Shown here: one piece after another, positions 1 through 64,000 of the stretch
How the letters are laid out: each line of letters opens with the position of its first letter
How positions within the stretch are numbered: position 1 is the stretch's first letter
From: Bursaphelenchus xylophilus
Lineage: Eukaryota; Nematoda; Chromadorea; Rhabditida; Aphelenchoididae
NCBI GenBank assembly: GCA_904066235.2
Contig: CAJFCV020000005.1
Coordinates: 5,823,501 to 5,887,500, forward strand
Direction of reading: 5' to 3'
DNA length: 64,000 nt
The notes under the pieces: model-generated
What the model was told of the DNA's origin: nothing
The model's input: the letters and a program-made list of their open reading frames with translations, nothing else
Database searches by the model: none
Made by a program: the position numbers and the translations under genes

Positions 1-1465
1 AAGTTTGCATCCTTCTTTTCAATGGCTCTGGAAGCAATTATCAATGAAAATTATCTTACTTTCTCCATGAAACCCTTTTCATTGGGACTTTCGGGTTATT
101 TATTTGAGTATGTTCTTCTTCAGCAGTCTTCAAGAAAGTGTAGAACACACAAGGAAGAAGAATCGAGGTCAAGGTAAGTGTAGATCCACCAACCAAGTCC
201 AGAAGGGGACCAAAATTGGGAACCGATTCGGCAGCAAACACCAGAATCGCCATAACTCCAGTCCGAACGATGACTCTTTTCGAAGAGAATTCTGGAAGTA
301 TCGATAATATAATATGTAGTAAAAAGTACCTTGAGGAATGTCAAACATCTCTTCAGCTTCCTGATTCAAGGGATTGATAACAATTGTGGTAGTCAGAATA
401 CAATGGACAGTAATCAACAAGTTCACCAATCTCTGGATCCATTGAGTTTGAATATTATTGATGATGGAATCACGAAGGGAATCTCCATAGGTGACGTAAG
501 CAATCAAGCATACAGGAAGATACATTCCCAATGTACCTAAAACATATTGAAATAAAAAGAATTCCATCCATTGGACATACAAGCAAAAGCGAGGATGGTG
601 GATTTGGTGAACTCTCCAGGTCTCTTCATGTCATGCTGGATGGTGGGGAAGGCGGCATGACCTCCATAAGAAAAGATGATAGTGCCCAGAGCCAAGAAAT
701 AATTAGTTAACCGGAATTCGGGCATTCTCATCTCCGGTCCACAAGTTTCACTATCAAGAGAAGCTCCAACAATGATCAAGACTACAGCCGCCGCTGTTGT
801 AAACATTGCCAAAACAACGGCAGCCCAGAAATCTTGAGGGGATTTGAGAAATGTGACTGGAAGAAGGGCCAGAGACACGATCAAAATGACATAACAATAA
901 CTAAAGTCCGTCTCAAAGAAGGTCTGAACAAAATCGTGGATATTCTTGGAGGCAAGGAGAAGATAAACAACAGCAACGCCAAATTGAGTGATGTCGATAC
1001 ATACCGAGACAATATTCCTGTGAGAAGTCATCCATTAGTTGTCCATAAACCTACCGAACTCTCCTACCACATGCCCGATATCCAATTTCTGGGTAAGGTT
1101 TTCTCGTATGACTTCTGTATTCAGGCCAATTCTTGATTAAAATCATCCAACTCAACCCCAGAACGTAGGAAGTGTAACCGGTCACAAAAGTCATGATAAA
1201 CATTGCTACTAGGCCAGACCAGAACTCTGAAACGGAACGTTAATCCCGTCAAACCCTTACGAGACTGTATCATCGCCGTTGGCAAAGCAACCAGTCCTCC
1301 TCCAGCGATATCCCCAACTACAAAAAGACCAGTGATAATCCAATTGAGACCATGTTTTCTTATATATTCCCCTTCCGGAGTGAAGTATCCGTTTTCGTCT
1401 GGCTTAGCTTCTGTGTAGATCACACTGACACTGATCTCTGGGACCTTTTTCTTGCCGCTCACCAT
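1..1465 (-). CDS. Amino acid transporter, AAAP/SLC36-SLC38-like family (3' end beyond the window)
   Basis: Multi-pass membrane permease that would move amino acids or related solutes across a membrane. Exons that join in phase are 1261-1465, 1055-1226, 581-1017, 330-536, 60-291 and 1-27, after which the gene leaves the window; about 435 residues are visible. The start at 1465 is the first ATG. The cytoplasmic N-terminus leads into a first membrane segment containing GDIAGGGLVALP, the typical opening helix of this family. Further hydrophobic segments follow in every exon, including IIFSYGGHAAFPTIQHDM, which resembles the conserved FSYGGH-type motif of nematode members. Most C. elegans paralogues are about 450-480 residues, so only the last helix or tail should be missing. 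The gene points away from the RRP15-like gene, with about 745 bp between their starts. Substrate cannot be read from the sequence. Family assignment is strong; the exact paralogue is unknown. Confidence 0.85.
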
Positions 1466-2210
1466 CCCCCGGTCAAATTTGAGACAATTGCAAGAACCGG
1501 AACACTACTGTTTGAGCGATAAGATAACCAAAAAGAGCTTTTCAGGACGATGCTTATCGTACTCTCTCATTGTTCGAGTTTCTAGTTTATTAATGTCAAA
1601 CTGAGCCGTTACGAATCATTTCTTATCATCTGACAGCTAATAAAGGTTCTTGGAGAGGGAGCACCATTGCATTCCATTAATATTTTGTACAAAAAACTAG
1701 TAAGTCGAACAATCCCGCAGCTAATCGCAAGACATTTAACTCTCTCTAAATCTTCTACGTCAGGCAATTTGTCAAATCCGGGCCTGGAGCTTGTTGATGA
1801 GAGTTGTTGATGAGGATATAAACCCCTCTTTTGTGTGTTATGGATTTCATGTAATCTCTTGTTAATACGTAACTAGATTGTGAAAGACGAGTAATCGTAT
1901 ACGGTTGGTGTAGCTTTTCGCACGATCGTATTTGTTTTTGAAAAAACAGCGAAATTCTTTGGGTTTCGAAATGAAAACAAATTTTGGCATTCTGTCGCAA
2001 ACAAGCAAAAAATAATATTTTTTTTTGTAAAATCCGTAAGTTTCACAGTGTTAAAAAATGGCGCTGAGTGAAATTGGGCTGAATTCAGGGATGGGCACAC
2101 ATGTGTTTATGCAATGTGTGCATGGCAGAAAAAAAGGGAGATCCAAGAAATCAGCCCAATTTGCATACTCGGTGGAGTAGCTCGGTCCTATTTCTTTCAG
2201 CCCAATTTCC
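1466..2210. other. Divergent intergenic region
   Basis: AT-rich spacer between the divergent permease and RRP15-like genes; it should contain both promoters. Only short unconvincing ORFs are present. Confidence 0.5.
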
Positions 2211-3034
2211 ATGAAGCCAAAAATGAGTGTGGAAGTAATAGAAGAAAAGACAGTGGACATAAACGAATCGCCAGAAGATAGCGACGGCGACAAGGAAGAA
2301 GTACGTTTATTTTTTGCAGAATGGATTGTTTTCATAATTGTTTTCTTAATAGGTTCGATTAATCTGTTGCTTTTGCTCTGAAAGCTTTGCTTTTATTTTT
2401 ATTCTATTTTTTCTTGATTTAGGCCCGGGCTAAGAAGTTGAGGAAAAGAAAGTCTAAAAATGATGATTGGGCTAAGTTGGGTTATAAGAAACCCTGCTAT
2501 GCGGAGGACAGAGAACGGGAAAGACAGTTGGCAGCTATTGCAACTAGAGGAGTAACGCAATTGTTCAATGCTGTAGCCGAAAGACAAAGGATTATTGATG
2601 AGAAGTTGGATGAGTTGGAGAAGACGAAGATCAGGTCCAAGCGACATGAATTGTTAACGGAGCTTAAGAGTAACGACTTCCATTCGCAGCTGTACCGACA
2701 GAGAAAACCAAAGGTAGACTTTTTGGCCATCTTCTCTTGGTTTAGGTGTTGTAACACTCGGCTTGGGATGTCTCTTTTATCGTCGTACCTCATCTCTCCC
2801 TCTTCGTATGCCTTTTCACAGGACGGGGGGAGAAGATTAGTGTTGTGACGAAAGCGAGAGACATTTTTCTGGGATGTAATTATACCGCTTTCGCAGGATT
2901 GGGGCACTTGTTTTAGACAAACTTAAATTAATATCTTAATGTTTCAGACCGAGGAAGACGAGGTGAAGGAGGAAATCAAGGAGGAAATTGGCGAAGAGAC
3001 TGAGGGCGAAGACGATGATATCATTGCTATATAA
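2211..3034 (+). CDS. RRP15: RRP15-like ribosomal RNA processing protein
   Basis: Predicted nucleolar factor for 60S subunit maturation, by analogy with yeast Rrp15. Exons 2211-2300, 2423-2713 and 2948-3034 join in phase 0 and give 155 residues. The first exon is acidic. The second holds the family core: a Lys/Arg-rich stretch, WAKLGYKKP, then the diagnostic RERERQLAAIATRGVTQLFN, followed by a helical Lys/Glu-rich segment ending DFHSQLYRQRKP. The C-terminal exon is a short acidic tail (EDEVKEEIKEEIGEE). The protein is shorter than human RRP15 but has the same order of basic core and acidic tail. The stop lies only 210 bp before the annexin start on the same strand, so the two may share an operon. 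No AATAAA is seen after the stop; TATAAA near 3086 is a weak candidate. Assignment rests on the core motif and is confident. Confidence 0.88.
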
Positions 3035-3215
3035 TTGTTGTTATGTCTATCATTTCTTGTAATTTTTATTGTTGAATTTCGCTGTTATAAAGACGCTGTA
3101 ATATGTAATATAACATTAACGGCTGTGTTTAGAGTGGAGATGATCGGTTTATGAGATAGAGGGCTTGGCTTGTGTTGGTCTGTTTTCGTGCCCCTTCATC
3201 TTCCTAATGACAACC

Positions 3216-3218
3216 TAG
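3216..3218 (+). other. Candidate trans-splice acceptor before the annexin gene
   Basis: A TAG preceded by CAACC lies 26 nt upstream of the annexin ATG, in the short gap after the RRP15-like gene. An in-frame TGA at 3208-3210 excludes an earlier start. It would fit an SL acceptor for a downstream cistron, but the pyrimidine tract is poor. Confidence 0.3.
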
Positions 3219-3243
3219 ACTGCCAGAGGGAAGTATTGTGTCC

Positions 3244-6200
3244 ATGCCTTCGATACGCTCTTGGGCGAGTCGTATCTCGGCATTGGTACCGTCTTGCAGA
3301 CGGCGGGAGTTCGATCCTTCTGATCATTCCAGACAACCCCAGTCTAGATCTGAAAAACAGAAGTTGCCTGAGGTCAAGAATCAGATTGTGGTGAGATCCG
3401 AAGACGAAAAGAGGAATTCCGATGCCAAATCTGTAGTCGACGAAGTTGATGAAGAGATCGAAGCCCTGTCGCCTTCCGCGAGCATCATCGAGAACCTGGC
3501 AGTGGAATTGTTCCCTATTCATCAGACAGTGAGTGAACTTGTAGATATTAATCATGAAAAATAAAGATTGCGAAGCTCTTTTAAATTGGGTTTAAGAGCT
3601 GACCTTTTCAATAATACGACTCAAACTGCAAGAAATCTTTTTCAGACAAGCGAGAAAGAGGAGGACCATGAGAAGATACCGGAGGTGTTGGTAAGTGGTG
3701 CCAGACGGGATATCTGCACGTCAAGGAGGATTAGGACTGAAGATGAGGTCGAGAAGCATCGAAAAGGAGCGGGAATTGAGAGAAGGGAAGGGACGGAGTA
3801 ATTGGGCAGGTGTAGATGTAAAGCCAAATCCGCAAGAGAGCAATAGAAAAAGGTGTGTGACCGGGCCCGGCTTATAGACAGGGAGGGGGAAGATTCGGCG
3901 AGAAGTAAGAAGAGTCAGGAATTATTCCAAAACATTTTCCCAACCCGATTCGATGCGATACAGTAGTCAAGAGGGGGACGGTGCCCGAGGGCCGATCTTG
4001 TATTCCCGAGAGCTTCCCATGTACAGGGTAAGTCGAGGGGGGACCAATTAGTGCTAATTAGGTATGGCCACTCTAATTTCTTCTCTCTTGCCGCGGATTT
4101 AAGCCCTCAGGCACACGGACATTTAAAGGCGTGGTCCTACCAGGTGAAGGTCTCGTTACGTCACAGATGACACCCCGATTAAGCGGATCGGCCGGATTCA
4201 AAAGGGATGCCTTCGGCTTTTTTCATCAGTCGGGCCTCTTGAAACTATTTTCTAATTGATTCAGGTCTACGCAAGCACTCCTCAGTGTAACTCCCGCGAC
4301 TCCAGTCCAGTCCGAGAAGCCATTCCGCCTCCAGTTGAAACTGAGCCAGTCGAACCAGATTCTGGGTTCAACTCTTCGACTACGGGAAAAGAATCAGAAG
4401 CCAGCACGGAGACGCTTCAGAACTCCCACATGCCGCCAATCGAGGCCAGTGCCGTTAATTCGGTTAACAGAAACGGGCAGGTAAGAGGTTTGGTGTGTTA
4501 TATCTCATGTTTCGAAATTATACTAAATGGTGATAATAGTTTCGCACAAAACATCAATTGCTTTTAGTATTAGGTTGTTTCAGGCAACAATTTATTAACT
4601 ATAATTTAAAATTTACTTGAATTGAATAATAACAGTAATGAGACTGATAAGAGATTTTAATTGCGACTTATTTATAAATCCTTTGGCTACAATCGTCTTT
4701 GCCTCATTTTTTCCCATCATTTACGTTGTTATGTCGATTATAGATGTCCATTTTTAATTTTTTATCGAGCCTTATGGCTTGATGGCATTTTGCCCGTTTT
4801 AAAGCGGATAATTTTATTACATTGAGATCCATGTAAAAAGTAATAATCTGAAGCGATGAGGATTTCCTGTGTCTCAGCGGGCTTAAGACTTTTCCATTCC
4901 AGTTACGAAACTCGACCAGCAGTCCGCCCGGAGGGTATCAGCGTCAGAAATCCAATTCCTCAGACGCCGAGAGACGACGCCAGCGCCGACTCCAGATGCC
5001 GCTGATGTACAGAATGTATGAGAGTCAGGTAATTATCGCATGATTGTTATTAGTGTTAGTTGTTATGTACTTCTCCGGCACGTTTTTGTGTCGTGCTTTG
5101 TTTATTAGAAGTAATTGATGATATTTATAGAGTGAAGATGTTCGGGGAACAGTCCGGGGACCAGATGATGACTCTTTCAGACCAGAGGAAGCCAGTAAGC
5201 GCCTTAGGGCAGCGCTGGGTGGTGGACTCCGTAAGTGGAGAATCTCTTTTCTCTTATATTAATATAGCTGCAGAGGCTGATGACAAAGCGATCATGCAAG
5301 TCCTTCTTTCTCACACCAACTTCCAACGACAGAAAATTGTGGCCGCTTATGAGGGGATGTACAATAGAGTGAGTTTTTTATACTAACCTTATATATAATT
5401 TATATTTTAATTTAGAAACTCTCTGATGATATTGAAGAAGAGGTTGGCGGTTTCTTCCTGGACGCTACCTTAGCTCTTCTGCAGCCAGCCCACGTTTATT
5501 CGGCTCGTATTTTGCACAATTCTTTGTCCATTCGTTCCGTTAATCGATCTATTGCTGTAGAGATTGCGTTGACCAGTTCTTCCTCGGTGAGTTTGATGTA
5601 AAGAACATGTGGAATTACGTTATTCATGGTTATACTTGCATATTTTTATGAAATCTCTTCAATTACCGTGTATTCACGGTCTTTTCTGATCCTTTGTTAG
5701 TTGCCATTTACATTTGACCGATGGTCTCTTCAAAATAACTGTATTTCTTTTAACAGTAGTCTAATTGTAAACAGTATTTTCAGCAATTAAAGGTGATCAA
5801 AGATGCATATTTTAATGAATATCATGTGAGTCTGGAGAAGGATCTGGGTCTCAAAGTGGAAGGTCTGTTCGGGAAGATGTTGCAATTGATCTTGTTGAGA
5901 AAAAACGATCCCTCGGACGACGTGGACATTGAGCTGGCTGACAGTATGATTGCCGAGATAACCAAGGTAAGAGAGACGACATCCAGGGTCTCCAGATTAA
6001 GTTTTCTAATCCCGATTCTCTCTTTTGGTTATTCACGTATTTTGTATCCTCAGGGGGTTTCTTTCACCTAATCCATGTTCCAAAAAGAGAAGGTAATCCA
6101 ATAGCAAGAATTAGTGGGTGCCCAGACATCTTCTCACTTGTATAATATACATATTATCCTGTTCTTTAGAACGAGCATGGAGTCGAGGAAATCGGGCGAA

Positions 6201-6738
6201 ATCTGGATTTATTTGCCCGGGTCTTCGCTAACCAGGGCCTTAATCAGATCCGATGTTTCGTCGACAGATTCGACGCCAAAATGAACAGTGCACATCAGAG
6301 TACGGAGACCATATCAGAGGCAAGCAAGGCCAAGGACTTTGAGTCCATCCTCAGAAAGAGTGTCAACATTCATTCAGAAGTACGACAGATGATGTTGATG
6401 TACTCCAAGATCGCCCGAAACATGCAATTGTACTTTGCCGAGAGAATACATGAGGCCATCTCGGGAACACGGCCTGATCACTCAGCCATTATTAGAATCC
6501 TCGTGACTCGCAGTGAAGTGAGTGACGTCAATTGTAATACTATATAACATGAATAATCTTTTTATTACCGTTCCTTTTTGTGTTGTAGATTGACCTCCAC
6601 GATATTTGCGATGAATACAAAAAGAAATACGGTAGACACGTGGTACTGGACCTGCAACAGACCTGCAGCGGCGACTTCCTCCGACTTTTGAACCTCCTGG
6701 TAGTTCCAATGGAGCATAACGACGACGTGTTCTCCTAA
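3244..6738 (+). CDS. Annexin with long N-terminal extension
   Basis: Calcium-dependent phospholipid-binding protein family. Exons 3244-3528, 3646-3690, 3878-4027, 4265-4480, 4903-5028, 5131-5230, 5274-5368, 5416-5586, 5784-5966, 6170-6517 and 6589-6738 join in phase to a 622-residue product. Residues 1-274 are a Ser/Pro/Glu/Arg-rich, probably disordered extension. Residues 275-622 form the annexin core of four repeats. Repeat 1 contains DDSFRPEEASKRLRAAL and DDKAIMQVLLSHTNFQRQKI. Repeat 4 contains DHSAIIRILVTRSEIDLHDI and a terminal SGDFLRLLNLLV, a close match to annexin consensus. The repeat 1 calcium loop, usually GxGTD, reads GGGLQADD, and the repeat 4 loop reads SGTRPDH, so calcium binding may be reduced. 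AATAAAAAATAAA follows the stop. The region 3691-3877 was treated as an intron because phase is kept and a stop lies in its coding-like frame. The core is certain; extension exons are less so. Confidence 0.87.
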
Positions 6739-8772
6739 ATAAAAAATAAATCTTACCCTTTATGTGTACATTTATCGGTGAAATAAATCTGTTAAAGACA
6801 CTGGCACCGTATGACAAAAAACCGCTGAAACTCGTTAAATCGGGGTGGTCTCATCACTCAAATCTCAATTAGTCTCTTCCTCAAAACATTAAAATTAGGT
6901 TGGACAGCTGTTTTTGGGCCCACTTCGGGAATAAATCCCGAATAAATCATATATTCGAAGAACGGTCAGTGGCCCGGAAATGGGAAGCCGGAGTTATTGG
7001 ATGGGGCATCCAAGGTTCAACTTTCCTTGTCCCCAATGTCAGATTGGCATTCGTTGCAACCAAATAAGGGATACGGTAGGAAAAGGCAGAAGTCGATGGT
7101 ATTTCCATTGACTTCGGCATATGGTATTTTTGTAATTTCTTTTTATTTCGCAAACTTGGAAACATGTAAACATCTTACATAATTTGGCATAATTGCTGTC
7201 AAAAAGTACATGATCACGTGACTCGGGAAGTTATCTTCCAGATCACTGATCTGTTGTTGACCGTTGACTTTCCTTACCCTATAGACAATAATATTTATGA
7301 TGCTGATGATTCGATTTGTTTATCCTTTTTTTAATTTCTGTTCGCAATACTCAATTATATGTATATATACTTATTTTCAATTACATATTTGGATACGAAT
7401 AATCGTTTCAATAGAACTTGTCTCTTTGAGTGGAACTGTATTACAGTGGCATCTGCATAATTGTGTCATAACCTTGTGATATAAGGCGTGTGCATTATTA
7501 TTTCGTGCGAAACAACAAACAAAAACAGAATTTCCTGTCTGGTTACTGTAGTTGCGCAATGTGACATAACGTTGCGTCATTTCTCTTTTTACAAGAAAAG
7601 TACTTCTATGGGGCATGGAGTTACAGGTCGAGACATATCGAAAAAATCGCAAAATTTTTCTGATTCGGAATAAATAACAGTTAGCTGCCTAATTTTGGTT
7701 TGTAAGGGCCAAAAAATCCTCAGAACTTTTCTCGCAACGCCACACAAATGTCATTTTTTATAGTGGAGCTATAGTATACAAAATAAGGTGTAGTATTAAT
7801 GAAATTTGATATTTTAAGGCTTGTCATGTTTCGACCTGTAACTCCGTACCCCATAGAAGTACTTTCCTTGTTAAAAATCTTCGCCTTTCTCTGTCGCCTC
7901 CTCAAAAAGAAGACCGAAATACTCTTAATCAAATTGAAACTGATAGCTGCATTTTTGGTCCACCAAGTATGAATTACGCACGCTAACAGAGCTTCCCTGT
8001 TGACCTTTGACATTTTAACTCCAAATGAAGAGGCCCGAAATCTTTGAAAATTTTTAAGTTTCGCAAGTTCGTAAAATATTCGAGGGGCTTTGGCTAAATG
8101 AAACTTTTATAAATAGCAAAAAAGACCAAATTTTGAAGAAATTATTCTTCAAGCCATTATCGAAAATCTTCGAAATACAAGATCTTGAAAATGCGAATAA
8201 ATGGGCGAGACTGTGTGCATGCGTGACGACATTCGCCTCGAAGATACATAACAAGTTTCCAAAAATGTCAAAGGTCAGTATGGGCGCCTCGGGGAACCTG
8301 CGCAGGTCGAACTTGATGGACAAAAAATGGGGTGACTCAGTTTCAATTTGATATAAATGTTAGTGCATTATTCGCGGAGAAATCCTTGAAATAAGGTTGG
8401 AAGCTCTGGCAGAACCTCTTGGGGTATATACATACATTCTAATATAGCTTTTCTTCTCGTGGATACTTTAAATGATAAGGACCTGTGTTTCAGCTCTTAC
8501 TTATCCCATTGGCGACCCTTCATTTGTGGCAGATCGCGTATATGCCATATGCATAGCCAATGTTGCAAACTTTTTTGACCAGCCAGTCAATGAGTTAAAA
8601 TACAACTAAATTTTTTAATGGCCAGCCGAAACCCTGGATCAACTGGCCAAAGTGTCAGAATGGTTTTGAAATAGAATTTTTCGACATTTGCTATACATAC
8701 ATATTGGGTTTATATTCGATCTGCCCAAATGAAAGGTTACGGTTCCATTTAGTTGCACTTTTGTAAATAAAT
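6739..8772. other. Intergenic region between annexin and DM-domain genes
   Basis: About 2 kb without a convincing gene. It contains the foldback element at 7591-7871; the remainder is AT-rich and holds only short ORFs. Confidence 0.5.
7591..7871. mobile_element. Foldback MITE with ACAAG(G/A)AAAGTACTT ends
   Basis: The left end ACAAGAAAAGTACTTCTATG returns as an inverted copy at the right end (plus-strand CATAGAAGTACTTTCCTTGT). Pairing continues inward through the inverted GGAGTTACAGGTCGA segment. No coding capacity. The same terminal sequence and an internal TTAGCTGCC motif recur in the element at 54796-55390, so they are one family. Confidence 0.65.
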
Positions 8773-10212
8773 ATGTCCAAGGAAGCCAAATCCAGCGATC
8801 CATCGGAAAGAATGCCCCATTGTCAGCGATGTGCTCAGCATAATGTTAAGAATCGTCTTCGAGGACACAAGCAAGTGTGCCCTTTTAAGGATTGTACTTG
8901 TCCCAAATGTTTGGTGGTGATCGAAAGGCAAAGATTGATGGCCGATCAGATCAAACTCAGGAGACTTCAAAAGAAACAGAGGACAAAAATGCTGCAAAAA
9001 CAAAAGGAAGAAGGTGAGGTTTTTTGAATTTATTTTGTAAAGGAAAAGTTATATATTTTGTTTAGCAAAAATGTATTTTTAATATCGGTAATGGTTATTT
9101 AGGGATATTTTTGCAGAGAATAAGCACATCTAGGTGCATTCCCTAAATGGCCACTTTCAATTAAAGCCAGCTCCTTATTAAGAATTAATTAGCATTTTTG
9201 TACATTTAATGGTTGGTTTGGGAAGTGCAAATATATATAGATGTATGTGCTTCTGAAAATAAGATTTATTTCAAATTGATTGCAACAAGTTGTTATAAAA
9301 ACATAAAATTTATTGAACTTTGTCACATTGAAAATATAAAATTACGTAAGGCTCATTAAAAGTTTACCTAAATACTTTGCTGAACCACACAACTTTCCCC
9401 AGATTTAACTGATATTTACATGCATGCGATAAGAATTGACTCAAATAAATTCAGTATAACTTTTTTTAAGTTACCACTTCAACCATTGTGTAATACGGAA
9501 TAAATCGTGATATTTTTGAGAATTTTCAAAACTGGTAATTCTTTATACACAACTGCGTAATACACATGGCTTGTAATCTGATTTGTTTATTTTTTAATCC
9601 CAATTAAATATTACGGATATAACTTTTCTAGACATCATTGTCAACCAAGAGATTACTCAAATACATTTTTTTGGATTAAGACGTTAGGTTTAGAATTTAG
9701 TTTATTTGGGACTGGATTTGGGGGACAAGGAAGATCAAAGTTACAGTAATCCCTAACAAACAATTTAGGGAAATTATTTGAGAACAGTTTTTTCTGAGAG
9801 CTTACTGTAATCTTAGTGGGGAAAAAATTTTCCAGTAATTTTTATTTAAAAAAATTCTTTAATCGTAAGAATTTTAAAACTGCTAGAAAATATTTACAAA
9901 ATTGTTTGGAATTTTTTTTCCGACCCGATTTCCGGCATAACAAACCTGATTCTTTGTGTCCTAATTGGGAGAATATGAGAGACACTTTATTATTCGCAGT
10001 AATTGTTTCCCCAAAGATATCTTCTTGTCTACAAGCCTTGATGACGGAGTTTGAAAGTAATCAACTTCTTTAATTACCGATTTAATTACACTTTTGCAGA
10101 AGAAAAAGAGTCCAGACCATCAGAAACTCAGACCTCCGCTGCACCGACGGTCGATGGAAACTCTCTTTTCCTTTCTTTCTTTGGTTTCAATCCGTTATTC
10201 CAATCTCAATGA
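8773..10212 (+). CDS. Small DM-domain (DMRT-type) protein
   Basis: Predicted DNA-binding protein of the Doublesex/MAB-3 class, often used in sexual or neuronal differentiation. Exon 1 is 8773-9013; exon 2 is 10100-10212 after a 1086-bp intron; phase is kept and the product is 117 residues. Residues 15-62 carry all eight zinc ligands of the intertwined DM module: C17, C20, H23, H32, C36, C41, C43 and C46, followed by the recognition helix ERQRLMADQIKLRRLQKK. The remainder is a short Lys/Glu-rich helix and a hydrophobic tail ending FFGFNPLFQSQ. No DMA domain is visible and the protein is short for the family. The long intron contains an open stretch (about 9816-10073) that could be an alternative exon, but no similarity was recognised. 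DM assignment is certain; orthology to a particular dmd or mab gene is not. Confidence 0.9.
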
Positions 10213-10960
10213 TCGCTGTATAACAACAAATGCTTTCAAATTATTTTTTTATTTCTAAAAATAAATTTGAATATTTAATTTGCATGCAAACTTTTTTGAG
10301 GTTAATTAGCCAGGAATAAGCTGCAAATAGAGTTTTTGACTGACTTCTTCCATTTGAATGAGAGATTACTATAACTCTTATGAAGTAATTAATTCTTTTA
10401 TAAAAAGAAACGGAAATTGGCAATGAACACTGTGAATTCATGAAATTGACGGCTTAATTAGTGTAAAAATAATGCCACATCCGATTAAAGATTGCCAAAT
10501 ATGTATGATGATTCATAAACCCAGTGTTTATACAATTATTGGTGGGTCTAAACCAAAAAATTATTTGCAATTTGAGGGATAAAAATGGACTTGCAGAGAG
10601 GGATGCCAGACAAAATGTATTTGCATTTACATTTATCTCATCAACCAGTCTAACAAACACCGTTTTCCCTGAGGCTATTACAAATTCAAGGCTTCCCATT
10701 AGACGTGTTTCTTTTCTTACGCCGTCCTCATCTCTTTTCCTTATTTCATCAACGGCTTCCACGCCTTCCGAACCCCCTTTCCTCGGCTATATTTATAAAG
10801 TAATGCACACAGAGATCGGTTACATTTATTCAAAGCCCATCCAACTTTCTATGTGCGTAGGCTTGGCCAAACAGCCGAAGGGAATGAGCTTAAAGAGGAC
10901 TGGTATGACATATGATTAGAGGACCCGGTTTTATATTGCCATAAACAAATTAAAGGACAT
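10213..10960. other. Convergent intergenic region
   Basis: Lies between the 3' ends of the DM gene and the secreted orphan. A 131-codon plus-strand ORF (10524-10919) and an antisense 102-codon ORF overlap here. Neither resembles a known family nor has a clear start context, so neither is called. Confidence 0.4.
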
Positions 10961-11371
10961 TTATTTGTCACTTCTGGAGGCATTTACATTGGCGGCTGAC
11001 AGAGAGCGGAAAAGGTGACTGAAGAAGGGGAAGGGGGTCACCCCACCGGGATCCGGTCTACTTTCATCAGGATATTCAGAAGTTTGAAGGAACTGGCCCG
11101 TTTCTGATTGATCGGCGGGGTTACTGATCGTTTCAATGCTTCTAAAACGAAATAAATAAATGAATAATTAATTTTTTGTATCACTTACCGAAATAACAAT
11201 GAGGAAACCGAGTTTTCATCTCCTCCAGACAATAATCGTCCCCCTGACATAGGCCATTTATTACTCTGCAGGATACTGTAACACGATTTATACTTTGGTG
11301 AATAAAAACCTACAAATTGAAGAATTGACCAAGTTAAGAATCAAACAAACCGCCACAAATCGGAGTAACAT
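10961..11371 (-). CDS. Small secreted protein of unknown function
   Basis: Three exons (11310-11371, 11189-11275, 10961-11141) join in phase to 109 residues. The N-terminus MLLRFVAVCLILNLVNSSIC is a clear signal peptide. The rest is Ser/Asp/Pro-rich and lacks cysteines after the signal region, with SGGRLLSGGDENS centrally and TPFPFFSHLFRSLSA near the C-terminus. No dibasic-flanked amidated repeat is visible, so a classical neuropeptide precursor is not obvious, although the size and signal peptide would allow a secreted peptide hormone. The model depends on a GTTTTT donor after exon 1; an alternative GTATAA donor would hit an early stop in exon 2. I do not recognise the family. Confidence 0.6.
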
Positions 11372-12802
11372 CTTACAACTGAAAAAGGAATTGTAAAGAT
11401 ACGCAGAAAGGATTGTTTTCACGAACAAAACACAATAATCCGCAAAAAAAGAAAACAAATCAAACCTCATCCCAGGGAAAAGCTAAATGCAAAGTAAAAG
11501 AAGAGACCCTCGACGCAGTATTCGTACTCATTTCATGCACTTTTCGGGGCCTCCTGATTAGAATACGACCACTTATAATGGGCACTTGTATTTACAGATA
11601 TAATTGAAAAATTGTAGGATAAAAGAAGATTTAAAAATACTAAACTTGGCTTCTTCCCACCTTCACCCCCGCCGTAAACTCAATTTTTTTCATTTAAAAA
11701 ACCAGTAAACTGTAATTAACATATGAATTGAATTATTGGGGCTCAGGAGAAGATTGAAAAGACGATAGATTAACTGTCTGTTGTTTCGTAGGAACAACAA
11801 TTTTCTTATCCTAACAATACGATGCAAAAAACAGTCACATTAACAGTAACGCTTCAATATGTGAATTCTCTACACTAATATGCAGAGCGTAACCAAATGC
11901 AAACAGAGAATGACAAATTCCCTTGAATGCCAAGGACTTCAGAATCCATCAGAATCCGGAGTTCGGTGGACTCTCGAGACTGTCCGTTGGTCGAGGGAAA
12001 GTCGAGGGTTCTTATGCCATAATTAAAATTGGAGATGCAAGAAAACGAAGCCGAAACCGCGGCCCCGAACTCTCATCAGCGTGGAATAAGTTTCATTCTC
12101 AAACCCCTCCTTTTATGGCCTTAGGGCACAAAGGGAGGGCCTGGGTTGATCCAAATGCCCGGCCCGACGTCACTGCCCAAGAGCTCCAAATCAGGACAAA
12201 GAGATGGCTCGTTAAACACGCAGGATATTACATTTAAACCCTTTCACCAAATCCTTGGAAGGCCGGCCCTCAGGACTCCTGGGCGTTGATAATTAGCCCG
12301 AAAAGGAAACTCTGCTAATTAATTAGCACTATAAACAGATTACGGCCACATGGTTTGAGGATTTATTTATGGAAGTCTGCACAAATAATTAGCAATACCG
12401 GTAGAGAATTTATTGTTATAAATACGAAAGAGATGATGGCGCCTGTCACAACGTGTAATGAACGGATTTCTAGGTCGTTTTACTGTAAATGCATAAAGAA
12501 TTTCACAGTCGTCTAATCTCCAGAAATCTTTCGGTTTAATCCCATTTTTAGTCTCTTTTTGTTATTACAAGTTGTGGGGAATCGCCTGTTGAGATCATGA
12601 AAAGAAGGGAATGAAATTGTGAACAATAAGTAACAGACAATCCAGAACTGGCTAACAACACGTAATTATATTGTAGTTGAAATAAATAGAGGAAGTTGTG
12701 ACCAAGATTACTTCATCTGATGACGCATTAGAAAAAAGTTACACCAGGACTTGAACCACCCGTATGGGACCCGTAAAAATCATCATTAAATATTTAAATA
12801 AC
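11372..12802. other. Intergenic region
   Basis: About 1.4 kb between the start of the secreted orphan and the 3' end of the BMP-like gene. A 104-codon open frame at 11923-12237 has a biased composition but no recognisable motif, splice support or homologue. Several near-palindromic TTACTGTAA-type motifs occur. Confidence 0.4.
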
Positions 12803-14166
12803 CTAATGGCAGCCGCACGCTTCAACCTTCATATCGGCGTATGTCTTGACAACGACAGTATTGTTGACATCGCGATATAGAATGGAGATGGGAGAGGTCT
12901 CCACTGGGACACAGCTGGGTGGAGGAACGGCCGAGGGATCGATGGAATGAATCAACGACTGGATGATGGCATGGTTCGTGGTGTTGAGTTGGGAAGGCAT
13001 CGGATGGGTACATTTACCTTGACATTGGTACGCATCATAGCCAGCTAGAACGAAAAGAATTCAAGTCTGGGCACCCAAAAATCTGCACAGTATTGCTAGT
13101 TGACTGATTGGTATCAGATAAAGCGAATAAAATGTTCTGAGTGCAAAATTATATGCTTAATGCATCAAAGATTCCCTGCGGACGCTAACCAAGTATAAGG
13201 AAAAAGGAAGTCCCTTTAAAATTTACATTTCTAATTACATTACACTTACCCGGAGCCATAATCCAGTCGTCCCAGTTGAGTTCCCCAAAGTCAACATAGA
13301 GCTTTGACCTCCGGCATTGGGTTCCATCATAGGAGCTCAGAACGTGATGTTTTCGATGCTTCCGATTGCTTCGCTTCTGATTCTTTGTGTTTCGTTTCCG
13401 TCGTTTCCGGAGATTTTGTTTTTCCTGGACAAAAGTGACCAACGCTGCTGATTCGGCGGCCTTTGGCCAGGGTTTGGCCTCACTCGAAGCCACAAAATCG
13501 ACTGAGAATCCGATCTGAAGACAGTAAATAACCAATAAAGGCGATCAAACCTTGTGTACAGTACTCTGAAAAGCCGAGGTCACATCAAGGTCGATCCAAT
13601 TATTCCTGGAAAAGAATTGTGGCAGGATCTTGGAATCCAGAAGTTTCGTTGATCCGAGTTTGGAGACTTTTAAAATGCCTCTAAGAACTGTGCCCTGAGG
13701 CAATTGTATCCTCAAGAAAGCCTTTTCTAGTTGTTCTTCTTCCAGCTTTGCATGTTGAACATCGAGATCAAAGTAGATGTCAGATCCAACTTTCTGGGAA
13801 GGAAAGAAATGCCGGACCAGGTCTTGATCTTCATCCTGCGCCTTCTCATACAATTCCCAAATATAATCTGGCATCTAAAGCAATTAAATAAAAAGTTTGC
13901 AAGTTAAATTCGATCAAATGAAAAATGGTTAAAAAAGATTCAAAATTAATTTTTAATAGCCTTACTTCTCGTTTTAAGGGAACACTACTCTCCTCCACCA
14001 AATCGTCCAATCCAAATCGCTTCAGAAATAATCGTCTTAAAAATTTGCGTTCAGTTTCGTCGAATCCGGTCGCACTCATCTGAAGGGAGGCCACCGTTGA
14101 GAGCATGATGAATATAATCAACAAGGACCAGAACCGATCACCCTGATTTGGCCAAATTATAATCAT
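12803..14166 (-). CDS. dbl-1: DBL-1-like BMP/TGF-beta ligand
   Basis: Secreted BMP-family ligand; in C. elegans DBL-1 drives the Sma/Mab pathway controlling body size, cuticle and innate immunity. Exons 13966-14166, 13551-13874, 13250-13514 and 12803-13044 join in phase to 343 residues. The N-terminus MIIIWPNQGDRFWSLLIIFI leads a signal peptide. A prodomain follows, then basic furin-type sites (RKRRKR, then RKHRKH) before the mature domain. The mature domain contains YVDFGELNWDDWIMAP, GYDAYQCQGKC, TNHAIIQSLIHS, ETSPISILY and a terminal EACGCH. The first three exceed generic BMP similarity and match the DBL-1 type. Normally seven cysteines are present; here the usual CCVP reads SCVP (AGC codon), so the cysteine that links the two chains is missing. 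Length is near the C. elegans protein. Identity as a BMP ligand is certain, and as the dbl-1 orthologue very likely. Confidence 0.92.
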
Positions 14167-16942
14167 CTCCGGCCTAGTCGATTGTGAAAAGTGCCCATAA
14201 AGCACTGGGAATACATTTAAAAACTGTAAAAGCACTGTAAACAGAATCGTATTTTAGACTTCACAACAAAAATTATAACGAACCGAGAAGGAAAAAGGGA
14301 AAGGGTCAAGATTATAACTGGAAGATGGGACGGAGGACACAATCAACGGGATAAAACGGATAAATCGTCCCCTCGAGAGGCACAAAAAATCTTTGTTGAA
14401 TGCCGAAAGCGCGCGGACAGTGGGGTCTAACTCATCTTTAACCCCAATTATGACCGTTATGAATGGGAGTGTCATGGAAAAGAGGCCAGTGACATCAAGG
14501 GTTTGATCTTTGGCTGTCCTTGGGTTCGTTAATCTATTACTAATATTAATGTGGAATACAGTGTTAATGGGGAATCGATTAGTCCAGTCCAACCCGACTT
14601 ACAGTAAGTCGCTCGCACGGTTCTCGAGTGTTGAAGATCAGCTGAGATCGGTGCCAATCCGGTCTGGATCGTCCCGTTTTATAGACATTCCCGAAGTGCT
14701 CGACCGCACTCGATGGCGGCATGAAATCTGATCGGCAAAGAGCCGAATGGCGGTCACTTAAAAGAAAATATGTCTCTTGTCAGAGTTGCGACAAGCCGCT
14801 GCATTCCAGCCAGGACTCCCAGCTACACCCGGCCATATTCATTTCACGTAAACACTCAGAAAAACCGCAATATCAAGCTGATCAAGTTGTTTTTCAAACC
14901 CAGCACCCGATTGTCAGCTGTTCCTCACACTTCTGATGTCATCGTGAAATTAGGGTTGAGTAAAGTTCAAAAGGATTCTGATGACAGAGTAGGTCATATT
15001 ATAAAGACAAGCAGAGTTCACAACAAAAGTTATCCAATACGGAAGTCATCGTTTCATTAGCCATATGCTCGGGTCATGCAAGGGAAATCTTTTTTAAACA
15101 TTTTTTGCAAAATGGGACCTCTGAATGGAACGCTGACTACCCCATCATATGGTAAGGCCAAAAAACGGAGAACAAATTAATTAAATAATGGAAAACAATT
15201 TCCCCACGAATATTAAACACCAATTACAGACCCGGTTCAGATCTCCAAGCCAAGGTCAAAAACCAAAACGTCCCCATTCCGGATTTCGAATACCGTAACA
15301 TTCGGGAGGATCGCGCGACGCCACTGTTCTGAGGTCGTCAAAGGAGATAAAAAAGAAAATGAGGCGCCAAAAAGGCTCCACAAATAAATTAATGGAAACC
15401 GGACTTGGGAAATGGAGATTGGGATGATCCAAAGGACGATCTACAAGTTTGCAAATACCTCAGTAAACAGAAAATACATTGTATAAAAAATCGGGTCAAG
15501 TCATCACAACTCTAAACGCAGAATAAAGATGACCTAAAAATATGGACTAAATAAAATGATCTCCCTGGCTATCAAACCCCCCAACTTCCTATATAAAAAG
15601 TTCCGGAATCCCTCCGACAAGCCATCTGAAGGCACGTGCGCTAGGCAAAGGATTTTTTGTGATATTTTGCGGCCGTTTCTGGCCGCGACGAAGCCCATTC
15701 GAATTCCCGATTTGAATTAAAACCATTCTCGATTTGGCTCTGACCGAGGAAAGAAAAAAGATCGGCCAAGATCTGGCCACCCATTAATTAGAAGGGACTT
15801 GGATCAACAAGAACACCTCACGGCTTGTTGGAGATATGTCATGACGGTCAGAATGATTTCATAATACATTCGATATCAGCTCCGGATCAAAAAAACCTTG
15901 AATTTCGTTTTTGTTAAAATAATAAGCTTATTATTTTAAAGTTATTGAATAAATTACGTTTTAATCATGATGAAATTGGAGCACTTTTATAATGCTTGAA
16001 ATTCGATGACTACCATAAAGCCCTCAGGCATCAACCGAATCCGACTTGATCCATTCAATTTTCTTATCAAGGATTTATTTACAAGTTTAAATAAAAAATA
16101 AAACAACATTAAGGACGCCATAAATTAAGCGCCGCCAATGTTTCTAAATATACTTCGATTAATGAAAGTCCAAAAATCAATTCGTTATGGCCAAGAAGAG
16201 GTCAGGAGATCCGAGGGAGTTGATAAAACTTCAGATGTTACAGTAACCACATGCAAATCATAAATTCTCAAGAATAAACTAATGACAAAAATGATGACTG
16301 AACGCAAAGGAGAACCAGAAATGACATAAGCGGCCAGAAATTTGCATAACCCGCGTCCAGAAACATTACTCAGATGGTTCCGATTAAGTGCGATGTTCTC
16401 AAAATAAGGGCAAACCCCCGTCTGACAACTCATCGCAGACGAAATCAACTCCGAATCAGCATAAAAAAGAGTCTTCGGCTTCTGTGGCGATGGTGTCAGT
16501 ACCAGTGCATTGTGTTTAATGTTGCTTTCCTTCCATTCGCCTTCTTCTCGGCCACATGAAGAGAGAAAACATTTTCATTCGGCCCGACACAAAGCCTTTA
16601 AATTTATTGTCAAAGAGAACAAAAACTTGTGCTTCAAGTTCGATGTCTAATCGGTTCTTCTTACTTTATACAATATTACATAATCAACAACACATTAAGC
16701 GAAACAAAAGAAAACCGAAAAAATTCAACCGGATTCGAGGAGTTGAGGAGAATCAGACCAAAATATTACTGTACATATAACACACAATACCTAGGGAAAG
16801 AGTCGATGTAACAGAGTCGAGAAGATCGTCGTATGATCTTTGGTATTGTCACATAAATGCAATATTATACCACAATCATTCCTGACTGAATAGGCTAGAG
16901 AAACTTGGGCTAAAATACGGAATGAGAACAAAGATTATTCGA
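14167..16942. other. Upstream region of the DBL-1-like gene
   Basis: About 2.8 kb upstream of the ligand gene and downstream of the EGF-repeat gene. ORFs here (for example 14254-14592 minus) show no family similarity. It may hold distal promoter or enhancer sequence. TTACAGTAA motifs occur near 14600 and 16239. Confidence 0.4.
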
Positions 16943-18967
16943 CTAATCGCCCTTTGAGGATGAAACTGAGGACCCGGTTGAGCTGAGGGATGAGGTTTCT
17001 GGGTTCGAAGGGGGGACGTCGCCCTCCAGATTGGATGTCGCGATTATGTTCTGATCGAGCGTAGGCGGGGTCTCTGCTCGGTCGCTTACGGCCGCGACAT
17101 TCCCCGTTGCATCGTCCGCTTCGGTGTTCCCTTCGCCGCCGAGGTTGTGTCTGCAAGGATCATTTTGTGTAATGTTACGTCATGTCAAATAACTTTTACT
17201 TACCTTAACGGTGGTAGTTTTGTAGCATCCTCGTAGCTTGGCAAGGGAGGCAAGGCTTCATCCTGAGAGCGGCGTCCTGAAACAACTAATCATGTAAACA
17301 GATCATTTATTTACGTTTCTATTAATATCTAGATGGTCATCGCTGCAACTATTATTTTACAAAAGGGAAGAGCGTGGTAACAAAAGTATCGTTTTTAGTC
17401 ATCAGATTATTAATAAACTTACGCCTCTGCCCAGGCTGTATATAGGGAGGAGGCCCCGAGTCGGGGATGATCTGTCTGAATGAATATATCCTCGGATCAT
17501 CCACAAAGTCTCCCCTCCTTGTGGCAAAACAACCCCCAGGGCCATGATTTGCAGCCACAGCCATGGCGGTCGGGACTGGGACCGGGAAGTTGCAGGCCGT
17601 CAGAAGGTCAGGCCTTCGATTGAGGTATCTTGTCTAAAATACAAAAATGGAGAGAGAAATGGGGACTTGCCTGCATTCGATGCTTCATGAGGAGATACAT
17701 ACTAACAACTAGAACCACGATCATAATCAGGCTGAAGATCGTCCCCGATATATCTCGAGTGAACATATCTGATCCCTGACAGCAAATGATTATTTAATTT
17801 AAAGACAAAAAAATCCTCTGAATATAAATTCCGTACCTGATCTCCAAACCGTTGAAATCTGGAGCCGGATTGTGTTGCATTCGTGTTGATTTCACAATGA
17901 TACCCCAGGTAATGTCTTGGACACACACACCGTCCGTTGCTTTCCCTTCCTCCGTTCAAACAAACCATTTCTCGACACTCTTCGCCTTGATAATAAGGCA
18001 CACAACTACAGTAATCTTTGCCATTATGGCCACTGACTCTCTGTCCTTGATCGCAATATTTGTCACATAACTCGCCGAAGAAAGGGACTGGACATATACA
18101 TTTGTTATTGGATCCTCGGACTCCCAGATTTTTACAAGGAGGAAGTCGATGACAATGATCGTCTACTATATGTTCATTGGCAGTGGGACATTTACAACGT
18201 ATCCGAATGGCTCCATCTTCGGCGTCGTCCTCTGAATCCGAGAGATACCTCGATCTTCGGGCCAGGTACGAGATTCTGAAGTCCCGGCAATTGAATTCGG
18301 ACACATCCTTTGATTCTTTGTCCATCGAATCGATGATTGTAAAGTTTTGGACCAATCCAATTGCCTCAGGGGTTCCGTCGTTACAGCAATAAAAGTTTTC
18401 TTTTTCTGCTTGCCATACAAATCTGAGGTCGTGATCTGTTCGAGTGATCCCATCTTTGGATGAGGAATCTGAAGGCGACATGATCAGAGTAATCGAATTA
18501 ATCCAAAAAATAAATTTTTACAAGCCTTTGTCGGAGAAAACGATGTCCCGGGGCTTTTCTTTATACAAATAATACTTTTAAAAACGAAAATGGATTCTGG
18601 ATTTAAGAGTAAAGAAATAAAACCGATTTTTGATTTTGAAAAAGACGCTAAATTTGCTTTTTCGTGCTTTTTTCTCATGCCGTCCTCATTTAGTCCATTC
18701 TATTTTTTTAAAAAAAAGAGGAATGCGTTTTTAGCGTTTTGATTGGGAACGACCGGTGCGATCTTATTTCCTCACTCTTATTTGGAAGAGTGAAGAAATA
18801 AATTCATTCATATTTTTTCACTAAAAATATTGCGCAACAAAATTTTTCACTTCATTATTCTTGCGCAACCCAATCAACAGATATTATTACTTACCTGATT
18901 TATCGGAGAGAACAAAAAAGGGATAATAAAAGGAGAAAATGAGTAGAACCCGTAGAAAGATGGCCAT
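16943..18967 (-). CDS. Single-pass membrane protein with EGF-like repeats and cytoplasmic PY motifs
   Basis: Type I membrane protein, 433 residues, from exons 18895-18967, 17837-18468, 17671-17775, 17423-17633, 17204-17276 and 16943-17150, all in phase. The 24-codon first exon is a signal peptide (MAIFLRVLLIFSFYYPFFVL). The ectodomain (about 25-245) has a Cys-poor part, then three or four EGF-like modules visible as CKNLGVRGSNNKCICPVPFF and CLNGGRESNGRCVCPRHYLG. One transmembrane helix (GTIFSLIMIVVLVVSMYLLM) lies near residues 246-265. The cytoplasmic tail carries SGPPPYIQPG and LPSYEDATKLPPL, which resemble WW-domain binding PY motifs and suggest ubiquitin-ligase or adaptor binding. The intron after the membrane exon begins with GC (GCAAGT at 17670) rather than GT. 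It may act as an adhesion molecule or receptor, but no named family is recognised. Confidence 0.78.
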
Positions 18968-21235
18968 AACGTGAACGGCTTGGCCTTGTTGTGTGGCTAC
19001 CAGAAGAGCCGGGAGTGCATCCGGGGAAGAGAGAACGGGCAGAAACGAGAGTCCTCTAAACAGGTGATCAGAAAAAGTTTTGGGAGGAACACGACATGGA
19101 GGGAAGAACTCGTTTAACGCGGCAGGTCGGGGAGGAAGAAGAAGACCTTCCCAAAAGCTTGTCAACCCAGGCATGAGCAACGATGGTGGAACATGCTGGC
19201 GTGAATTAATTGGTGCAACGGGGATGTACTAATTACAGGGCCGGAAATCGAATCTTCTCCGGAAAACGAACATCAAATATGCACATGAAAAAGAATATAT
19301 TCCGCAAAGAAACTCCGGCGCCCCAAAACACATTTGGCTGATATTTGGAGGAATGACCACGTGAGAGGGATTACAACGGGGATAAAGCGATGACAAACGC
19401 ATATACACTCGCAATAGCCTGAGCAAACAGTAATTAGCGGCTTGACCCAAATGCTCAAGCAATAAAAAGCATTACAAAAAACGAGTCTTCCGAGAACAAA
19501 CAGCTCTCCGAAACCTTTGCATCTCTCATCCCCAACAGCTGATAGATAAAAGTCCATAAAAAAGAGAAGGTCAGATATCCAGAGCCTAGAAGTAACTCCC
19601 CATAACGCCCTAATTGTTCTCCAAAGAGTTTGTCTTCAAACGTCTTCGGGGGAGTCGACTTAATTCAAGGTCGTCGCTGGGATGGGAAAGCGAACGTCAC
19701 AAAAGAAAAAACAGACGCACACACGTTTCACTTTTACTTTCACGAGTCACAAGACCGTTATGGAAATGGTTATACCTAATTAGGGTGATATGAACAGGCA
19801 AGGGGTGGGGAGCCAGGATGGATGGGTAATGGGGAATCACGCAAAAGGAAGAAGACAAAACAAAGGGCGACAAAAAACAAGGGGGTTGCGCAACTGATCA
19901 GAACTGGTCCTTTCGCCTCAGTAAAGCGCACAATATCTCGTTGTTATCTGGCCGCCCGCATCTCTCTGAGAACATGGCTGTTTCCAGATTATTTTAGAGG
20001 GGATGTCCGTCAGCCTCTCATCTCGATAACTCAGGTAGGTGGAGAAAGGTATTTGGACTTCCGGTGCTCCCGATTCCCCTGAAGAGCCCTCGCATCCAAA
20101 AATGTAAAGGAGCGCACATTAACAGTAAACGAACACTTCCTGAACAACGGGATGACAGGGAGACAACCATCCACCTTTAAAACCCACATTTTATAAAAGT
20201 TGGAGCGCAGAATGCGAATCCAATGACCTCAAAAGGGAAAACAATAAGTGCAATACGGAAACAACCAGAAAACAAAGGTTCAGAGTTCGAGCCGGGGCTA
20301 CGAATGGCCAAGAATCCAGGCACTTCTGTACGGGACTGTTCAAATAAATCGAATCAGAAGGACCATGGAAACAAAGGCCGAGTCCTCGGGACGCTTTCCG
20401 TGGCTCTTTTACCCCCAATTCCCGTCTCGACCCCCTGCGGCATTCGCCGGGAGGGGGAGAGTAAAGGCCGAGGAAAAGAATTGATTTCTTCGGAACAACT
20501 GGCTTCGTCTCGGCCTTCCGCTTTTCGCGACACTCGCTATTTAAATTAAAGATGGCCATAAATATGTCACAGTTTTAGATTTCCCCAATTTGGTTGCAAA
20601 CTCAATAAAACTTAGAGATTGTATTTACGGAAGGTTGTAATTATGACTACCAATTACTTTATTTGCACATCTTCCTTTGTAGTTTAGAATAAATCGTTAT
20701 TCGGCGCACGATAAACAACATTATTCGAGTAAAGGTCGAGTAAAACTGCTTGGAGAATCATCTGAGCAACTATTATGATATACGTCAGAACTATTAGGTG
20801 CCACGTTCTAGAGACAAAAAAGAAAAAAAGGAGACGTCTGGCTGTGATGTTTTAGTTTATTGGGGCTTCCTTGTTATTAGAAGGGAGAACAGAATGACAT
20901 AACAGCCCCATAAATTACTTCATATTCCTGCTTCGAGTTTAACACATATATATAATAGAAACGGGAAAAACTAGAGATGAGAGACGATCATATCAGAAGA
21001 AAGACGGCTAAATAACACCTTCAGTAATCATCAACATACAATTCAAGTCAAACGATTCACCAAAATAATACGGAAAAAATGCGCTAAGGCAGTGAAGGGA
21101 ATGATGATATAAAAGGAAGAAAACAAAGACAGAGCCAATGGAATTACACTCGAGTAAAGTTGATCAAACGACCGATCAAAATATGTATTTCTGTGTTTAT
21201 TCACGCACACACAACTCTTCGCATGTTTTTTGCCC
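18968..21235. other. Intergenic region upstream of the EGF-repeat gene
   Basis: About 2.3 kb with no supportable gene. Overlapping short ORFs on both strands around 19822-20559 show GC-richer composition but no family match or splice structure. Confidence 0.4.
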
Positions 21236-22300
21236 TTAGGGTTTAACTGGTTTGAGCTGCTTGCCCTCATTGTCCGAGGCTATGATCACCACATTCGGAT
21301 TTTCAGGCCTGACTTGAACCTTGCCCTGAGGGGCTGCCTTGTCCTTTCTGAGAAGGCCCTGAAAATAAATCAAAAAACATCACGAAATAGGTAAAATTAG
21401 ATGAAGGCCCATGCACTCTTACCTTCTTTGGCTCTTTTGAAGCTTCCTTCATCTTGGCCTTCTGTTTGGCGATAATGGCTTGAATATCCGAAGCCATGGC
21501 TACAGAAGGAGCCTGCATCTCGGATTGATTCAGAGCAAAGGCGACCTTGTCCTTGGCCTCTTTGCTGAACGGTCTCTCGATTAACAAACTGACCTTTCGG
21601 TCCTTCTGCAGCGCTTTCAGAAGCAGGGTTCTGGCCACCTCTTTGTCCGTAACGGGGCTTCCATTCACATCCACGATTCTGTCGGCCACCATCAAACTTT
21701 TGGCGGAGAGAGATCCTAAAATGTAGTATGAAAACATGACCATAAAACAAACCTGCATCGACTCTGGTAACCAAAACTTTGTTATGGAAATGTTTGATTC
21801 CGAGGCCGAATTTGCATCCCTTGATGTAATCGATTTGAGTTACATGATAAAGGAACCCGTCTTGTCGGGCCAGGTTCTTCTCTCTTGCGGGAGGAATCTT
21901 AACTTCGCTCTAAAATACATTTAGAATGATTTTAAAGGTGCTAAACGTACACTTTTAAGTCCCCTGACCAGAGTGATGGTGATGGTGGGACCAAACTTCT
22001 GAAGGGCTTCCTGGAATCCACTCTCATTCTCTACTTTGGCGTCATTCACCTTTAAAAATAAAACTAGAGTAAACTTATTAAGAGAAAGTGTATATATTAG
22101 ATATAAAGTAACCGTACTTGTCCGATCTTGTCGCCGACTTTACACTTGTTGTAGAAGGGGCTGTCCTTCTCGACTTGCTTGATCACGAATTCTGAGTCAA
22201 ATACGATGCCAATGGGTCCGTCAGTCAGGGTCACGGGGATGGAGGATTCAGTGTCATCTTCAGTTTTTTGCTTTGACTCCACCGTTTTCCGTTCGGACAT
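21236..22300 (-). CDS. Two-PDZ-domain protein
   Basis: Cytosolic scaffold-type protein of 284 residues. Exons 22118-22300, 21951-22049, 21753-21909, 21423-21715 and 21236-21358 join in phase. PDZ 1 spans about residues 20-95: VTLTDGPIGIVF begins the first strand, IKQVEKDSPFYNKCKVGDKI gives the central strand and turn, and GPTITITLVRG closes it. A second PDZ (about 115-200) starts with a GLGIK carboxylate loop, then KVLVTRVDAGSLSAKSLMVA, DRIVDVNG and KVSLLIERP. A Lys/Ala/Glu-rich helical segment follows, and the C-terminus ends QLKPVKP. Nematode genomes encode a family of such short two-PDZ proteins of unknown function. Its start lies 176 bp from the divergent ground-like gene, so a promoter may be shared. 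Domain calls are confident; the partner is unknown. Confidence 0.82.
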
Positions 22301-22476
22301 TTGTCAGCGATACAAACGGCCGGTTTATTTGTAATCAACAAATGGTATTTTTTCCATCTTTTTGTTTTATGCAAATTGGTTTTTTACATAATTTCTGCGG
22401 GAGATGTTATCTATCACCCTTTAAATTCCGAACCTCTAATGCGTAAATTGCGAATTCCGGGAAGATCTGAGTCGAT
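22301..22476. promoter_or_regulatory. Short divergent promoter region
   Basis: Only 176 bp separate the PDZ-protein start (minus) from the first ATG of the ground-like gene (plus), so both promoters must lie within or overlap this interval. No motif was identified. Confidence 0.45.
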
Positions 22477-23866
22477 ATGGGAGTCAATCTGTTAAGTGTC
22501 ACTTTGTCTGAAATGTTTTGGATATTATGTTTGCTCCTGGTCTTTAATCCTTCCTCGGCCTTATTCTTTGGTTCGAATTGTGGATGTCAGCCGACTCCAT
22601 GTCCAGCGACTCCCCAATGTCCCTCTCAATGTCCAGTCCCTCCCCCTTGTTCATGTGGTGGGACCCCTCCAAGTAACGCTGTTCCTTCATATCAAGCCAC
22701 TCAGTTTGTGGCCCAATATCCATATCAAACATCTGTCAACTCCCAGCCTGTCCAGGTTAATCCCAGTCCAGTTCAAGTTCAGCCAGTTTTCCCCGCTCAG
22801 GCTTCTTATATCAATCCTCATCCTTATGATAGAATTGCTTCTCGTAGAATATCTGTATCGTCATCTATTTATGCAAATGGCCAAGTTTTCCCATCAGGAC
22901 AGTATAATCAAATCAACGAACCTTACGACCAAAGGGTGGAGCCAGCGAACAGAGAAAATGAAGAATTTGATGGACAACAGTCAACTTATACTGGACAACA
23001 AGCTATCTACGATGGTGAGGAAGGAAGAGTGGCTGACAATGAGGACACAACTATTGCAACGACTGTATATAACACGGAAGGAAGTTATGATCCTACCACC
23101 TCTGACTACAATACAGGTACAACTGCGACGACTTTTGTAATAACTACTACCGAAGTCCCATACCTCAGAGTCAATGACAATGAGTACGATGTAAACACGG
23201 CTACTGCTTCGACTTATCAGACTCCAACTCAAAATTATAGGTCAACCCCTGAAACTCAAGGCTATGAATCCAAACCAGTGCAAGACAATGAGTACGGTAA
23301 GAGTAATGTGAACTCGATTCATGACCACGAATACTCCCCTCCTTCATCCCCAGCCCCACCTAGTCAGGAACCATATGAAGAAGAGGATCACAACTCTAAT
23401 TACATTCCTGAACCTGCACAAATATATCAAGAGACGAATGTAAGTTAGACGAGTAATATTACGACAAAGATTATAGTACTACGAAACCACATCATCATCC
23501 CCAACTGTCGTAACGCCCACCACAATTCCAGCAGGCTTCTTTTCGAAAGAAGAAGACAATGGATACGAAAGTGATGGCAATAGCAACGATAACAACAATA
23601 ATAATATTAACAATATTAACAACGATAACAACAGTAATAATGTCATCCAGCCAGGGTACAAACCCCCGCCTGGTGTTGAATTGGGGATTATAGTTCCTCA
23701 GGACCAAATTGAAGTGACCGCTTCTCCCAAACCAGATTATGATGATGATTACGTGAATCCCGCATTCCTTGGAGAGGCAGTTACTGTTCGGTCCCGTGAC
23801 GAAAACTACAAGACCTTTGGCATTACGTTTTGTCCCATGGCCAAGGAGGATTATATTATTCAGTGA
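22477..23866 (+). CDS. Ground-like secreted protein, 5' part (interrupted by retrotransposon)
   Basis: N-terminal part of a secreted ground-like (grd/grl-type, Hedgehog-related) protein. Exon 1 is 22477-23439 and exon 2 starts at 23477 after a 37-nt intron; phase is kept. The ATG at 22513 (MFWILCLLLVFNPSSA) gives a better signal peptide than 22477. A Cys/Pro-rich segment (CGCQPTPCPATPQCPSQCP) follows, as in many family members, then a long Tyr/Ser/Thr/Asn-rich low-complexity region including a poly-Asn tract. The retrotransposon enters after base 23784. The frame then reads 28 codons into the 5' LTR and stops at 23864-23866, so the present allele would encode a protein without its C-terminal domain. 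Without the element, GEAV continues in frame as TKS at 28481-28488, then splices to the domain exon. Confidence 0.82.
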
Positions 23867-23981
23867 ATGTGTGTGTTACGCTATATATTGCTATTATTGT
23901 TTCTGTAATAAATCTATCTATATTTATTACTCTACATTCGGCTGACTACATATCTTCGCGGATACAAGTGAGGATATAACA
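23785..23981 (+). repeat. 5' LTR (197 bp)
   Basis: Starts TGTTCGGTCCCGTGACG and ends GAGGATATAACA. It contains AATAAA near 23908, a likely polyadenylation signal, and an open frame that extends the disrupted host ORF by 28 codons. It appears identical to the copy at 28279-28475. Confidence 0.95.
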
Positions 23982-23983
23982 AC

Positions 23984-24001
23984 TGGCGCAGTCTACACGA
24001 G
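23984..24001 (+). other. Primer-binding site
   Basis: TGGCGCAGTCTACACGAG lies two bases after the 5' LTR. The initial TGG is expected to pair with the CCA end of a tRNA. The tRNA was not identified. Confidence 0.65.
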
Positions 24002-24163
24002 CAGAAGAAGAATTACGACGTGGAACCAGTTCAGCTCTCCACGACCTTCTACTGCAACTTCGAACCAGGTACTCTTCAATTTTTTGTTCTCGCCTTTAGA
24101 TTCTGAATCTTCCTCGCGGAAAACAGAATTCCTACACCATACAAGGACTGAAGAGAGAACAGA

Positions 24164-27100
24164 ATGGATAAACTCCCGGACCTCCTAACTAAAATGATGG
24201 AGACGATGAAAATTCAAGGAGAATCCATCAAGAATCTTGCTGCGACGATGGAATCCAGCATGAAACTTCCGTCGATCGACCGAACTTCAGCTCTCACCCA
24301 CACGATGTCACTCCTGGGACAGTTCACATACAACCCAGATCAAGACTACACGTTCACGGAATGGTTCGGCCAAAACGAGGCCATCCTGGACGACAACTGC
24401 AAGGATGATGCTGAAAGGAAGAAAATAATCCTGAAAGCACTGGGGAAGGATGAATACGTTCAACTAAAAGGAAGAACTTCGCCGAAGACGCCCGAAGCAA
24501 TGGACTATCAGGAATTACTGAAGATATTGAAAGAAATTTTTGGTTCGACGATGTCCCTCTTCCGGCGCAGACACGAAACCCTGTCCCTCACCCTCCCACC
24601 TGGAAAAACAGCAGATGAGATGCTGAACGAGGCAAATATCAGAGGTGACAAGTTTGAATTCACTGACTTGAATATCAATCAATTCAAGATCTTCCTCGCC
24701 CTTCAATTCATAAAGGACCCCTCTTACAAGAGCATCCGATCCATGATTCTAAAAGCCGTTGACCAGAAGCCGGACATTACCATCGATGAACTGCGAAAAG
24801 TCCTCAAAAGCTTCGAAACACGAATGGAAGACGTGAACCTGGGAAACTCACATGATCCTAGCACCTCATACGAAGTCAACGAGCTACAAAAGTACCACCG
24901 TCGGCCGAAATACACTCCCCGCGGAAAGACGGTTCACAGGAACAAAAACCAGACAGCAAAGTCTGCGGGAGACTACACATGTTACAAATGCAACGGACCC
25001 CATCTGGCAACTTCGTGTCAGAAGACGAACCTATGTTGTGCCTTCTGTAAGAAACAAGGACACAACGAAGCTGCATGCCTCAAGAAGAAGGCCAGACAAT
25101 TCAACAACATTGTGATCAATAATGTTGGCTCTGGAGACAGTCGAGAATACGTTACAGTGGGAATAAACGCAAAAGTGATGGAATTCAGAATCGACAGTGG
25201 CGCCGATATGTCAATAATTGGCCCCGAAAAGTGGAAGGCACTAAACAGACCTCCACTTACACCATTCCACATAACTTGCTCATCCGTCGATGGTTCTCCC
25301 CTCACTGTAAAAGGAAGTTTCAAGGCAAACCTGAAGTATAATGGTCATTCATATACAGATACCATCCTAGTCCTTGCAAAGAAAGACACCGCACTACTCT
25401 GCGGAAAAGCCTCAAAGGAACTTGGAGTAATTACATTCCACAACAAAGAAGAGGCAAATATCAACATCGTCGACTCCTACGCCCAGACGATGGCGGTCCA
25501 GTACACGGACTTATTCAAGGAAGAATTGGGGAAATGCACGAAAATGCAAGTACATCTCCAAGTCAAACCCAATGTCAACCCCGTCCACAAACGCGCAAGA
25601 CCTGTGGCTATTGCCGTTCAAGACCAAGTAAATACAGAACTTGATCGACTGCTGGACAATGGAACTCTGAAGAAAGTAGATACATCAGAATGGGCATCTC
25701 CAATCGTGGTCGCAAAAAAACCTGGAGGCAAAATCCGCCTATGTGCCGACTATTCCACCGGCCTCAACGACGCCCTGGCAGACATTGAACACCCCCTCCC
25801 AAATATGGAGGAGATTTTGTCCAAATTCACGGGCAATACGGTCTTCACTCAATTAGATCTGTCTGACGCTTATCTTCAACTTCCACTCGATGAAGAAAGC
25901 CAACGGTTGACAACAATCAACACTCATCGAGGACTGTTCCAATACACTCGCCTCGTATTTGGTCTAAAACCGGCTCCCGCCATATTTCAACGGACCCTCG
26001 AGCAAGCCCTTTCAGGCATTCCGGGCATACTGATCTACCTCGACGACATACTCGTTATGGCCCCCAATCGTCAACTACACGACGAACGATTACATCAGGT
26101 TCTATTAAAACTTGAAAACTGGGGATTCAGACTTCGTCTGACCAAATGTCATTTCAATGTCCCTGAAGTTACATACCTGGGAATGAAGATCACACCATCT
26201 GGAATACAGGCCGATCCTACTCGAGTCTCCTCCCTCCAGAATATGAGGATCCCCAAGGATCAGAAAGATGTACGATCCCTCCTTGGACTCATAAATTATT
26301 ACGGAAAATTTATTCGAGATCTCCACATTTACAAAGCCCCGCTCGAGCAGCTACTACACAAGGAGAAGATATTCAAATGGACTCCAACACATACACGTGC
26401 CTTTACACAGATCAAGAAGGTCCTGTCCAGTCCGCTACTCCTGGCACACTACGATCCCCGCCAACAACTGATCGTTGCAGCTGACGCCTGCCAATATGGG
26501 ATCGGGGGAGTCCTATTACAACGATACACAGACGGATCAGAGAAGGCAGTCTTCCACATTTCGAAGTCCCTGACCCCCTCTCAACAGAACTACAGCCAAA
26601 TTGAGAAGGAAGCCTTTGCCCTCGTCACTACAGTGGAGCGGCTACACAAGTTCGTCTGGGGACGAAAATTTATACTACAGACGGATCACAGACCCTTACT
26701 CACCCTCCTAAATCCCTCAAATACAAAAGGACTGAGTGACCGAACCGCGGCAAGACTCAGGAGATGGGCGTTACGTCTTATTGGATATGACTTCACCATA
26801 GAGTACATCAAAACCGATCAATTCGGTCAAGCCGATTGTCTCTCCAGACTGATCCAAGCAGCTCGATCAGATGAGGACCCAGAACTCGAGACGGTCATCG
26901 CCTCCTTCGAAGTCCTGGAAAGGGAAATCAATGAAGTCATCACTGAAAATTTGAGTACGTACACCACTCAATCGGAGTTCATCCAGGCGACGAAAGCCGA
27001 CCCCCTGTTCCAAACCCTCATACAACGAATTTCGAAGGGATGGAAAACCTCCGACAAAGATGATCCGCTGCTAAGACCTTACGTTCTAATCAAAGATTCC

Positions 27101-28258
27101 CTATCAGAAGTCAAAGGAATCCTACTCTACGATGACAGAGTGATGATCCCAAAAGCTTACAGGAAAAAGGTTATCGAAAAATTACACCAAGCCCACCCAG
27201 GAATTACACGAATGAAGAAATTGGCACGAAGCCATTTCTACTGGCCTCAAATGGGCAAGGATATCGAGATGGCGGTTAAAGGTTGTCAACATTGCATCGA
27301 CACCGCCAATACACCCCGCAAAATCCCACTCCAACCTTGGCCAGAAACCCAAAAACCATGGTCTAGGATTCATCTCGATTTCGCCGAACCTAAGAAAGGT
27401 CATCAATTCCTTATTGTCGTTGACAGTTATTCCAAACTCCTGGACGCGCACTGGATGAACCCTGCGGACTCCAAAAATTTGATCGCCTACTTACACATCC
27501 TGTTCCGACACTTTGGAGCCCCGGAAACTCTTGTCACAGATAACGGAGGACAGTTTATTTCCGAAGAGTTCGCCAAATTCTGTCAAGACCTCCAGATCGT
27601 CCACCTCAAAAGCGCACCCAGGATGCCTCAAAGCAATGGCCACGCTGAAAGATCAGTCCAGACACTGAAGAAATCGTTGGAAGCCAACAAATCTTCCCTC
27701 GATACAGCGGTACTTACGTACAATTACACCCCCAATGAAGCTCTTGATGGACGAACCCCCAACGAAGTCTTCTTTGGACGCCAACTCCGTACACCCTTTG
27801 ATGTTTTCAAACCAAACTCACCTCACTTCCCAAATATGGACAAATCCGATGACATTACACAGCTAAATCGGTCCCAGAAGATCATGAAGAAGAAATTCGA
27901 TAGCCACCATGGAGCCAGGCCTCGATTCTTTACAAAGGGAGAGATGGTGACGATACAACTCGTTACTGGTAAACGAGTCACTGGGAAACTCATTCAGTTC
28001 TTGGGGAAGACTATGGCAAAAGTTCAAGTGCAGGACCAAGTACACACTCGCCACTTCAACCAAATCTGGAAGCGGTTCCCTTACGAGTACGATACGATGG
28101 TGGAAGAAGAGAATAATACACCCCCGGTTGTTCCGAACCGATCTAATGGACCTGACGCACCTCCTACCGTTGCCCGGCGAATACAGCCCAGCCGAAACGC
28201 CAAGAAGCCCTTGGACTATCAACAGCTCTCCGGCCGTCGTCAAAAAGCCAAGCAATGA
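24164..28258 (+). CDS. Gag-Pol polyprotein of the Ty3/gypsy retrotransposon
   Basis: Single uninterrupted 1364-residue frame, so no frameshift is needed between Gag and Pol. Residues 1-270 are capsid-like Gag. Two CCHC zinc knuckles lie at about 273-305 (CYKCNGPHLATSC and CAFCKKQGHNEAAC). The aspartic protease active site DSGADMSIIG is at about 344. Reverse transcriptase follows with QLDLSDAYLQLPL and the catalytic YLDD at about 625. RNase H shows ADACQYGIGG near 772 and TDHRPLL. Integrase has an HHCC zinc domain from about 1007, then LDF, TDNGGQF (about 1125) and the catalytic Glu in NGHAERS (about 1162). All expected catalytic residues are present. No envelope frame follows. The intact frame and matched LTRs suggest an element that is, or recently was, competent for transposition. 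Confidence 0.96.
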   Translation: MDKLPDLLTKMMETMKIQGESIKNLAATMESSMKLPSIDRTSALTHTMSLLGQFTYNPDQDYTFTEWFGQNEAILDDNCKDDAERKKIILKALGKDEYVQLKGRTSPKTPEAMDYQELLKILKEIFGSTMSLFRRRHETLSLTLPPGKTADEMLNEANIRGDKFEFTDLNINQFKIFLALQFIKDPSYKSIRSMILKAVDQKPDITIDELRKVLKSFETRMEDVNLGNSHDPSTSYEVNELQKYHRRPKYTPRGKTVHRNKNQTAKSAGDYTCYKCNGPHLATSCQKTNLCCAFCKKQGHNEAACLKKKARQFNNIVINNVGSGDSREYVTVGINAKVMEFRIDSGADMSIIGPEKWKALNRPPLTPFHITCSSVDGSPLTVKGSFKANLKYNGHSYTDTILVLAKKDTALLCGKASKELGVITFHNKEEANINIVDSYAQTMAVQYTDLFKEELGKCTKMQVHLQVKPNVNPVHKRARPVAIAVQDQVNTELDRLLDNGTLKKVDTSEWASPIVVAKKPGGKIRLCADYSTGLNDALADIEHPLPNMEEILSKFTGNTVFTQLDLSDAYLQLPLDEESQRLTTINTHRGLFQYTRLVFGLKPAPAIFQRTLEQALSGIPGILIYLDDILVMAPNRQLHDERLHQVLLKLENWGFRLRLTKCHFNVPEVTYLGMKITPSGIQADPTRVSSLQNMRIPKDQKDVRSLLGLINYYGKFIRDLHIYKAPLEQLLHKEKIFKWTPTHTRAFTQIKKVLSSPLLLAHYDPRQQLIVAADACQYGIGGVLLQRYTDGSEKAVFHISKSLTPSQQNYSQIEKEAFALVTTVERLHKFVWGRKFILQTDHRPLLTLLNPSNTKGLSDRTAARLRRWALRLIGYDFTIEYIKTDQFGQADCLSRLIQAARSDEDPELETVIASFEVLEREINEVITENLSTYTTQSEFIQATKADPLFQTLIQRISKGWKTSDKDDPLLRPYVLIKDSLSEVKGILLYDDRVMIPKAYRKKVIEKLHQAHPGITRMKKLARSHFYWPQMGKDIEMAVKGCQHCIDTANTPRKIPLQPWPETQKPWSRIHLDFAEPKKGHQFLIVVDSYSKLLDAHWMNPADSKNLIAYLHILFRHFGAPETLVTDNGGQFISEEFAKFCQDLQIVHLKSAPRMPQSNGHAERSVQTLKKSLEANKSSLDTAVLTYNYTPNEALDGRTPNEVFFGRQLRTPFDVFKPNSPHFPNMDKSDDITQLNRSQKIMKKKFDSHHGARPRFFTKGEMVTIQLVTGKRVTGKLIQFLGKTMAKVQVQDQVHTRHFNQIWKRFPYEYDTMVEEENNTPPVVPNRSNGPDAPPTVARRIQPSRNAKKPLDYQQLSGRRQKAKQ

Positions 28259-28269
28259 TCCTTTTCCAC

Positions 28270-28278
28270 AAAGGGAGA
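28270..28278 (+). other. Polypurine tract
   Basis: AAAGGGAGA lies immediately before the 3' LTR, the expected plus-strand primer position. Confidence 0.75.
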
Positions 28279-28475
28279 TGTTCGGTCCCGTGACGAAAAC
28301 TACAAGACCTTTGGCATTACGTTTTGTCCCATGGCCAAGGAGGATTATATTATTCAGTGAATGTGTGTGTTACGCTATATATTGCTATTATTGTTTCTGT
28401 AATAAATCTATCTATATTTATTACTCTACATTCGGCTGACTACATATCTTCGCGGATACAAGTGAGGATATAACA
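28279..28475 (+). repeat. 3' LTR (197 bp)
   Basis: Same sequence as 23785-23981 by direct comparison; followed by the GTTAC target duplication at 28476-28480. Confidence 0.95.
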
Positions 28476-28480
28476 GTTAC

Positions 28481-29061
28481 CAAAAGCAGTAAGTGCAACC
28501 CTGAGAAATAAAGTTCGGACACTTTGCACCCTTTTTTTTGTGTTTCTCGCTGCAATTTCCCATGTTTTTCACTTGTGCCATGCACCTTTTCGCGAGGCAG
28601 CCCCAATTTTCAATCACGACGTCGGCGATATACTTTTTCCGAATTTTATTCCTCGAGGATATACAACACTATAGTAGCGTTTAGAAGTTAATACTGCTTG
28701 CTCGTCGATTTTTCTTAGAACTTATTGTTTTATGGTCGTATTTATAGTTCCAAAGCCCATCCGGAGTATCCAGGAGCATCAAAGACGGAAGAGATCTTTG
28801 AATGACGTCAGATGTAATCACAGCAAGATACGATCGTTAATCAAAAAGGTTGGTTTTATGCAGTCCAAAATATGTCTGCTCCAGATTGATACGCAAAATC
28901 CTCGTAACGGAATTAAAATGTTGAAAAGAGACATCACCAGACATCTTGGTCTTCCTGTAAATGTGGTATGTTCAATCTCTGAGATCGTGTTTGATGTTAG
29001 CACTGACACTTACTGCCAATATTCCGTAAACAACTTGCATTGCCTTGTATTCCTACGATGA
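28481..29061 (+). CDS. Ground-like domain, 3' part of the interrupted gene
   Basis: Continuation of the gene that starts at 22477. The last 8 nt of exon 2 (28481-28488) precede a GTAAGT donor, and the next exon starts at 28748 in matching phase. It encodes the C-terminal ground-like domain: basic linker QRRKR, DVRCNHSKIRSLIKK, DITRHLGLPVNVVCSISE and a terminal TYCQYSVNNLHCLVF, which fits the conserved Cys pattern of the family. A 36-nt stretch (28849-28884) has GT...AG ends, keeps frame and may be a tiny intron; removing it brings spacing closer to other family members. With the element absent the whole protein would be about 518-530 residues. As it stands this part is separated from its signal peptide by 4.7 kb. 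Confidence 0.8.
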
Positions 29062-29906
29062 AATGTCAATTCGTACCAAATATTTTCATTAAAATGTTCT
29101 AATAATAAACACCCCGGGCCATGCTTTGGAAATTGTTTACGGGATCTTTCTCTTCTCTCCTCCGTTTTGAAATGAAATTATTGTTGATGATGTAAGGGTA
29201 ATTGAAAGGTTTCTGTCAGGGATCTGGCTGTTGCATTAAATGGATTTTCTTGGTGTAAGTATAATCCAAGTCCATCGTATCACTCTCATAGAGGTTAGAG
29301 ATTGCAATTACTAAGAACAGAGAAGCCCAGTAAGCAGTGAAAGGCTTCAATCAGCGACAACATGATGAATATTGATGACACAAGAAAACCTGGGGGCTAT
29401 GAAATGACACACTGCAAAAACATTGCGTGCAAGATACCTACCTTTTCGTACGTCAGAATTCTGTAATCGAAAGGCAATGCGTAAAGAGCTTTACAGTATC
29501 CTTTCCAATACTTTCATTACATATAAACAACTATTACATACCATTGAATATTTTTCTAGAATGCTTCCGATAAACACCTTAAGTGCAATCTTAGACCTAT
29601 GACGGCTATAACATCCGAGTTTCGCAACCCAATCTATTTTATTAACGGCTCAACACGGACTCGACATCCTCTAAAACCTAACTTTAGTTCGGCCGCCCGC
29701 ACTCTGACGTTTTTGCGAGCATTTGTATCACCTTTTGGTATCCCTCCTTGGAAGTTTTATTCCATTGACGAAGGCTCTTAATCCCCCGAAGAAATGAAAG
29801 GGTGGAGTCTGATGGATTCTCTTCGTATTTAAGTAGCCTGTCTGGATTTCGGATTCAATTACAGATTTACATTGCCGTTCATTTAGATCTTTCTACAGCG
29901 CAAATC
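29062..29906. other. Intergenic region
   Basis: About 0.85 kb between the ground-like domain exon and the small conserved gene; a 60-codon ORF at 29599-29781 is not supported by any motif. Confidence 0.45.
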
Positions 29907-30348
29907 ATGTCCCACATTCTTTATGAAGATGATTATGTAGAATTAACCGAAGATTTTCTAACTATAAAACGTTATTTCTTCCCCATGATGAAGCCCAAAG
30001 TTGTGAGAGTTAAACATATTCGGACAGTCTACTTTGATGAGCAAGATAACACCAAATATGGACTAAAAAGAACCTGGGGAAAGAGCGAAATGTCTGAAGT
30101 TTACTGGGCTATCGATTTCCGGAGGTAATTTATTTTATTTTAAAAATTAATAATATTTTTTTTGATTTCAATAATTCTATTTCTTCAGATGTCTGCCAGG
30201 TGACAAAGGCGGTAAAGCAGATGTAATAGTGGACGTCGAAGATGGACTAATGAAAGGTTTCACCGTCAGAGATGTCCAGTCATTCCTGCAGAGCCTTAGA
30301 TACGCAGCCCCCATGTCCCTGATTGTGGTGGACAACCTCAATTTATAA
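29907..30348 (+). CDS. Small conserved protein of unknown function (PH-like fold possible)
   Basis: Two exons, 29907-30124 and 30189-30348, join in phase (AG|A) to 125 residues starting MSHILYEDDYVELTEDF. There is no signal peptide or membrane segment. The pattern of alternating strands with a final helix (VRDVQSFLQSLRYAAPMSLI) suggests a compact alpha/beta fold such as a PH-like domain; this is inference from composition only. The good splice junction and balanced composition support a real gene. An upstream in-frame ATG at 29802 exists but lacks a good context, so the later ATG is preferred. It converges on the MFS gene, the two stops being 200 bp apart. I do not recognise the family. Confidence 0.68.
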
Positions 30349-30548
30349 TTTTTCAATATTTTTTGTTGTCTACAGGTTCACAATTGTATATAACGTTGCC
30401 TTACACACACTGTTGTTCCTAGATGCAATTAACCAATTCCAAACTTTGATTAATTCGGGTATCATTTTAATAAAAATGAATAGATATTATAAATAGTAAA
30501 ATTATTATTCGAGATTGTACAAACAATCGAGTCTGGAGGAATTCTCCA

Positions 30549-32415
30549 TTATAAAGCATCCTCAGATATTTGTGACAAGGTGGCCACTCGTTTGGAATGT
30601 CCTATCATTCGGTTGTAAAAAATAATCCATAGGAAGAAACATATGACAATGAAGATGATCTCGAATATCCAGATGGGTCGCGGTCCTTTGTAAGTGTACA
30701 CTCGAGTTAAAAAGATGGGGCCAATGATATTCAGACACTCTCCGGACACAATGAATAATCCCTGCATCGTTCCCTGCCTGTAAAAAATACGGTAAAATCT
30801 TAAACTTGGACTGTAAATATTTATCTGTGTGCAAGCTGTCATATGGCCGACTTTACCGCCGAACGGATTAATGGTAAGATTACTTTCGGTAGTTGGAAAA
30901 CAAATCCCAGGCAAAATTAATATCTGGGAACTTAATCTCCGTTGTGGGAGGCATTCGGCTTAATTAAAGTCCCAAAACTCGAGGCATGGGTGCAATACTA
31001 CTGTAATTTTCTTTATCTCGATTTTCATCCACTCTTAATCCAGACCCCAACCTGGTTTTTGAGCTATGGAAAGCCTGAAATTACCTGATGTTTCCCAATA
31101 CTTTCGAAAAAAGGATATCCAAATTAATAAGACACAGAGGAAGAGCGAAGCCAAGGACGACGATCAGGGACCCCAAGAACACAATCATATTCACGGCTGG
31201 AGTATCTGCACACCAAGCAAATGCAGGATTGCAACCAATGGAGTCAGGGACAGTCACATCGGATAGATCTAATCCCATATCCATTATCACTGTTGTGTTT
31301 GCATATTCAATCGTCCCATTTAAAAACCACCACGGATAAGTAACCATGTAAGCAATAAACAGACAGAAGATGGCGAATATAATCGCTCGACGTTCAGATA
31401 ACCGTCTTCTCAGATCGAAGAAGACATAAGCACAGTTCCAGAAGACGATATTTAAACCAACGAGACCCATGCAGACGGAGAGATAAAGCACCGACTGGGA
31501 TGGAGTCCATTGGAAGACGGTCATCGTATATGGAGGACCGATCGTCATAAAATTCAAGGTGCACAAACTAACCAGCATCTTTGTTATAAGGCAGACAACA
31601 ACAGCAACTACATCGTAGTCCCGTTTCTCCTGGAAATCTTGAAACAAAACCAATTCCGAATACGGTTAGATGGCGTACCTTTGTTGATTAAACCCAGCTG
31701 GTCCATCCGGCCGTTGAAGTGGCACACCAACAAGTAGATTCCAACAATCGATATTACAATTGTCATCCAAATAGGTGCTGTATACAGATTTAAATGGACC
31801 CCTAAAAGGGGGATTCCGGGGTAACCGATGGCCGTGAATAAGATCTGACCGACTGGACCCAAGAAAAGGCCTATTGCCGGGGCGAGAGAAGAGATGCCGA
31901 CTGCGCGAGGCCGATCTTTCTCTGTACTGGCCATGGCAATATGGGTTCGATAGATCTGAGCTGCACCCATCGACATTCCCAGGAAGAATTCAAACATCAA
32001 GAACATTCCTAATCTTTCCGTTCTATTCATAAGCTCGATCATCAAGTAAAGGACACACGAGAAGAGAGCCATCGCTTTGCCAAATACCATTGGCCATCTG
32101 ATAAAAAAGTATAATAAAATTATAAAGAAAGGATTACTTCGTATCTTGTTTGACGTTGCTGATGTATCCAGCGATCAGAGCTGTCAAAACGGTGCCAAAA
32201 CTGGCGACGGAATGGAGGAGACCGTAGAAGTTCTCGGTAACAGCCGGGTCCATCATCTTCATATAAGGCCATACCCCCGGGGCAATGCAGTGAGTGTGGA
32301 CGGAACCGATAAAGGCCACAAGAGTGACCACATAAATACTTCTCCAATCGGTTTTACGGGCACCTGAGAGCAACTAATTTTCAAAAACGGCACACTTACC
32401 GTCTTTCGCCTCCAT
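30549..32415 (-). CDS. Major facilitator superfamily transporter (MFSD8/CLN7-like group)
   Basis: Twelve-helix membrane transporter, 480 residues. Exons 32400-32415, 32138-32363, 31679-32097, 31085-31637 and 30549-30777 join in phase. After a short cytoplasmic MEAKDGARKTDWRSIYVV, helices alternate with loops. The N-half has a GVWPYM and YGLLHSVASFGTVLTALIAG region like the MFS helix 2 segment, then a GAAQIYRTHIAMAS segment, and EKDRPRAVGISSLAPAIGLF matches helices 4-5 of MFSD8-type nematode proteins. A loop with two cysteines lies between the late helices. MFSD8 members sit in lysosomes, but localisation cannot be read here. The start follows a TTACTTTCAG acceptor by four bases, as expected for spliced-leader addition. 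The small helical gene lies 310 bp upstream on the same strand, suggesting an operon. Confidence 0.83.
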
Positions 32416-32419
32416 CTGA

Positions 32420-32421
32420 CT
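32420..32421 (-). other. Probable spliced-leader acceptor of the MFS gene
   Basis: On the minus strand TTTTACTTTCAG is followed after four bases by the ATG at 32415. No upstream coding exon with a compatible phase was found, so trans-splicing is the simplest reading. Confidence 0.55.
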
Positions 32422-32725
32422 GAAAGTAAAACCAAACCTAAAAAGCAATTTTTTTGTAAACTTTTGGTATTTCTGTCGCTCTTTTACCACAAATTTCGAG
32501 ATCAAGAGCGACTTTTTCCATCGGAAATACAAAACACAAGTCGCAATTCGAGTGTATCCTCTCCTTTTACTTCCCAATTTATAACGAAATAGACCATCTG
32601 AGATCGGCGATTTGCATTTCGGATGATTCACACTAAACAAGTTTGATTCTACATCATAATATATATGTGGATTTATGTACAAAACAGACACTTAGACAAA
32701 GTCAGACGACATCGGAGTCCGAAGT

Positions 32726-33276
32726 TCAAGAACGAGACCTCATTTCAGAATAATCGGATTTTAGTCGCCGGTTGAGGTCTTCGAGAAACATTTGGTAACT
32801 TTCATCATGGAACTCTTTACTATTGCAAAACAAATTATTTGGCTTCTGGTTATCGTGCTTTGCATGTGTGATCATTGATTGTAACTAAACTTATGAATAA
32901 TATATATCAAAGAACGAACCCACCTCCGAATTGATCTCAAATAACTGCCGTATGTTGTCCCTCATTTCATCGCTCCTGTTTTGATACTAAAAGCAAAATA
33001 TTACGATCATAAACATATATTTTAGTCACCAGTAAAAGTTCAACAAACCTTATTCATTCGCTTCTCTCTGACAATATTTAGTAGTCGTGCTTGGAGACAT
33101 GCTCGATGATCGCTCTGGTCGTGAGAAGGAGGTTCCTTCAACAATTGTTCATTCCTCTTAACATGATTAGCCAAAGTCTCCTCAATAACATCAGGGAAGT
33201 TCTTGGGTTCAACTACATCATCGAAAGCATTATTAATATAATCCAAAACTGCTTCTTTCAAATTCTCTTCGTTCAT
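32726..33276 (-). CDS. Small helical, charge-rich protein, unknown
   Basis: Three exons (33049-33276, 32924-32986, 32726-32884) join in phase 0 to 149 residues. The start is the first ATG in frame (MNEENLKEAVLDYINNAF). The sequence is highly charged, lacks signal peptide or membrane segments, and is mostly predicted helix: ACLQARLLNIVREKRMNK, then RDNIRQLFEINSELQSMI with heptad-like spacing, then SYQMFLEDLNRRLKSDY. Short coiled-coil subunits of kinetochore, vesicle or organelle complexes look like this, but no specific family was recognised. It lies upstream of and on the same strand as the MFS gene and may be the first cistron of a shared transcript. Confidence 0.68.
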
Positions 33277-33986
33277 ACCAACATGGATAAAGCACAAAAG
33301 CGCGGACAATAGCTACGAAACTTCAAAATTGCGAATGAAAGAAATTTTATTATTTTCTGCCTGGGTCATAATGCCAGAATTTTTTCTTTTTGCTTGTTTT
33401 CACGGCGAAACGCAGATGAAAGAATTCAGTTTCAGTGGGCTTTGACTCATTGTCAGCTAGGGTTCGGACGGGGTATATATCACGGCCGTGGTACCACGGG
33501 TATATTCCCGCCCGGGATCCCGGATATCTACGGGACGTAGAGCAGGTGGATCCCAAAAAAGGGTTGTAGGAAGTGCCTACGAATAAGAGGGGTTAAAAAA
33601 AATTTTCCGGGTAAAATTTTTTTTTCGGCCATGATGATCGGCCACGCTTTTCGGACATAGCAATTTTTTGCTTCTGCACTGTATAGGGCACACAATAAGC
33701 AAAAAGTACGCCATTTGCGAATGGTTCTTTCCATTGTACCGTTCAGAACACGTCTTTTGAGCTCTGCAAGTTGCGAGACATAAAAGTTGGTATGGTCGAA
33801 ATGCGTGGCTGAGCATCATGGTCGAAAAAAAATTTGAATTTACCCGGAACCCCTCTTGAATCCTGCCAAAAGCCGTTGGATGGTCGGCGGACACTCGGCG
33901 AAGACTTGCAATATTTCCACTTTCTCTAATTTTAGCAATTACTGGGTAGCATAGAAAGGCAACAACAGTTCGAAATGCATCAATAT

Positions 33987-34323
33987 AAAGGTGGTCATAT
34001 AAGATCTCGGAATTTTTTTCCCCAAATCGCGATTTTCGGTGCACAAAAAAGTCGACGCCCAAATCGAAAAATTGGCGTCGACTTATTTTTTTCTCGGCAC
34101 CGAATTCTGAAATTCGGTAAAATTTTCTAAGTTTTTCGAAATCAGTGCACAAAGTCTTAAGTCTGCACCGAAGACTTAAGTGCTTAAGTCAGCACCGCAT
34201 TTCGGAATTCGGTGCTGAAAAAATTAAGTTGACGCCAATTTTTCGATTTGGGCGTCCACTTTTTTGTGCACCGAAAATCGCGATTTGGGAAAAAAAATTC
34301 CGAGATCTTATATGACCACCTTT
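33987..34323. mobile_element. 337-bp palindromic MITE, copy 1
   Basis: Begins AAAGGTGGTCATATAAGATC and ends with its reverse complement, flanked by TAT/ATA. Arms of about 150 bp pair almost perfectly around a centre rich in CTTAAGTC-type repeats. A second copy of the same length lies at 61212-61548. No coding capacity. Confidence 0.85.
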
Positions 34324-34763
34324 ATATATCTCCAGAGTCATCAGATGTTGATGGTGACAGAAACTTAAGATTTTGCAAAGTGAAATTATCACGTTCAGAA
34401 AGAGGAATTCGGTCCCATATTAACATAGTAGATGCAAAGATATGCCAATGCATAACTAGGTGTGGATTTTAATACTGGCGTTTACTGTATTACATAGTTC
34501 ATCAAAATATCTAAATTTTTTGAAAAAAATTGCAACACCTTGCACTGATATTATGTTTCGTACGAGGAGTATCATGAATACAAATTCCCGTCCAATAACC
34601 CTGGACTTTGCGCATTATACTAGCCAAAGGGGGAAATATTATATAATAGATGTCTCAAACAAAATAAATGGCAAAAGTGGAACGTCGTCAGTTTTGGAAA
34701 CAGACGATTGGGGAAAAAAGACAATTGGGGAAACTGGAAAGTATTATTTTTCTTCGATGTAAG

Positions 34764-35379
34764 TAGACATGGCTAGTGGGCCGGGCCGGCCCGGCCCGGC
34801 CCGGCCCAGCCCCCCGGGGGGCCGGGCTGGGCCGGGCCGAACGAGTTTTAAAGGCCCCGGGGCCGGGCCGACCTCTTCCGGCCCCCGGGCCGGGCCGACC
34901 GGGGGCCCCCGCCAGGCCCCCAATAGGCCCCCAATGACTAAAATTCTCAGTCTCAAAGCGAAAATTAGGGCTGCCAATAAAAATAAAACGCAGAGCCAAG
35001 AACCGATTGGGTTTTTTGAAGTACTTTAGGAAATGGTTGGTAATTTTTTGTTTCAAAAATTTATTGTCGATTGTTATAACAAAAAAATGGGGACTTGGGT
35101 AGTACAACCCGCCAGCCCAGTTCAGCCCCCCTGGACCCAGTATAAACCCCCTCATCCAGAGCTGAACTACCAAAGCCCCAAAAAAATGTGTTAGATCTCG
35201 CAATGAATGCAGTATTTATATTTACAGTTCGGCCCCCTGTCGGCCCCGGCCCGGCCCCCTGGGGGCCGGGGCCGGGCCGGGCCGAGAAAATTTGAAGGGG
35301 GCCGGGGCCGGGCCGACCCCTTCCGGCCCCCGGGCCGGGCCGCGATTTTCGGCCCGGCCCGGCCCCCCAGCCATGTCTA
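34764..35379. mobile_element. GC-rich hAT-like non-autonomous element with 8-bp duplication
   Basis: Ends are TAGACATGGCT and its inverse, followed by long GGGCCGGGCC tracts on both sides. The element is flanked by an exact 8-bp duplication, GATGTAAG (34756-34763 and 35380-35387), the signature of hAT transposition. The interior between about 34930 and 35220 is ordinary AT-rich DNA. No transposase is present. Confidence 0.85.
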
Positions 35380-35462
35380 GATGTAAGCGTCGAAATTAGG
35401 ATAGCCGATGGCGCTCATTTCGGAAATGACATTCATTTCTTTGACCGTTACTTTTTCCTTAA

Positions 35463-36908
35463 AGTACGCACTTCTGGAAGCCTAGCAATACACTTGGCCA
35501 CCTGCAAATTAATTCCCGTCGGGACCCAAAAAGGGATTTGAATTTGTTTGTGTACGGTAGAAAAAAAATATTTTTTTTGCGGCGGCAGCCAAGGATTTTA
35601 TTTGTTTGTTCATGGAATCAACGGTTTTGGAGCCTTGGCGTGGTTTTGAGTAAGTTTTATGTATAATAAATAAATCGTTTGTGGTTGGTGTATATTTTGC
35701 CGTATTTTAGTTTTTTTTCAATAAAAACTGATGTTTTAGGTCCGAATTTTAGCCAAGAAACGTGATCGTCTACGGGTTCACGTGCGTTGATGAGTACGAT
35801 GTCCAGCAACGGAAGGAGTTCGATGTAAAATGAATGCCGTTCGTCGCCCGAGGAAGTCTTGAACTCCATGAATTCGAATGGGAAAAGCAGAGTTTGCAGA
35901 AAAAGGTCAAGATTCATTGAGAGAATCATGAAGGATCAGACTTTTGTTGGCTCGTTTAACATGGGGTAGATACATGGGTTCCAAGAAGAGTTTGGAGATC
36001 AACCCTGAACACTGTATCATGAAGTAAGTTCAATTTTTTTGACATTGATTACTCGGTTTTAGGGCTCTCTGCGAACGTGTCAGAAATGACAAGATCCCCT
36101 GCCATCTGGATGTCCATCTTCGAGACAGACTTCGTGTTCCTTCCTGGAAAGGCCCGCCTCTTACTCCAACAGAATCTGACGCATGATCAAGTGTGGTTTG
36201 GATCTTGATGAAGCCCCGATGCCGTCACAGAGCCTACATCTGTCCCAGTGGAGACTTATGTAATTCGTTGAATAATAATAGCAAAAATAAAGATAAGATA
36301 AGCGGTTAATAAATTTATGTTATAAATATTGATTCTGAAAAGGTTGGAGGGAAGAAGGCTTCTTGCTAATCACAGATAATCGGGAGACAAAGAGACGAAG
36401 CTGCTGTAGTAGGCGTTGCGGTATTGGTTGACGTGATTGTCGTCCAAAAACTGAAAAATTCAAGGAAAATAAACGGATAATATCGGAATTTTATCAACAA
36501 ATGGTTCATCAGGCGAAATTTAAACTGACAAAAGAGAGTATGAGAGAGCTTGTTCAGGTTTTTTTACAGCTTCTTTAGACGATAATACTAACAAATCATG
36601 GATAAGATAGCATTTTTCACGAGAAGAAAGATAATCTGAACAATTTTGAAAGAAATCACAAAAAACAGCTAGTAAACGACTTTCTCCAACCGTCCCTGAG
36701 CTCGCCGTCTAGAAACAAGCGAAAATAAACATAAAATAACTTACTGAGATCAATCCATCGCGATATCAAACAATAAAATTCTCGGCTGCAGCCGCAAAAA
36801 AATATTTTTTCTACCGTATACAAATAAATTCAAATCCCTTTTTGGGTCCCGACGGGAATTAATTTGCAGGTGGCCAAGTGTATTGCTAGGCTTCCAGAAG
36901 TGCGTACT
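35463..36908. mobile_element. TTAA-flanked TIR element carrying a gene fragment
   Basis: Terminal inverted repeats of about 125 bp (35463-35590 and 36785-36908) start AGTACGCACTTCTGGAAGCC. TTAA lies on both sides (35459-35462, 36909-36912), fitting a piggyBac-like TTAA target. The inside contains a decayed HSP90 C-terminal segment and, on the minus strand, a possible 27-codon terminal exon at 36370-36450 behind a TTTTCAG acceptor. No transposase seen. Confidence 0.78.
35745..36262 (+). pseudogene. Decayed HSP90 C-terminal fragment captured in a TIR element
   Basis: Pieces of an HSP90 C-terminal region occur in the right order but in shifting frames with stops: DEYDVQQRKEFD, then SLELHEFEWEKQSLQKKVK, then (after an apparent deletion) GRYMGSKKSLEINPEH followed by CIMKALCERVRNDK, and finally RMIKCGLDLDEAP. 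These match the conserved blocks around DEYxVQQLKEFD, KKHLEINPxH and RMIKLGLDxDE of cytosolic HSP90. A GTAAGT...TTTTAG intron at about 36024-36062 is retained between CIM and KALCERV, so the copy came from genomic DNA, not from mRNA. AATAAA follows at about 36285. Non-functional. Confidence 0.78.
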
Positions 36909-37804
36909 TTAAGTAGTTCTGTAAAGAAGTAATTTTTTTCATAAATACTCGATTTTGAGGTTTTCGATGTTGCTTCGAAAATAAAAACATATAACATAAC
37001 ACAGCACACTTTTAAGAGTGTGCTGTGCTGTGCTTTTATGTTAGCAATGGCTTCAGATACCACCTAATTCAGTTGCTGGCAAAAACGAGATTTTTTGAAA
37101 TTCTCGATTGAAATTCTTTTTTTTGGTGGTGCGTCGATTTTCCTATCAAACAAAATAATTTGGAGGGCCTAGAAGCGCCATAATAAAAATTAGCACAGCA
37201 AGTACTCGATAAACGAAGAATTTTAATTCTGCACTTCATACGAAACGAAGAAAACAATGACTGAAAGACTACCCCACGTGGCGGATTTCAGATTCCAGGT
37301 TTACACATTACTGTATATAGGCGGTATCAAATAACAATACCTATCAATGACTAAGCAGAGTCTAGACGTCGATGATCGTATGACCTGATTTAGACACGTT
37401 GCGGAAGGAACAATAATTTCTGATCTCAATTTCATAATTTTTAGTCTCCCACAATTTCGCTGACATTCTTTTGCAATTTCGGTCTTATAACGTCGCCAAA
37501 CTAGAAGAAGAAGATGCTAAGAAATGTGATTGATCAATTAGAATTAGATGTGATGTAACAGAATTGACTCCGCCGTCGTCTTCACACTTCTCCATCCAGC
37601 AGGTGACCTCTGATCGAACGTCCGACCATTGTTTTAATTTCATTCCCATTGCTTCTCGCTGGACTGACTGGTCGACTTCAGGTGACGTCTCCCTTTTCTC
37701 ATCCCACGTGTTTGAGATTTGTTCTTAAGGGGAAAAGATTTCTCAATCAAATCATTCGATCGCGGCTAGGGAGCAAGGAGAAGATTAACCAGCTTCCCTT
37801 TTTC

Positions 37805-37806
37805 AG
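37805..37806 (+). other. Probable spliced-leader acceptor of the TDH gene
   Basis: CCCTTTTTCAG ends directly at the start codon (ATG at 37807). An acceptor abutting the ATG with no upstream coding exon is typical of nematode trans-splicing. Confidence 0.65.
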
Positions 37807-39622
<1,816 letters not shown>

Positions 39623-39788
39623 AAAGTCTACTTTCCCTAAGGGCTTTGATCTTTTTAACCTTTCTTCGGGTGCATCCAAATGAAACTCCAACTCTTGCAG
39701 AATTCACGTTTTAAAGTTTCCGGTATTTATTTCCATTGGCGAAATATTGTAATAATATTGCGTAATGTTTTACAGTTTGTTGTGCTCT

Positions 39789-40519
39789 TCAACTTCTGAT
39801 TATCTTCCTATACGATGTAGCGGAAGAGGCGGCATTATAAGAGGTTGATTGTGGCGCTGTGTTACTGTACGTCGCCTAAAAGGTTAACTTATCATTATGA
39901 TAAGAACTTAGATGTATTCATCTTGTATCTAGGTACTTACTGGGACTTCTTCGGCAGTTTCAGCCACGGCAGGAGCTATCTCAGACTGAGTGTAACTTGC
40001 GCCCGCACCAGCACCTGCATTATAGGATGAGGAAACTGTTGCCTGGTTGTAGGAAGATGACGACGCGGAGGCTACGGGGCCCTCGTTGTAAGCGGAAACA
40101 GATGGCTGCGAATATTTCTCCTGAGCTACTTCAACTGTGGTGCGCTCAATGACTGGACGGTAATACTTTTTTCGGATGATGTAAGTGACAGCTGGAAAAC
40201 ATCTTTTGGTAAACAATGCCGACGTTCAGAAGTATGACTGTAAATACTTACGTCTTGCTGCTGGTCTGGAGACATACGAAGGGATTCTGTAACTGACCAC
40301 TGGCTGCCGTACTCCGTATCCTTGCTGCAATCCATATCCCTGCTGAACTCCGTAATCTTGTTGGATCCCTTGGAATGCTTGTCCAAAAGGATCTCCTCCA
40401 TATCCTCCTTGGCCGTATCCTCCACAACATCCTCCTCCTCCGCCAAGACCCAGGAGATCCCAGAAGATGGCTTCGGAGGGATTCATAGACAACAAGAACA
40501 CCACCAAGACACTGATCAT
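39789..40519 (-). CDS. Secreted Gly/Tyr/Gln- and Ser/Ala-rich protein
   Basis: Exons 40252-40519, 39941-40191 and 39789-39875 join in phase to 201 residues. MISVLVVFLLSMNPSEAIF is a signal peptide. A Gly-rich stretch with a Cys pair (GGGGGCCGGYGQGGYGG) follows, then imperfect repeats of the type QQGYGVQQGYGL, a basic region RPAARR/RKKYYRP, and a Ser/Ala/Tyr-rich tail (SSSSYNQATVSSSYNAGAG). This composition suits structural secreted proteins of the cuticle, eggshell or other extracellular matrix. Only one cysteine pair is visible, so an ordered domain is unlikely. No named family recognised. The upstream ATG at 40573 would bury the signal peptide, so 40519 is preferred. Confidence 0.75.
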
Positions 40520-40830
40520 CTTCTCGCACGTACCCTTTCTGCTCAACTGATTGCTGAAACTGTGAATGGCCAAAAAAAGAGAAACCGGTTATGCTCTCCT
40601 GCAGGGCCCCCTCCACCCACCATCGGGCATTATCAGCCAACTCAATGACGTCATTCGAATCAGTCTGAGACCGAACACAACTTTTTCCGGAACGGAGCGT
40701 AACGTCAAAGATGTCAAGAACTGTTTACTATAGTCAAAAAGCGCACTCTTCATCGGAAAACAAAAAAATATTTGGAACAGAAGCCGGAGTCGGGAGAACG
40801 GAGCGGAGTGGAGCCGATGGACTAGTCTAT
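40520..40830. other. Short intergenic region
   Basis: 311 bp between the nlp-42-like stop and the start of the low-complexity secreted gene, both on the minus strand. No further gene seen. Confidence 0.45.
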
Positions 40831-41257
40831 TTACTTGCCCCAGGCCCAGCCGAGATCGTGCCAATCGGGGTTCTTCTTGATTGCTTTCATCGATCTCACA
40901 TATCGTTGCAGCATTACCTGAAAACAAGAGTTAGGAACAAAAAGAGTTTAACAAAACAACTCTTGCGAAAAAAGTAATCAAGTTCTGTGGGTTGTGTTAG
41001 AAAAGAGCAACACTCCACTTACGTCCTCAGGATCGACCAATTCCACAGCCACCGACCGCTTTCCCCAGGCCCAACCGAGGTCTTCCCATTGTGGATTATC
41101 TGAAGCCTTCTTGAGAGCTGATCTATCTACAATTATATAAAACATGTACATATATATAAATAATGAATAAGAATTTACCCATAGGAGATGCATGTGTTAT
41201 AGCTATCGTTATGCCAACAACTGTTAGTGTGCACAGAATCCTGGTCAACAAGGACAT
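40831..41257 (-). CDS. nlp-42: NLP-42-like neuropeptide precursor (W-X6-W-amide type)
   Basis: Precursor of 89 residues from exons 41179-41257, 41023-41126 and 40831-40917, in phase. The N-terminus MSLLTRILCTLTVVGITIAI is a signal peptide. Two peptides can be read. The first is ASDNPQWEDLGWAW, between KK and GKR. The second is NPDWHDLGWAW, between KK and a terminal GK just before the stop. Each has a Gly as amide donor and two Trp residues six apart, the W-X6-W-amide signature of the allatostatin-B/myoinhibitory peptide class. The sequences correspond closely to the two peptides I recall for C. elegans NLP-42. The segment between the two peptides (SVAVELVDPEDVMLQRYVRS) is a spacer. Only these two peptides are encoded. 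Confidence in neuropeptide function is high, and the orthology is likely. Confidence 0.9.
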
Positions 41258-42177
41258 GATAAGGAGACCTGTAATCAGACTCAGTACAATATAACGTATA
41301 ATGTCAAATACTGATTGTACAACTTATTCTACACGCATCTAAGCACAGAAAGTCACAGGATTGCGTCATCGGAGTCCCTAAGAAGGGCCTGGGGCCAAAT
41401 TTTAATTAAAATGTTACGGCGTATGTTAATGTGTGATAAGCCGGCAGTAAACCCCCGTAGGCACGCGGTCTATCGTAATCAGAAGAGAAATAAATACGAA
41501 GGTTTCCAGATATGGGACTTCCCCAATTACTAATACAAAATACGAGTATACTACCCCATTTCCTATTTTCAAAATACTGAAATTAAAATCAGATAAGGTG
41601 GAAGCTAATTACGAAGAAATGGATTTGGTCCCACGGCCTTCCGAGTCGCAAATTGAAGGGGCAGAGGGGAAAGAAGAGGAATGACAACACCCACAATCTG
41701 GCCATCAGAGATACGACGCATGCAGTGATGATAATTCGTATGCAGATTTCGTATAAAGAGAGGGAGGGAGGCCAAAACTAGCAAACCGCAGCAAATCCGC
41801 ATGTTGCATATGACAGATATACGGAGATGGACGCCCAGTGAAACATTCCTGTTGTTTTAGCCACCAAAAATCCTCCGAACTTCCCCATTCCACCACTTCT
41901 ACACAGAGAACAAGAAGCAGTAACCGCTCTCATTAAATTTGCATCTTATAAACCGAGATTCGACGCCATAAAAACGAGGCCCAATTAAATATCTTCTCAG
42001 TAATCAAAATGTAAATATTAATTTTTACATAGTAACCTAATCCACAACTCCCACAGTACCAGGAAGACCTTAAGTTGGGGTGGATTAAAGTACAAGATGA
42101 CAGAAATTTCATAAAACGTTTATTCGAAGAGGTCCAAAGGGACTGGCAAGGGGACGGAATTCCGATATTCGAATATT
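41258..42177. other. Upstream region of the neuropeptide gene
   Basis: 920 bp between the nlp-42-like start and the 3' end of the tail-anchored protein gene; expected to hold the neuropeptide promoter. No convincing ORF. Confidence 0.45.
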
Positions 42178-45100
42178 TCAATTAGCCAAATTTGCATTTT
42201 GACACGTTTCGGCAATTCTCTCGGTTCTGTAGAGCAGCAAGAAGACGGCGGCTAAGAACAGCAGCAGCCATGAAACGAGCTCGTAATTGCCTCGGGAATA
42301 GTCCCTCATCTGTTGGAGCATCGCTTGTCTTGTGAATTCGTCGATCATCATCTGATTCGAACCATGGAGAAGAGGATCCGTCGCTTGAGTCTTTTTGGAT
42401 CGACGCTTGACCAACGAAGAAGGACGACTGTCTACTTCGGCAAAACTGACAACGGTCTCATCCCTGGATACATTTGCTGGGGGAGTGACCACACTAAAAG
42501 TGAAAACTGTCAAATTATAATATGTTGCGTATCTTACCCATCCGGATGATTATCTACTGTAATGTCTGGTCTCTTGACCTTTTCTGAGGTTGAATTCTTG
42601 CTATCATCAGATGCACTACTGATCAAGAAACAGGGCTTTGCTGCATCAGCCTTGTACTAAAAAAGTAATCAATATTTGAGATTATGGCTCCATTTGGGGC
42701 AGATCGGGTATCGGTCACGATCAAGTAAAACCATAGTGCCTATCACACCCCGCCCATTTCTTGTATTTTTCTTTTTATTCCAATTTTCGGCGCTACGACG
42801 TTTCGGGTCAGGATCAGCTCGGGTCGCGACACTTCGGGTCAACGACATCTCGGGTCAACGACATTTCGGGTCAACGATGCCGTTTAATATTTTCGCTTCG
42901 GGACTGGGAAAAAAGAATTTTTCGGTGAATTTGAAAAATTTTTGAAATGTTTTCGCCTCGGGACTTGGAAAAAAGAATTTTTTGGAGAATTTGAACAAAA
43001 TTTTGAGATGTTTTCGCTTCGGGACGTGGGAAAAAGGATTTTTTGGACAGTTTGAACAAAAATTTTTGAAATGTTTTCGTTTCGGGACTTGGGAAAAGGA
43101 ATTTTTCGGAGAATCTGAATAAAATTTTGAAATGTTTTTGCTTTTAATTGCATACAATCACGACTATAAACGACTATCTTCTTACCGCGCTCTCTGGCAC
43201 TGTCTGTGTTTAAATCCAGTTAAAAAACATAAACAATGGATACGATTTTCTTATTTGCTAGACGCTTATAAACACTATTTACCTAAAAAAATTGAAAATA
43301 AACCTCAATTCTCCAAAAAATCCTTTTTCCCAATTCCCGAAGCGAAAACATTTCAAAATTTTGTTCAAATTCTCCAAAAAATTCTTTTTTCCAAGTCCCG
43401 AAGCGAAAATATTAAACGGTATCGTTGACCTGAGTTGTCGTTGACCCGAGTTGTCCCTGACCCGAAATGTCGGGACGCGCAATTTTCATACAGCCATTTT
43501 CTCGTGTCCGTACTTTTCGCGTCAGGCAGTTCGAGTCAACGATACATTTTTACACACAATTGAAGAAAAATACATCCATTCTTTATGATACATTTTTTAC
43601 AGTAATTAAAAAATTTATATTTTTTTATTCTTTATAAAAACAGTGGATTTAGTAGGGTTTTTAATTTAACAGATTTTTTCAAAACGACGTCAAATTAGCG
43701 GCATTTTGGCTAAATTGAAGCTTCTGATAACGAAGCTTTCAAACGCGAGTTTAACACAGACCATGATGAATGCCGTTAATATTAGCCGTAACTAGTATTA
43801 CCGCTTATTTTATCTGTCGTTTTGACAAGGGGCAATTTGGTTACTAAAAAAAGTGTTTTCGTAGGCAGTCGGCAAGCCCACGTTTTCATCAACTCTGTAA
43901 ATAAAACTATCGGAACAAGGGACAAGATTTTCAAAATCAGCACATTCGATTACATGCAAAAATGTGTTGTTGACCGAAAATTTTCGTTGCAGCCCAAACT
44001 CTATCGCCCATTTGCTAAAATTTCGCTTTTGGAAACCTTTTTGTTTAGCGGACCTTTTCGGCACTCGCGTTTTGGACTTGTGTATTGTACAGGGTGTTTC
44101 AAGAAATTTGGAACAAATAATTTGCTTATATCTTTTTGTTCTTTGCAGCTATCAACGAATTTCTTTTTGCTGCTAAAAATTGACAGCGTGCGTTTTTAGA
44201 ATCTCAAAAAAAAAATTTTTTCGGCGGCGGAGGGCCCATTTCTCGGCGGAGAAATTTAGGGCCTTTTTTAAAAATCACAGCGTATTACGTGGCGGAAACG
44301 CCGTTGCAATGGCTGAAATCAAGTTTACGTAATACCTCCATCGATTTTACGGTATGCATTTTTTTGTTTTCGATTTTACGCACTTCCGCGGATGCGCGGC
44401 GGAGACCTCAGATTTCGGCGGACGTTGTTTTGGGCCTTTGGTTTTTGCAATTCATGTTGGAAAAGGAGGTTTGGGTGATTTTTTGTTGTCATCCGATGCA
44501 CAGATGACAAAAATTTCACGCTTTTTTTCCCTGGCGGAGGATTCGGCGGAGGCTTTATCAAAGGGTCAAAGCGGTCTTACGAGTCCGGGAAAAATCTCAG
44601 CTACAAGAATCCATCAGAGCAGCATTGTCTTTCAAAGATTTTTGATTTTTTTGGTCCGGCGGACAAATCGGCGGAGTTTTGTTTTTACCCTTTGATAAAG
44701 CCTCCGCCGACTCCTCCGCCGGTGATAAAAAGCACGAAATTTTTGCCATCTGTGCATCGGATGACAACAAAAAATCACCCAAACCTCCTTTTCCAACATG
44801 AATTGCAAAAACCAAAGGCCCAAAACAACGTCCGCCGAAATCTGAGGTCTCCGCCGCGCATCCGCGGAAGTGCGTAAAATCGAAAACAAAAAAATGCATA
44901 CCGTAAAATCGATGGAGGTATTACGTAAACTTGATTTCAGCCATTGCAACGGCGTTTCCGCCACGTAATACGCTGTGATTTTTAAAAAAGGCCCTAAATT
45001 TCTCCGCCGAGAAATGGGCCCTCCGCCGCCGAAAAAATTTTTTTTTTGAGATTCTAAAAACGCACGCTGTCAATTTTTAGAAGCAAAAAGAAATTCGTTG

Positions 45101-45605
45101 ATAGCTGCAAAGAACAAAAAGATATAAGCAAATCATTTGTTCCAAATTTCTTGAAACACCCTGTATAATAACTGATGCTAGAACTGGTTTTCCACTTACT
45201 GAAATGTGTGAGCTGTCCATGTTTTTCTCTGATTTACTCTTTTTGGACTTTCTCCGTCTAGTCGGCCTGAAAAGGAATGAAAAGAATTCTTTAATCATCA
45301 GTTAATTACCGTGATTTCTTTGTCTTCTCCTCCGTCGATGCTTCCTTTTGAGCTTGATTCTGTTTGTCTCTTGGACTTTTCGTTTTTTTCTCGGATTCAA
45401 AAATTTTTTGGGATTCTGATGGCGAAATAGGCTTCTCAAAAGCCGGGTTCTGGGAGACTGAAGACTTCCCTGGCGTCTTCGAACCCTTGATTCCTTGAAG
45501 ATCTCTTGGCTCCACCTGTTTCCAGACATTTAGATCCAAATGAGGGGACCTCCGGCGATAAAGTGGCTCTACCTTGAGAGTGATTTCGATTGTTGAATTG
45601 TCCAT
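42178..45605 (-). CDS. Tail-anchored protein with basic, Ser/Lys-rich N-terminal region
   Basis: Exons 45310-45605, 45200-45266, 42538-42656 and 42178-42493 join in phase to 265 residues. The N-terminal two thirds are hydrophilic and rich in Lys/Ser/Glu (for example PTRRRKSKKSKSEKN), with no cysteine pattern or known domain. Near the C-terminus a single hydrophobic helix (YELVSWLLLFLAAVFLLLY) is followed by only about 16 residues, the topology of a tail-anchored protein of ER, nuclear envelope or mitochondria. No KASH-type ending is evident. The 2.5-kb intron between exons 2 and 3 (42657-45199) contains a tandem/inverted repeat block and a 1.07-kb palindromic transposon, so the model rests on phase agreement across a long repeat-filled intron. 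An upstream in-frame ATG at 45716 is possible. Family not recognised. Confidence 0.66.
42770..43492. repeat. Inverted repeat element with 16-nt and 61-nt tandem units
   Basis: Outer parts contain tandem copies of a TCGGGTCAACGACA-type unit, present on the left (about 42790-42880) and inverted on the right (43430-43492). Inside the left arm, four copies of a roughly 61-bp unit starting TTTTCGCTTCGGGACTTGG run from about 42892 to 43135. Two inverted copies lie at 43315-43410. A related copy occupies the Dispatched intron at 52150-52735, and a short piece lies near 59945-60005. Confidence 0.75.
44090..45163. mobile_element. 1074-bp near-perfect palindromic TA-flanked element
   Basis: Begins CAGGGTGTTTCAAGAAATTT and ends with the inverse, flanked by TA on each side, consistent with Tc1/mariner-type target use. 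The two arms of about 500 bp are close to perfect inverted copies, so the same 72-codon ORF appears on both strands. It contains repeated CGGCGGA motifs. No transposase. Confidence 0.85.
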
Positions 45606-45849
45606 TACAAAGCTCGACCGTTCAGTATTCCGAGATTCCGGGAATGACAGCAATTGGCACAGCTTTATTTGTTCAAATTCCAATGGTTTTATTGGAAAAC
45701 GAAAAGAAAAATGCAAAATTTATGCAAATCAACAAGAAAATAACGTTTTTAGAGACCAAAACTTTGAGCAGATCGATGTACCGGTCAACGAATCTCCACA
45801 AAACTACAACAACTAGATACAATACCCATGTCAATACAATATAATAATC

Positions 45850-46928
45850 TTATTCGAACTTCCTCTCTTCTTCTGGTTCACATAATTCTGGATTAAAGTA
45901 GAAGAATCCAAGGGAATAATCGATATTGCCGGCTTCCACAGTGACATCGTTGTATCCCGTGTAGTCGTCCAGTTCCAGGTTTACTTTGTGTCCTTTACTC
46001 GTCATATCCCAAGCCACCCATCGCAGATTGTCCTTCATTCTCATGGCAGCCGGGATATCTTGGAAACTCGGTTCTTCAGTTGCACAAATGCCCACCTAAA
46101 CAAAATTGTAGTATAACCTAATGAAACAGCGAAGGCATCTTGAGATTTGCAGCAATTACCTGAATTGACGTCGTGAAATCGTATTGTAAAAGATGAGATA
46201 CCGCGAAATACAAATCTTGAAAAGGTAGGGGCATGCAGACGTTCCGGAGATAGGGGCATACAAGGTCCACCGTCAGTGACAGGGATTTAAGGCTTTTGAG
46301 TAACGCCTCGGGGGCCAACGCCCAGAATTGTCCGATATATCCGCCCACATTTAACATCGGACTGTCTGTAATATTATAATTATAGTCTTTAAAGAGCCGA
46401 CAAATCGTTCGTGTAATTGCACCCTAAACCTGTCACTCACCGAAGATGGGACCATTTCCTGTCCCGTTTTTCAGTTCAAAGGTAAATGGCGCTCTGATCG
46501 CGATGGATAAATGCTCCAGATTTGTGCAGAGCGAGAGGATATCTGGCAATCGGATTGCGGGGAAATGGAACCGAGGCCCTTCCTCGTTCTCTTGGAGAAA
46601 TGTCTCAGCAGATTCATCGCTGATCTGCAAGATCTTGAAGACACGGAATGATGGCCTTATTGCTCGATGGACCCTGTGACTGGTGTCCTAAAAGAATATA
46701 AAATAGAGCAATTAAATAAGGAACTAAAATAAAACTAAATGGAATATTTATTGACTGTAAAAGATTCGGAGTCATTAAAAGTTGCGTAAAACGACAGTAA
46801 ACTCGTCGTAAAAGATGGTATCTTACCATGAAGTTGAGCCTGTCCTCGATATTCATATCCCTGCCAATGTTTTGGAGAATGAATAATGGAAGTCGGTTGT
46901 AAACCAATCCCGACTTTCTCCTCTCCAT
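45850..46928 (-). CDS. F-box-like protein
   Basis: Exons 46827-46928, 46441-46687, 46160-46365 and 45850-46095 join in phase to 266 residues. The start follows a TGTAATTTCAG acceptor by one base. Near the N-terminus NRLPLFILQNIGRDMNIEDR has the spacing of an F-box (LP...I...L...DR), the module that binds SKP1 in SCF ubiquitin ligases. The rest contains Leu-rich segments such as LPDILSLCTNLEHLSIAIRA and ALLKSLKSLSLTVDLV, which suggest weak leucine-rich-repeat-like or FTH-type substrate recognition, then a hydrophilic C-terminal segment. F-box genes are numerous and fast-evolving in nematodes, so no orthologue is proposed. The F-box call is moderate because only the first half of the module is well matched. 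Confidence 0.68.
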
Positions 46929-48302
46929 TCTGAAATTACATGAGTAAAGGGACGTTTCGTATGTTCTGAGACGGGATATCACAATGAAGTAAGTGGTTAT
47001 AACCCTGTGAGGAGAGGTGCGGTCAAGTGCGGGCGGGGAGAATTGCAAGAGTGTTCGAAGTATGGTTCTATGGGAGTTTCACGGGCTTCCGGGATACGAT
47101 ATATGCAGAATTAATTTTGTGAAACATTTGGTCTCATACCGGGAAACACTGTACGCGCAGCTAGAGAACAATCCTAAAAAATATGTAGGAAATTGGGGAG
47201 CTAAGTGTCTATGCCCGTCTCAAGAGCAGACATAAACAAGTGTCATATATCAGCGGTCACCTTATAAATACGGTCGATTGGATGCTAGGAATCTTTCTAA
47301 TTCGATTAGAGCGCTGACGGAAATGGTTGGGAAGTGGATCTCAGGGCAAACAGACGGGAATAACGTTACAGTTTCCACTTACACTGAAACATTTCGTGTA
47401 TACACGACATGCAAAGGTCGATTATTTTGTGACTGAACGGAATAAGGCGCCAAAAACAGCGGTCTGGGGGTTTAAAGGGCAGTTTAAGATGAATCATTCT
47501 TCTACTACTTAGAGTGGAGTATTCGAACTGTAATCAAATCATTCTACAATTAATTCCACCGATCTAACATCCCTCCCCACCCATCTTTTTTTACAGTAAA
47601 AAGAGCCAAATGACCAGAGACCCGACGAGCTTCGAGAACTTAATCCCGGAAACCTTAAACCGGAAGCGCTGACCTTTGTCGTACAGACTCTGGAATTTGA
47701 CGAAGGGATTAGATGACCAATTCAGAAAACATGTCACTATGCCAGGTGGTCACTCCCCTTATTGTGCAATCACATCTCAGGCTACAATTATTCCCCAGAT
47801 AAAAAGAGAATCGCGGTAATTTGGGGTTCTGCAAGATATATGCAAGGATTCCCAAGTTTTTTGATAGACAAATAATAACAGCATCTGACATTATATTGGA
47901 CATGAGAGAAGAGATGTCGATATCAGCGATCAGAAGAAATAAAACGCCCGAAAACACTTTCCACGTCCCTCTTTCGTGCTCATCAAATAAAAACCCCATT
48001 AGCACTGGAAATATTGGCGGAGTTGTAAAAAGTTTTAAGACTTTTTTGCGTTGCGCGGCACAGGTTATAGCGAGCCATTAAAACTGGAGATATCTCGAGA
48101 GAATTGTCATCTTACACCTCGGGACGGGGCACTTGAGAAGAGAAAAGGGACTTGGCTGAAGGAATCGCACAGTCCAACTTGCTACAAACATCGCCGCCGG
48201 ATTAATTGCGTAATGCCCAGATAGCCGAGATAAGTGGGAAGGGAGGTTGGATGGGAGTTTATTAAACAAAAGAATAAATTATATTGTTCACAGACGGAGA
48301 TC
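46929..48302. other. Intergenic region
   Basis: About 1.4 kb between the F-box gene and the 3' end of TBP. ORFs of 60-98 codons occur on both strands, but none shows motifs or splice structure. Confidence 0.45.
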
Positions 48303-49359
48303 TCATTTCTTGAACCTCCTGAGCATCGGGTAGATCTGGTTGAAGGCATCCATTACATCATTCCGCTTCTGGGCACCCGTTACCACGATCTGAAGAAAAC
48401 CAATTAGACCGCAGGTAAACATATTTAGATTCTCTTGTGGCGTCATAAAAGAAAAGTTTGCATAAATAACAAACAGAGAACCTTAAAAAATCCATCATTA
48501 AGAGATGAATTTTCTAAGATTGAGCAGCCATGTGAGATTTTATTTTTTATACTCACCTTCCCACTGACAAAAATAAGAAGGACGACTCTTGGCACAACCA
48601 TCCGATAGATAAGACCCGGGAAAATCTCGGGTTCGTAGGTGCTGAATTGGCTGTGAGTCAGGTTGATGCCCTCCAGGTAAATTGAGAATTGCACATCCAC
48701 GGCGGCTACTAGATTCTGAACCTTGAAATCCAGAAAACGCGCATTGAATCCAAGTTTTTGAATAATCCGGGCAAATTTTCGTGCGGCCAATCTGAAAAAG
48801 TTTCGTATGTTCTGACTGTTATTTTCTTTACTTTCACATAAATTTTAACTTTTTTTCCTTACTTGGAGGCATCTTCAGACTTGGCTCCAGTGACCACGAC
48901 CTTCCCCGAATTGAAGATCAACGCCGTCGTCCTCGGTTCTCGGATCCTCATGATGACAGCAGCAAACCTCTTGGGATTATATTCAGCATTGCGGGCATTC
49001 AAAGCGATGTGTTTTAGATTAATTGCAGTACCCAATGAACAAGTGGAGACAATGTTCTCAATGACTGGTGAGGGTATGATATAATTGGCCAGAGAAGTGC
49101 TGGGAATGGCCATGGGGATCTGGCTCGGGACTAGTTTGGGGAAGTTGTTGTTTAAATCTATGGATTCATTGAAGGCCGAGTGATTGGAAGAGGATAAGGG
49201 AGTCATTGGGACGTTCAGGGATTCCTGAAAACATTAAATTAATACAATAATTTTAAAACTATTAAGACTTACTACTTGATGATGGGGAGTGGCCATCGGG
49301 TTATTAGGTTGTAGGATGCTGGTGTTGTCTCGGGGAACAATATTGCCGGGACCAAACAT
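48303..49359 (-). CDS. tbp-1: TATA-box-binding protein (TBP)
   Basis: Core general transcription factor that binds the TATA element and nucleates Pol I, II and III initiation. Exons 49273-49359, 48863-49224, 48557-48791 and 48303-48389 join in phase to 256 residues. The N-terminal about 80 residues are Pro/Asn/Ser-rich and variable. The saddle domain of two repeats follows. Repeat 1 has [37 protein letters not shown] and [14 protein letters not shown]. Repeat 2 has [38 protein letters not shown] and [18 protein letters not shown]. These are near-identical to metazoan TBP; the intercalating phenylalanines and the basic convex-surface helix are present. It lies 159 bp downstream of the Dispatched-like stop on the same strand, with a poly(A) signal and an acceptor between, as in an operon. 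Confidence 0.97.
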
Positions 49360-49389
49360 AATCGGCCGAGATCAAAGGATGGAATGGGA

Positions 49390-49421
49390 CTAAAAACTTT
49401 TAAAATCAATTCACATTTATT
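49390..49421 (-). promoter_or_regulatory. Operon-type junction: AATAAA plus trans-splice acceptor between Dispatched-like gene and TBP
   Basis: Within the 159-bp gap on the minus strand lies AATAAA (49416-49421, for the upstream gene). About 25 bases later AAGTTTTTAG ends at 49390, 31 bases before the TBP ATG. No TBP exon exists upstream, so this acceptor is best read as a spliced-leader site. Confidence 0.6.
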
Positions 49422-49518
49422 CAAAAAAGAACGCCAAGTTTATTCGGAAACAAAGTATATGCAAATATCCTCGAAATAAAAGAATCGGAGGGAGCTACCC
49501 TCGTCGTCTCTTTTGCCC

Positions 49519-52500
49519 TCAAACGCTCCTCTTCGTATAAAAAGGCCAACAGAAAATGAGCGCGACAAAAAAAGAGATGGCGCCCAGAAAACTGATCGAT
49601 GCCATGGTGAACATAAAGACTCCGATCTCAAAAAAAGGCTGGGTCCGGCTCCAGAAGAGAACCAGGCCAGCCATGGCTGAAGTGAGGGCCGAGAGACAGA
49701 TCGGGCTGAAGATTGTCTCCATCGATTTACTGGAATATTACAAGGGTATATTGACAGAAAATTTGGACAACTTACACAACTCTTTCCAAAAGACAGAGAT
49801 ATTTGGGAGTGGACTTGAAGCACACAGCCAGATGTAAAGTGTAATCGAAGGAAAGCCCGATTGTAATCACTATTATTACTGCTTCCACTACATTTATTTT
49901 CCAACCTAAATTAAAAAGTAATCACTATTACTGTAGACAGCACTTACCAAGCAAAATAATGATGGCGATGATCTGCATTACCGTGATTGTAATAGTCATA
50001 ATCGAGAGGATGGAGAGATCAAAGTCCCACGTTGTAAGAAATATAACAATCATACTAATGAGGACTGAAATGAGTACCGAAATCAGCGTATTTGGGAGCA
50101 TTATATCCATTAAATCGGCCATTTTTGATACAAAACTGATGGGTGAAATGACTGGTTGATTGTAGCTGTGATTGGAGTTCTGAAGAGCAGTCTTTACTTG
50201 GTCTAAGGTAATCATAAACTGGTTGATATTTTTATAATCAAAACCGAGATCATGATAGGTCGGGATGATTAAAAAGTAGCCAATAAAGTTGTCATCCATA
50301 TCAAATAAGGGCCCGTCTTTTACTGTCATCGTGAAATCGTCAGGGAATTTGAATGTGGGAATGTAATTTACGAATTTCTTGATAAACTCTTCAAAATGAA
50401 AGGGCTCTTTCTGCTCATCCACGAAATCTTTGAACTCTTCGATCCACAGAGGAAGATCGAATGAATTTTTGGGTTGATGCAACTTCGTTTTCAGATACTT
50501 GAGGGTTTGTTTAAAGGATTGTACATCATTTGAAGTCTGTATTTTAAAAGTTTTGTCAATTCTGAGATCTCCAAATTTGCGCGGATCCATTAAAGGAACG
50601 TCTCTGGAAAGGATTTGTACAAAGAATATATATAACATCAAGTTTTTTTATCAAAAATACTTACATTGCCGGTTCCAGACCCCAAACAAAATACATATTC
50701 ATCTTCCTATTCCCTTGGTATGTAAAATTAAACATGGAATTAGAGTGCTCGGAATACCACTCAAATGGATGATGTGGTCGGAGTAACTGTAAAATAATTA
50801 AATTCGTTACCGATTTACCTGCATTGGATTATTTTGTGGTAATTGGACGCCAGGGTAATGCAAAGTAATCAGGATACTCATCACAAAGGATAGCACTCCG
50901 ACCATTACAATTTGATTTTTTACATCGAACACAAACTGAGGAAATCGATAAATAAAAAATAATTTAATTTTTTTAAATGGAAGAAGTCGATAGAATAAAC
51001 TCAGTAACTTGTAACTGGCACAGTTCTTTCGATCAGTAAGTAAAATCAATGCTGGCAATCCCGTTACTGCGAATAAATAATTGGTCATAATTGTGAGGCT
51101 GGCAAAGATCCCAAAGCATCTAAAAGTAGAGGTAAAGCAGGCAAGGGGGTTGTTACTGACCTTAGAATTAGAATATCCGATTGCACGTTACTGATAAATG
51201 CAGCGGCCGTTGTAACGGACGTTACAAACATTCCTTTTCCACAATGCTCCAGGGCACAAAACATGGCTTCTTTTTTATCAAACTGTAAACATTATTTTGT
51301 TTTAATAAGAGTTTAAAATAATCAACTTACAAATCTCTTGTAATGCCTGTAATGAGTTAACAGTAAAAAAAGATCATCGACTCCAATTACAATGCTTATA
51401 ACGAACACTAATAAGTTTAGAAATGGGAAGAAATTGATTTGGAAAATCAAAAAATAAACGCAAAATCCAATTCCAATTGATAAAACCATCCCAACAAACG
51501 AGGTTACGGTAAGAATTGCATTCCAAGTGTGGAGTAACACTCCCAAAAACACTACGATAACCGCGATTGTAGCCAAAATGCAATCGAAAAGGAGGTCTCG
51601 TTGAAAGAATTGGGTCTTTATATTCAATTCCAGTCCTTTCAAAGTTACAGCACCACCTTTATACTCCTCAGAAAGAGTACTGTAAATGTGCGAGTAATAT
51701 TCAAGATCATATCCAGAGCTGATTGGGATCTCAAAAGTAATCGTATTTACTTTCACCTACATTTAAAATGGCTGCAATGTAAATGGGAGACTTGTGAATT
51801 GAAATATCTTTTTCCAAGATGTAATTCCGAAGTTGTAAACCCAGGTTACTTTGACAGATTGACGTTTTGTCATCATTATTTTCACATTCGATTACTTGTT
51901 TTTTGAATTTATCGATACTGAACGAGTATATTATTAATTTTGCACTTACTCCGGCTGGCGTAGATCCTCACAGTTCTTGGTATAAGACGAGTTCATACAT
52001 AAAGTGTAATGCGGGAGATTAAATGTGAACGGAAGTTCTGTTTTCTTGCCGAATCTTCCGTTGACGTCCCTTATAAACCCATCCAATTTGCATAATTTTT
52101 TAAGAGTTTCCAATGTAAATAACTGAAATGAATTTAAGTGGGGTCAATATTGGCGCTACGGCGTTTTGAGTCAGGGAGTTCGGGTCAACGAGTTTTGGTC
52201 AACGAAACCGTTTTATTGGTAATCGAGGGATTAGGTCTGAACAGTGTACCTGACGAATTTTGAAATGTTTTCGCTTGGGGAGTAGAAAAGAACGATTTTT
52301 TTTTTGGAGAACTTCAACAAAATGAAACGTTTTCGTTTCGGGACGGACAAAAAGAAATGGAGGGATTTACTTGTTAATTGCATGCAATCATTACGACTAT
52401 CTTCTTATTCCACCTCGTCTATGCTTAATCCGGTGCTTCCAGTTAAAGGCATAAATAATGGATACAATTTTCTTATTTGCTTGTTGCTTATAATCACTGT

Positions 52501-53299
52501 TTTCTTAAAAAAATGAAAAGAAAACACAACTACCCCTCAAATCAACGATTTATCTAAAAAATTCTAAAAATAACATTTTTACCTTACTCTGTAAAAAAAA
52601 TTGTCCCCGAACCGAAAAAATTTCAAAAAATTTTTCAAATTTTCCAAAAAAATCCGAAGAGAAAACATTTCATTGTCAAATTTTGTTCAAGCTCTCATAA
52701 AAATTCTTTTTTCGCAAAAAAATTTTTAAGCAGTAGCATTAATACTTACAATGTCGAAAGAATCGACTTCAAAGATTGCTTTGGCCATTAAATCGACCAA
52801 ATTTGTTGGAAAGAAGCGCCCGAGAGCGTAATACTGTTCGCATCCACTGGTAATGTCACTGATTCCGATCGGCTGGTTACCGTAATCATTGTAATCAAGG
52901 CCTCCGGAGCCATCTCCAGATTCTCTTTTTGTTCTGGTCGATATCCTTGTTTTGCTTTTTTCATCCAAAAGTTGTAAAAGGGCCCTTTCTTTGGACATCT
53001 GGGTCCCTCGAGTTTCAAATCCCTTAAAAATTCATGGGAATTCAAATAAATTAGACTTACTTCTTGGGGATCAGTGGACACAATACTCATCCCAAAATGA
53101 AGGGATATTCCTGTGGTTAAGAATGATACCATGAAATATATTAAGACTGCGTATTCTGGGTAATAAGACACCGCTCGAAAACATCTAAAAAGTATAATAT
53201 CAAATTTATGACTGAAAAGGGTGAAAGAAAAGCTGTGACAACTTTTGTAGATTACTGTAGAACCTACGTTTTGACAAGCCGATCCATTGCGGGGTGCAT
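49519..53299 (-). CDS. Dispatched-like RND membrane protein
   Basis: Twelve-helix RND-family protein related to Dispatched/Patched; nematode members (CHE-14, PTD-2) act in apical export of sterol-linked or other secreted cargo. Exons: 53268-53299, 53061-53184, 52750-53022, 51950-52122, about 51760-51917, about 51331-51729, 51161-51282, 50819-51119, 50665-50786, 49948-50603, 49776-49905 and 49519-49729, about 899 residues. GFETRGT after the first helix is the Dispatched signature. The sterol-sensing region holds a GVDDLFLL motif, the acidic pair that powers transport, and [13 protein letters not shown]. The second RND half has GLSFDYTLH and a final [16 protein letters not shown]. The join between exons 5 and 6 needs a 31-nt intron (51730-51760) or a frame error. 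It is divergent from the stargazin-like gene (95 bp). Start may be 53287 instead. Confidence 0.87.
52150..52735. repeat. Second copy of the GGGTCAACGA / TTTTCGCTTCGGGAC repeat family
   Basis: Lies in Dispatched intron 3. It shows GGGTCAACGAG and GGTCAACGAAACCG at the left, TTTTCGTTTCGGGAC in the middle, an internal AATTGCATGCAATCA...ATGGATACAATTTTCTTATT segment shared with 43140-43260, and an inverted copy of the FTTCAAAATTT-type unit at the right. More diverged than the copy at 42770-43492. Confidence 0.6.
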
Positions 53300-53394
53300 G
53301 ATGATAAGCCCTGAGGTTATGAGCCATCCTTTTCGGATCTTCTTGAATAAAAAGTAAATGTTTGTCTCGGCCTATTCAAAGGAAGTTTTATTGG
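53300..53394. promoter_or_regulatory. 95-bp divergent promoter region
   Basis: Separates the start codons of the Dispatched-like (minus) and stargazin-like (plus) genes. Both upstream sequences must overlap. TTTTTATTCAAG on the minus strand near 53343 may be a spliced-leader acceptor for Dispatched. Confidence 0.45.
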
Positions 53395-56072
53395 ATGGAA
53401 GAAGGTGCGGACGTGCCCCGCCTTGAAGGGAGGGGTCCAAGAATGGGCCCCAGGGTAATTGAGTGCGGTAAATGGGCCAAGGAACCCGGACAAAAATTGT
53501 GTTTGGCACATCGACGGGACTCGATGAAGAGGGATATTGAACAGCCTCTGACTCCGAGGAGAGAGAGTTCTTGTTCGGCATTTCCCTTTGATCAGCTACA
53601 ACAACGACAGGAATTCAGCAACAGAATCGCCGATGTAAGTTTCATTTTTTGAAGGCCTCAAAAGTATGTTCTATTGTGACGAAAACGGAATCGGGCCACC
53701 AAAGGACGATCGAGTATTTGTAACAAATTCCCTGGCGCTAGAACTCGGCGTTTACTACGTTGCAACGACTATTACTAATGCGTTAACAAATATTTATGCT
53801 GTTTGATTTTCATTTAATTAAAACTGTATTTTAGGTACTCATAAACACAAAATGCGATCGTCGGGCTAAATTCACAATGAGTTTGACCTTGGGGTTATTA
53901 GCTGCCATTATGCAAATTCCTCCCATATTCTTGCATTGGGTTACAATCAGAGAGCCGAAACCAATCAACCAGACCAACGAGAAGGGAGAACAGCTCGTAA
54001 GTTCATCCACTTGAGCTCTCATCTGACCTTTTTTGACTTTTACTCTGTTATTTTTTCGGTCCGTAAATATGATAAGTAGTCTCGAAATGGGCAGCGGTCA
54101 TTCTAAATCTTATTTGAATATCTTAGGAAGTCCCGTTCTTCTTCGAAGTCGGCTATTTCGCGATGTGTAGATATCCGGCGTCCAACCTGAGTGAACTGAA
54201 TGTGGACGAGAGCAGGATTGTGGCCGACTATCCAGAAATCTGTGTCGTTAATCCATACTTTACTGGAGATGATTTGAGTGACTTCAGTTTTGCCAGTAAT
54301 GTTGTTAACGGCAAGTTTTATTCTATTGAAGCATTACGATTAGAAGAAATGTTTTTAAATATTCTTAATCGAAATTATAATACAGAATTTTCAAAACAAT
54401 AAAATATTCAATTTATGGCTTAATCCCCATTACCATTGAAATACATTGTATATTAGGGTGTCCCATAAGTCTTGTGTATTTTGGGGTCGTTGACTTGTGC
54501 GAATTCCTGTGAGCTTTGTAACGAGTTACGAGAAATGTTTGACATACAGTTTTGAAGATCAGAAATTGCGCTTTTAAACCGTATATAGCAAGGCTGCAGG
54601 AAATTCACCTGCTACCCGCACTACCCCAATATTGTACTAGACATCAAAAAAATTTTGCTTGCTGATGTTGAAATGGGTATACAGTTTTTTTTTTAATTTC
54701 TATGCTGCTTATAAATGTAAGAGATGGCGGTTTCAAGAGTACCAAACATTAAGGGGTACATTCGTTTAGGCCTTCGCAACGAGACTTTAATTCTCACAAG
54801 GAAAGTACTTTTATGGGGGCTCCTACTTTTTGACGGGATATACCTCAAAAAATCAGAAAAAATGTGCTGATCAAGAATATATAAATCTTAGCTGCCCATT
54901 TTAGGTTTTTAGCGGTGAAAAATCCATCGCAAGTTGATTTAAAGTCCTATATAAACCCCTTTTCGCTTAATTTTTCACAGGTTTACAATTTTTATTTTGG
55001 CTTAAAATGATGTTTATTGTGTTTCTAAGACGTAATAAATTAGTCTTGGCACAAAAATTTATTTTTCCGACCTTCAGCTTCAAAAAAAGTTGATTCAGCC
55101 CAAAAGGGAAATCGAACCCGTGCGGCGTTCCCCTTCTTGATTCCCAGACTACGGCACTAACCACTCGGCCACACCGCTCTCTTCCGAAGGGAGAGACCGA
55201 CTGCGCTTTTTATCGTTTCGGATTCCTGTGCCTTTTGTAGGGAAATTAGACCAGTTTTTGGGCATTTTCGCCCCTAAAAACCCAAAATGGGCAGCTAAGA
55301 TTTATATATCCTTGATCAGCACATTTTTTCTGATTTTTTGAGATATGTCCCGTCGAAAAGTAGGAGCCCCCATAAAAGTACTTTCCTTGTCAGACCCAAA
55401 AATACACAAGACTTATGGGACACCCTAATAGCTTACGCAACTTCTATGTAGAAATCGTCATGAGCAAAGAAAACTTTTGAGTATAATATATATGTAAAAA
55501 CGATTTTCAGGCCGTCTAGCCATCCCGGGCCTCCTCCATCTTCCTGGAGTTGTTCTCTGCTCTCTGGCCGTAATATTCTCCATATGGGGAGAAGTCCGTG
55601 TCAGTAATCGAACCCTACATGCAGCCGTTTTATATGTCCTGGGAGGTAAGATAAGTGATCTTAGCCATTCTCTTACAGGCCTTTGTTTGTTCGGAGCGCT
55701 CCTTCAGGTAATTGCGGCGGTCGACGATGAAATGACGCCTCGGATGAAGCCGAACGCCGCGGGGGATCCCTCGCATTTCACTTACACATATAGTAAGTTT
55801 TTTATGAATCGAAAATGTTTTATGGACTGTGAAATTTTGGAACGGGTTTCCGATTCCAAATTTTACTTTACAAATAAACTTTGCAATCTTGAATTGTAGG
55901 TAAAAGTTTCTTATCAGCATCTCTGAGTTTCCTGCCCCTCCAAATCTGCGTTTATCTACAAACAGCGTCATTCTTCAGCAGATTCCCGCAGCCCTTGGAT
56001 AAAGCGGGGATTGTCCCCGGGTTGAGGGAGATGAGTAAGTATTCAATTAATGTCTCCTTCATGTCTCCCTAA
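53395..56072 (+). CDS. Stargazin-like (TARP/claudin-type) four-helix membrane protein
   Basis: Likely auxiliary subunit of AMPA/kainate-type glutamate receptors (C. elegans STG-1/STG-2 group). Exons 53395-53634, 53835-53996, 54127-54310, 55511-55645, 55679-55792 and 55900 onward join in phase. After an 80-residue cytoplasmic N-terminus, helix 1 is TMSLTLGLLAAIMQIPPIFL. The extracellular loop follows (FFFEVGYFAMCRYPASNL, EICVVNPYF), then helix 2 (IPGLLHLPGVVLCSLAVIFS), helix 3 (AAVLYVLGGLCLFGALLQVI) and helix 4 (SFLSASLSFLPLQICVYLQT). AVDDEMTPRMK and FTYTYSKSFLSASLSF are typical of the nematode/insect stargazin group. Intron 3 begins GCAAGT (54311), a GC-AG intron; if retained, a stop at 54400-54402 ends the frame. 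The C-terminus is uncertain: the last visible exon either splices at 56035 or reads to a stop at 56070-56072. Confidence 0.82.
54453..55428. mobile_element. Mariner-like MITE with nested foldback
   Basis: Ends are TTAGGGTGTCCCATAAGTCT and its inverse, flanked by TA on both sides (54451-54452, 55429-55430), the Tc1/mariner pattern. A second inverted pair (54796 and 55390 outward ends, ACAAGGAAAGTACTTTTATG) is nested inside and shares its termini with the element at 7591-7871. The whole lies in the GC-AG intron of the stargazin-like gene. No transposase. Confidence 0.8.
55100..55178 (-). other. tRNA-like sequence with long variable arm (probably a pseudogene)
   Basis: On the minus strand a clear A box TGGCCGAGTGGTTA (55158-55171) is followed by an anticodon-loop-like CTGGGAA, a long variable region, and a B box GGGTTCGATTTCCC (55106-55119). 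The spacing fits a class II (Leu/Ser-type) tRNA, or one of the nematode-specific V-arm tRNAs. The anticodon stem and acceptor stem do not pair well and a base is added in the T loop, so it is probably a tRNA-derived pseudogene carried in the MITE. The loop would read anticodon GGG. Confidence 0.55.
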
Positions 56073-59000
56073 TCCACATTAATCTTCACCGTGATGTCTT
56101 TAATTAGCTTCTGTTTATAAGACAAAAAAGGGAGATACCTCCAAGTCATCTTCTTTATATAAATAATTACGTCATCCATATTAAAGATGAGGAAATAAGT
56201 TTTATTTTAGTAAATGAGGTCATAGACAGAACCAGGAAAGGAGGGCCGGTGCACAGTAACAGTGGAGCCCCCTTAAGTGCCAATTCTCATCGTCGAGAAT
56301 CTCGATGTTCGCTTGGATACAGCGGTCCGGCATTTGGAGCGATTCAACAAGAGGTCCCCCGATTGGCCCCTCCTCTGACAGAGAATGTTCATCGAGGCTC
56401 CATTCAAGTTTACATATAAGAAATGTGTCTTTAATATGATGTAATTTGATCTCAATGAGCTCTCTCTCCATTCAATCCAAATTGAAACGGCTTCAGAATC
56501 CGGTGTTCGCCGTTCCATTGGAGTCATCTTTTGTGACACTCTCTTATCAGTCGTGTTCGTTATTGATTAATTGTCCAAGTAATAAAAAAAATATTTTCCT
56601 CGGTTGCGTAACCATGCCCTAAGGGTTGGATCGACGGAGTAAGAGGTTTTCTTTGGACTCTCCATCCTCCTCTCGTTCTCTCGGCTCTTAAAGGAATTTT
56701 TTTGGATCGGTTCCATTCGAACAAAAGTGAAAGTTGCGCGATTCATTGATGGAAAAAGAGATGCGACGGAAGAGCGGGTCTTCTTGCTGGGCCCTGGGGG
56801 TGCGCGTCGCTGAAAGGCGGAGTCGCTTCAGTTAGTTCACCTTTTGGGGCGCAAAAAACTTGAATGGAGGTGTCTCCGCTTGCTCACTCATCTGAAGACA
56901 CCTTAAGGGGCTCTATAAATGTCGTCGGTCAACGGATTCACTTTCATCCGACGCCCCACGCTTCTGACTAACGGTGCTTCCTCCGATGTCCCATTTCTTA
57001 TCAGATTCCGGCTGCTATCAGCACGTACTGACTGAGGTTTCATTGTATCCGGTTTGGGCGATTGCACTGTTCAGTGTATTGGCAATATTGCACTCGTCCC
57101 GGCCTGATGCAACCACCCATTTACGCTATTGAGGTTGTTTGAAGCAATCTTGTGGAAATGGTAAGCTCAGTTCTTTTCCCTTTTATACCGTCACTGTGGT
57201 ATGAAACAGGAGGGAAAAACACGCGACCAGCCGATAAGCCGGGCAAACGCTCTCCCTTTTCCCGATTCTATTTTCGCGCAATCGAACACCTTCCCACCAC
57301 CCGGTCCCATGACTTCTGTTGCTTTAGTAATTGTATTTGCGATCATTAGGCCTATCTGTGTCCGTTCTCTTCATTCCTTGTGATCTTTTTCTTTCTGCGC
57401 ACTCTCCAAGCAGCATTCTATTTTCTCTGATGCCCGCACAATCCCCATCGAGAGATTACGGACTTTAAAGAGATAAAAGCAAAGTCCAAAGAGAAGAGAG
57501 AAGGGGGAATTGAGAGGCAGCAGAGACTCCCCGGCCAGGGCAACGGAATACTCAGTCTCTTGCCCGTGTACGCACTGCCTCTGGAGTTAAGTGGGGGACA
57601 GTTTAAAGGAGGGTTCTTCAAAGGGGTGTTCCGTTTTTGTTGGATTCTCTGGTGTTTTTCTCCTCTTTTACACTACCACATTATGTTTCTTTCCGCGGAC
57701 TGTAAAAATGTGAACGCTCTACACTCTTTTCGGGCCCGGGCAGCAAGGCGTTCCATGGTTTGTGAAGGCCCCATCTTCTCTGGGGTATCTTCCTCGGGGT
57801 TGTTCTTTTATGTTCCCCAACTTTAGCGAAAACAAATTACGGTGGTAAGATGTAAACGACGCTGAATCAGGGATTCTCCTTCCCTTGATAAGTGCTATGC
57901 AGAAAGGCTTTGACTAACCACGTTTTTGTTTGCAATTATCTCCAAAAAAGTGGTTCCTCTTGGGGGACAAATGATAGCTGTGTCTAATGATCATCACTTT
58001 CGATTAACACTTGACAACATCTCTTTCGTAAATAGTTTTGAAGCAAAAAGTAAGGAGATTCTTTCCAAAGAAGAAGCCCATTTACTCTGAGATCACGTGC
58101 TTGCTGGCCGTATCTTTTAAAACACGCAATCCGAGTTTTCTTTCCCCACCCCCTGCCAATACACCTGTCAAACACGATAACATTACTGTGTGATGTTACT
58201 GTAGGTTTTCTACCGTAATTCGAGGTAGAACCCCATCCCCGCACGCAAAGGTCGATGTCCGGCGACCTTGAATAGATATATTTTGTCGATATAAAAAGGA
58301 ATTTCTCAACTCGAAACAAAACCCCCGAGATTCGGCGCCTAGATCCTGTGATAATTAACTAATCTCTTATTGTCCTCGTCTTATTTACATCTTTTCTACC
58401 GTAGTCATCGCTTACGTGCCCTCAGGGGCGCACTCTTTTTTGCCGGGCCCAGGGAACGAGGCTTGCACACACCCAAATGTTCTGCCTTCAGGGACTTTTG
58501 GTAGAAGCCATGCTTAACGCGTTGTAAATGTTCGGAATTAATTAGCTTTACCTATGGTTTTACTTGTCACAAATGGACATTAGATATTCGTATATTTCTG
58601 GGGCTCTGTATTATTTATGAGGCTATATTTACATCATGAGGTGTAAGTCGACAGATTAATTCAATACAGCTGAGGCGTTCGTTGTGGCTGTCTTCTCAAT
58701 TAGGTCTTGCATTTCCGTTGAATTTTTTCTGACATATTTATACAGTGATTATTTGAACTTGTAATGTACGATCAGTAATCAGTAGTCGACCATCTCCGAG
58801 TCGCCGTCATTCTTTTGGGCGTACTGCGCGACGTTACAACGGCCTTGAGAATGGCCGTTCCGCCTTTGAAAAGTGTGTCAATCCTCAGAGATAAATCTGG
58901 AACTCTTTGCACCCTATACTTCCCACATCTCGGGAATTATTAGCTACAAAAAGGTTCCTTTTGCCGCGTTTATTTTGTCTTCCCTCGAAGGTCGACTTTT

Positions 59001-59630
59001 TCCCAATTAACTGTAAGTTTTAATAGAAAAAATAGGTAATCTTTTACTGAAGTAATAGTAATATAGTAAAGTTCTCTCGAATATACGCGTTCTTTACTAT
59101 GCCAGCGTCTTTTTAAACTTTTCCCGTAGCAATTTCGCCCATGAGGGTCGTGTCATTGGTGTAAATATTAATGGCATACTCTCAACAATTTCGCCTCTGA
59201 TAATTCTGCAGCTCTGACATGACTCGTGCAGACTTGTTTACCCCCATGACGCCCTTTAATTTGCTCTTCTTTTTATGCTCCGTATACGAGTAATATTTAA
59301 TTTTTTAAAATATTTTACAAGTACTGTACTCTAAGCCGACATTTGGAGTCTCTAATTGGACTCAACTAATTTATCCTTGTTTACTTTGTCCCCCAAATCC
59401 CAGTGTTTCTAAATTTACATCGGATTCATTACTCGTTGGATTAGATCAGCTTCTTTTATCGATGCCAGATCTCTCCCCCTTCATTTCCAGCAACTTCCCT
59501 CCCCGTTTTCTTTTATCGATTACTTTTTTTGTTTCTAATTGTAATATTTGTCGTTTTTTTAATTGAACATGCATTGTTTATAAATACTGGAGGGTAATTA
59601 AAACACCATTTTTGAGTCGATAAAGCAGGT

Positions 59631-60560
59631 CCGGACGTCTGTAATTTTTTTGAGTTGTTTTTGAATTAATTCAAAGGTACATGCCTCAAAACCATATCCC
59701 CAAAATATTTTTCCTTAATCAGGCCCTAAAGGCATAAATTTGCATGCTAAAATCAGCATAAAATTATGATACTTGGACACTTCAGAACGAAAAGTGAAAC
59801 GCAAGTAAAAATGACAGTTTTCCATTGTCTGAGGCAAAATTTTACCACAAATTCCAATCTGTGAATATGAATTTCATAAATTTTAATCTAAAAGAGCTAC
59901 GGCCGTTTCTATACGGTCAAATAATCCTCGGTATCGGAATTGTGGGCACTACGACAATTCGGGGCAGGGACAGTTCGGATCGGCGACGATTCGGGTCAAC
60001 CATACATTTGCTTAGAATACCGCAACGTCGATGAAGGCCTTGTCTAGCGCCCTAGGAAAAGTCGTGACTTGCCAGTTTAAAAAAATGCCCTCATTTAAAA
60101 GTCATATGCACTCCGCCGAGTCTTCCCCGAGATCGCCAGACCTTCCTGGCGATCTCGGATTAATAATTTTCGGTATCCTAAACAAGGAGGAGCTGCATCG
60201 TTGACCAGAACTGTCACAACCCCAGCGATGAAATTAAACGCTGATATTTTTATTATGATTTAGATATTTAAAAAGGTTAAAATCGATTTTTATCGACCGA
60301 TTTTATGATTTAGTACATTACAGTAATCCTTCAGTCCTTAACTTGGCGTTTTTGAGCTCTGCAGCCTCGATAACTTTTACATGGATTTTTTTTCAATTAG
60401 TTTACTCCATAACCGGAGCCATTGAAGTCATCATAATTCTCAAAAAACGAGAATGCAAATTTTTGCCTTTAGGAAAAAATACTTCGTGGATATGGTTTTG
60501 AGGCATGTGCCATTGAATTGATTTTAAAAAACGCAAAAGAAACTTTTTACAAGAGTCCGG
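59631..60560. mobile_element. TIR element of about 930 bp
   Basis: The left end CCGGACGTCTGTAATTTTTT and the segment ACATGCCTCAAAACCATATC (59681-59700) recur inverted at the right (GATATGGTTTTGAGGCATGT near 60488-60507, ending TCCGG at 60560). Pairing runs for about 110 bp per side with mismatches. Inside lie a short piece of the GGGTCAAC repeat family (about 59945-60005) and a perfect hairpin. No coding capacity. Confidence 0.7.
60127..60158. repeat. Perfect 13-bp hairpin with 6-nt loop
   Basis: CCGAGATCGCCAG (60127-60139), loop ACCTTC, then the exact reverse complement CTGGCGATCTCGG (60146-60158). GC-rich stem in AT-rich surroundings. Confidence 0.8.
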
Positions 60561-60629
60561 AATTTAATGGCTGACGCCGCGAGCCAAAAATCATCTTTTA
60601 CATAATGATAATGCAGTATTTAAGTAAAA

Positions 60630-63600
60630 ATGGCCAATTCTACCGGTCAATTCAATCAACTGGGGAACCAATTAATATTTAAATTACCCACCAATTTGTG
60701 AGTTTTTGAATTTTGTCATCAAATTGTATTACATGACATTTGATGACACCTAACTTATCGTTATTGTAGAGTGAATGTCAATCCAATGATCCTGATTCCA
60801 CAGCAGCCTATCTACATGCCTTGCAATCTTTCGTATTTCCCTCAGAACCTCTTTATGCAGATTCAGCAAAATAATTTTATGCCCATGGTTCAGCCGCAGA
60901 TCCAGCCACCCATGTTTAATTTAACCCAATCCAAGCTCCAGAACGAGATCATTACCCTGCCCATTAACGATCTGGCCACTCCCATTCCCCAATTACCCAT
61001 CGAACATTTCGAGGTGAGTTCTTTTTATCCATGCGTCTTTTCAGTGTTGTTTTACATTTATCTGTTCTTTTTTCCCTCTATTCTCGTTTTCCAAAATATT
61101 TGAATGGCGTTCTTCTGGCCGTTTCGTAATACTTTGCCTTGTTTTATTTATCCGAACAACAAAAATGCCTCTGAGAATGGAAACTTTAGAGTAGGAATTG
61201 GTATAATATATAAAGGTGGTCATATAAGATCTCGGAATTTTTTTTTCCCAAATCGCGATTTTTGGTGCACAAAAAAGTCGACGCCCAAATCGAAAAATTG
61301 GCGTCGACTTATTTTTTTCTCGGCACCGAATTCTGAAATTCGGTAAAATTTTCTAAGTTTTTCGAAATCAGTGCACAAAGTCTTAAGTCTGCACCGAAGA
61401 CTTAAGTGCTTAAGTCAGCACCGCATTTCGGAATTCGGTGCTGAAAAAATTAAGTCGACGCCAATTTTTCGATTTGGGCGTCGACTTTTTTGTGCACCGA
61501 AAATCGCGATTTGGGGAAAAAAATCCGAGATCTTATATGACCACCTTTATATGTAGCATGCCCGAATCCCCACAACATTTCTTGCTTCAAATGCCAGTGG
61601 ATGGGAATGTTGGATTACCATCAGACCATCATCACATCCTATCACAAGTCCCTAATCTCTTTGTTTAGGCAAGGTTTTCGCCTCAGGGGATTAGGGGGTT
61701 GTGGATTATACTTGATTTAACTTTTTTTACTTAAATGTTATGCAAATTAGGTATGTGTTTGTGGGAAATCAGCCATTAGGAGGGATCGAGTTTGATCTAA
61801 GACAACATCCGATGCCATTCCCCCGCTTTTTTGCCGCGAATTTCATTTTTGAATGGCCACTGTGACGCCGCCCAAAGACGCCGTCGTCTCTCAGAAATCG
61901 CCCTTTGTGTCTATGGCCATGTCGCAATCATAAAAGTGACAGGTAGACCGAGAGGGGGATTGAAAATGTTTATACTAAAATATGAGAACAATATTAATGC
62001 CCAAAATAACATTCCGTTCTTTGTCATTACTCTTATCTTCTTGAACTGTTATTTAGTTGTTTTTTTTGGGTCAACAAAAAGCAATTGCTCTCCAAATTTC
62101 CCCAACCTTCTCAGGGCATCCCTCTTTCACCGCAGGCCATGCCATCTAGAAAGGGTTTCCTTAGATCTTTTTATAATCCCATAGTTAGGGCCGAAATGCA
62201 ACTCACCTTTTTTCTTTTTTTAAAAAGATGTAAATTAATTAAAACCCCCAAGCCAAAGTACAAAAAACATTTCCCCCAGCTGTTTTTGAATTAATAGTTA
62301 ATTATCAGTTATTTACTTGTCTCGAAATAACACATAACTCTGTGTTTGTTTTTTTGTTTATATTTTTTCTCACATGCCCCCAGGTTTCGAAATCTTCTTC
62401 CTTAAACTCGAGTATCATTCAAAATTACGTAACGATGACTTACTTATTTCGAAATCGGATGCTTTATTTTAAAAAAAATTGCTGCGTATTTGATTGTACA
62501 TTCTCTTGGGCAATTTATTCCACATTTTCTGGCATCAAGAGCCGTTCTTTCGGTGGTTTGAAGATTGGGTGGATGTGTTTGCGGAGGTCATTTGCCATTT
62601 AAAAACGGGGATATATTAGGCGTCCTTTTTGTCCTTCTTTTTTTATTTCCAATTTTTATTTTTTCTGTGTCGGTCTAATAAAGCTGAATTTTTCGTTTTA
62701 GGACTCAGATTTAACCCCGCCAATCTTGGAAAGAGAGCATCCAATCTTCGACGATCAACTTCCCCTTTTACCAGACACTTCAGAACTTCTGGACACTGAA
62801 TTAGAACCCCCAAAATTAGAGCCGGTCAATTACTTAGAGCCCATTTCTCTGAAACCGGGAACATCTCAGCCTTCCAACATTCCTGTCGTTCTTGAACCCG
62901 TGCTGGACACTCCTTTGTTGAAGCCCCAACCTCTTGAATCGGAGATTTTCCCAAGTCGCCTATTGCCTCAGGCGTATTGTCCTGAGAAGTCTGACGATTT
63001 TGCGGAGATTCTAAAACCAGAATCCGATCAGGCAGTATTGATGGAAATAAGGATGGACAATCAGGAAAACGCACCAGAATTATCACGAGAAGATTCCTTA
63101 ATGGAAATGCCCATCCTCGAAGACGCCAGTAACACGTCTTCATCTCGTGACTTCAACGAAATGTCTCTAGAGAAAGATGTGGCATTATCTCCATCTACAG
63201 TGGAACTCGATGCTGATGCTTCATCATCGACCATCACTTCAGAATTTACAGAAATCCCAACGCTTTGTGACGTCACCAAAGAGAACAAGGAAATCGAAAT
63301 GAGTAATATCACAACAGTTGAGAAATTGAATGAGTCGTCTTCAAGTGGCGTAAGTAGTGCGGACTCATCTCTCTGGAACGATTCGGCCACCTCAACCGGG
63401 ATGATGCCTGAAGTGAAGCCCCTCACTTCTGTCCACAATATTGCCGAGAATGTGAGCCAAAGAAGGCAAAGGAATGGAGTCTCCAAGAAGAAGGGAAGAG
63501 CCACTCAAATCAGAAAACGCAGACAGATCCCCTCCTTTAGCTCCAATTGGAGACCTCTCGATGAAGGGTACTTATGTGATCTGAGGCTGCCCACGGAACT

Positions 63601-63915
63601 ACAGTCCAAAAAACGGATTTGTTATACGGCCATCAGACACATGAAGGAGCGCGATGAAGTCATCAGAATCCGGGATTGTGTCCGAGTCTGTTCTTCGGAA
63701 GGCTTGGAAAATATTGGAAAGATCTTCCGACTGTTCTTTGATGAGGATTCGGGTAATATTTGCGCTGAAGTGATGTGGTATTACACCCAGTCTCAGATCC
63801 CCGAGGATATTTCCGTAATGGAAAACGAACTATTGGCCTCTAAACATATAGATGTGATCAATGTGGACAGTATTGAAGAGCATGCCTTTGTTCTTTCGTA
63901 TAGCGAGTACTGCCG
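60630..63915 (+). CDS. BAH-domain chromatin protein, BAHD1/TNRC18-like (3' end beyond the window)
   Basis: Nuclear protein with a bromo-adjacent-homology domain, a module that binds nucleosomes or methylated histone tails. Exons 60630-60697, 60770-61013 and 62702-63915 join in phase; 508 full codons are visible. The N-terminus (MANSTGQFNQLGNQLIF) leads into a Pro/Gln/Met-rich region. Residues about 105-390 are acidic, Ser/Pro/Glu-rich and probably disordered. A basic patch, RRQRNGVSKKKGRATQIRKR, suggests nuclear localisation or DNA contact. The BAH domain starts about residue 420: RIRDCVRVCS, FDEDSGNICAEVMWYYTQSQ, ENELLASKHIDVINVDSIEE, and a terminal SYSEYCR. The ENEL(F/L)ASKH and final EYCR motifs are those of the BAHD1/TNRC18 group. 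A GTAAGA donor at 63916 shows that at least one more exon follows. Intron 2 carries MITE copy 2. Confidence 0.86.
61212..61548. mobile_element. 337-bp palindromic MITE, copy 2
   Basis: Same ends (AAAGGTGGTCATATAAGATC and inverse), same length and nearly the same sequence as 33987-34323, flanked by TAT/ATA. Located in intron 2 of the BAH-domain gene. Confidence 0.85.
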
Positions 63916-64000
63916 GTAAGACATGTTTGCACAACTGGGCTTTCGTTGTGACGTCAATCGTATCACGGTTGTTTTGTTTACGTCACTTACGATGACTTTT

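What the first reader, a model, noticed from the sequence alone, without database searches (positions are those of the whole stretch)
22477..29061. Very recent Ty3/gypsy insertion breaks a ground-like gene
The 197-bp LTRs appear identical, the GTTAC duplication is exact and Gag-Pol is intact. Removing 23785-28475 plus one GTTAC restores an open host frame across the site (GEAV then TKS), a GTAAGT donor 8 nt further on, and a phase-matched exon with a full ground-like domain. This allele therefore looks like a fresh loss-of-function, possibly polymorphic in the species.
Basis: partly seen in the sequence, partly recalled or inferred. Interest (0 to 1): 0.75.

Follow-up and report, generated by a model that had tools for sequence, protein, structure and literature searches.

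The report
Young retrotransposon splitting a ground-like gene
In the sequenced strain of the pine wood nematode, a young mobile element whose closest known relatives are in a predatory mite sits inside a gene for a probably secreted nematode protein and cuts off its conserved end; such insertions are ordinary in kind, but this one is probably missing in other strains.

Summary
A 4,691-bp LTR retrotransposon (23785-28475) has identical 197-bp LTRs, an exact GTTAC duplication and one open Gag-Pol frame, and lies in exon 2 of a ground-like gene. Codon phase, donor and acceptor around it fit one gene. Public models show the break: a 450-aa protein ending in 26 LTR-coded residues, and a separate 97-aa ground-like fragment.

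LTR identity alone dates the insertion weakly. The element body is a better clock: one substitution private to this copy in 4,691 bp, against about 25 expected at average Ka4C1-T4 divergence. So it is young and probably polymorphic, but no other isolate could be examined. Gag-Pol is open yet lacks 36 bp that the four siblings covering that place have. Loss of function is likely, not shown; a possible cryptic in-frame donor exists.

Its protein groups with elements of the mite Galendromus (60% identity), not with nematode ones (41-46%); forcing it among nematodes costs far more likelihood than holding nematodes together without it. An arthropod-derived recent invader is plausible; donor and direction are open.

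The parts
22477..23439 (+). Exon 1 of the host gene: ATG, hydrophobic N-terminus, Cys/Pro-rich stretch, then low-complexity region (321 codons, phase 0)
   Evidence: Model P0001 matches 100% over 321 aa; no Pfam domain
23440..23476 (+). Host intron 1, 37 nt, GTAAGT...TATAG
   Evidence: Junction used by deposited model P0001
23477..23784 (+). Exon 2, host part, up to and including the left TSD copy
   Evidence: Open frame, phase 2 at the insertion point
23780..23784 (+). Left copy of target-site duplication GTTAC
23785..23981 (+). 5' LTR (TG...CA), holds the in-frame stop and an AATAAA signal at 23907
   Evidence: 197/197 identical to the 3' LTR
23785..23866 (+). LTR-coded tail of the truncated host reading frame: 26 wholly LTR-coded residues, then stop (23864-23866)
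   Evidence: same tail in deposited model P0001
23984..23993 (+). Primer binding site core, 10 nt, complementary to the 3' end of tRNA-Ser(AGA); starts 2 nt after the LTR
   Evidence: tRNA-Ser(aga) called by ARAGORN at 2 of 2 genomic loci tried; the 10-nt figure leaves out one base that ARAGORN adds past the acceptor stem (my reading)
24164..28258 (+). Gag-Pol open reading frame, 1364 aa
   Evidence: Pfam DUF7083, RVT_1, RT_RNaseH(_2), Integrase_H2C2, rve above cut-off; protease hits weak
28123..28127 (+). Junction of a 36-bp in-frame deletion private to this copy (C-terminal tail of Gag-Pol)
   Evidence: The 36 bp are present in all 4 other copies that cover this place
28270..28278 (+). Polypurine tract next to the 3' LTR
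   Evidence: read from sequence
28279..28475 (+). 3' LTR
28476..28480 (+). Right copy of target-site duplication GTTAC
28481..28488 (+). Last 8 host bases of exon 2, followed by a GTAAGT donor at 28489
28489..28747 (+). Host intron 2, 259 nt, GTAAGT...TATAG (predicted)
   Evidence: phase match; inference, no transcript seen
28748..28848 (+). Exon 3, start of the ground-like domain
28849..28884 (+). Host intron 3, 36 nt, GTTGGT...CAG, inside the ground-like domain
   Evidence: absent from model P0002; Pfam score 46.9 bits there against 43 for the unspliced frame
28885..29061 (+). Exon 4: rest of the ground-like domain and stop

Best explanation
A young, possibly still mobile Ty3/gypsy-type LTR retrotransposon integrated in sense orientation into exon 2 of a ground-like (hedgehog-related) gene, 8 nt before its splice donor. 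Shown: element anatomy, TSD, frame and phase arithmetic, split public gene models, one private substitution in 4.7 kb. Inferred: host transcripts read into the 5' LTR, stop after 26 LTR-coded residues and probably end at the LTR poly(A) signal, so the product loses its conserved C-terminal domain; the allele is a null or strong loss of function and is absent from many other strains. The family appears to have amplified lately in this lineage and may have come from outside nematodes.
For: Identical LTRs and exact TSD. The 4 of 4 copies with two whole LTRs have 0 differences within the pair. Of six sibling loci, four have a matching 5-bp TSD, one does not, one is truncated. Window copy: 1 private substitution (27413; the 4 other copies covering it agree with each other) and one private 36-bp deletion; 25 substitutions expected at Ka4C1-T4 divergence, P 3.6e-10 (SNP counts from PMC4619224 Table 2, section read). 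Phase 2 plus 8 nt gives phase 1, as the acceptor requires. Deposited models P0001 and P0002 are the two halves. [quoted passage not shown] Another LTR element of this species is present in 4 of 6 strains (PMC5177903 section 7).
Against: No transcript or second isolate was seen. The 5' exons have no homologue found (only P0001; only the locus itself), so their link to the ground-like exons rests on phase and layout. Gene conversion between copies, or short-read polishing of near-identical repeats, could also keep copies alike. A phase-1 GTAATA at 23634 could splice to 28748 and skip the element in frame.
Confidence: 0.82

Rival explanations
1. The insertion is real, but the gene still works: the element is removed as part of a long intron by a cryptic donor in exon 2, so the allele is mild.
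For: Three GT sites in exon 2 upstream of the insertion have the phase that 28748 needs; 23634 ACA|GTAATA looks best (by eye). Ground-like exons and their splice sites show no decay.
Against: The site is not a strong consensus donor, the in-LTR stop and AATAAA come first, and the deposited model P0001 reads into the LTR. Lack of decay is equally expected if the insertion is young.
Confidence: 0.13
2. The 5' exons and the ground-like exons belong to two genes; the element fell into the last exon of the first.
For: No homologue ties the halves together; public models have them as separate proteins.
Against: Phase match and a consensus donor 8 nt after the TSD; the second model starts at an ATG inside the predicted intron and shows no obvious signal peptide (by eye), though these products are predicted to be secreted (PMC1636047, passages).
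Confidence: 0.1
3. The element is old and fixed, and looks young because of gene conversion or assembly polishing among near-identical copies.
For: The assembly is Nanopore polished with short reads (PMC7561696, whole text), which can blur near-identical copies.
Against: Copies keep differences of their own: 8/197 in one LTR pair, 3/197 in another, a 36-bp deletion here; host exons are undecayed; each tested copy has its own flanks.
Confidence: 0.06

Closest known systems
Gag-Pol proteins of Galendromus occidentalis (P0004, P0005 'K02A2.6-like', P0007 'LOC100905937')
   Same: Same RT, RNase H and integrase domains; 60% identity over 86-95% of residues 440-1240
   Different: Host is a predatory mite; 40% of residues differ, so it is not the direct source
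Ty3/gypsy-type Gag-Pol proteins of other nematodes (Nippostrongylus, Haemonchus, Caenorhabditis, Meloidogyne, Globodera and others)
   Same: Same domain architecture
   Different: 41-46% identity in the 16 rows used; holding the window element with them is far less likely
eBxnv-1-bearing Bel/Pao LTR element of B. xylophilus (PMC5177903)
   Same: LTR element of the same species, LTRs fully conserved over 132 nt, present in some strains only (4 of 6)
   Different: Bel/Pao, degenerate, carries a nodavirus-like gene; no host exon is mentioned in the parts read (passages and section 7)
C. elegans grl genes (PMC1636047, passages)
   Same: C-terminal ground-like domain after a variable repetitive region
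   Different: Here the allele in the assembly is split by a retrotransposon

Membership tests
Ty3/gypsy LTR retrotransposon (Metaviridae) | Flanking LTRs starting TG, ending CA, with short TSD | tested here: met
Ty3/gypsy LTR retrotransposon (Metaviridae) | pol order RT, RNase H, integrase | tested here: met
   RVT_1 518-676, RNase H 739-875, H2C2 995-1045, rve 1067-1154
Ty3/gypsy LTR retrotransposon (Metaviridae) | Aspartic protease upstream of RT | tested here: inconclusive
   Three protease models at residues 326-405, E 0.007-0.11, all below their cut-offs
Ty3/gypsy LTR retrotransposon (Metaviridae) | PBS and PPT | tested here: met
   10-nt match to the tRNA-Ser(AGA) 3' end, shorter than a typical PBS; purine tract before the 3' LTR
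K02A2.6-like lineage (the label Mag is recalled) | Tree placement among proteins named K02A2.6-like | tested here: met
   no reference Mag sequence was compared, so the Mag label itself is untested
Ground-like (grl) genes | PF04155 domain at the C-terminus | tested here: met
   46.9 bits in P0002 (cut-off 35.4), ends 2 residues before the protein's end
Ground-like (grl) genes | Signal peptide | not testable with these tools
   Hydrophobic N-terminus seen by eye only
Polymorphic TE insertion | Filled and empty sites both present in the species | not testable with these tools
   Only this assembly is held; the protein database gave only the broken halves
Horizontal transfer of a TE | Phylogeny in conflict with host phylogeny, well supported | tested here: met
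   Mite+window clade 100/99. Cost in log-likelihood: nematode rows alone 12.7 (not rejected, p 0.095); with window and L076/L077 345.6; window with each of four nematode subgroups 278-324. One of those four gave p-AU 0.582 in spite of a cost of 317
Horizontal transfer of a TE | Divergence lower than vertical descent allows, or absence in sister species | tested here: inconclusive
   60% identity is not high; no other Bursaphelenchus is named among the 120 listed hits, but other Bursaphelenchus genomes could not be searched

The most novel reading that the evidence does not exclude
The element belongs to a lineage that crossed from arthropods (mites, or an unsampled associate) into the pine wood nematode and is now in an early burst: seven loci found, no older copies of its own pol found, one of which has lately broken a host gene in the sequenced strain.
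Probability: 0.4. Interest if true: 0.65.

Novelty: new member of a known kind. Interest (0 to 1): 0.42.

Why it matters
Public gene models of an important forest pathogen carry two broken halves of what looks like one gene; gene lists built from this strain will miss or misread it. If polymorphic, the insertion is a ready natural knockout for a ground-like gene and a marker of recent retrotransposon activity. The mite-like affinity makes a cross-phylum transfer testable in a system where nematode, beetle and mites meet (recalled; one search listed papers on mites with these beetles, seen as listing only).

Tried and rejected
LTR identity as sole clock: rejected, since 0 differences in 197 bp has P 0.12 at Ka4C1-T4 divergence and 0.01 at Ka4C1-C14-5 divergence. 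Skipping exon 2 to rescue the gene: rejected, exon 1 ends in phase 0 and the frame of 28748 then meets a stop after 17 codons. Linking the 5' exons to other ground-like genes by their N-terminus: one search found only the locus itself; a motif scan of 18 of the 28 ground-like loci printed none, but those loci reach only about 1.5 kb either side and the scan had no positive control. Nesting of the window element inside the mite rows: the best tree shows it (96/86), but the three mite rows as one clade is not rejected, p-AU 0.357, so direction is not claimed. The AU p values are not to be leaned on: groups were named after the tree was seen, and at costs of 120-350 log-likelihood units p ran from 1e-161 to 0.582; I go by the costs and the control. 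Against a special case: two other elements of this genome (L076, L077) join pseudoscorpion rows in the same tree (98/99, long branches), so arthropod-nematode mixing may be common or old in this group. One search was an ill-chosen pattern and is not used. One search (a recalled tRNA pattern) found nothing; one search replaced it. One search printed a complementarity of 4 nt because of one extra 3' base in the ARAGORN call; leaving it out I read 10 nt here and 27 nt in the C1:5.85 Mb copy.

P0029 was taken as a nematode from a name cut off in the listing.

Full report
Where it is. The window lies in a 78,253,340-bp genome of 8 contigs at C5:5823501-5887500. The only protein hit of the 5' exon is named Bursaphelenchus xylophilus and lies on a contig of 12,633,386 bases, the length of C5. 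Contig lengths (15,101,617; 12,794,883; 12,140,115) agree with the maximum, N50 and N90 of the v5 Ka4C1 assembly in PMC7561696 (whole text read), which counts 11 scaffolds.

The element. LTRs of 197 bp are identical, flanked by GTTAC. After the 5' LTR come 2 nt and a primer site whose first 10 nt match the 3' end of tRNA-Ser(AGA); ARAGORN calls that tRNA in 2 of 2 loci tried. A purine tract precedes the 3' LTR. One frame encodes Gag-Pol of 1364 aa. In its translation I read one canonical CX2CX4HX4C zinc knuckle and a variant before it, one residue shorter (by eye). There is no room for env: 20 bases separate the stop from the 3' LTR.

The family. A search with the LTR gave 28 matches, 11 of full length at 96-100%; a search with RT DNA gave 5; the tool calls such counts lower bounds. 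Read together: full-length at C5 (this one), C1:13838086-13842812 and C6:9184056-9188780; internally deleted at C4:2477119 and C1:5854049; 5'-truncated at C5:3937 kb; solo LTR at C1:8869080. LTR pairs differ at 0 sites in 4 of 4 copies that have two whole LTRs. Of the six loci other than the window's, four show an exact 5-bp TSD; C1:5854049 does not and the truncated one cannot. The C6 frame is broken by two single-base deletions, both in runs of one base, where long-read errors are common, so that copy's state is uncertain. RT protein search of the genome (23 matches) shows nothing between this family (89-100%) and other families (at most 43%): no older relatives of its own pol were found. 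LTR-only relatives at 73-84% do exist.

Age. The window copy has one private substitution and one private 36-bp deletion; the four other copies covering these places agree with each other on both. PMC4619224 Table 2 (section read) lists SNP positions against Ka4C1: 795,391 for T4 up to 1,754,649 for C14-5. Over 74.6 Mb that is 1.07% to 2.35%. A copy resident for the average Ka4C1-T4 coalescence should have about 25 private substitutions in 4,691 bp; 1 is seen (P 3.6e-10); at C14-5 divergence 55. The LTR pair alone gives P 0.12 and 0.01. With a mutation rate recalled for C. elegans (2.7e-9 per site and generation) the one-sided 95% bound is some 375,000 generations: young in evolutionary terms, but nothing here says decades. 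So the insertion is expected to be absent from many strains. A precedent exists: the eBxnv-1 LTR element is present in 4 of 6 strains and not detected in OKD1-F7 and C14-5 (PMC5177903 section 7).

The host gene. Exon 1 (22477-23439) and exon 2 join across a 37-nt intron in the deposited model P0001, 450 aa, which then runs through the insertion point and ends in 26 LTR-coded residues. The ground-like exons appear as another model, P0002, 97 aa, which starts at an ATG inside the predicted intron and drops a further 36-nt intron. No longer, unbroken model was returned: one search gave 1 hit from 967 candidates and one search gave 1 from 3, with candidate lengths limited to 0.55-1.75 times the query. 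By coordinates, phase 2 at the insertion plus 8 nt gives phase 1, which the acceptor before 28748 needs. This is one of 28 PF04155 matches in the genome, 23 of them over the cut-off, so paralogues may buffer a loss. [quoted passage not shown]

What it does to the gene. Most likely the mRNA reads into the LTR, stops, and is polyadenylated there (AATAAA at 23907), which yields a protein without its conserved domain. That is inference; the only expression-linked hint is the shape of model P0001, and I do not know whether RNA data shaped it. A rescue route exists on paper: a phase-1 GTAATA at 23634.

Relatives. Gag-Pol residues 440-1240 gave 1,079 hits, 120 listed. After the window's own product (P0003), the best named rows are three proteins of the mite Galendromus occidentalis (60%); the 16 rows taken as nematodes show 41-46%, like flies and flukes. 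In the 68-row tree and the 35-row careful tree the window element joins the mite rows (100/99 in the careful tree), next to P0004 (96/86); two other elements of the same genome (L076, L077) fall elsewhere, next to pseudoscorpion rows. Holding the 12 nematode rows together without the window costs 12.7 log-likelihood units and is not rejected (p 0.095); with the window and L076/L077 it costs 345.6; the window with each of four nematode subgroups costs 278-324, with p-AU 1e-5, 0.582, 2e-75 and 2e-4; the window with L076 and L077 alone costs 123. The 0.582 goes against the others and shows the p values are unstable at such costs. A mite-only clade is not rejected (0.357). The window differs from each mite protein about as much as these differ from one another (59.8-63.4% identity). 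Horizontal descent from an arthropod source is thus plausible; long-term vertical descent with losses is not excluded, and six rows without an organism name sit in or next to this clade. I saw no report of this transfer or this insertion in the listings (titles and starts of abstracts, some capped), which cover open-licence papers only. PMC11118728 (passages) reports recent Gypsy and Pao activity in B. xylophilus in general.

Verdict. Added here are the better clock, the 36-bp private deletion, the split public gene models, the extra intron, and the mite affinity.

Noticed in passing
window:24164-28258 (Gag-Pol): Closest named relatives are from the mite Galendromus occidentalis (60%), not nematodes; the trees agree.
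   Followed up: partly
L075:3050-4716 (C1:5854049-5855715): Internally deleted relative whose two LTRs are identical to each other but differ at 8/197 from the window's, while 1,060 bp of its body is 99.9% identical; its primer site matches tRNA-Ser over about 27 nt instead of 10, so it may have captured tRNA sequence. Its flanks lack a matching TSD and an 83% similar LTR piece lies 3 bp downstream.
   Followed up: partly
L072:2120-4155 (C4:2477119-2479154): Copy with a deletion from RT to near the end of the 3' LTR, yet with an intact TSD and 2000/2000 bases identical to the window copy.
   Followed up: no
L020-L029: A related LTR family, 81-84% mostly over LTR bases 69-197; one same-strand pair lies about 1.6 kb apart on C6 and one opposite-strand pair about 1.2 kb apart on C3: possibly short non-autonomous elements.
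   Followed up: no
C6:8.1-12.2 Mb: 16 of 18 matches of a tRNA-Ser 3'-end pattern lie on C6, 15 of them beyond 8.1 Mb; at least one there, at 10.10 Mb, lies next to an LTR relative and may be a primer site rather than a tRNA gene.
   Followed up: no
L076, L077 (C6:11447447, C4:8988314): Two other gypsy-type elements of this genome join pseudoscorpion rows in the tree (98/99, long branches), a second arthropod-nematode mix.
   Followed up: no
PMC3164644 Table 7: A B. xylophilus protein (116.149), with secreted ground-like proteins as other matches, is listed there as an effector candidate by similarity to a Meloidogyne gene; whether it is this gene was not determined (passage).
   Followed up: no
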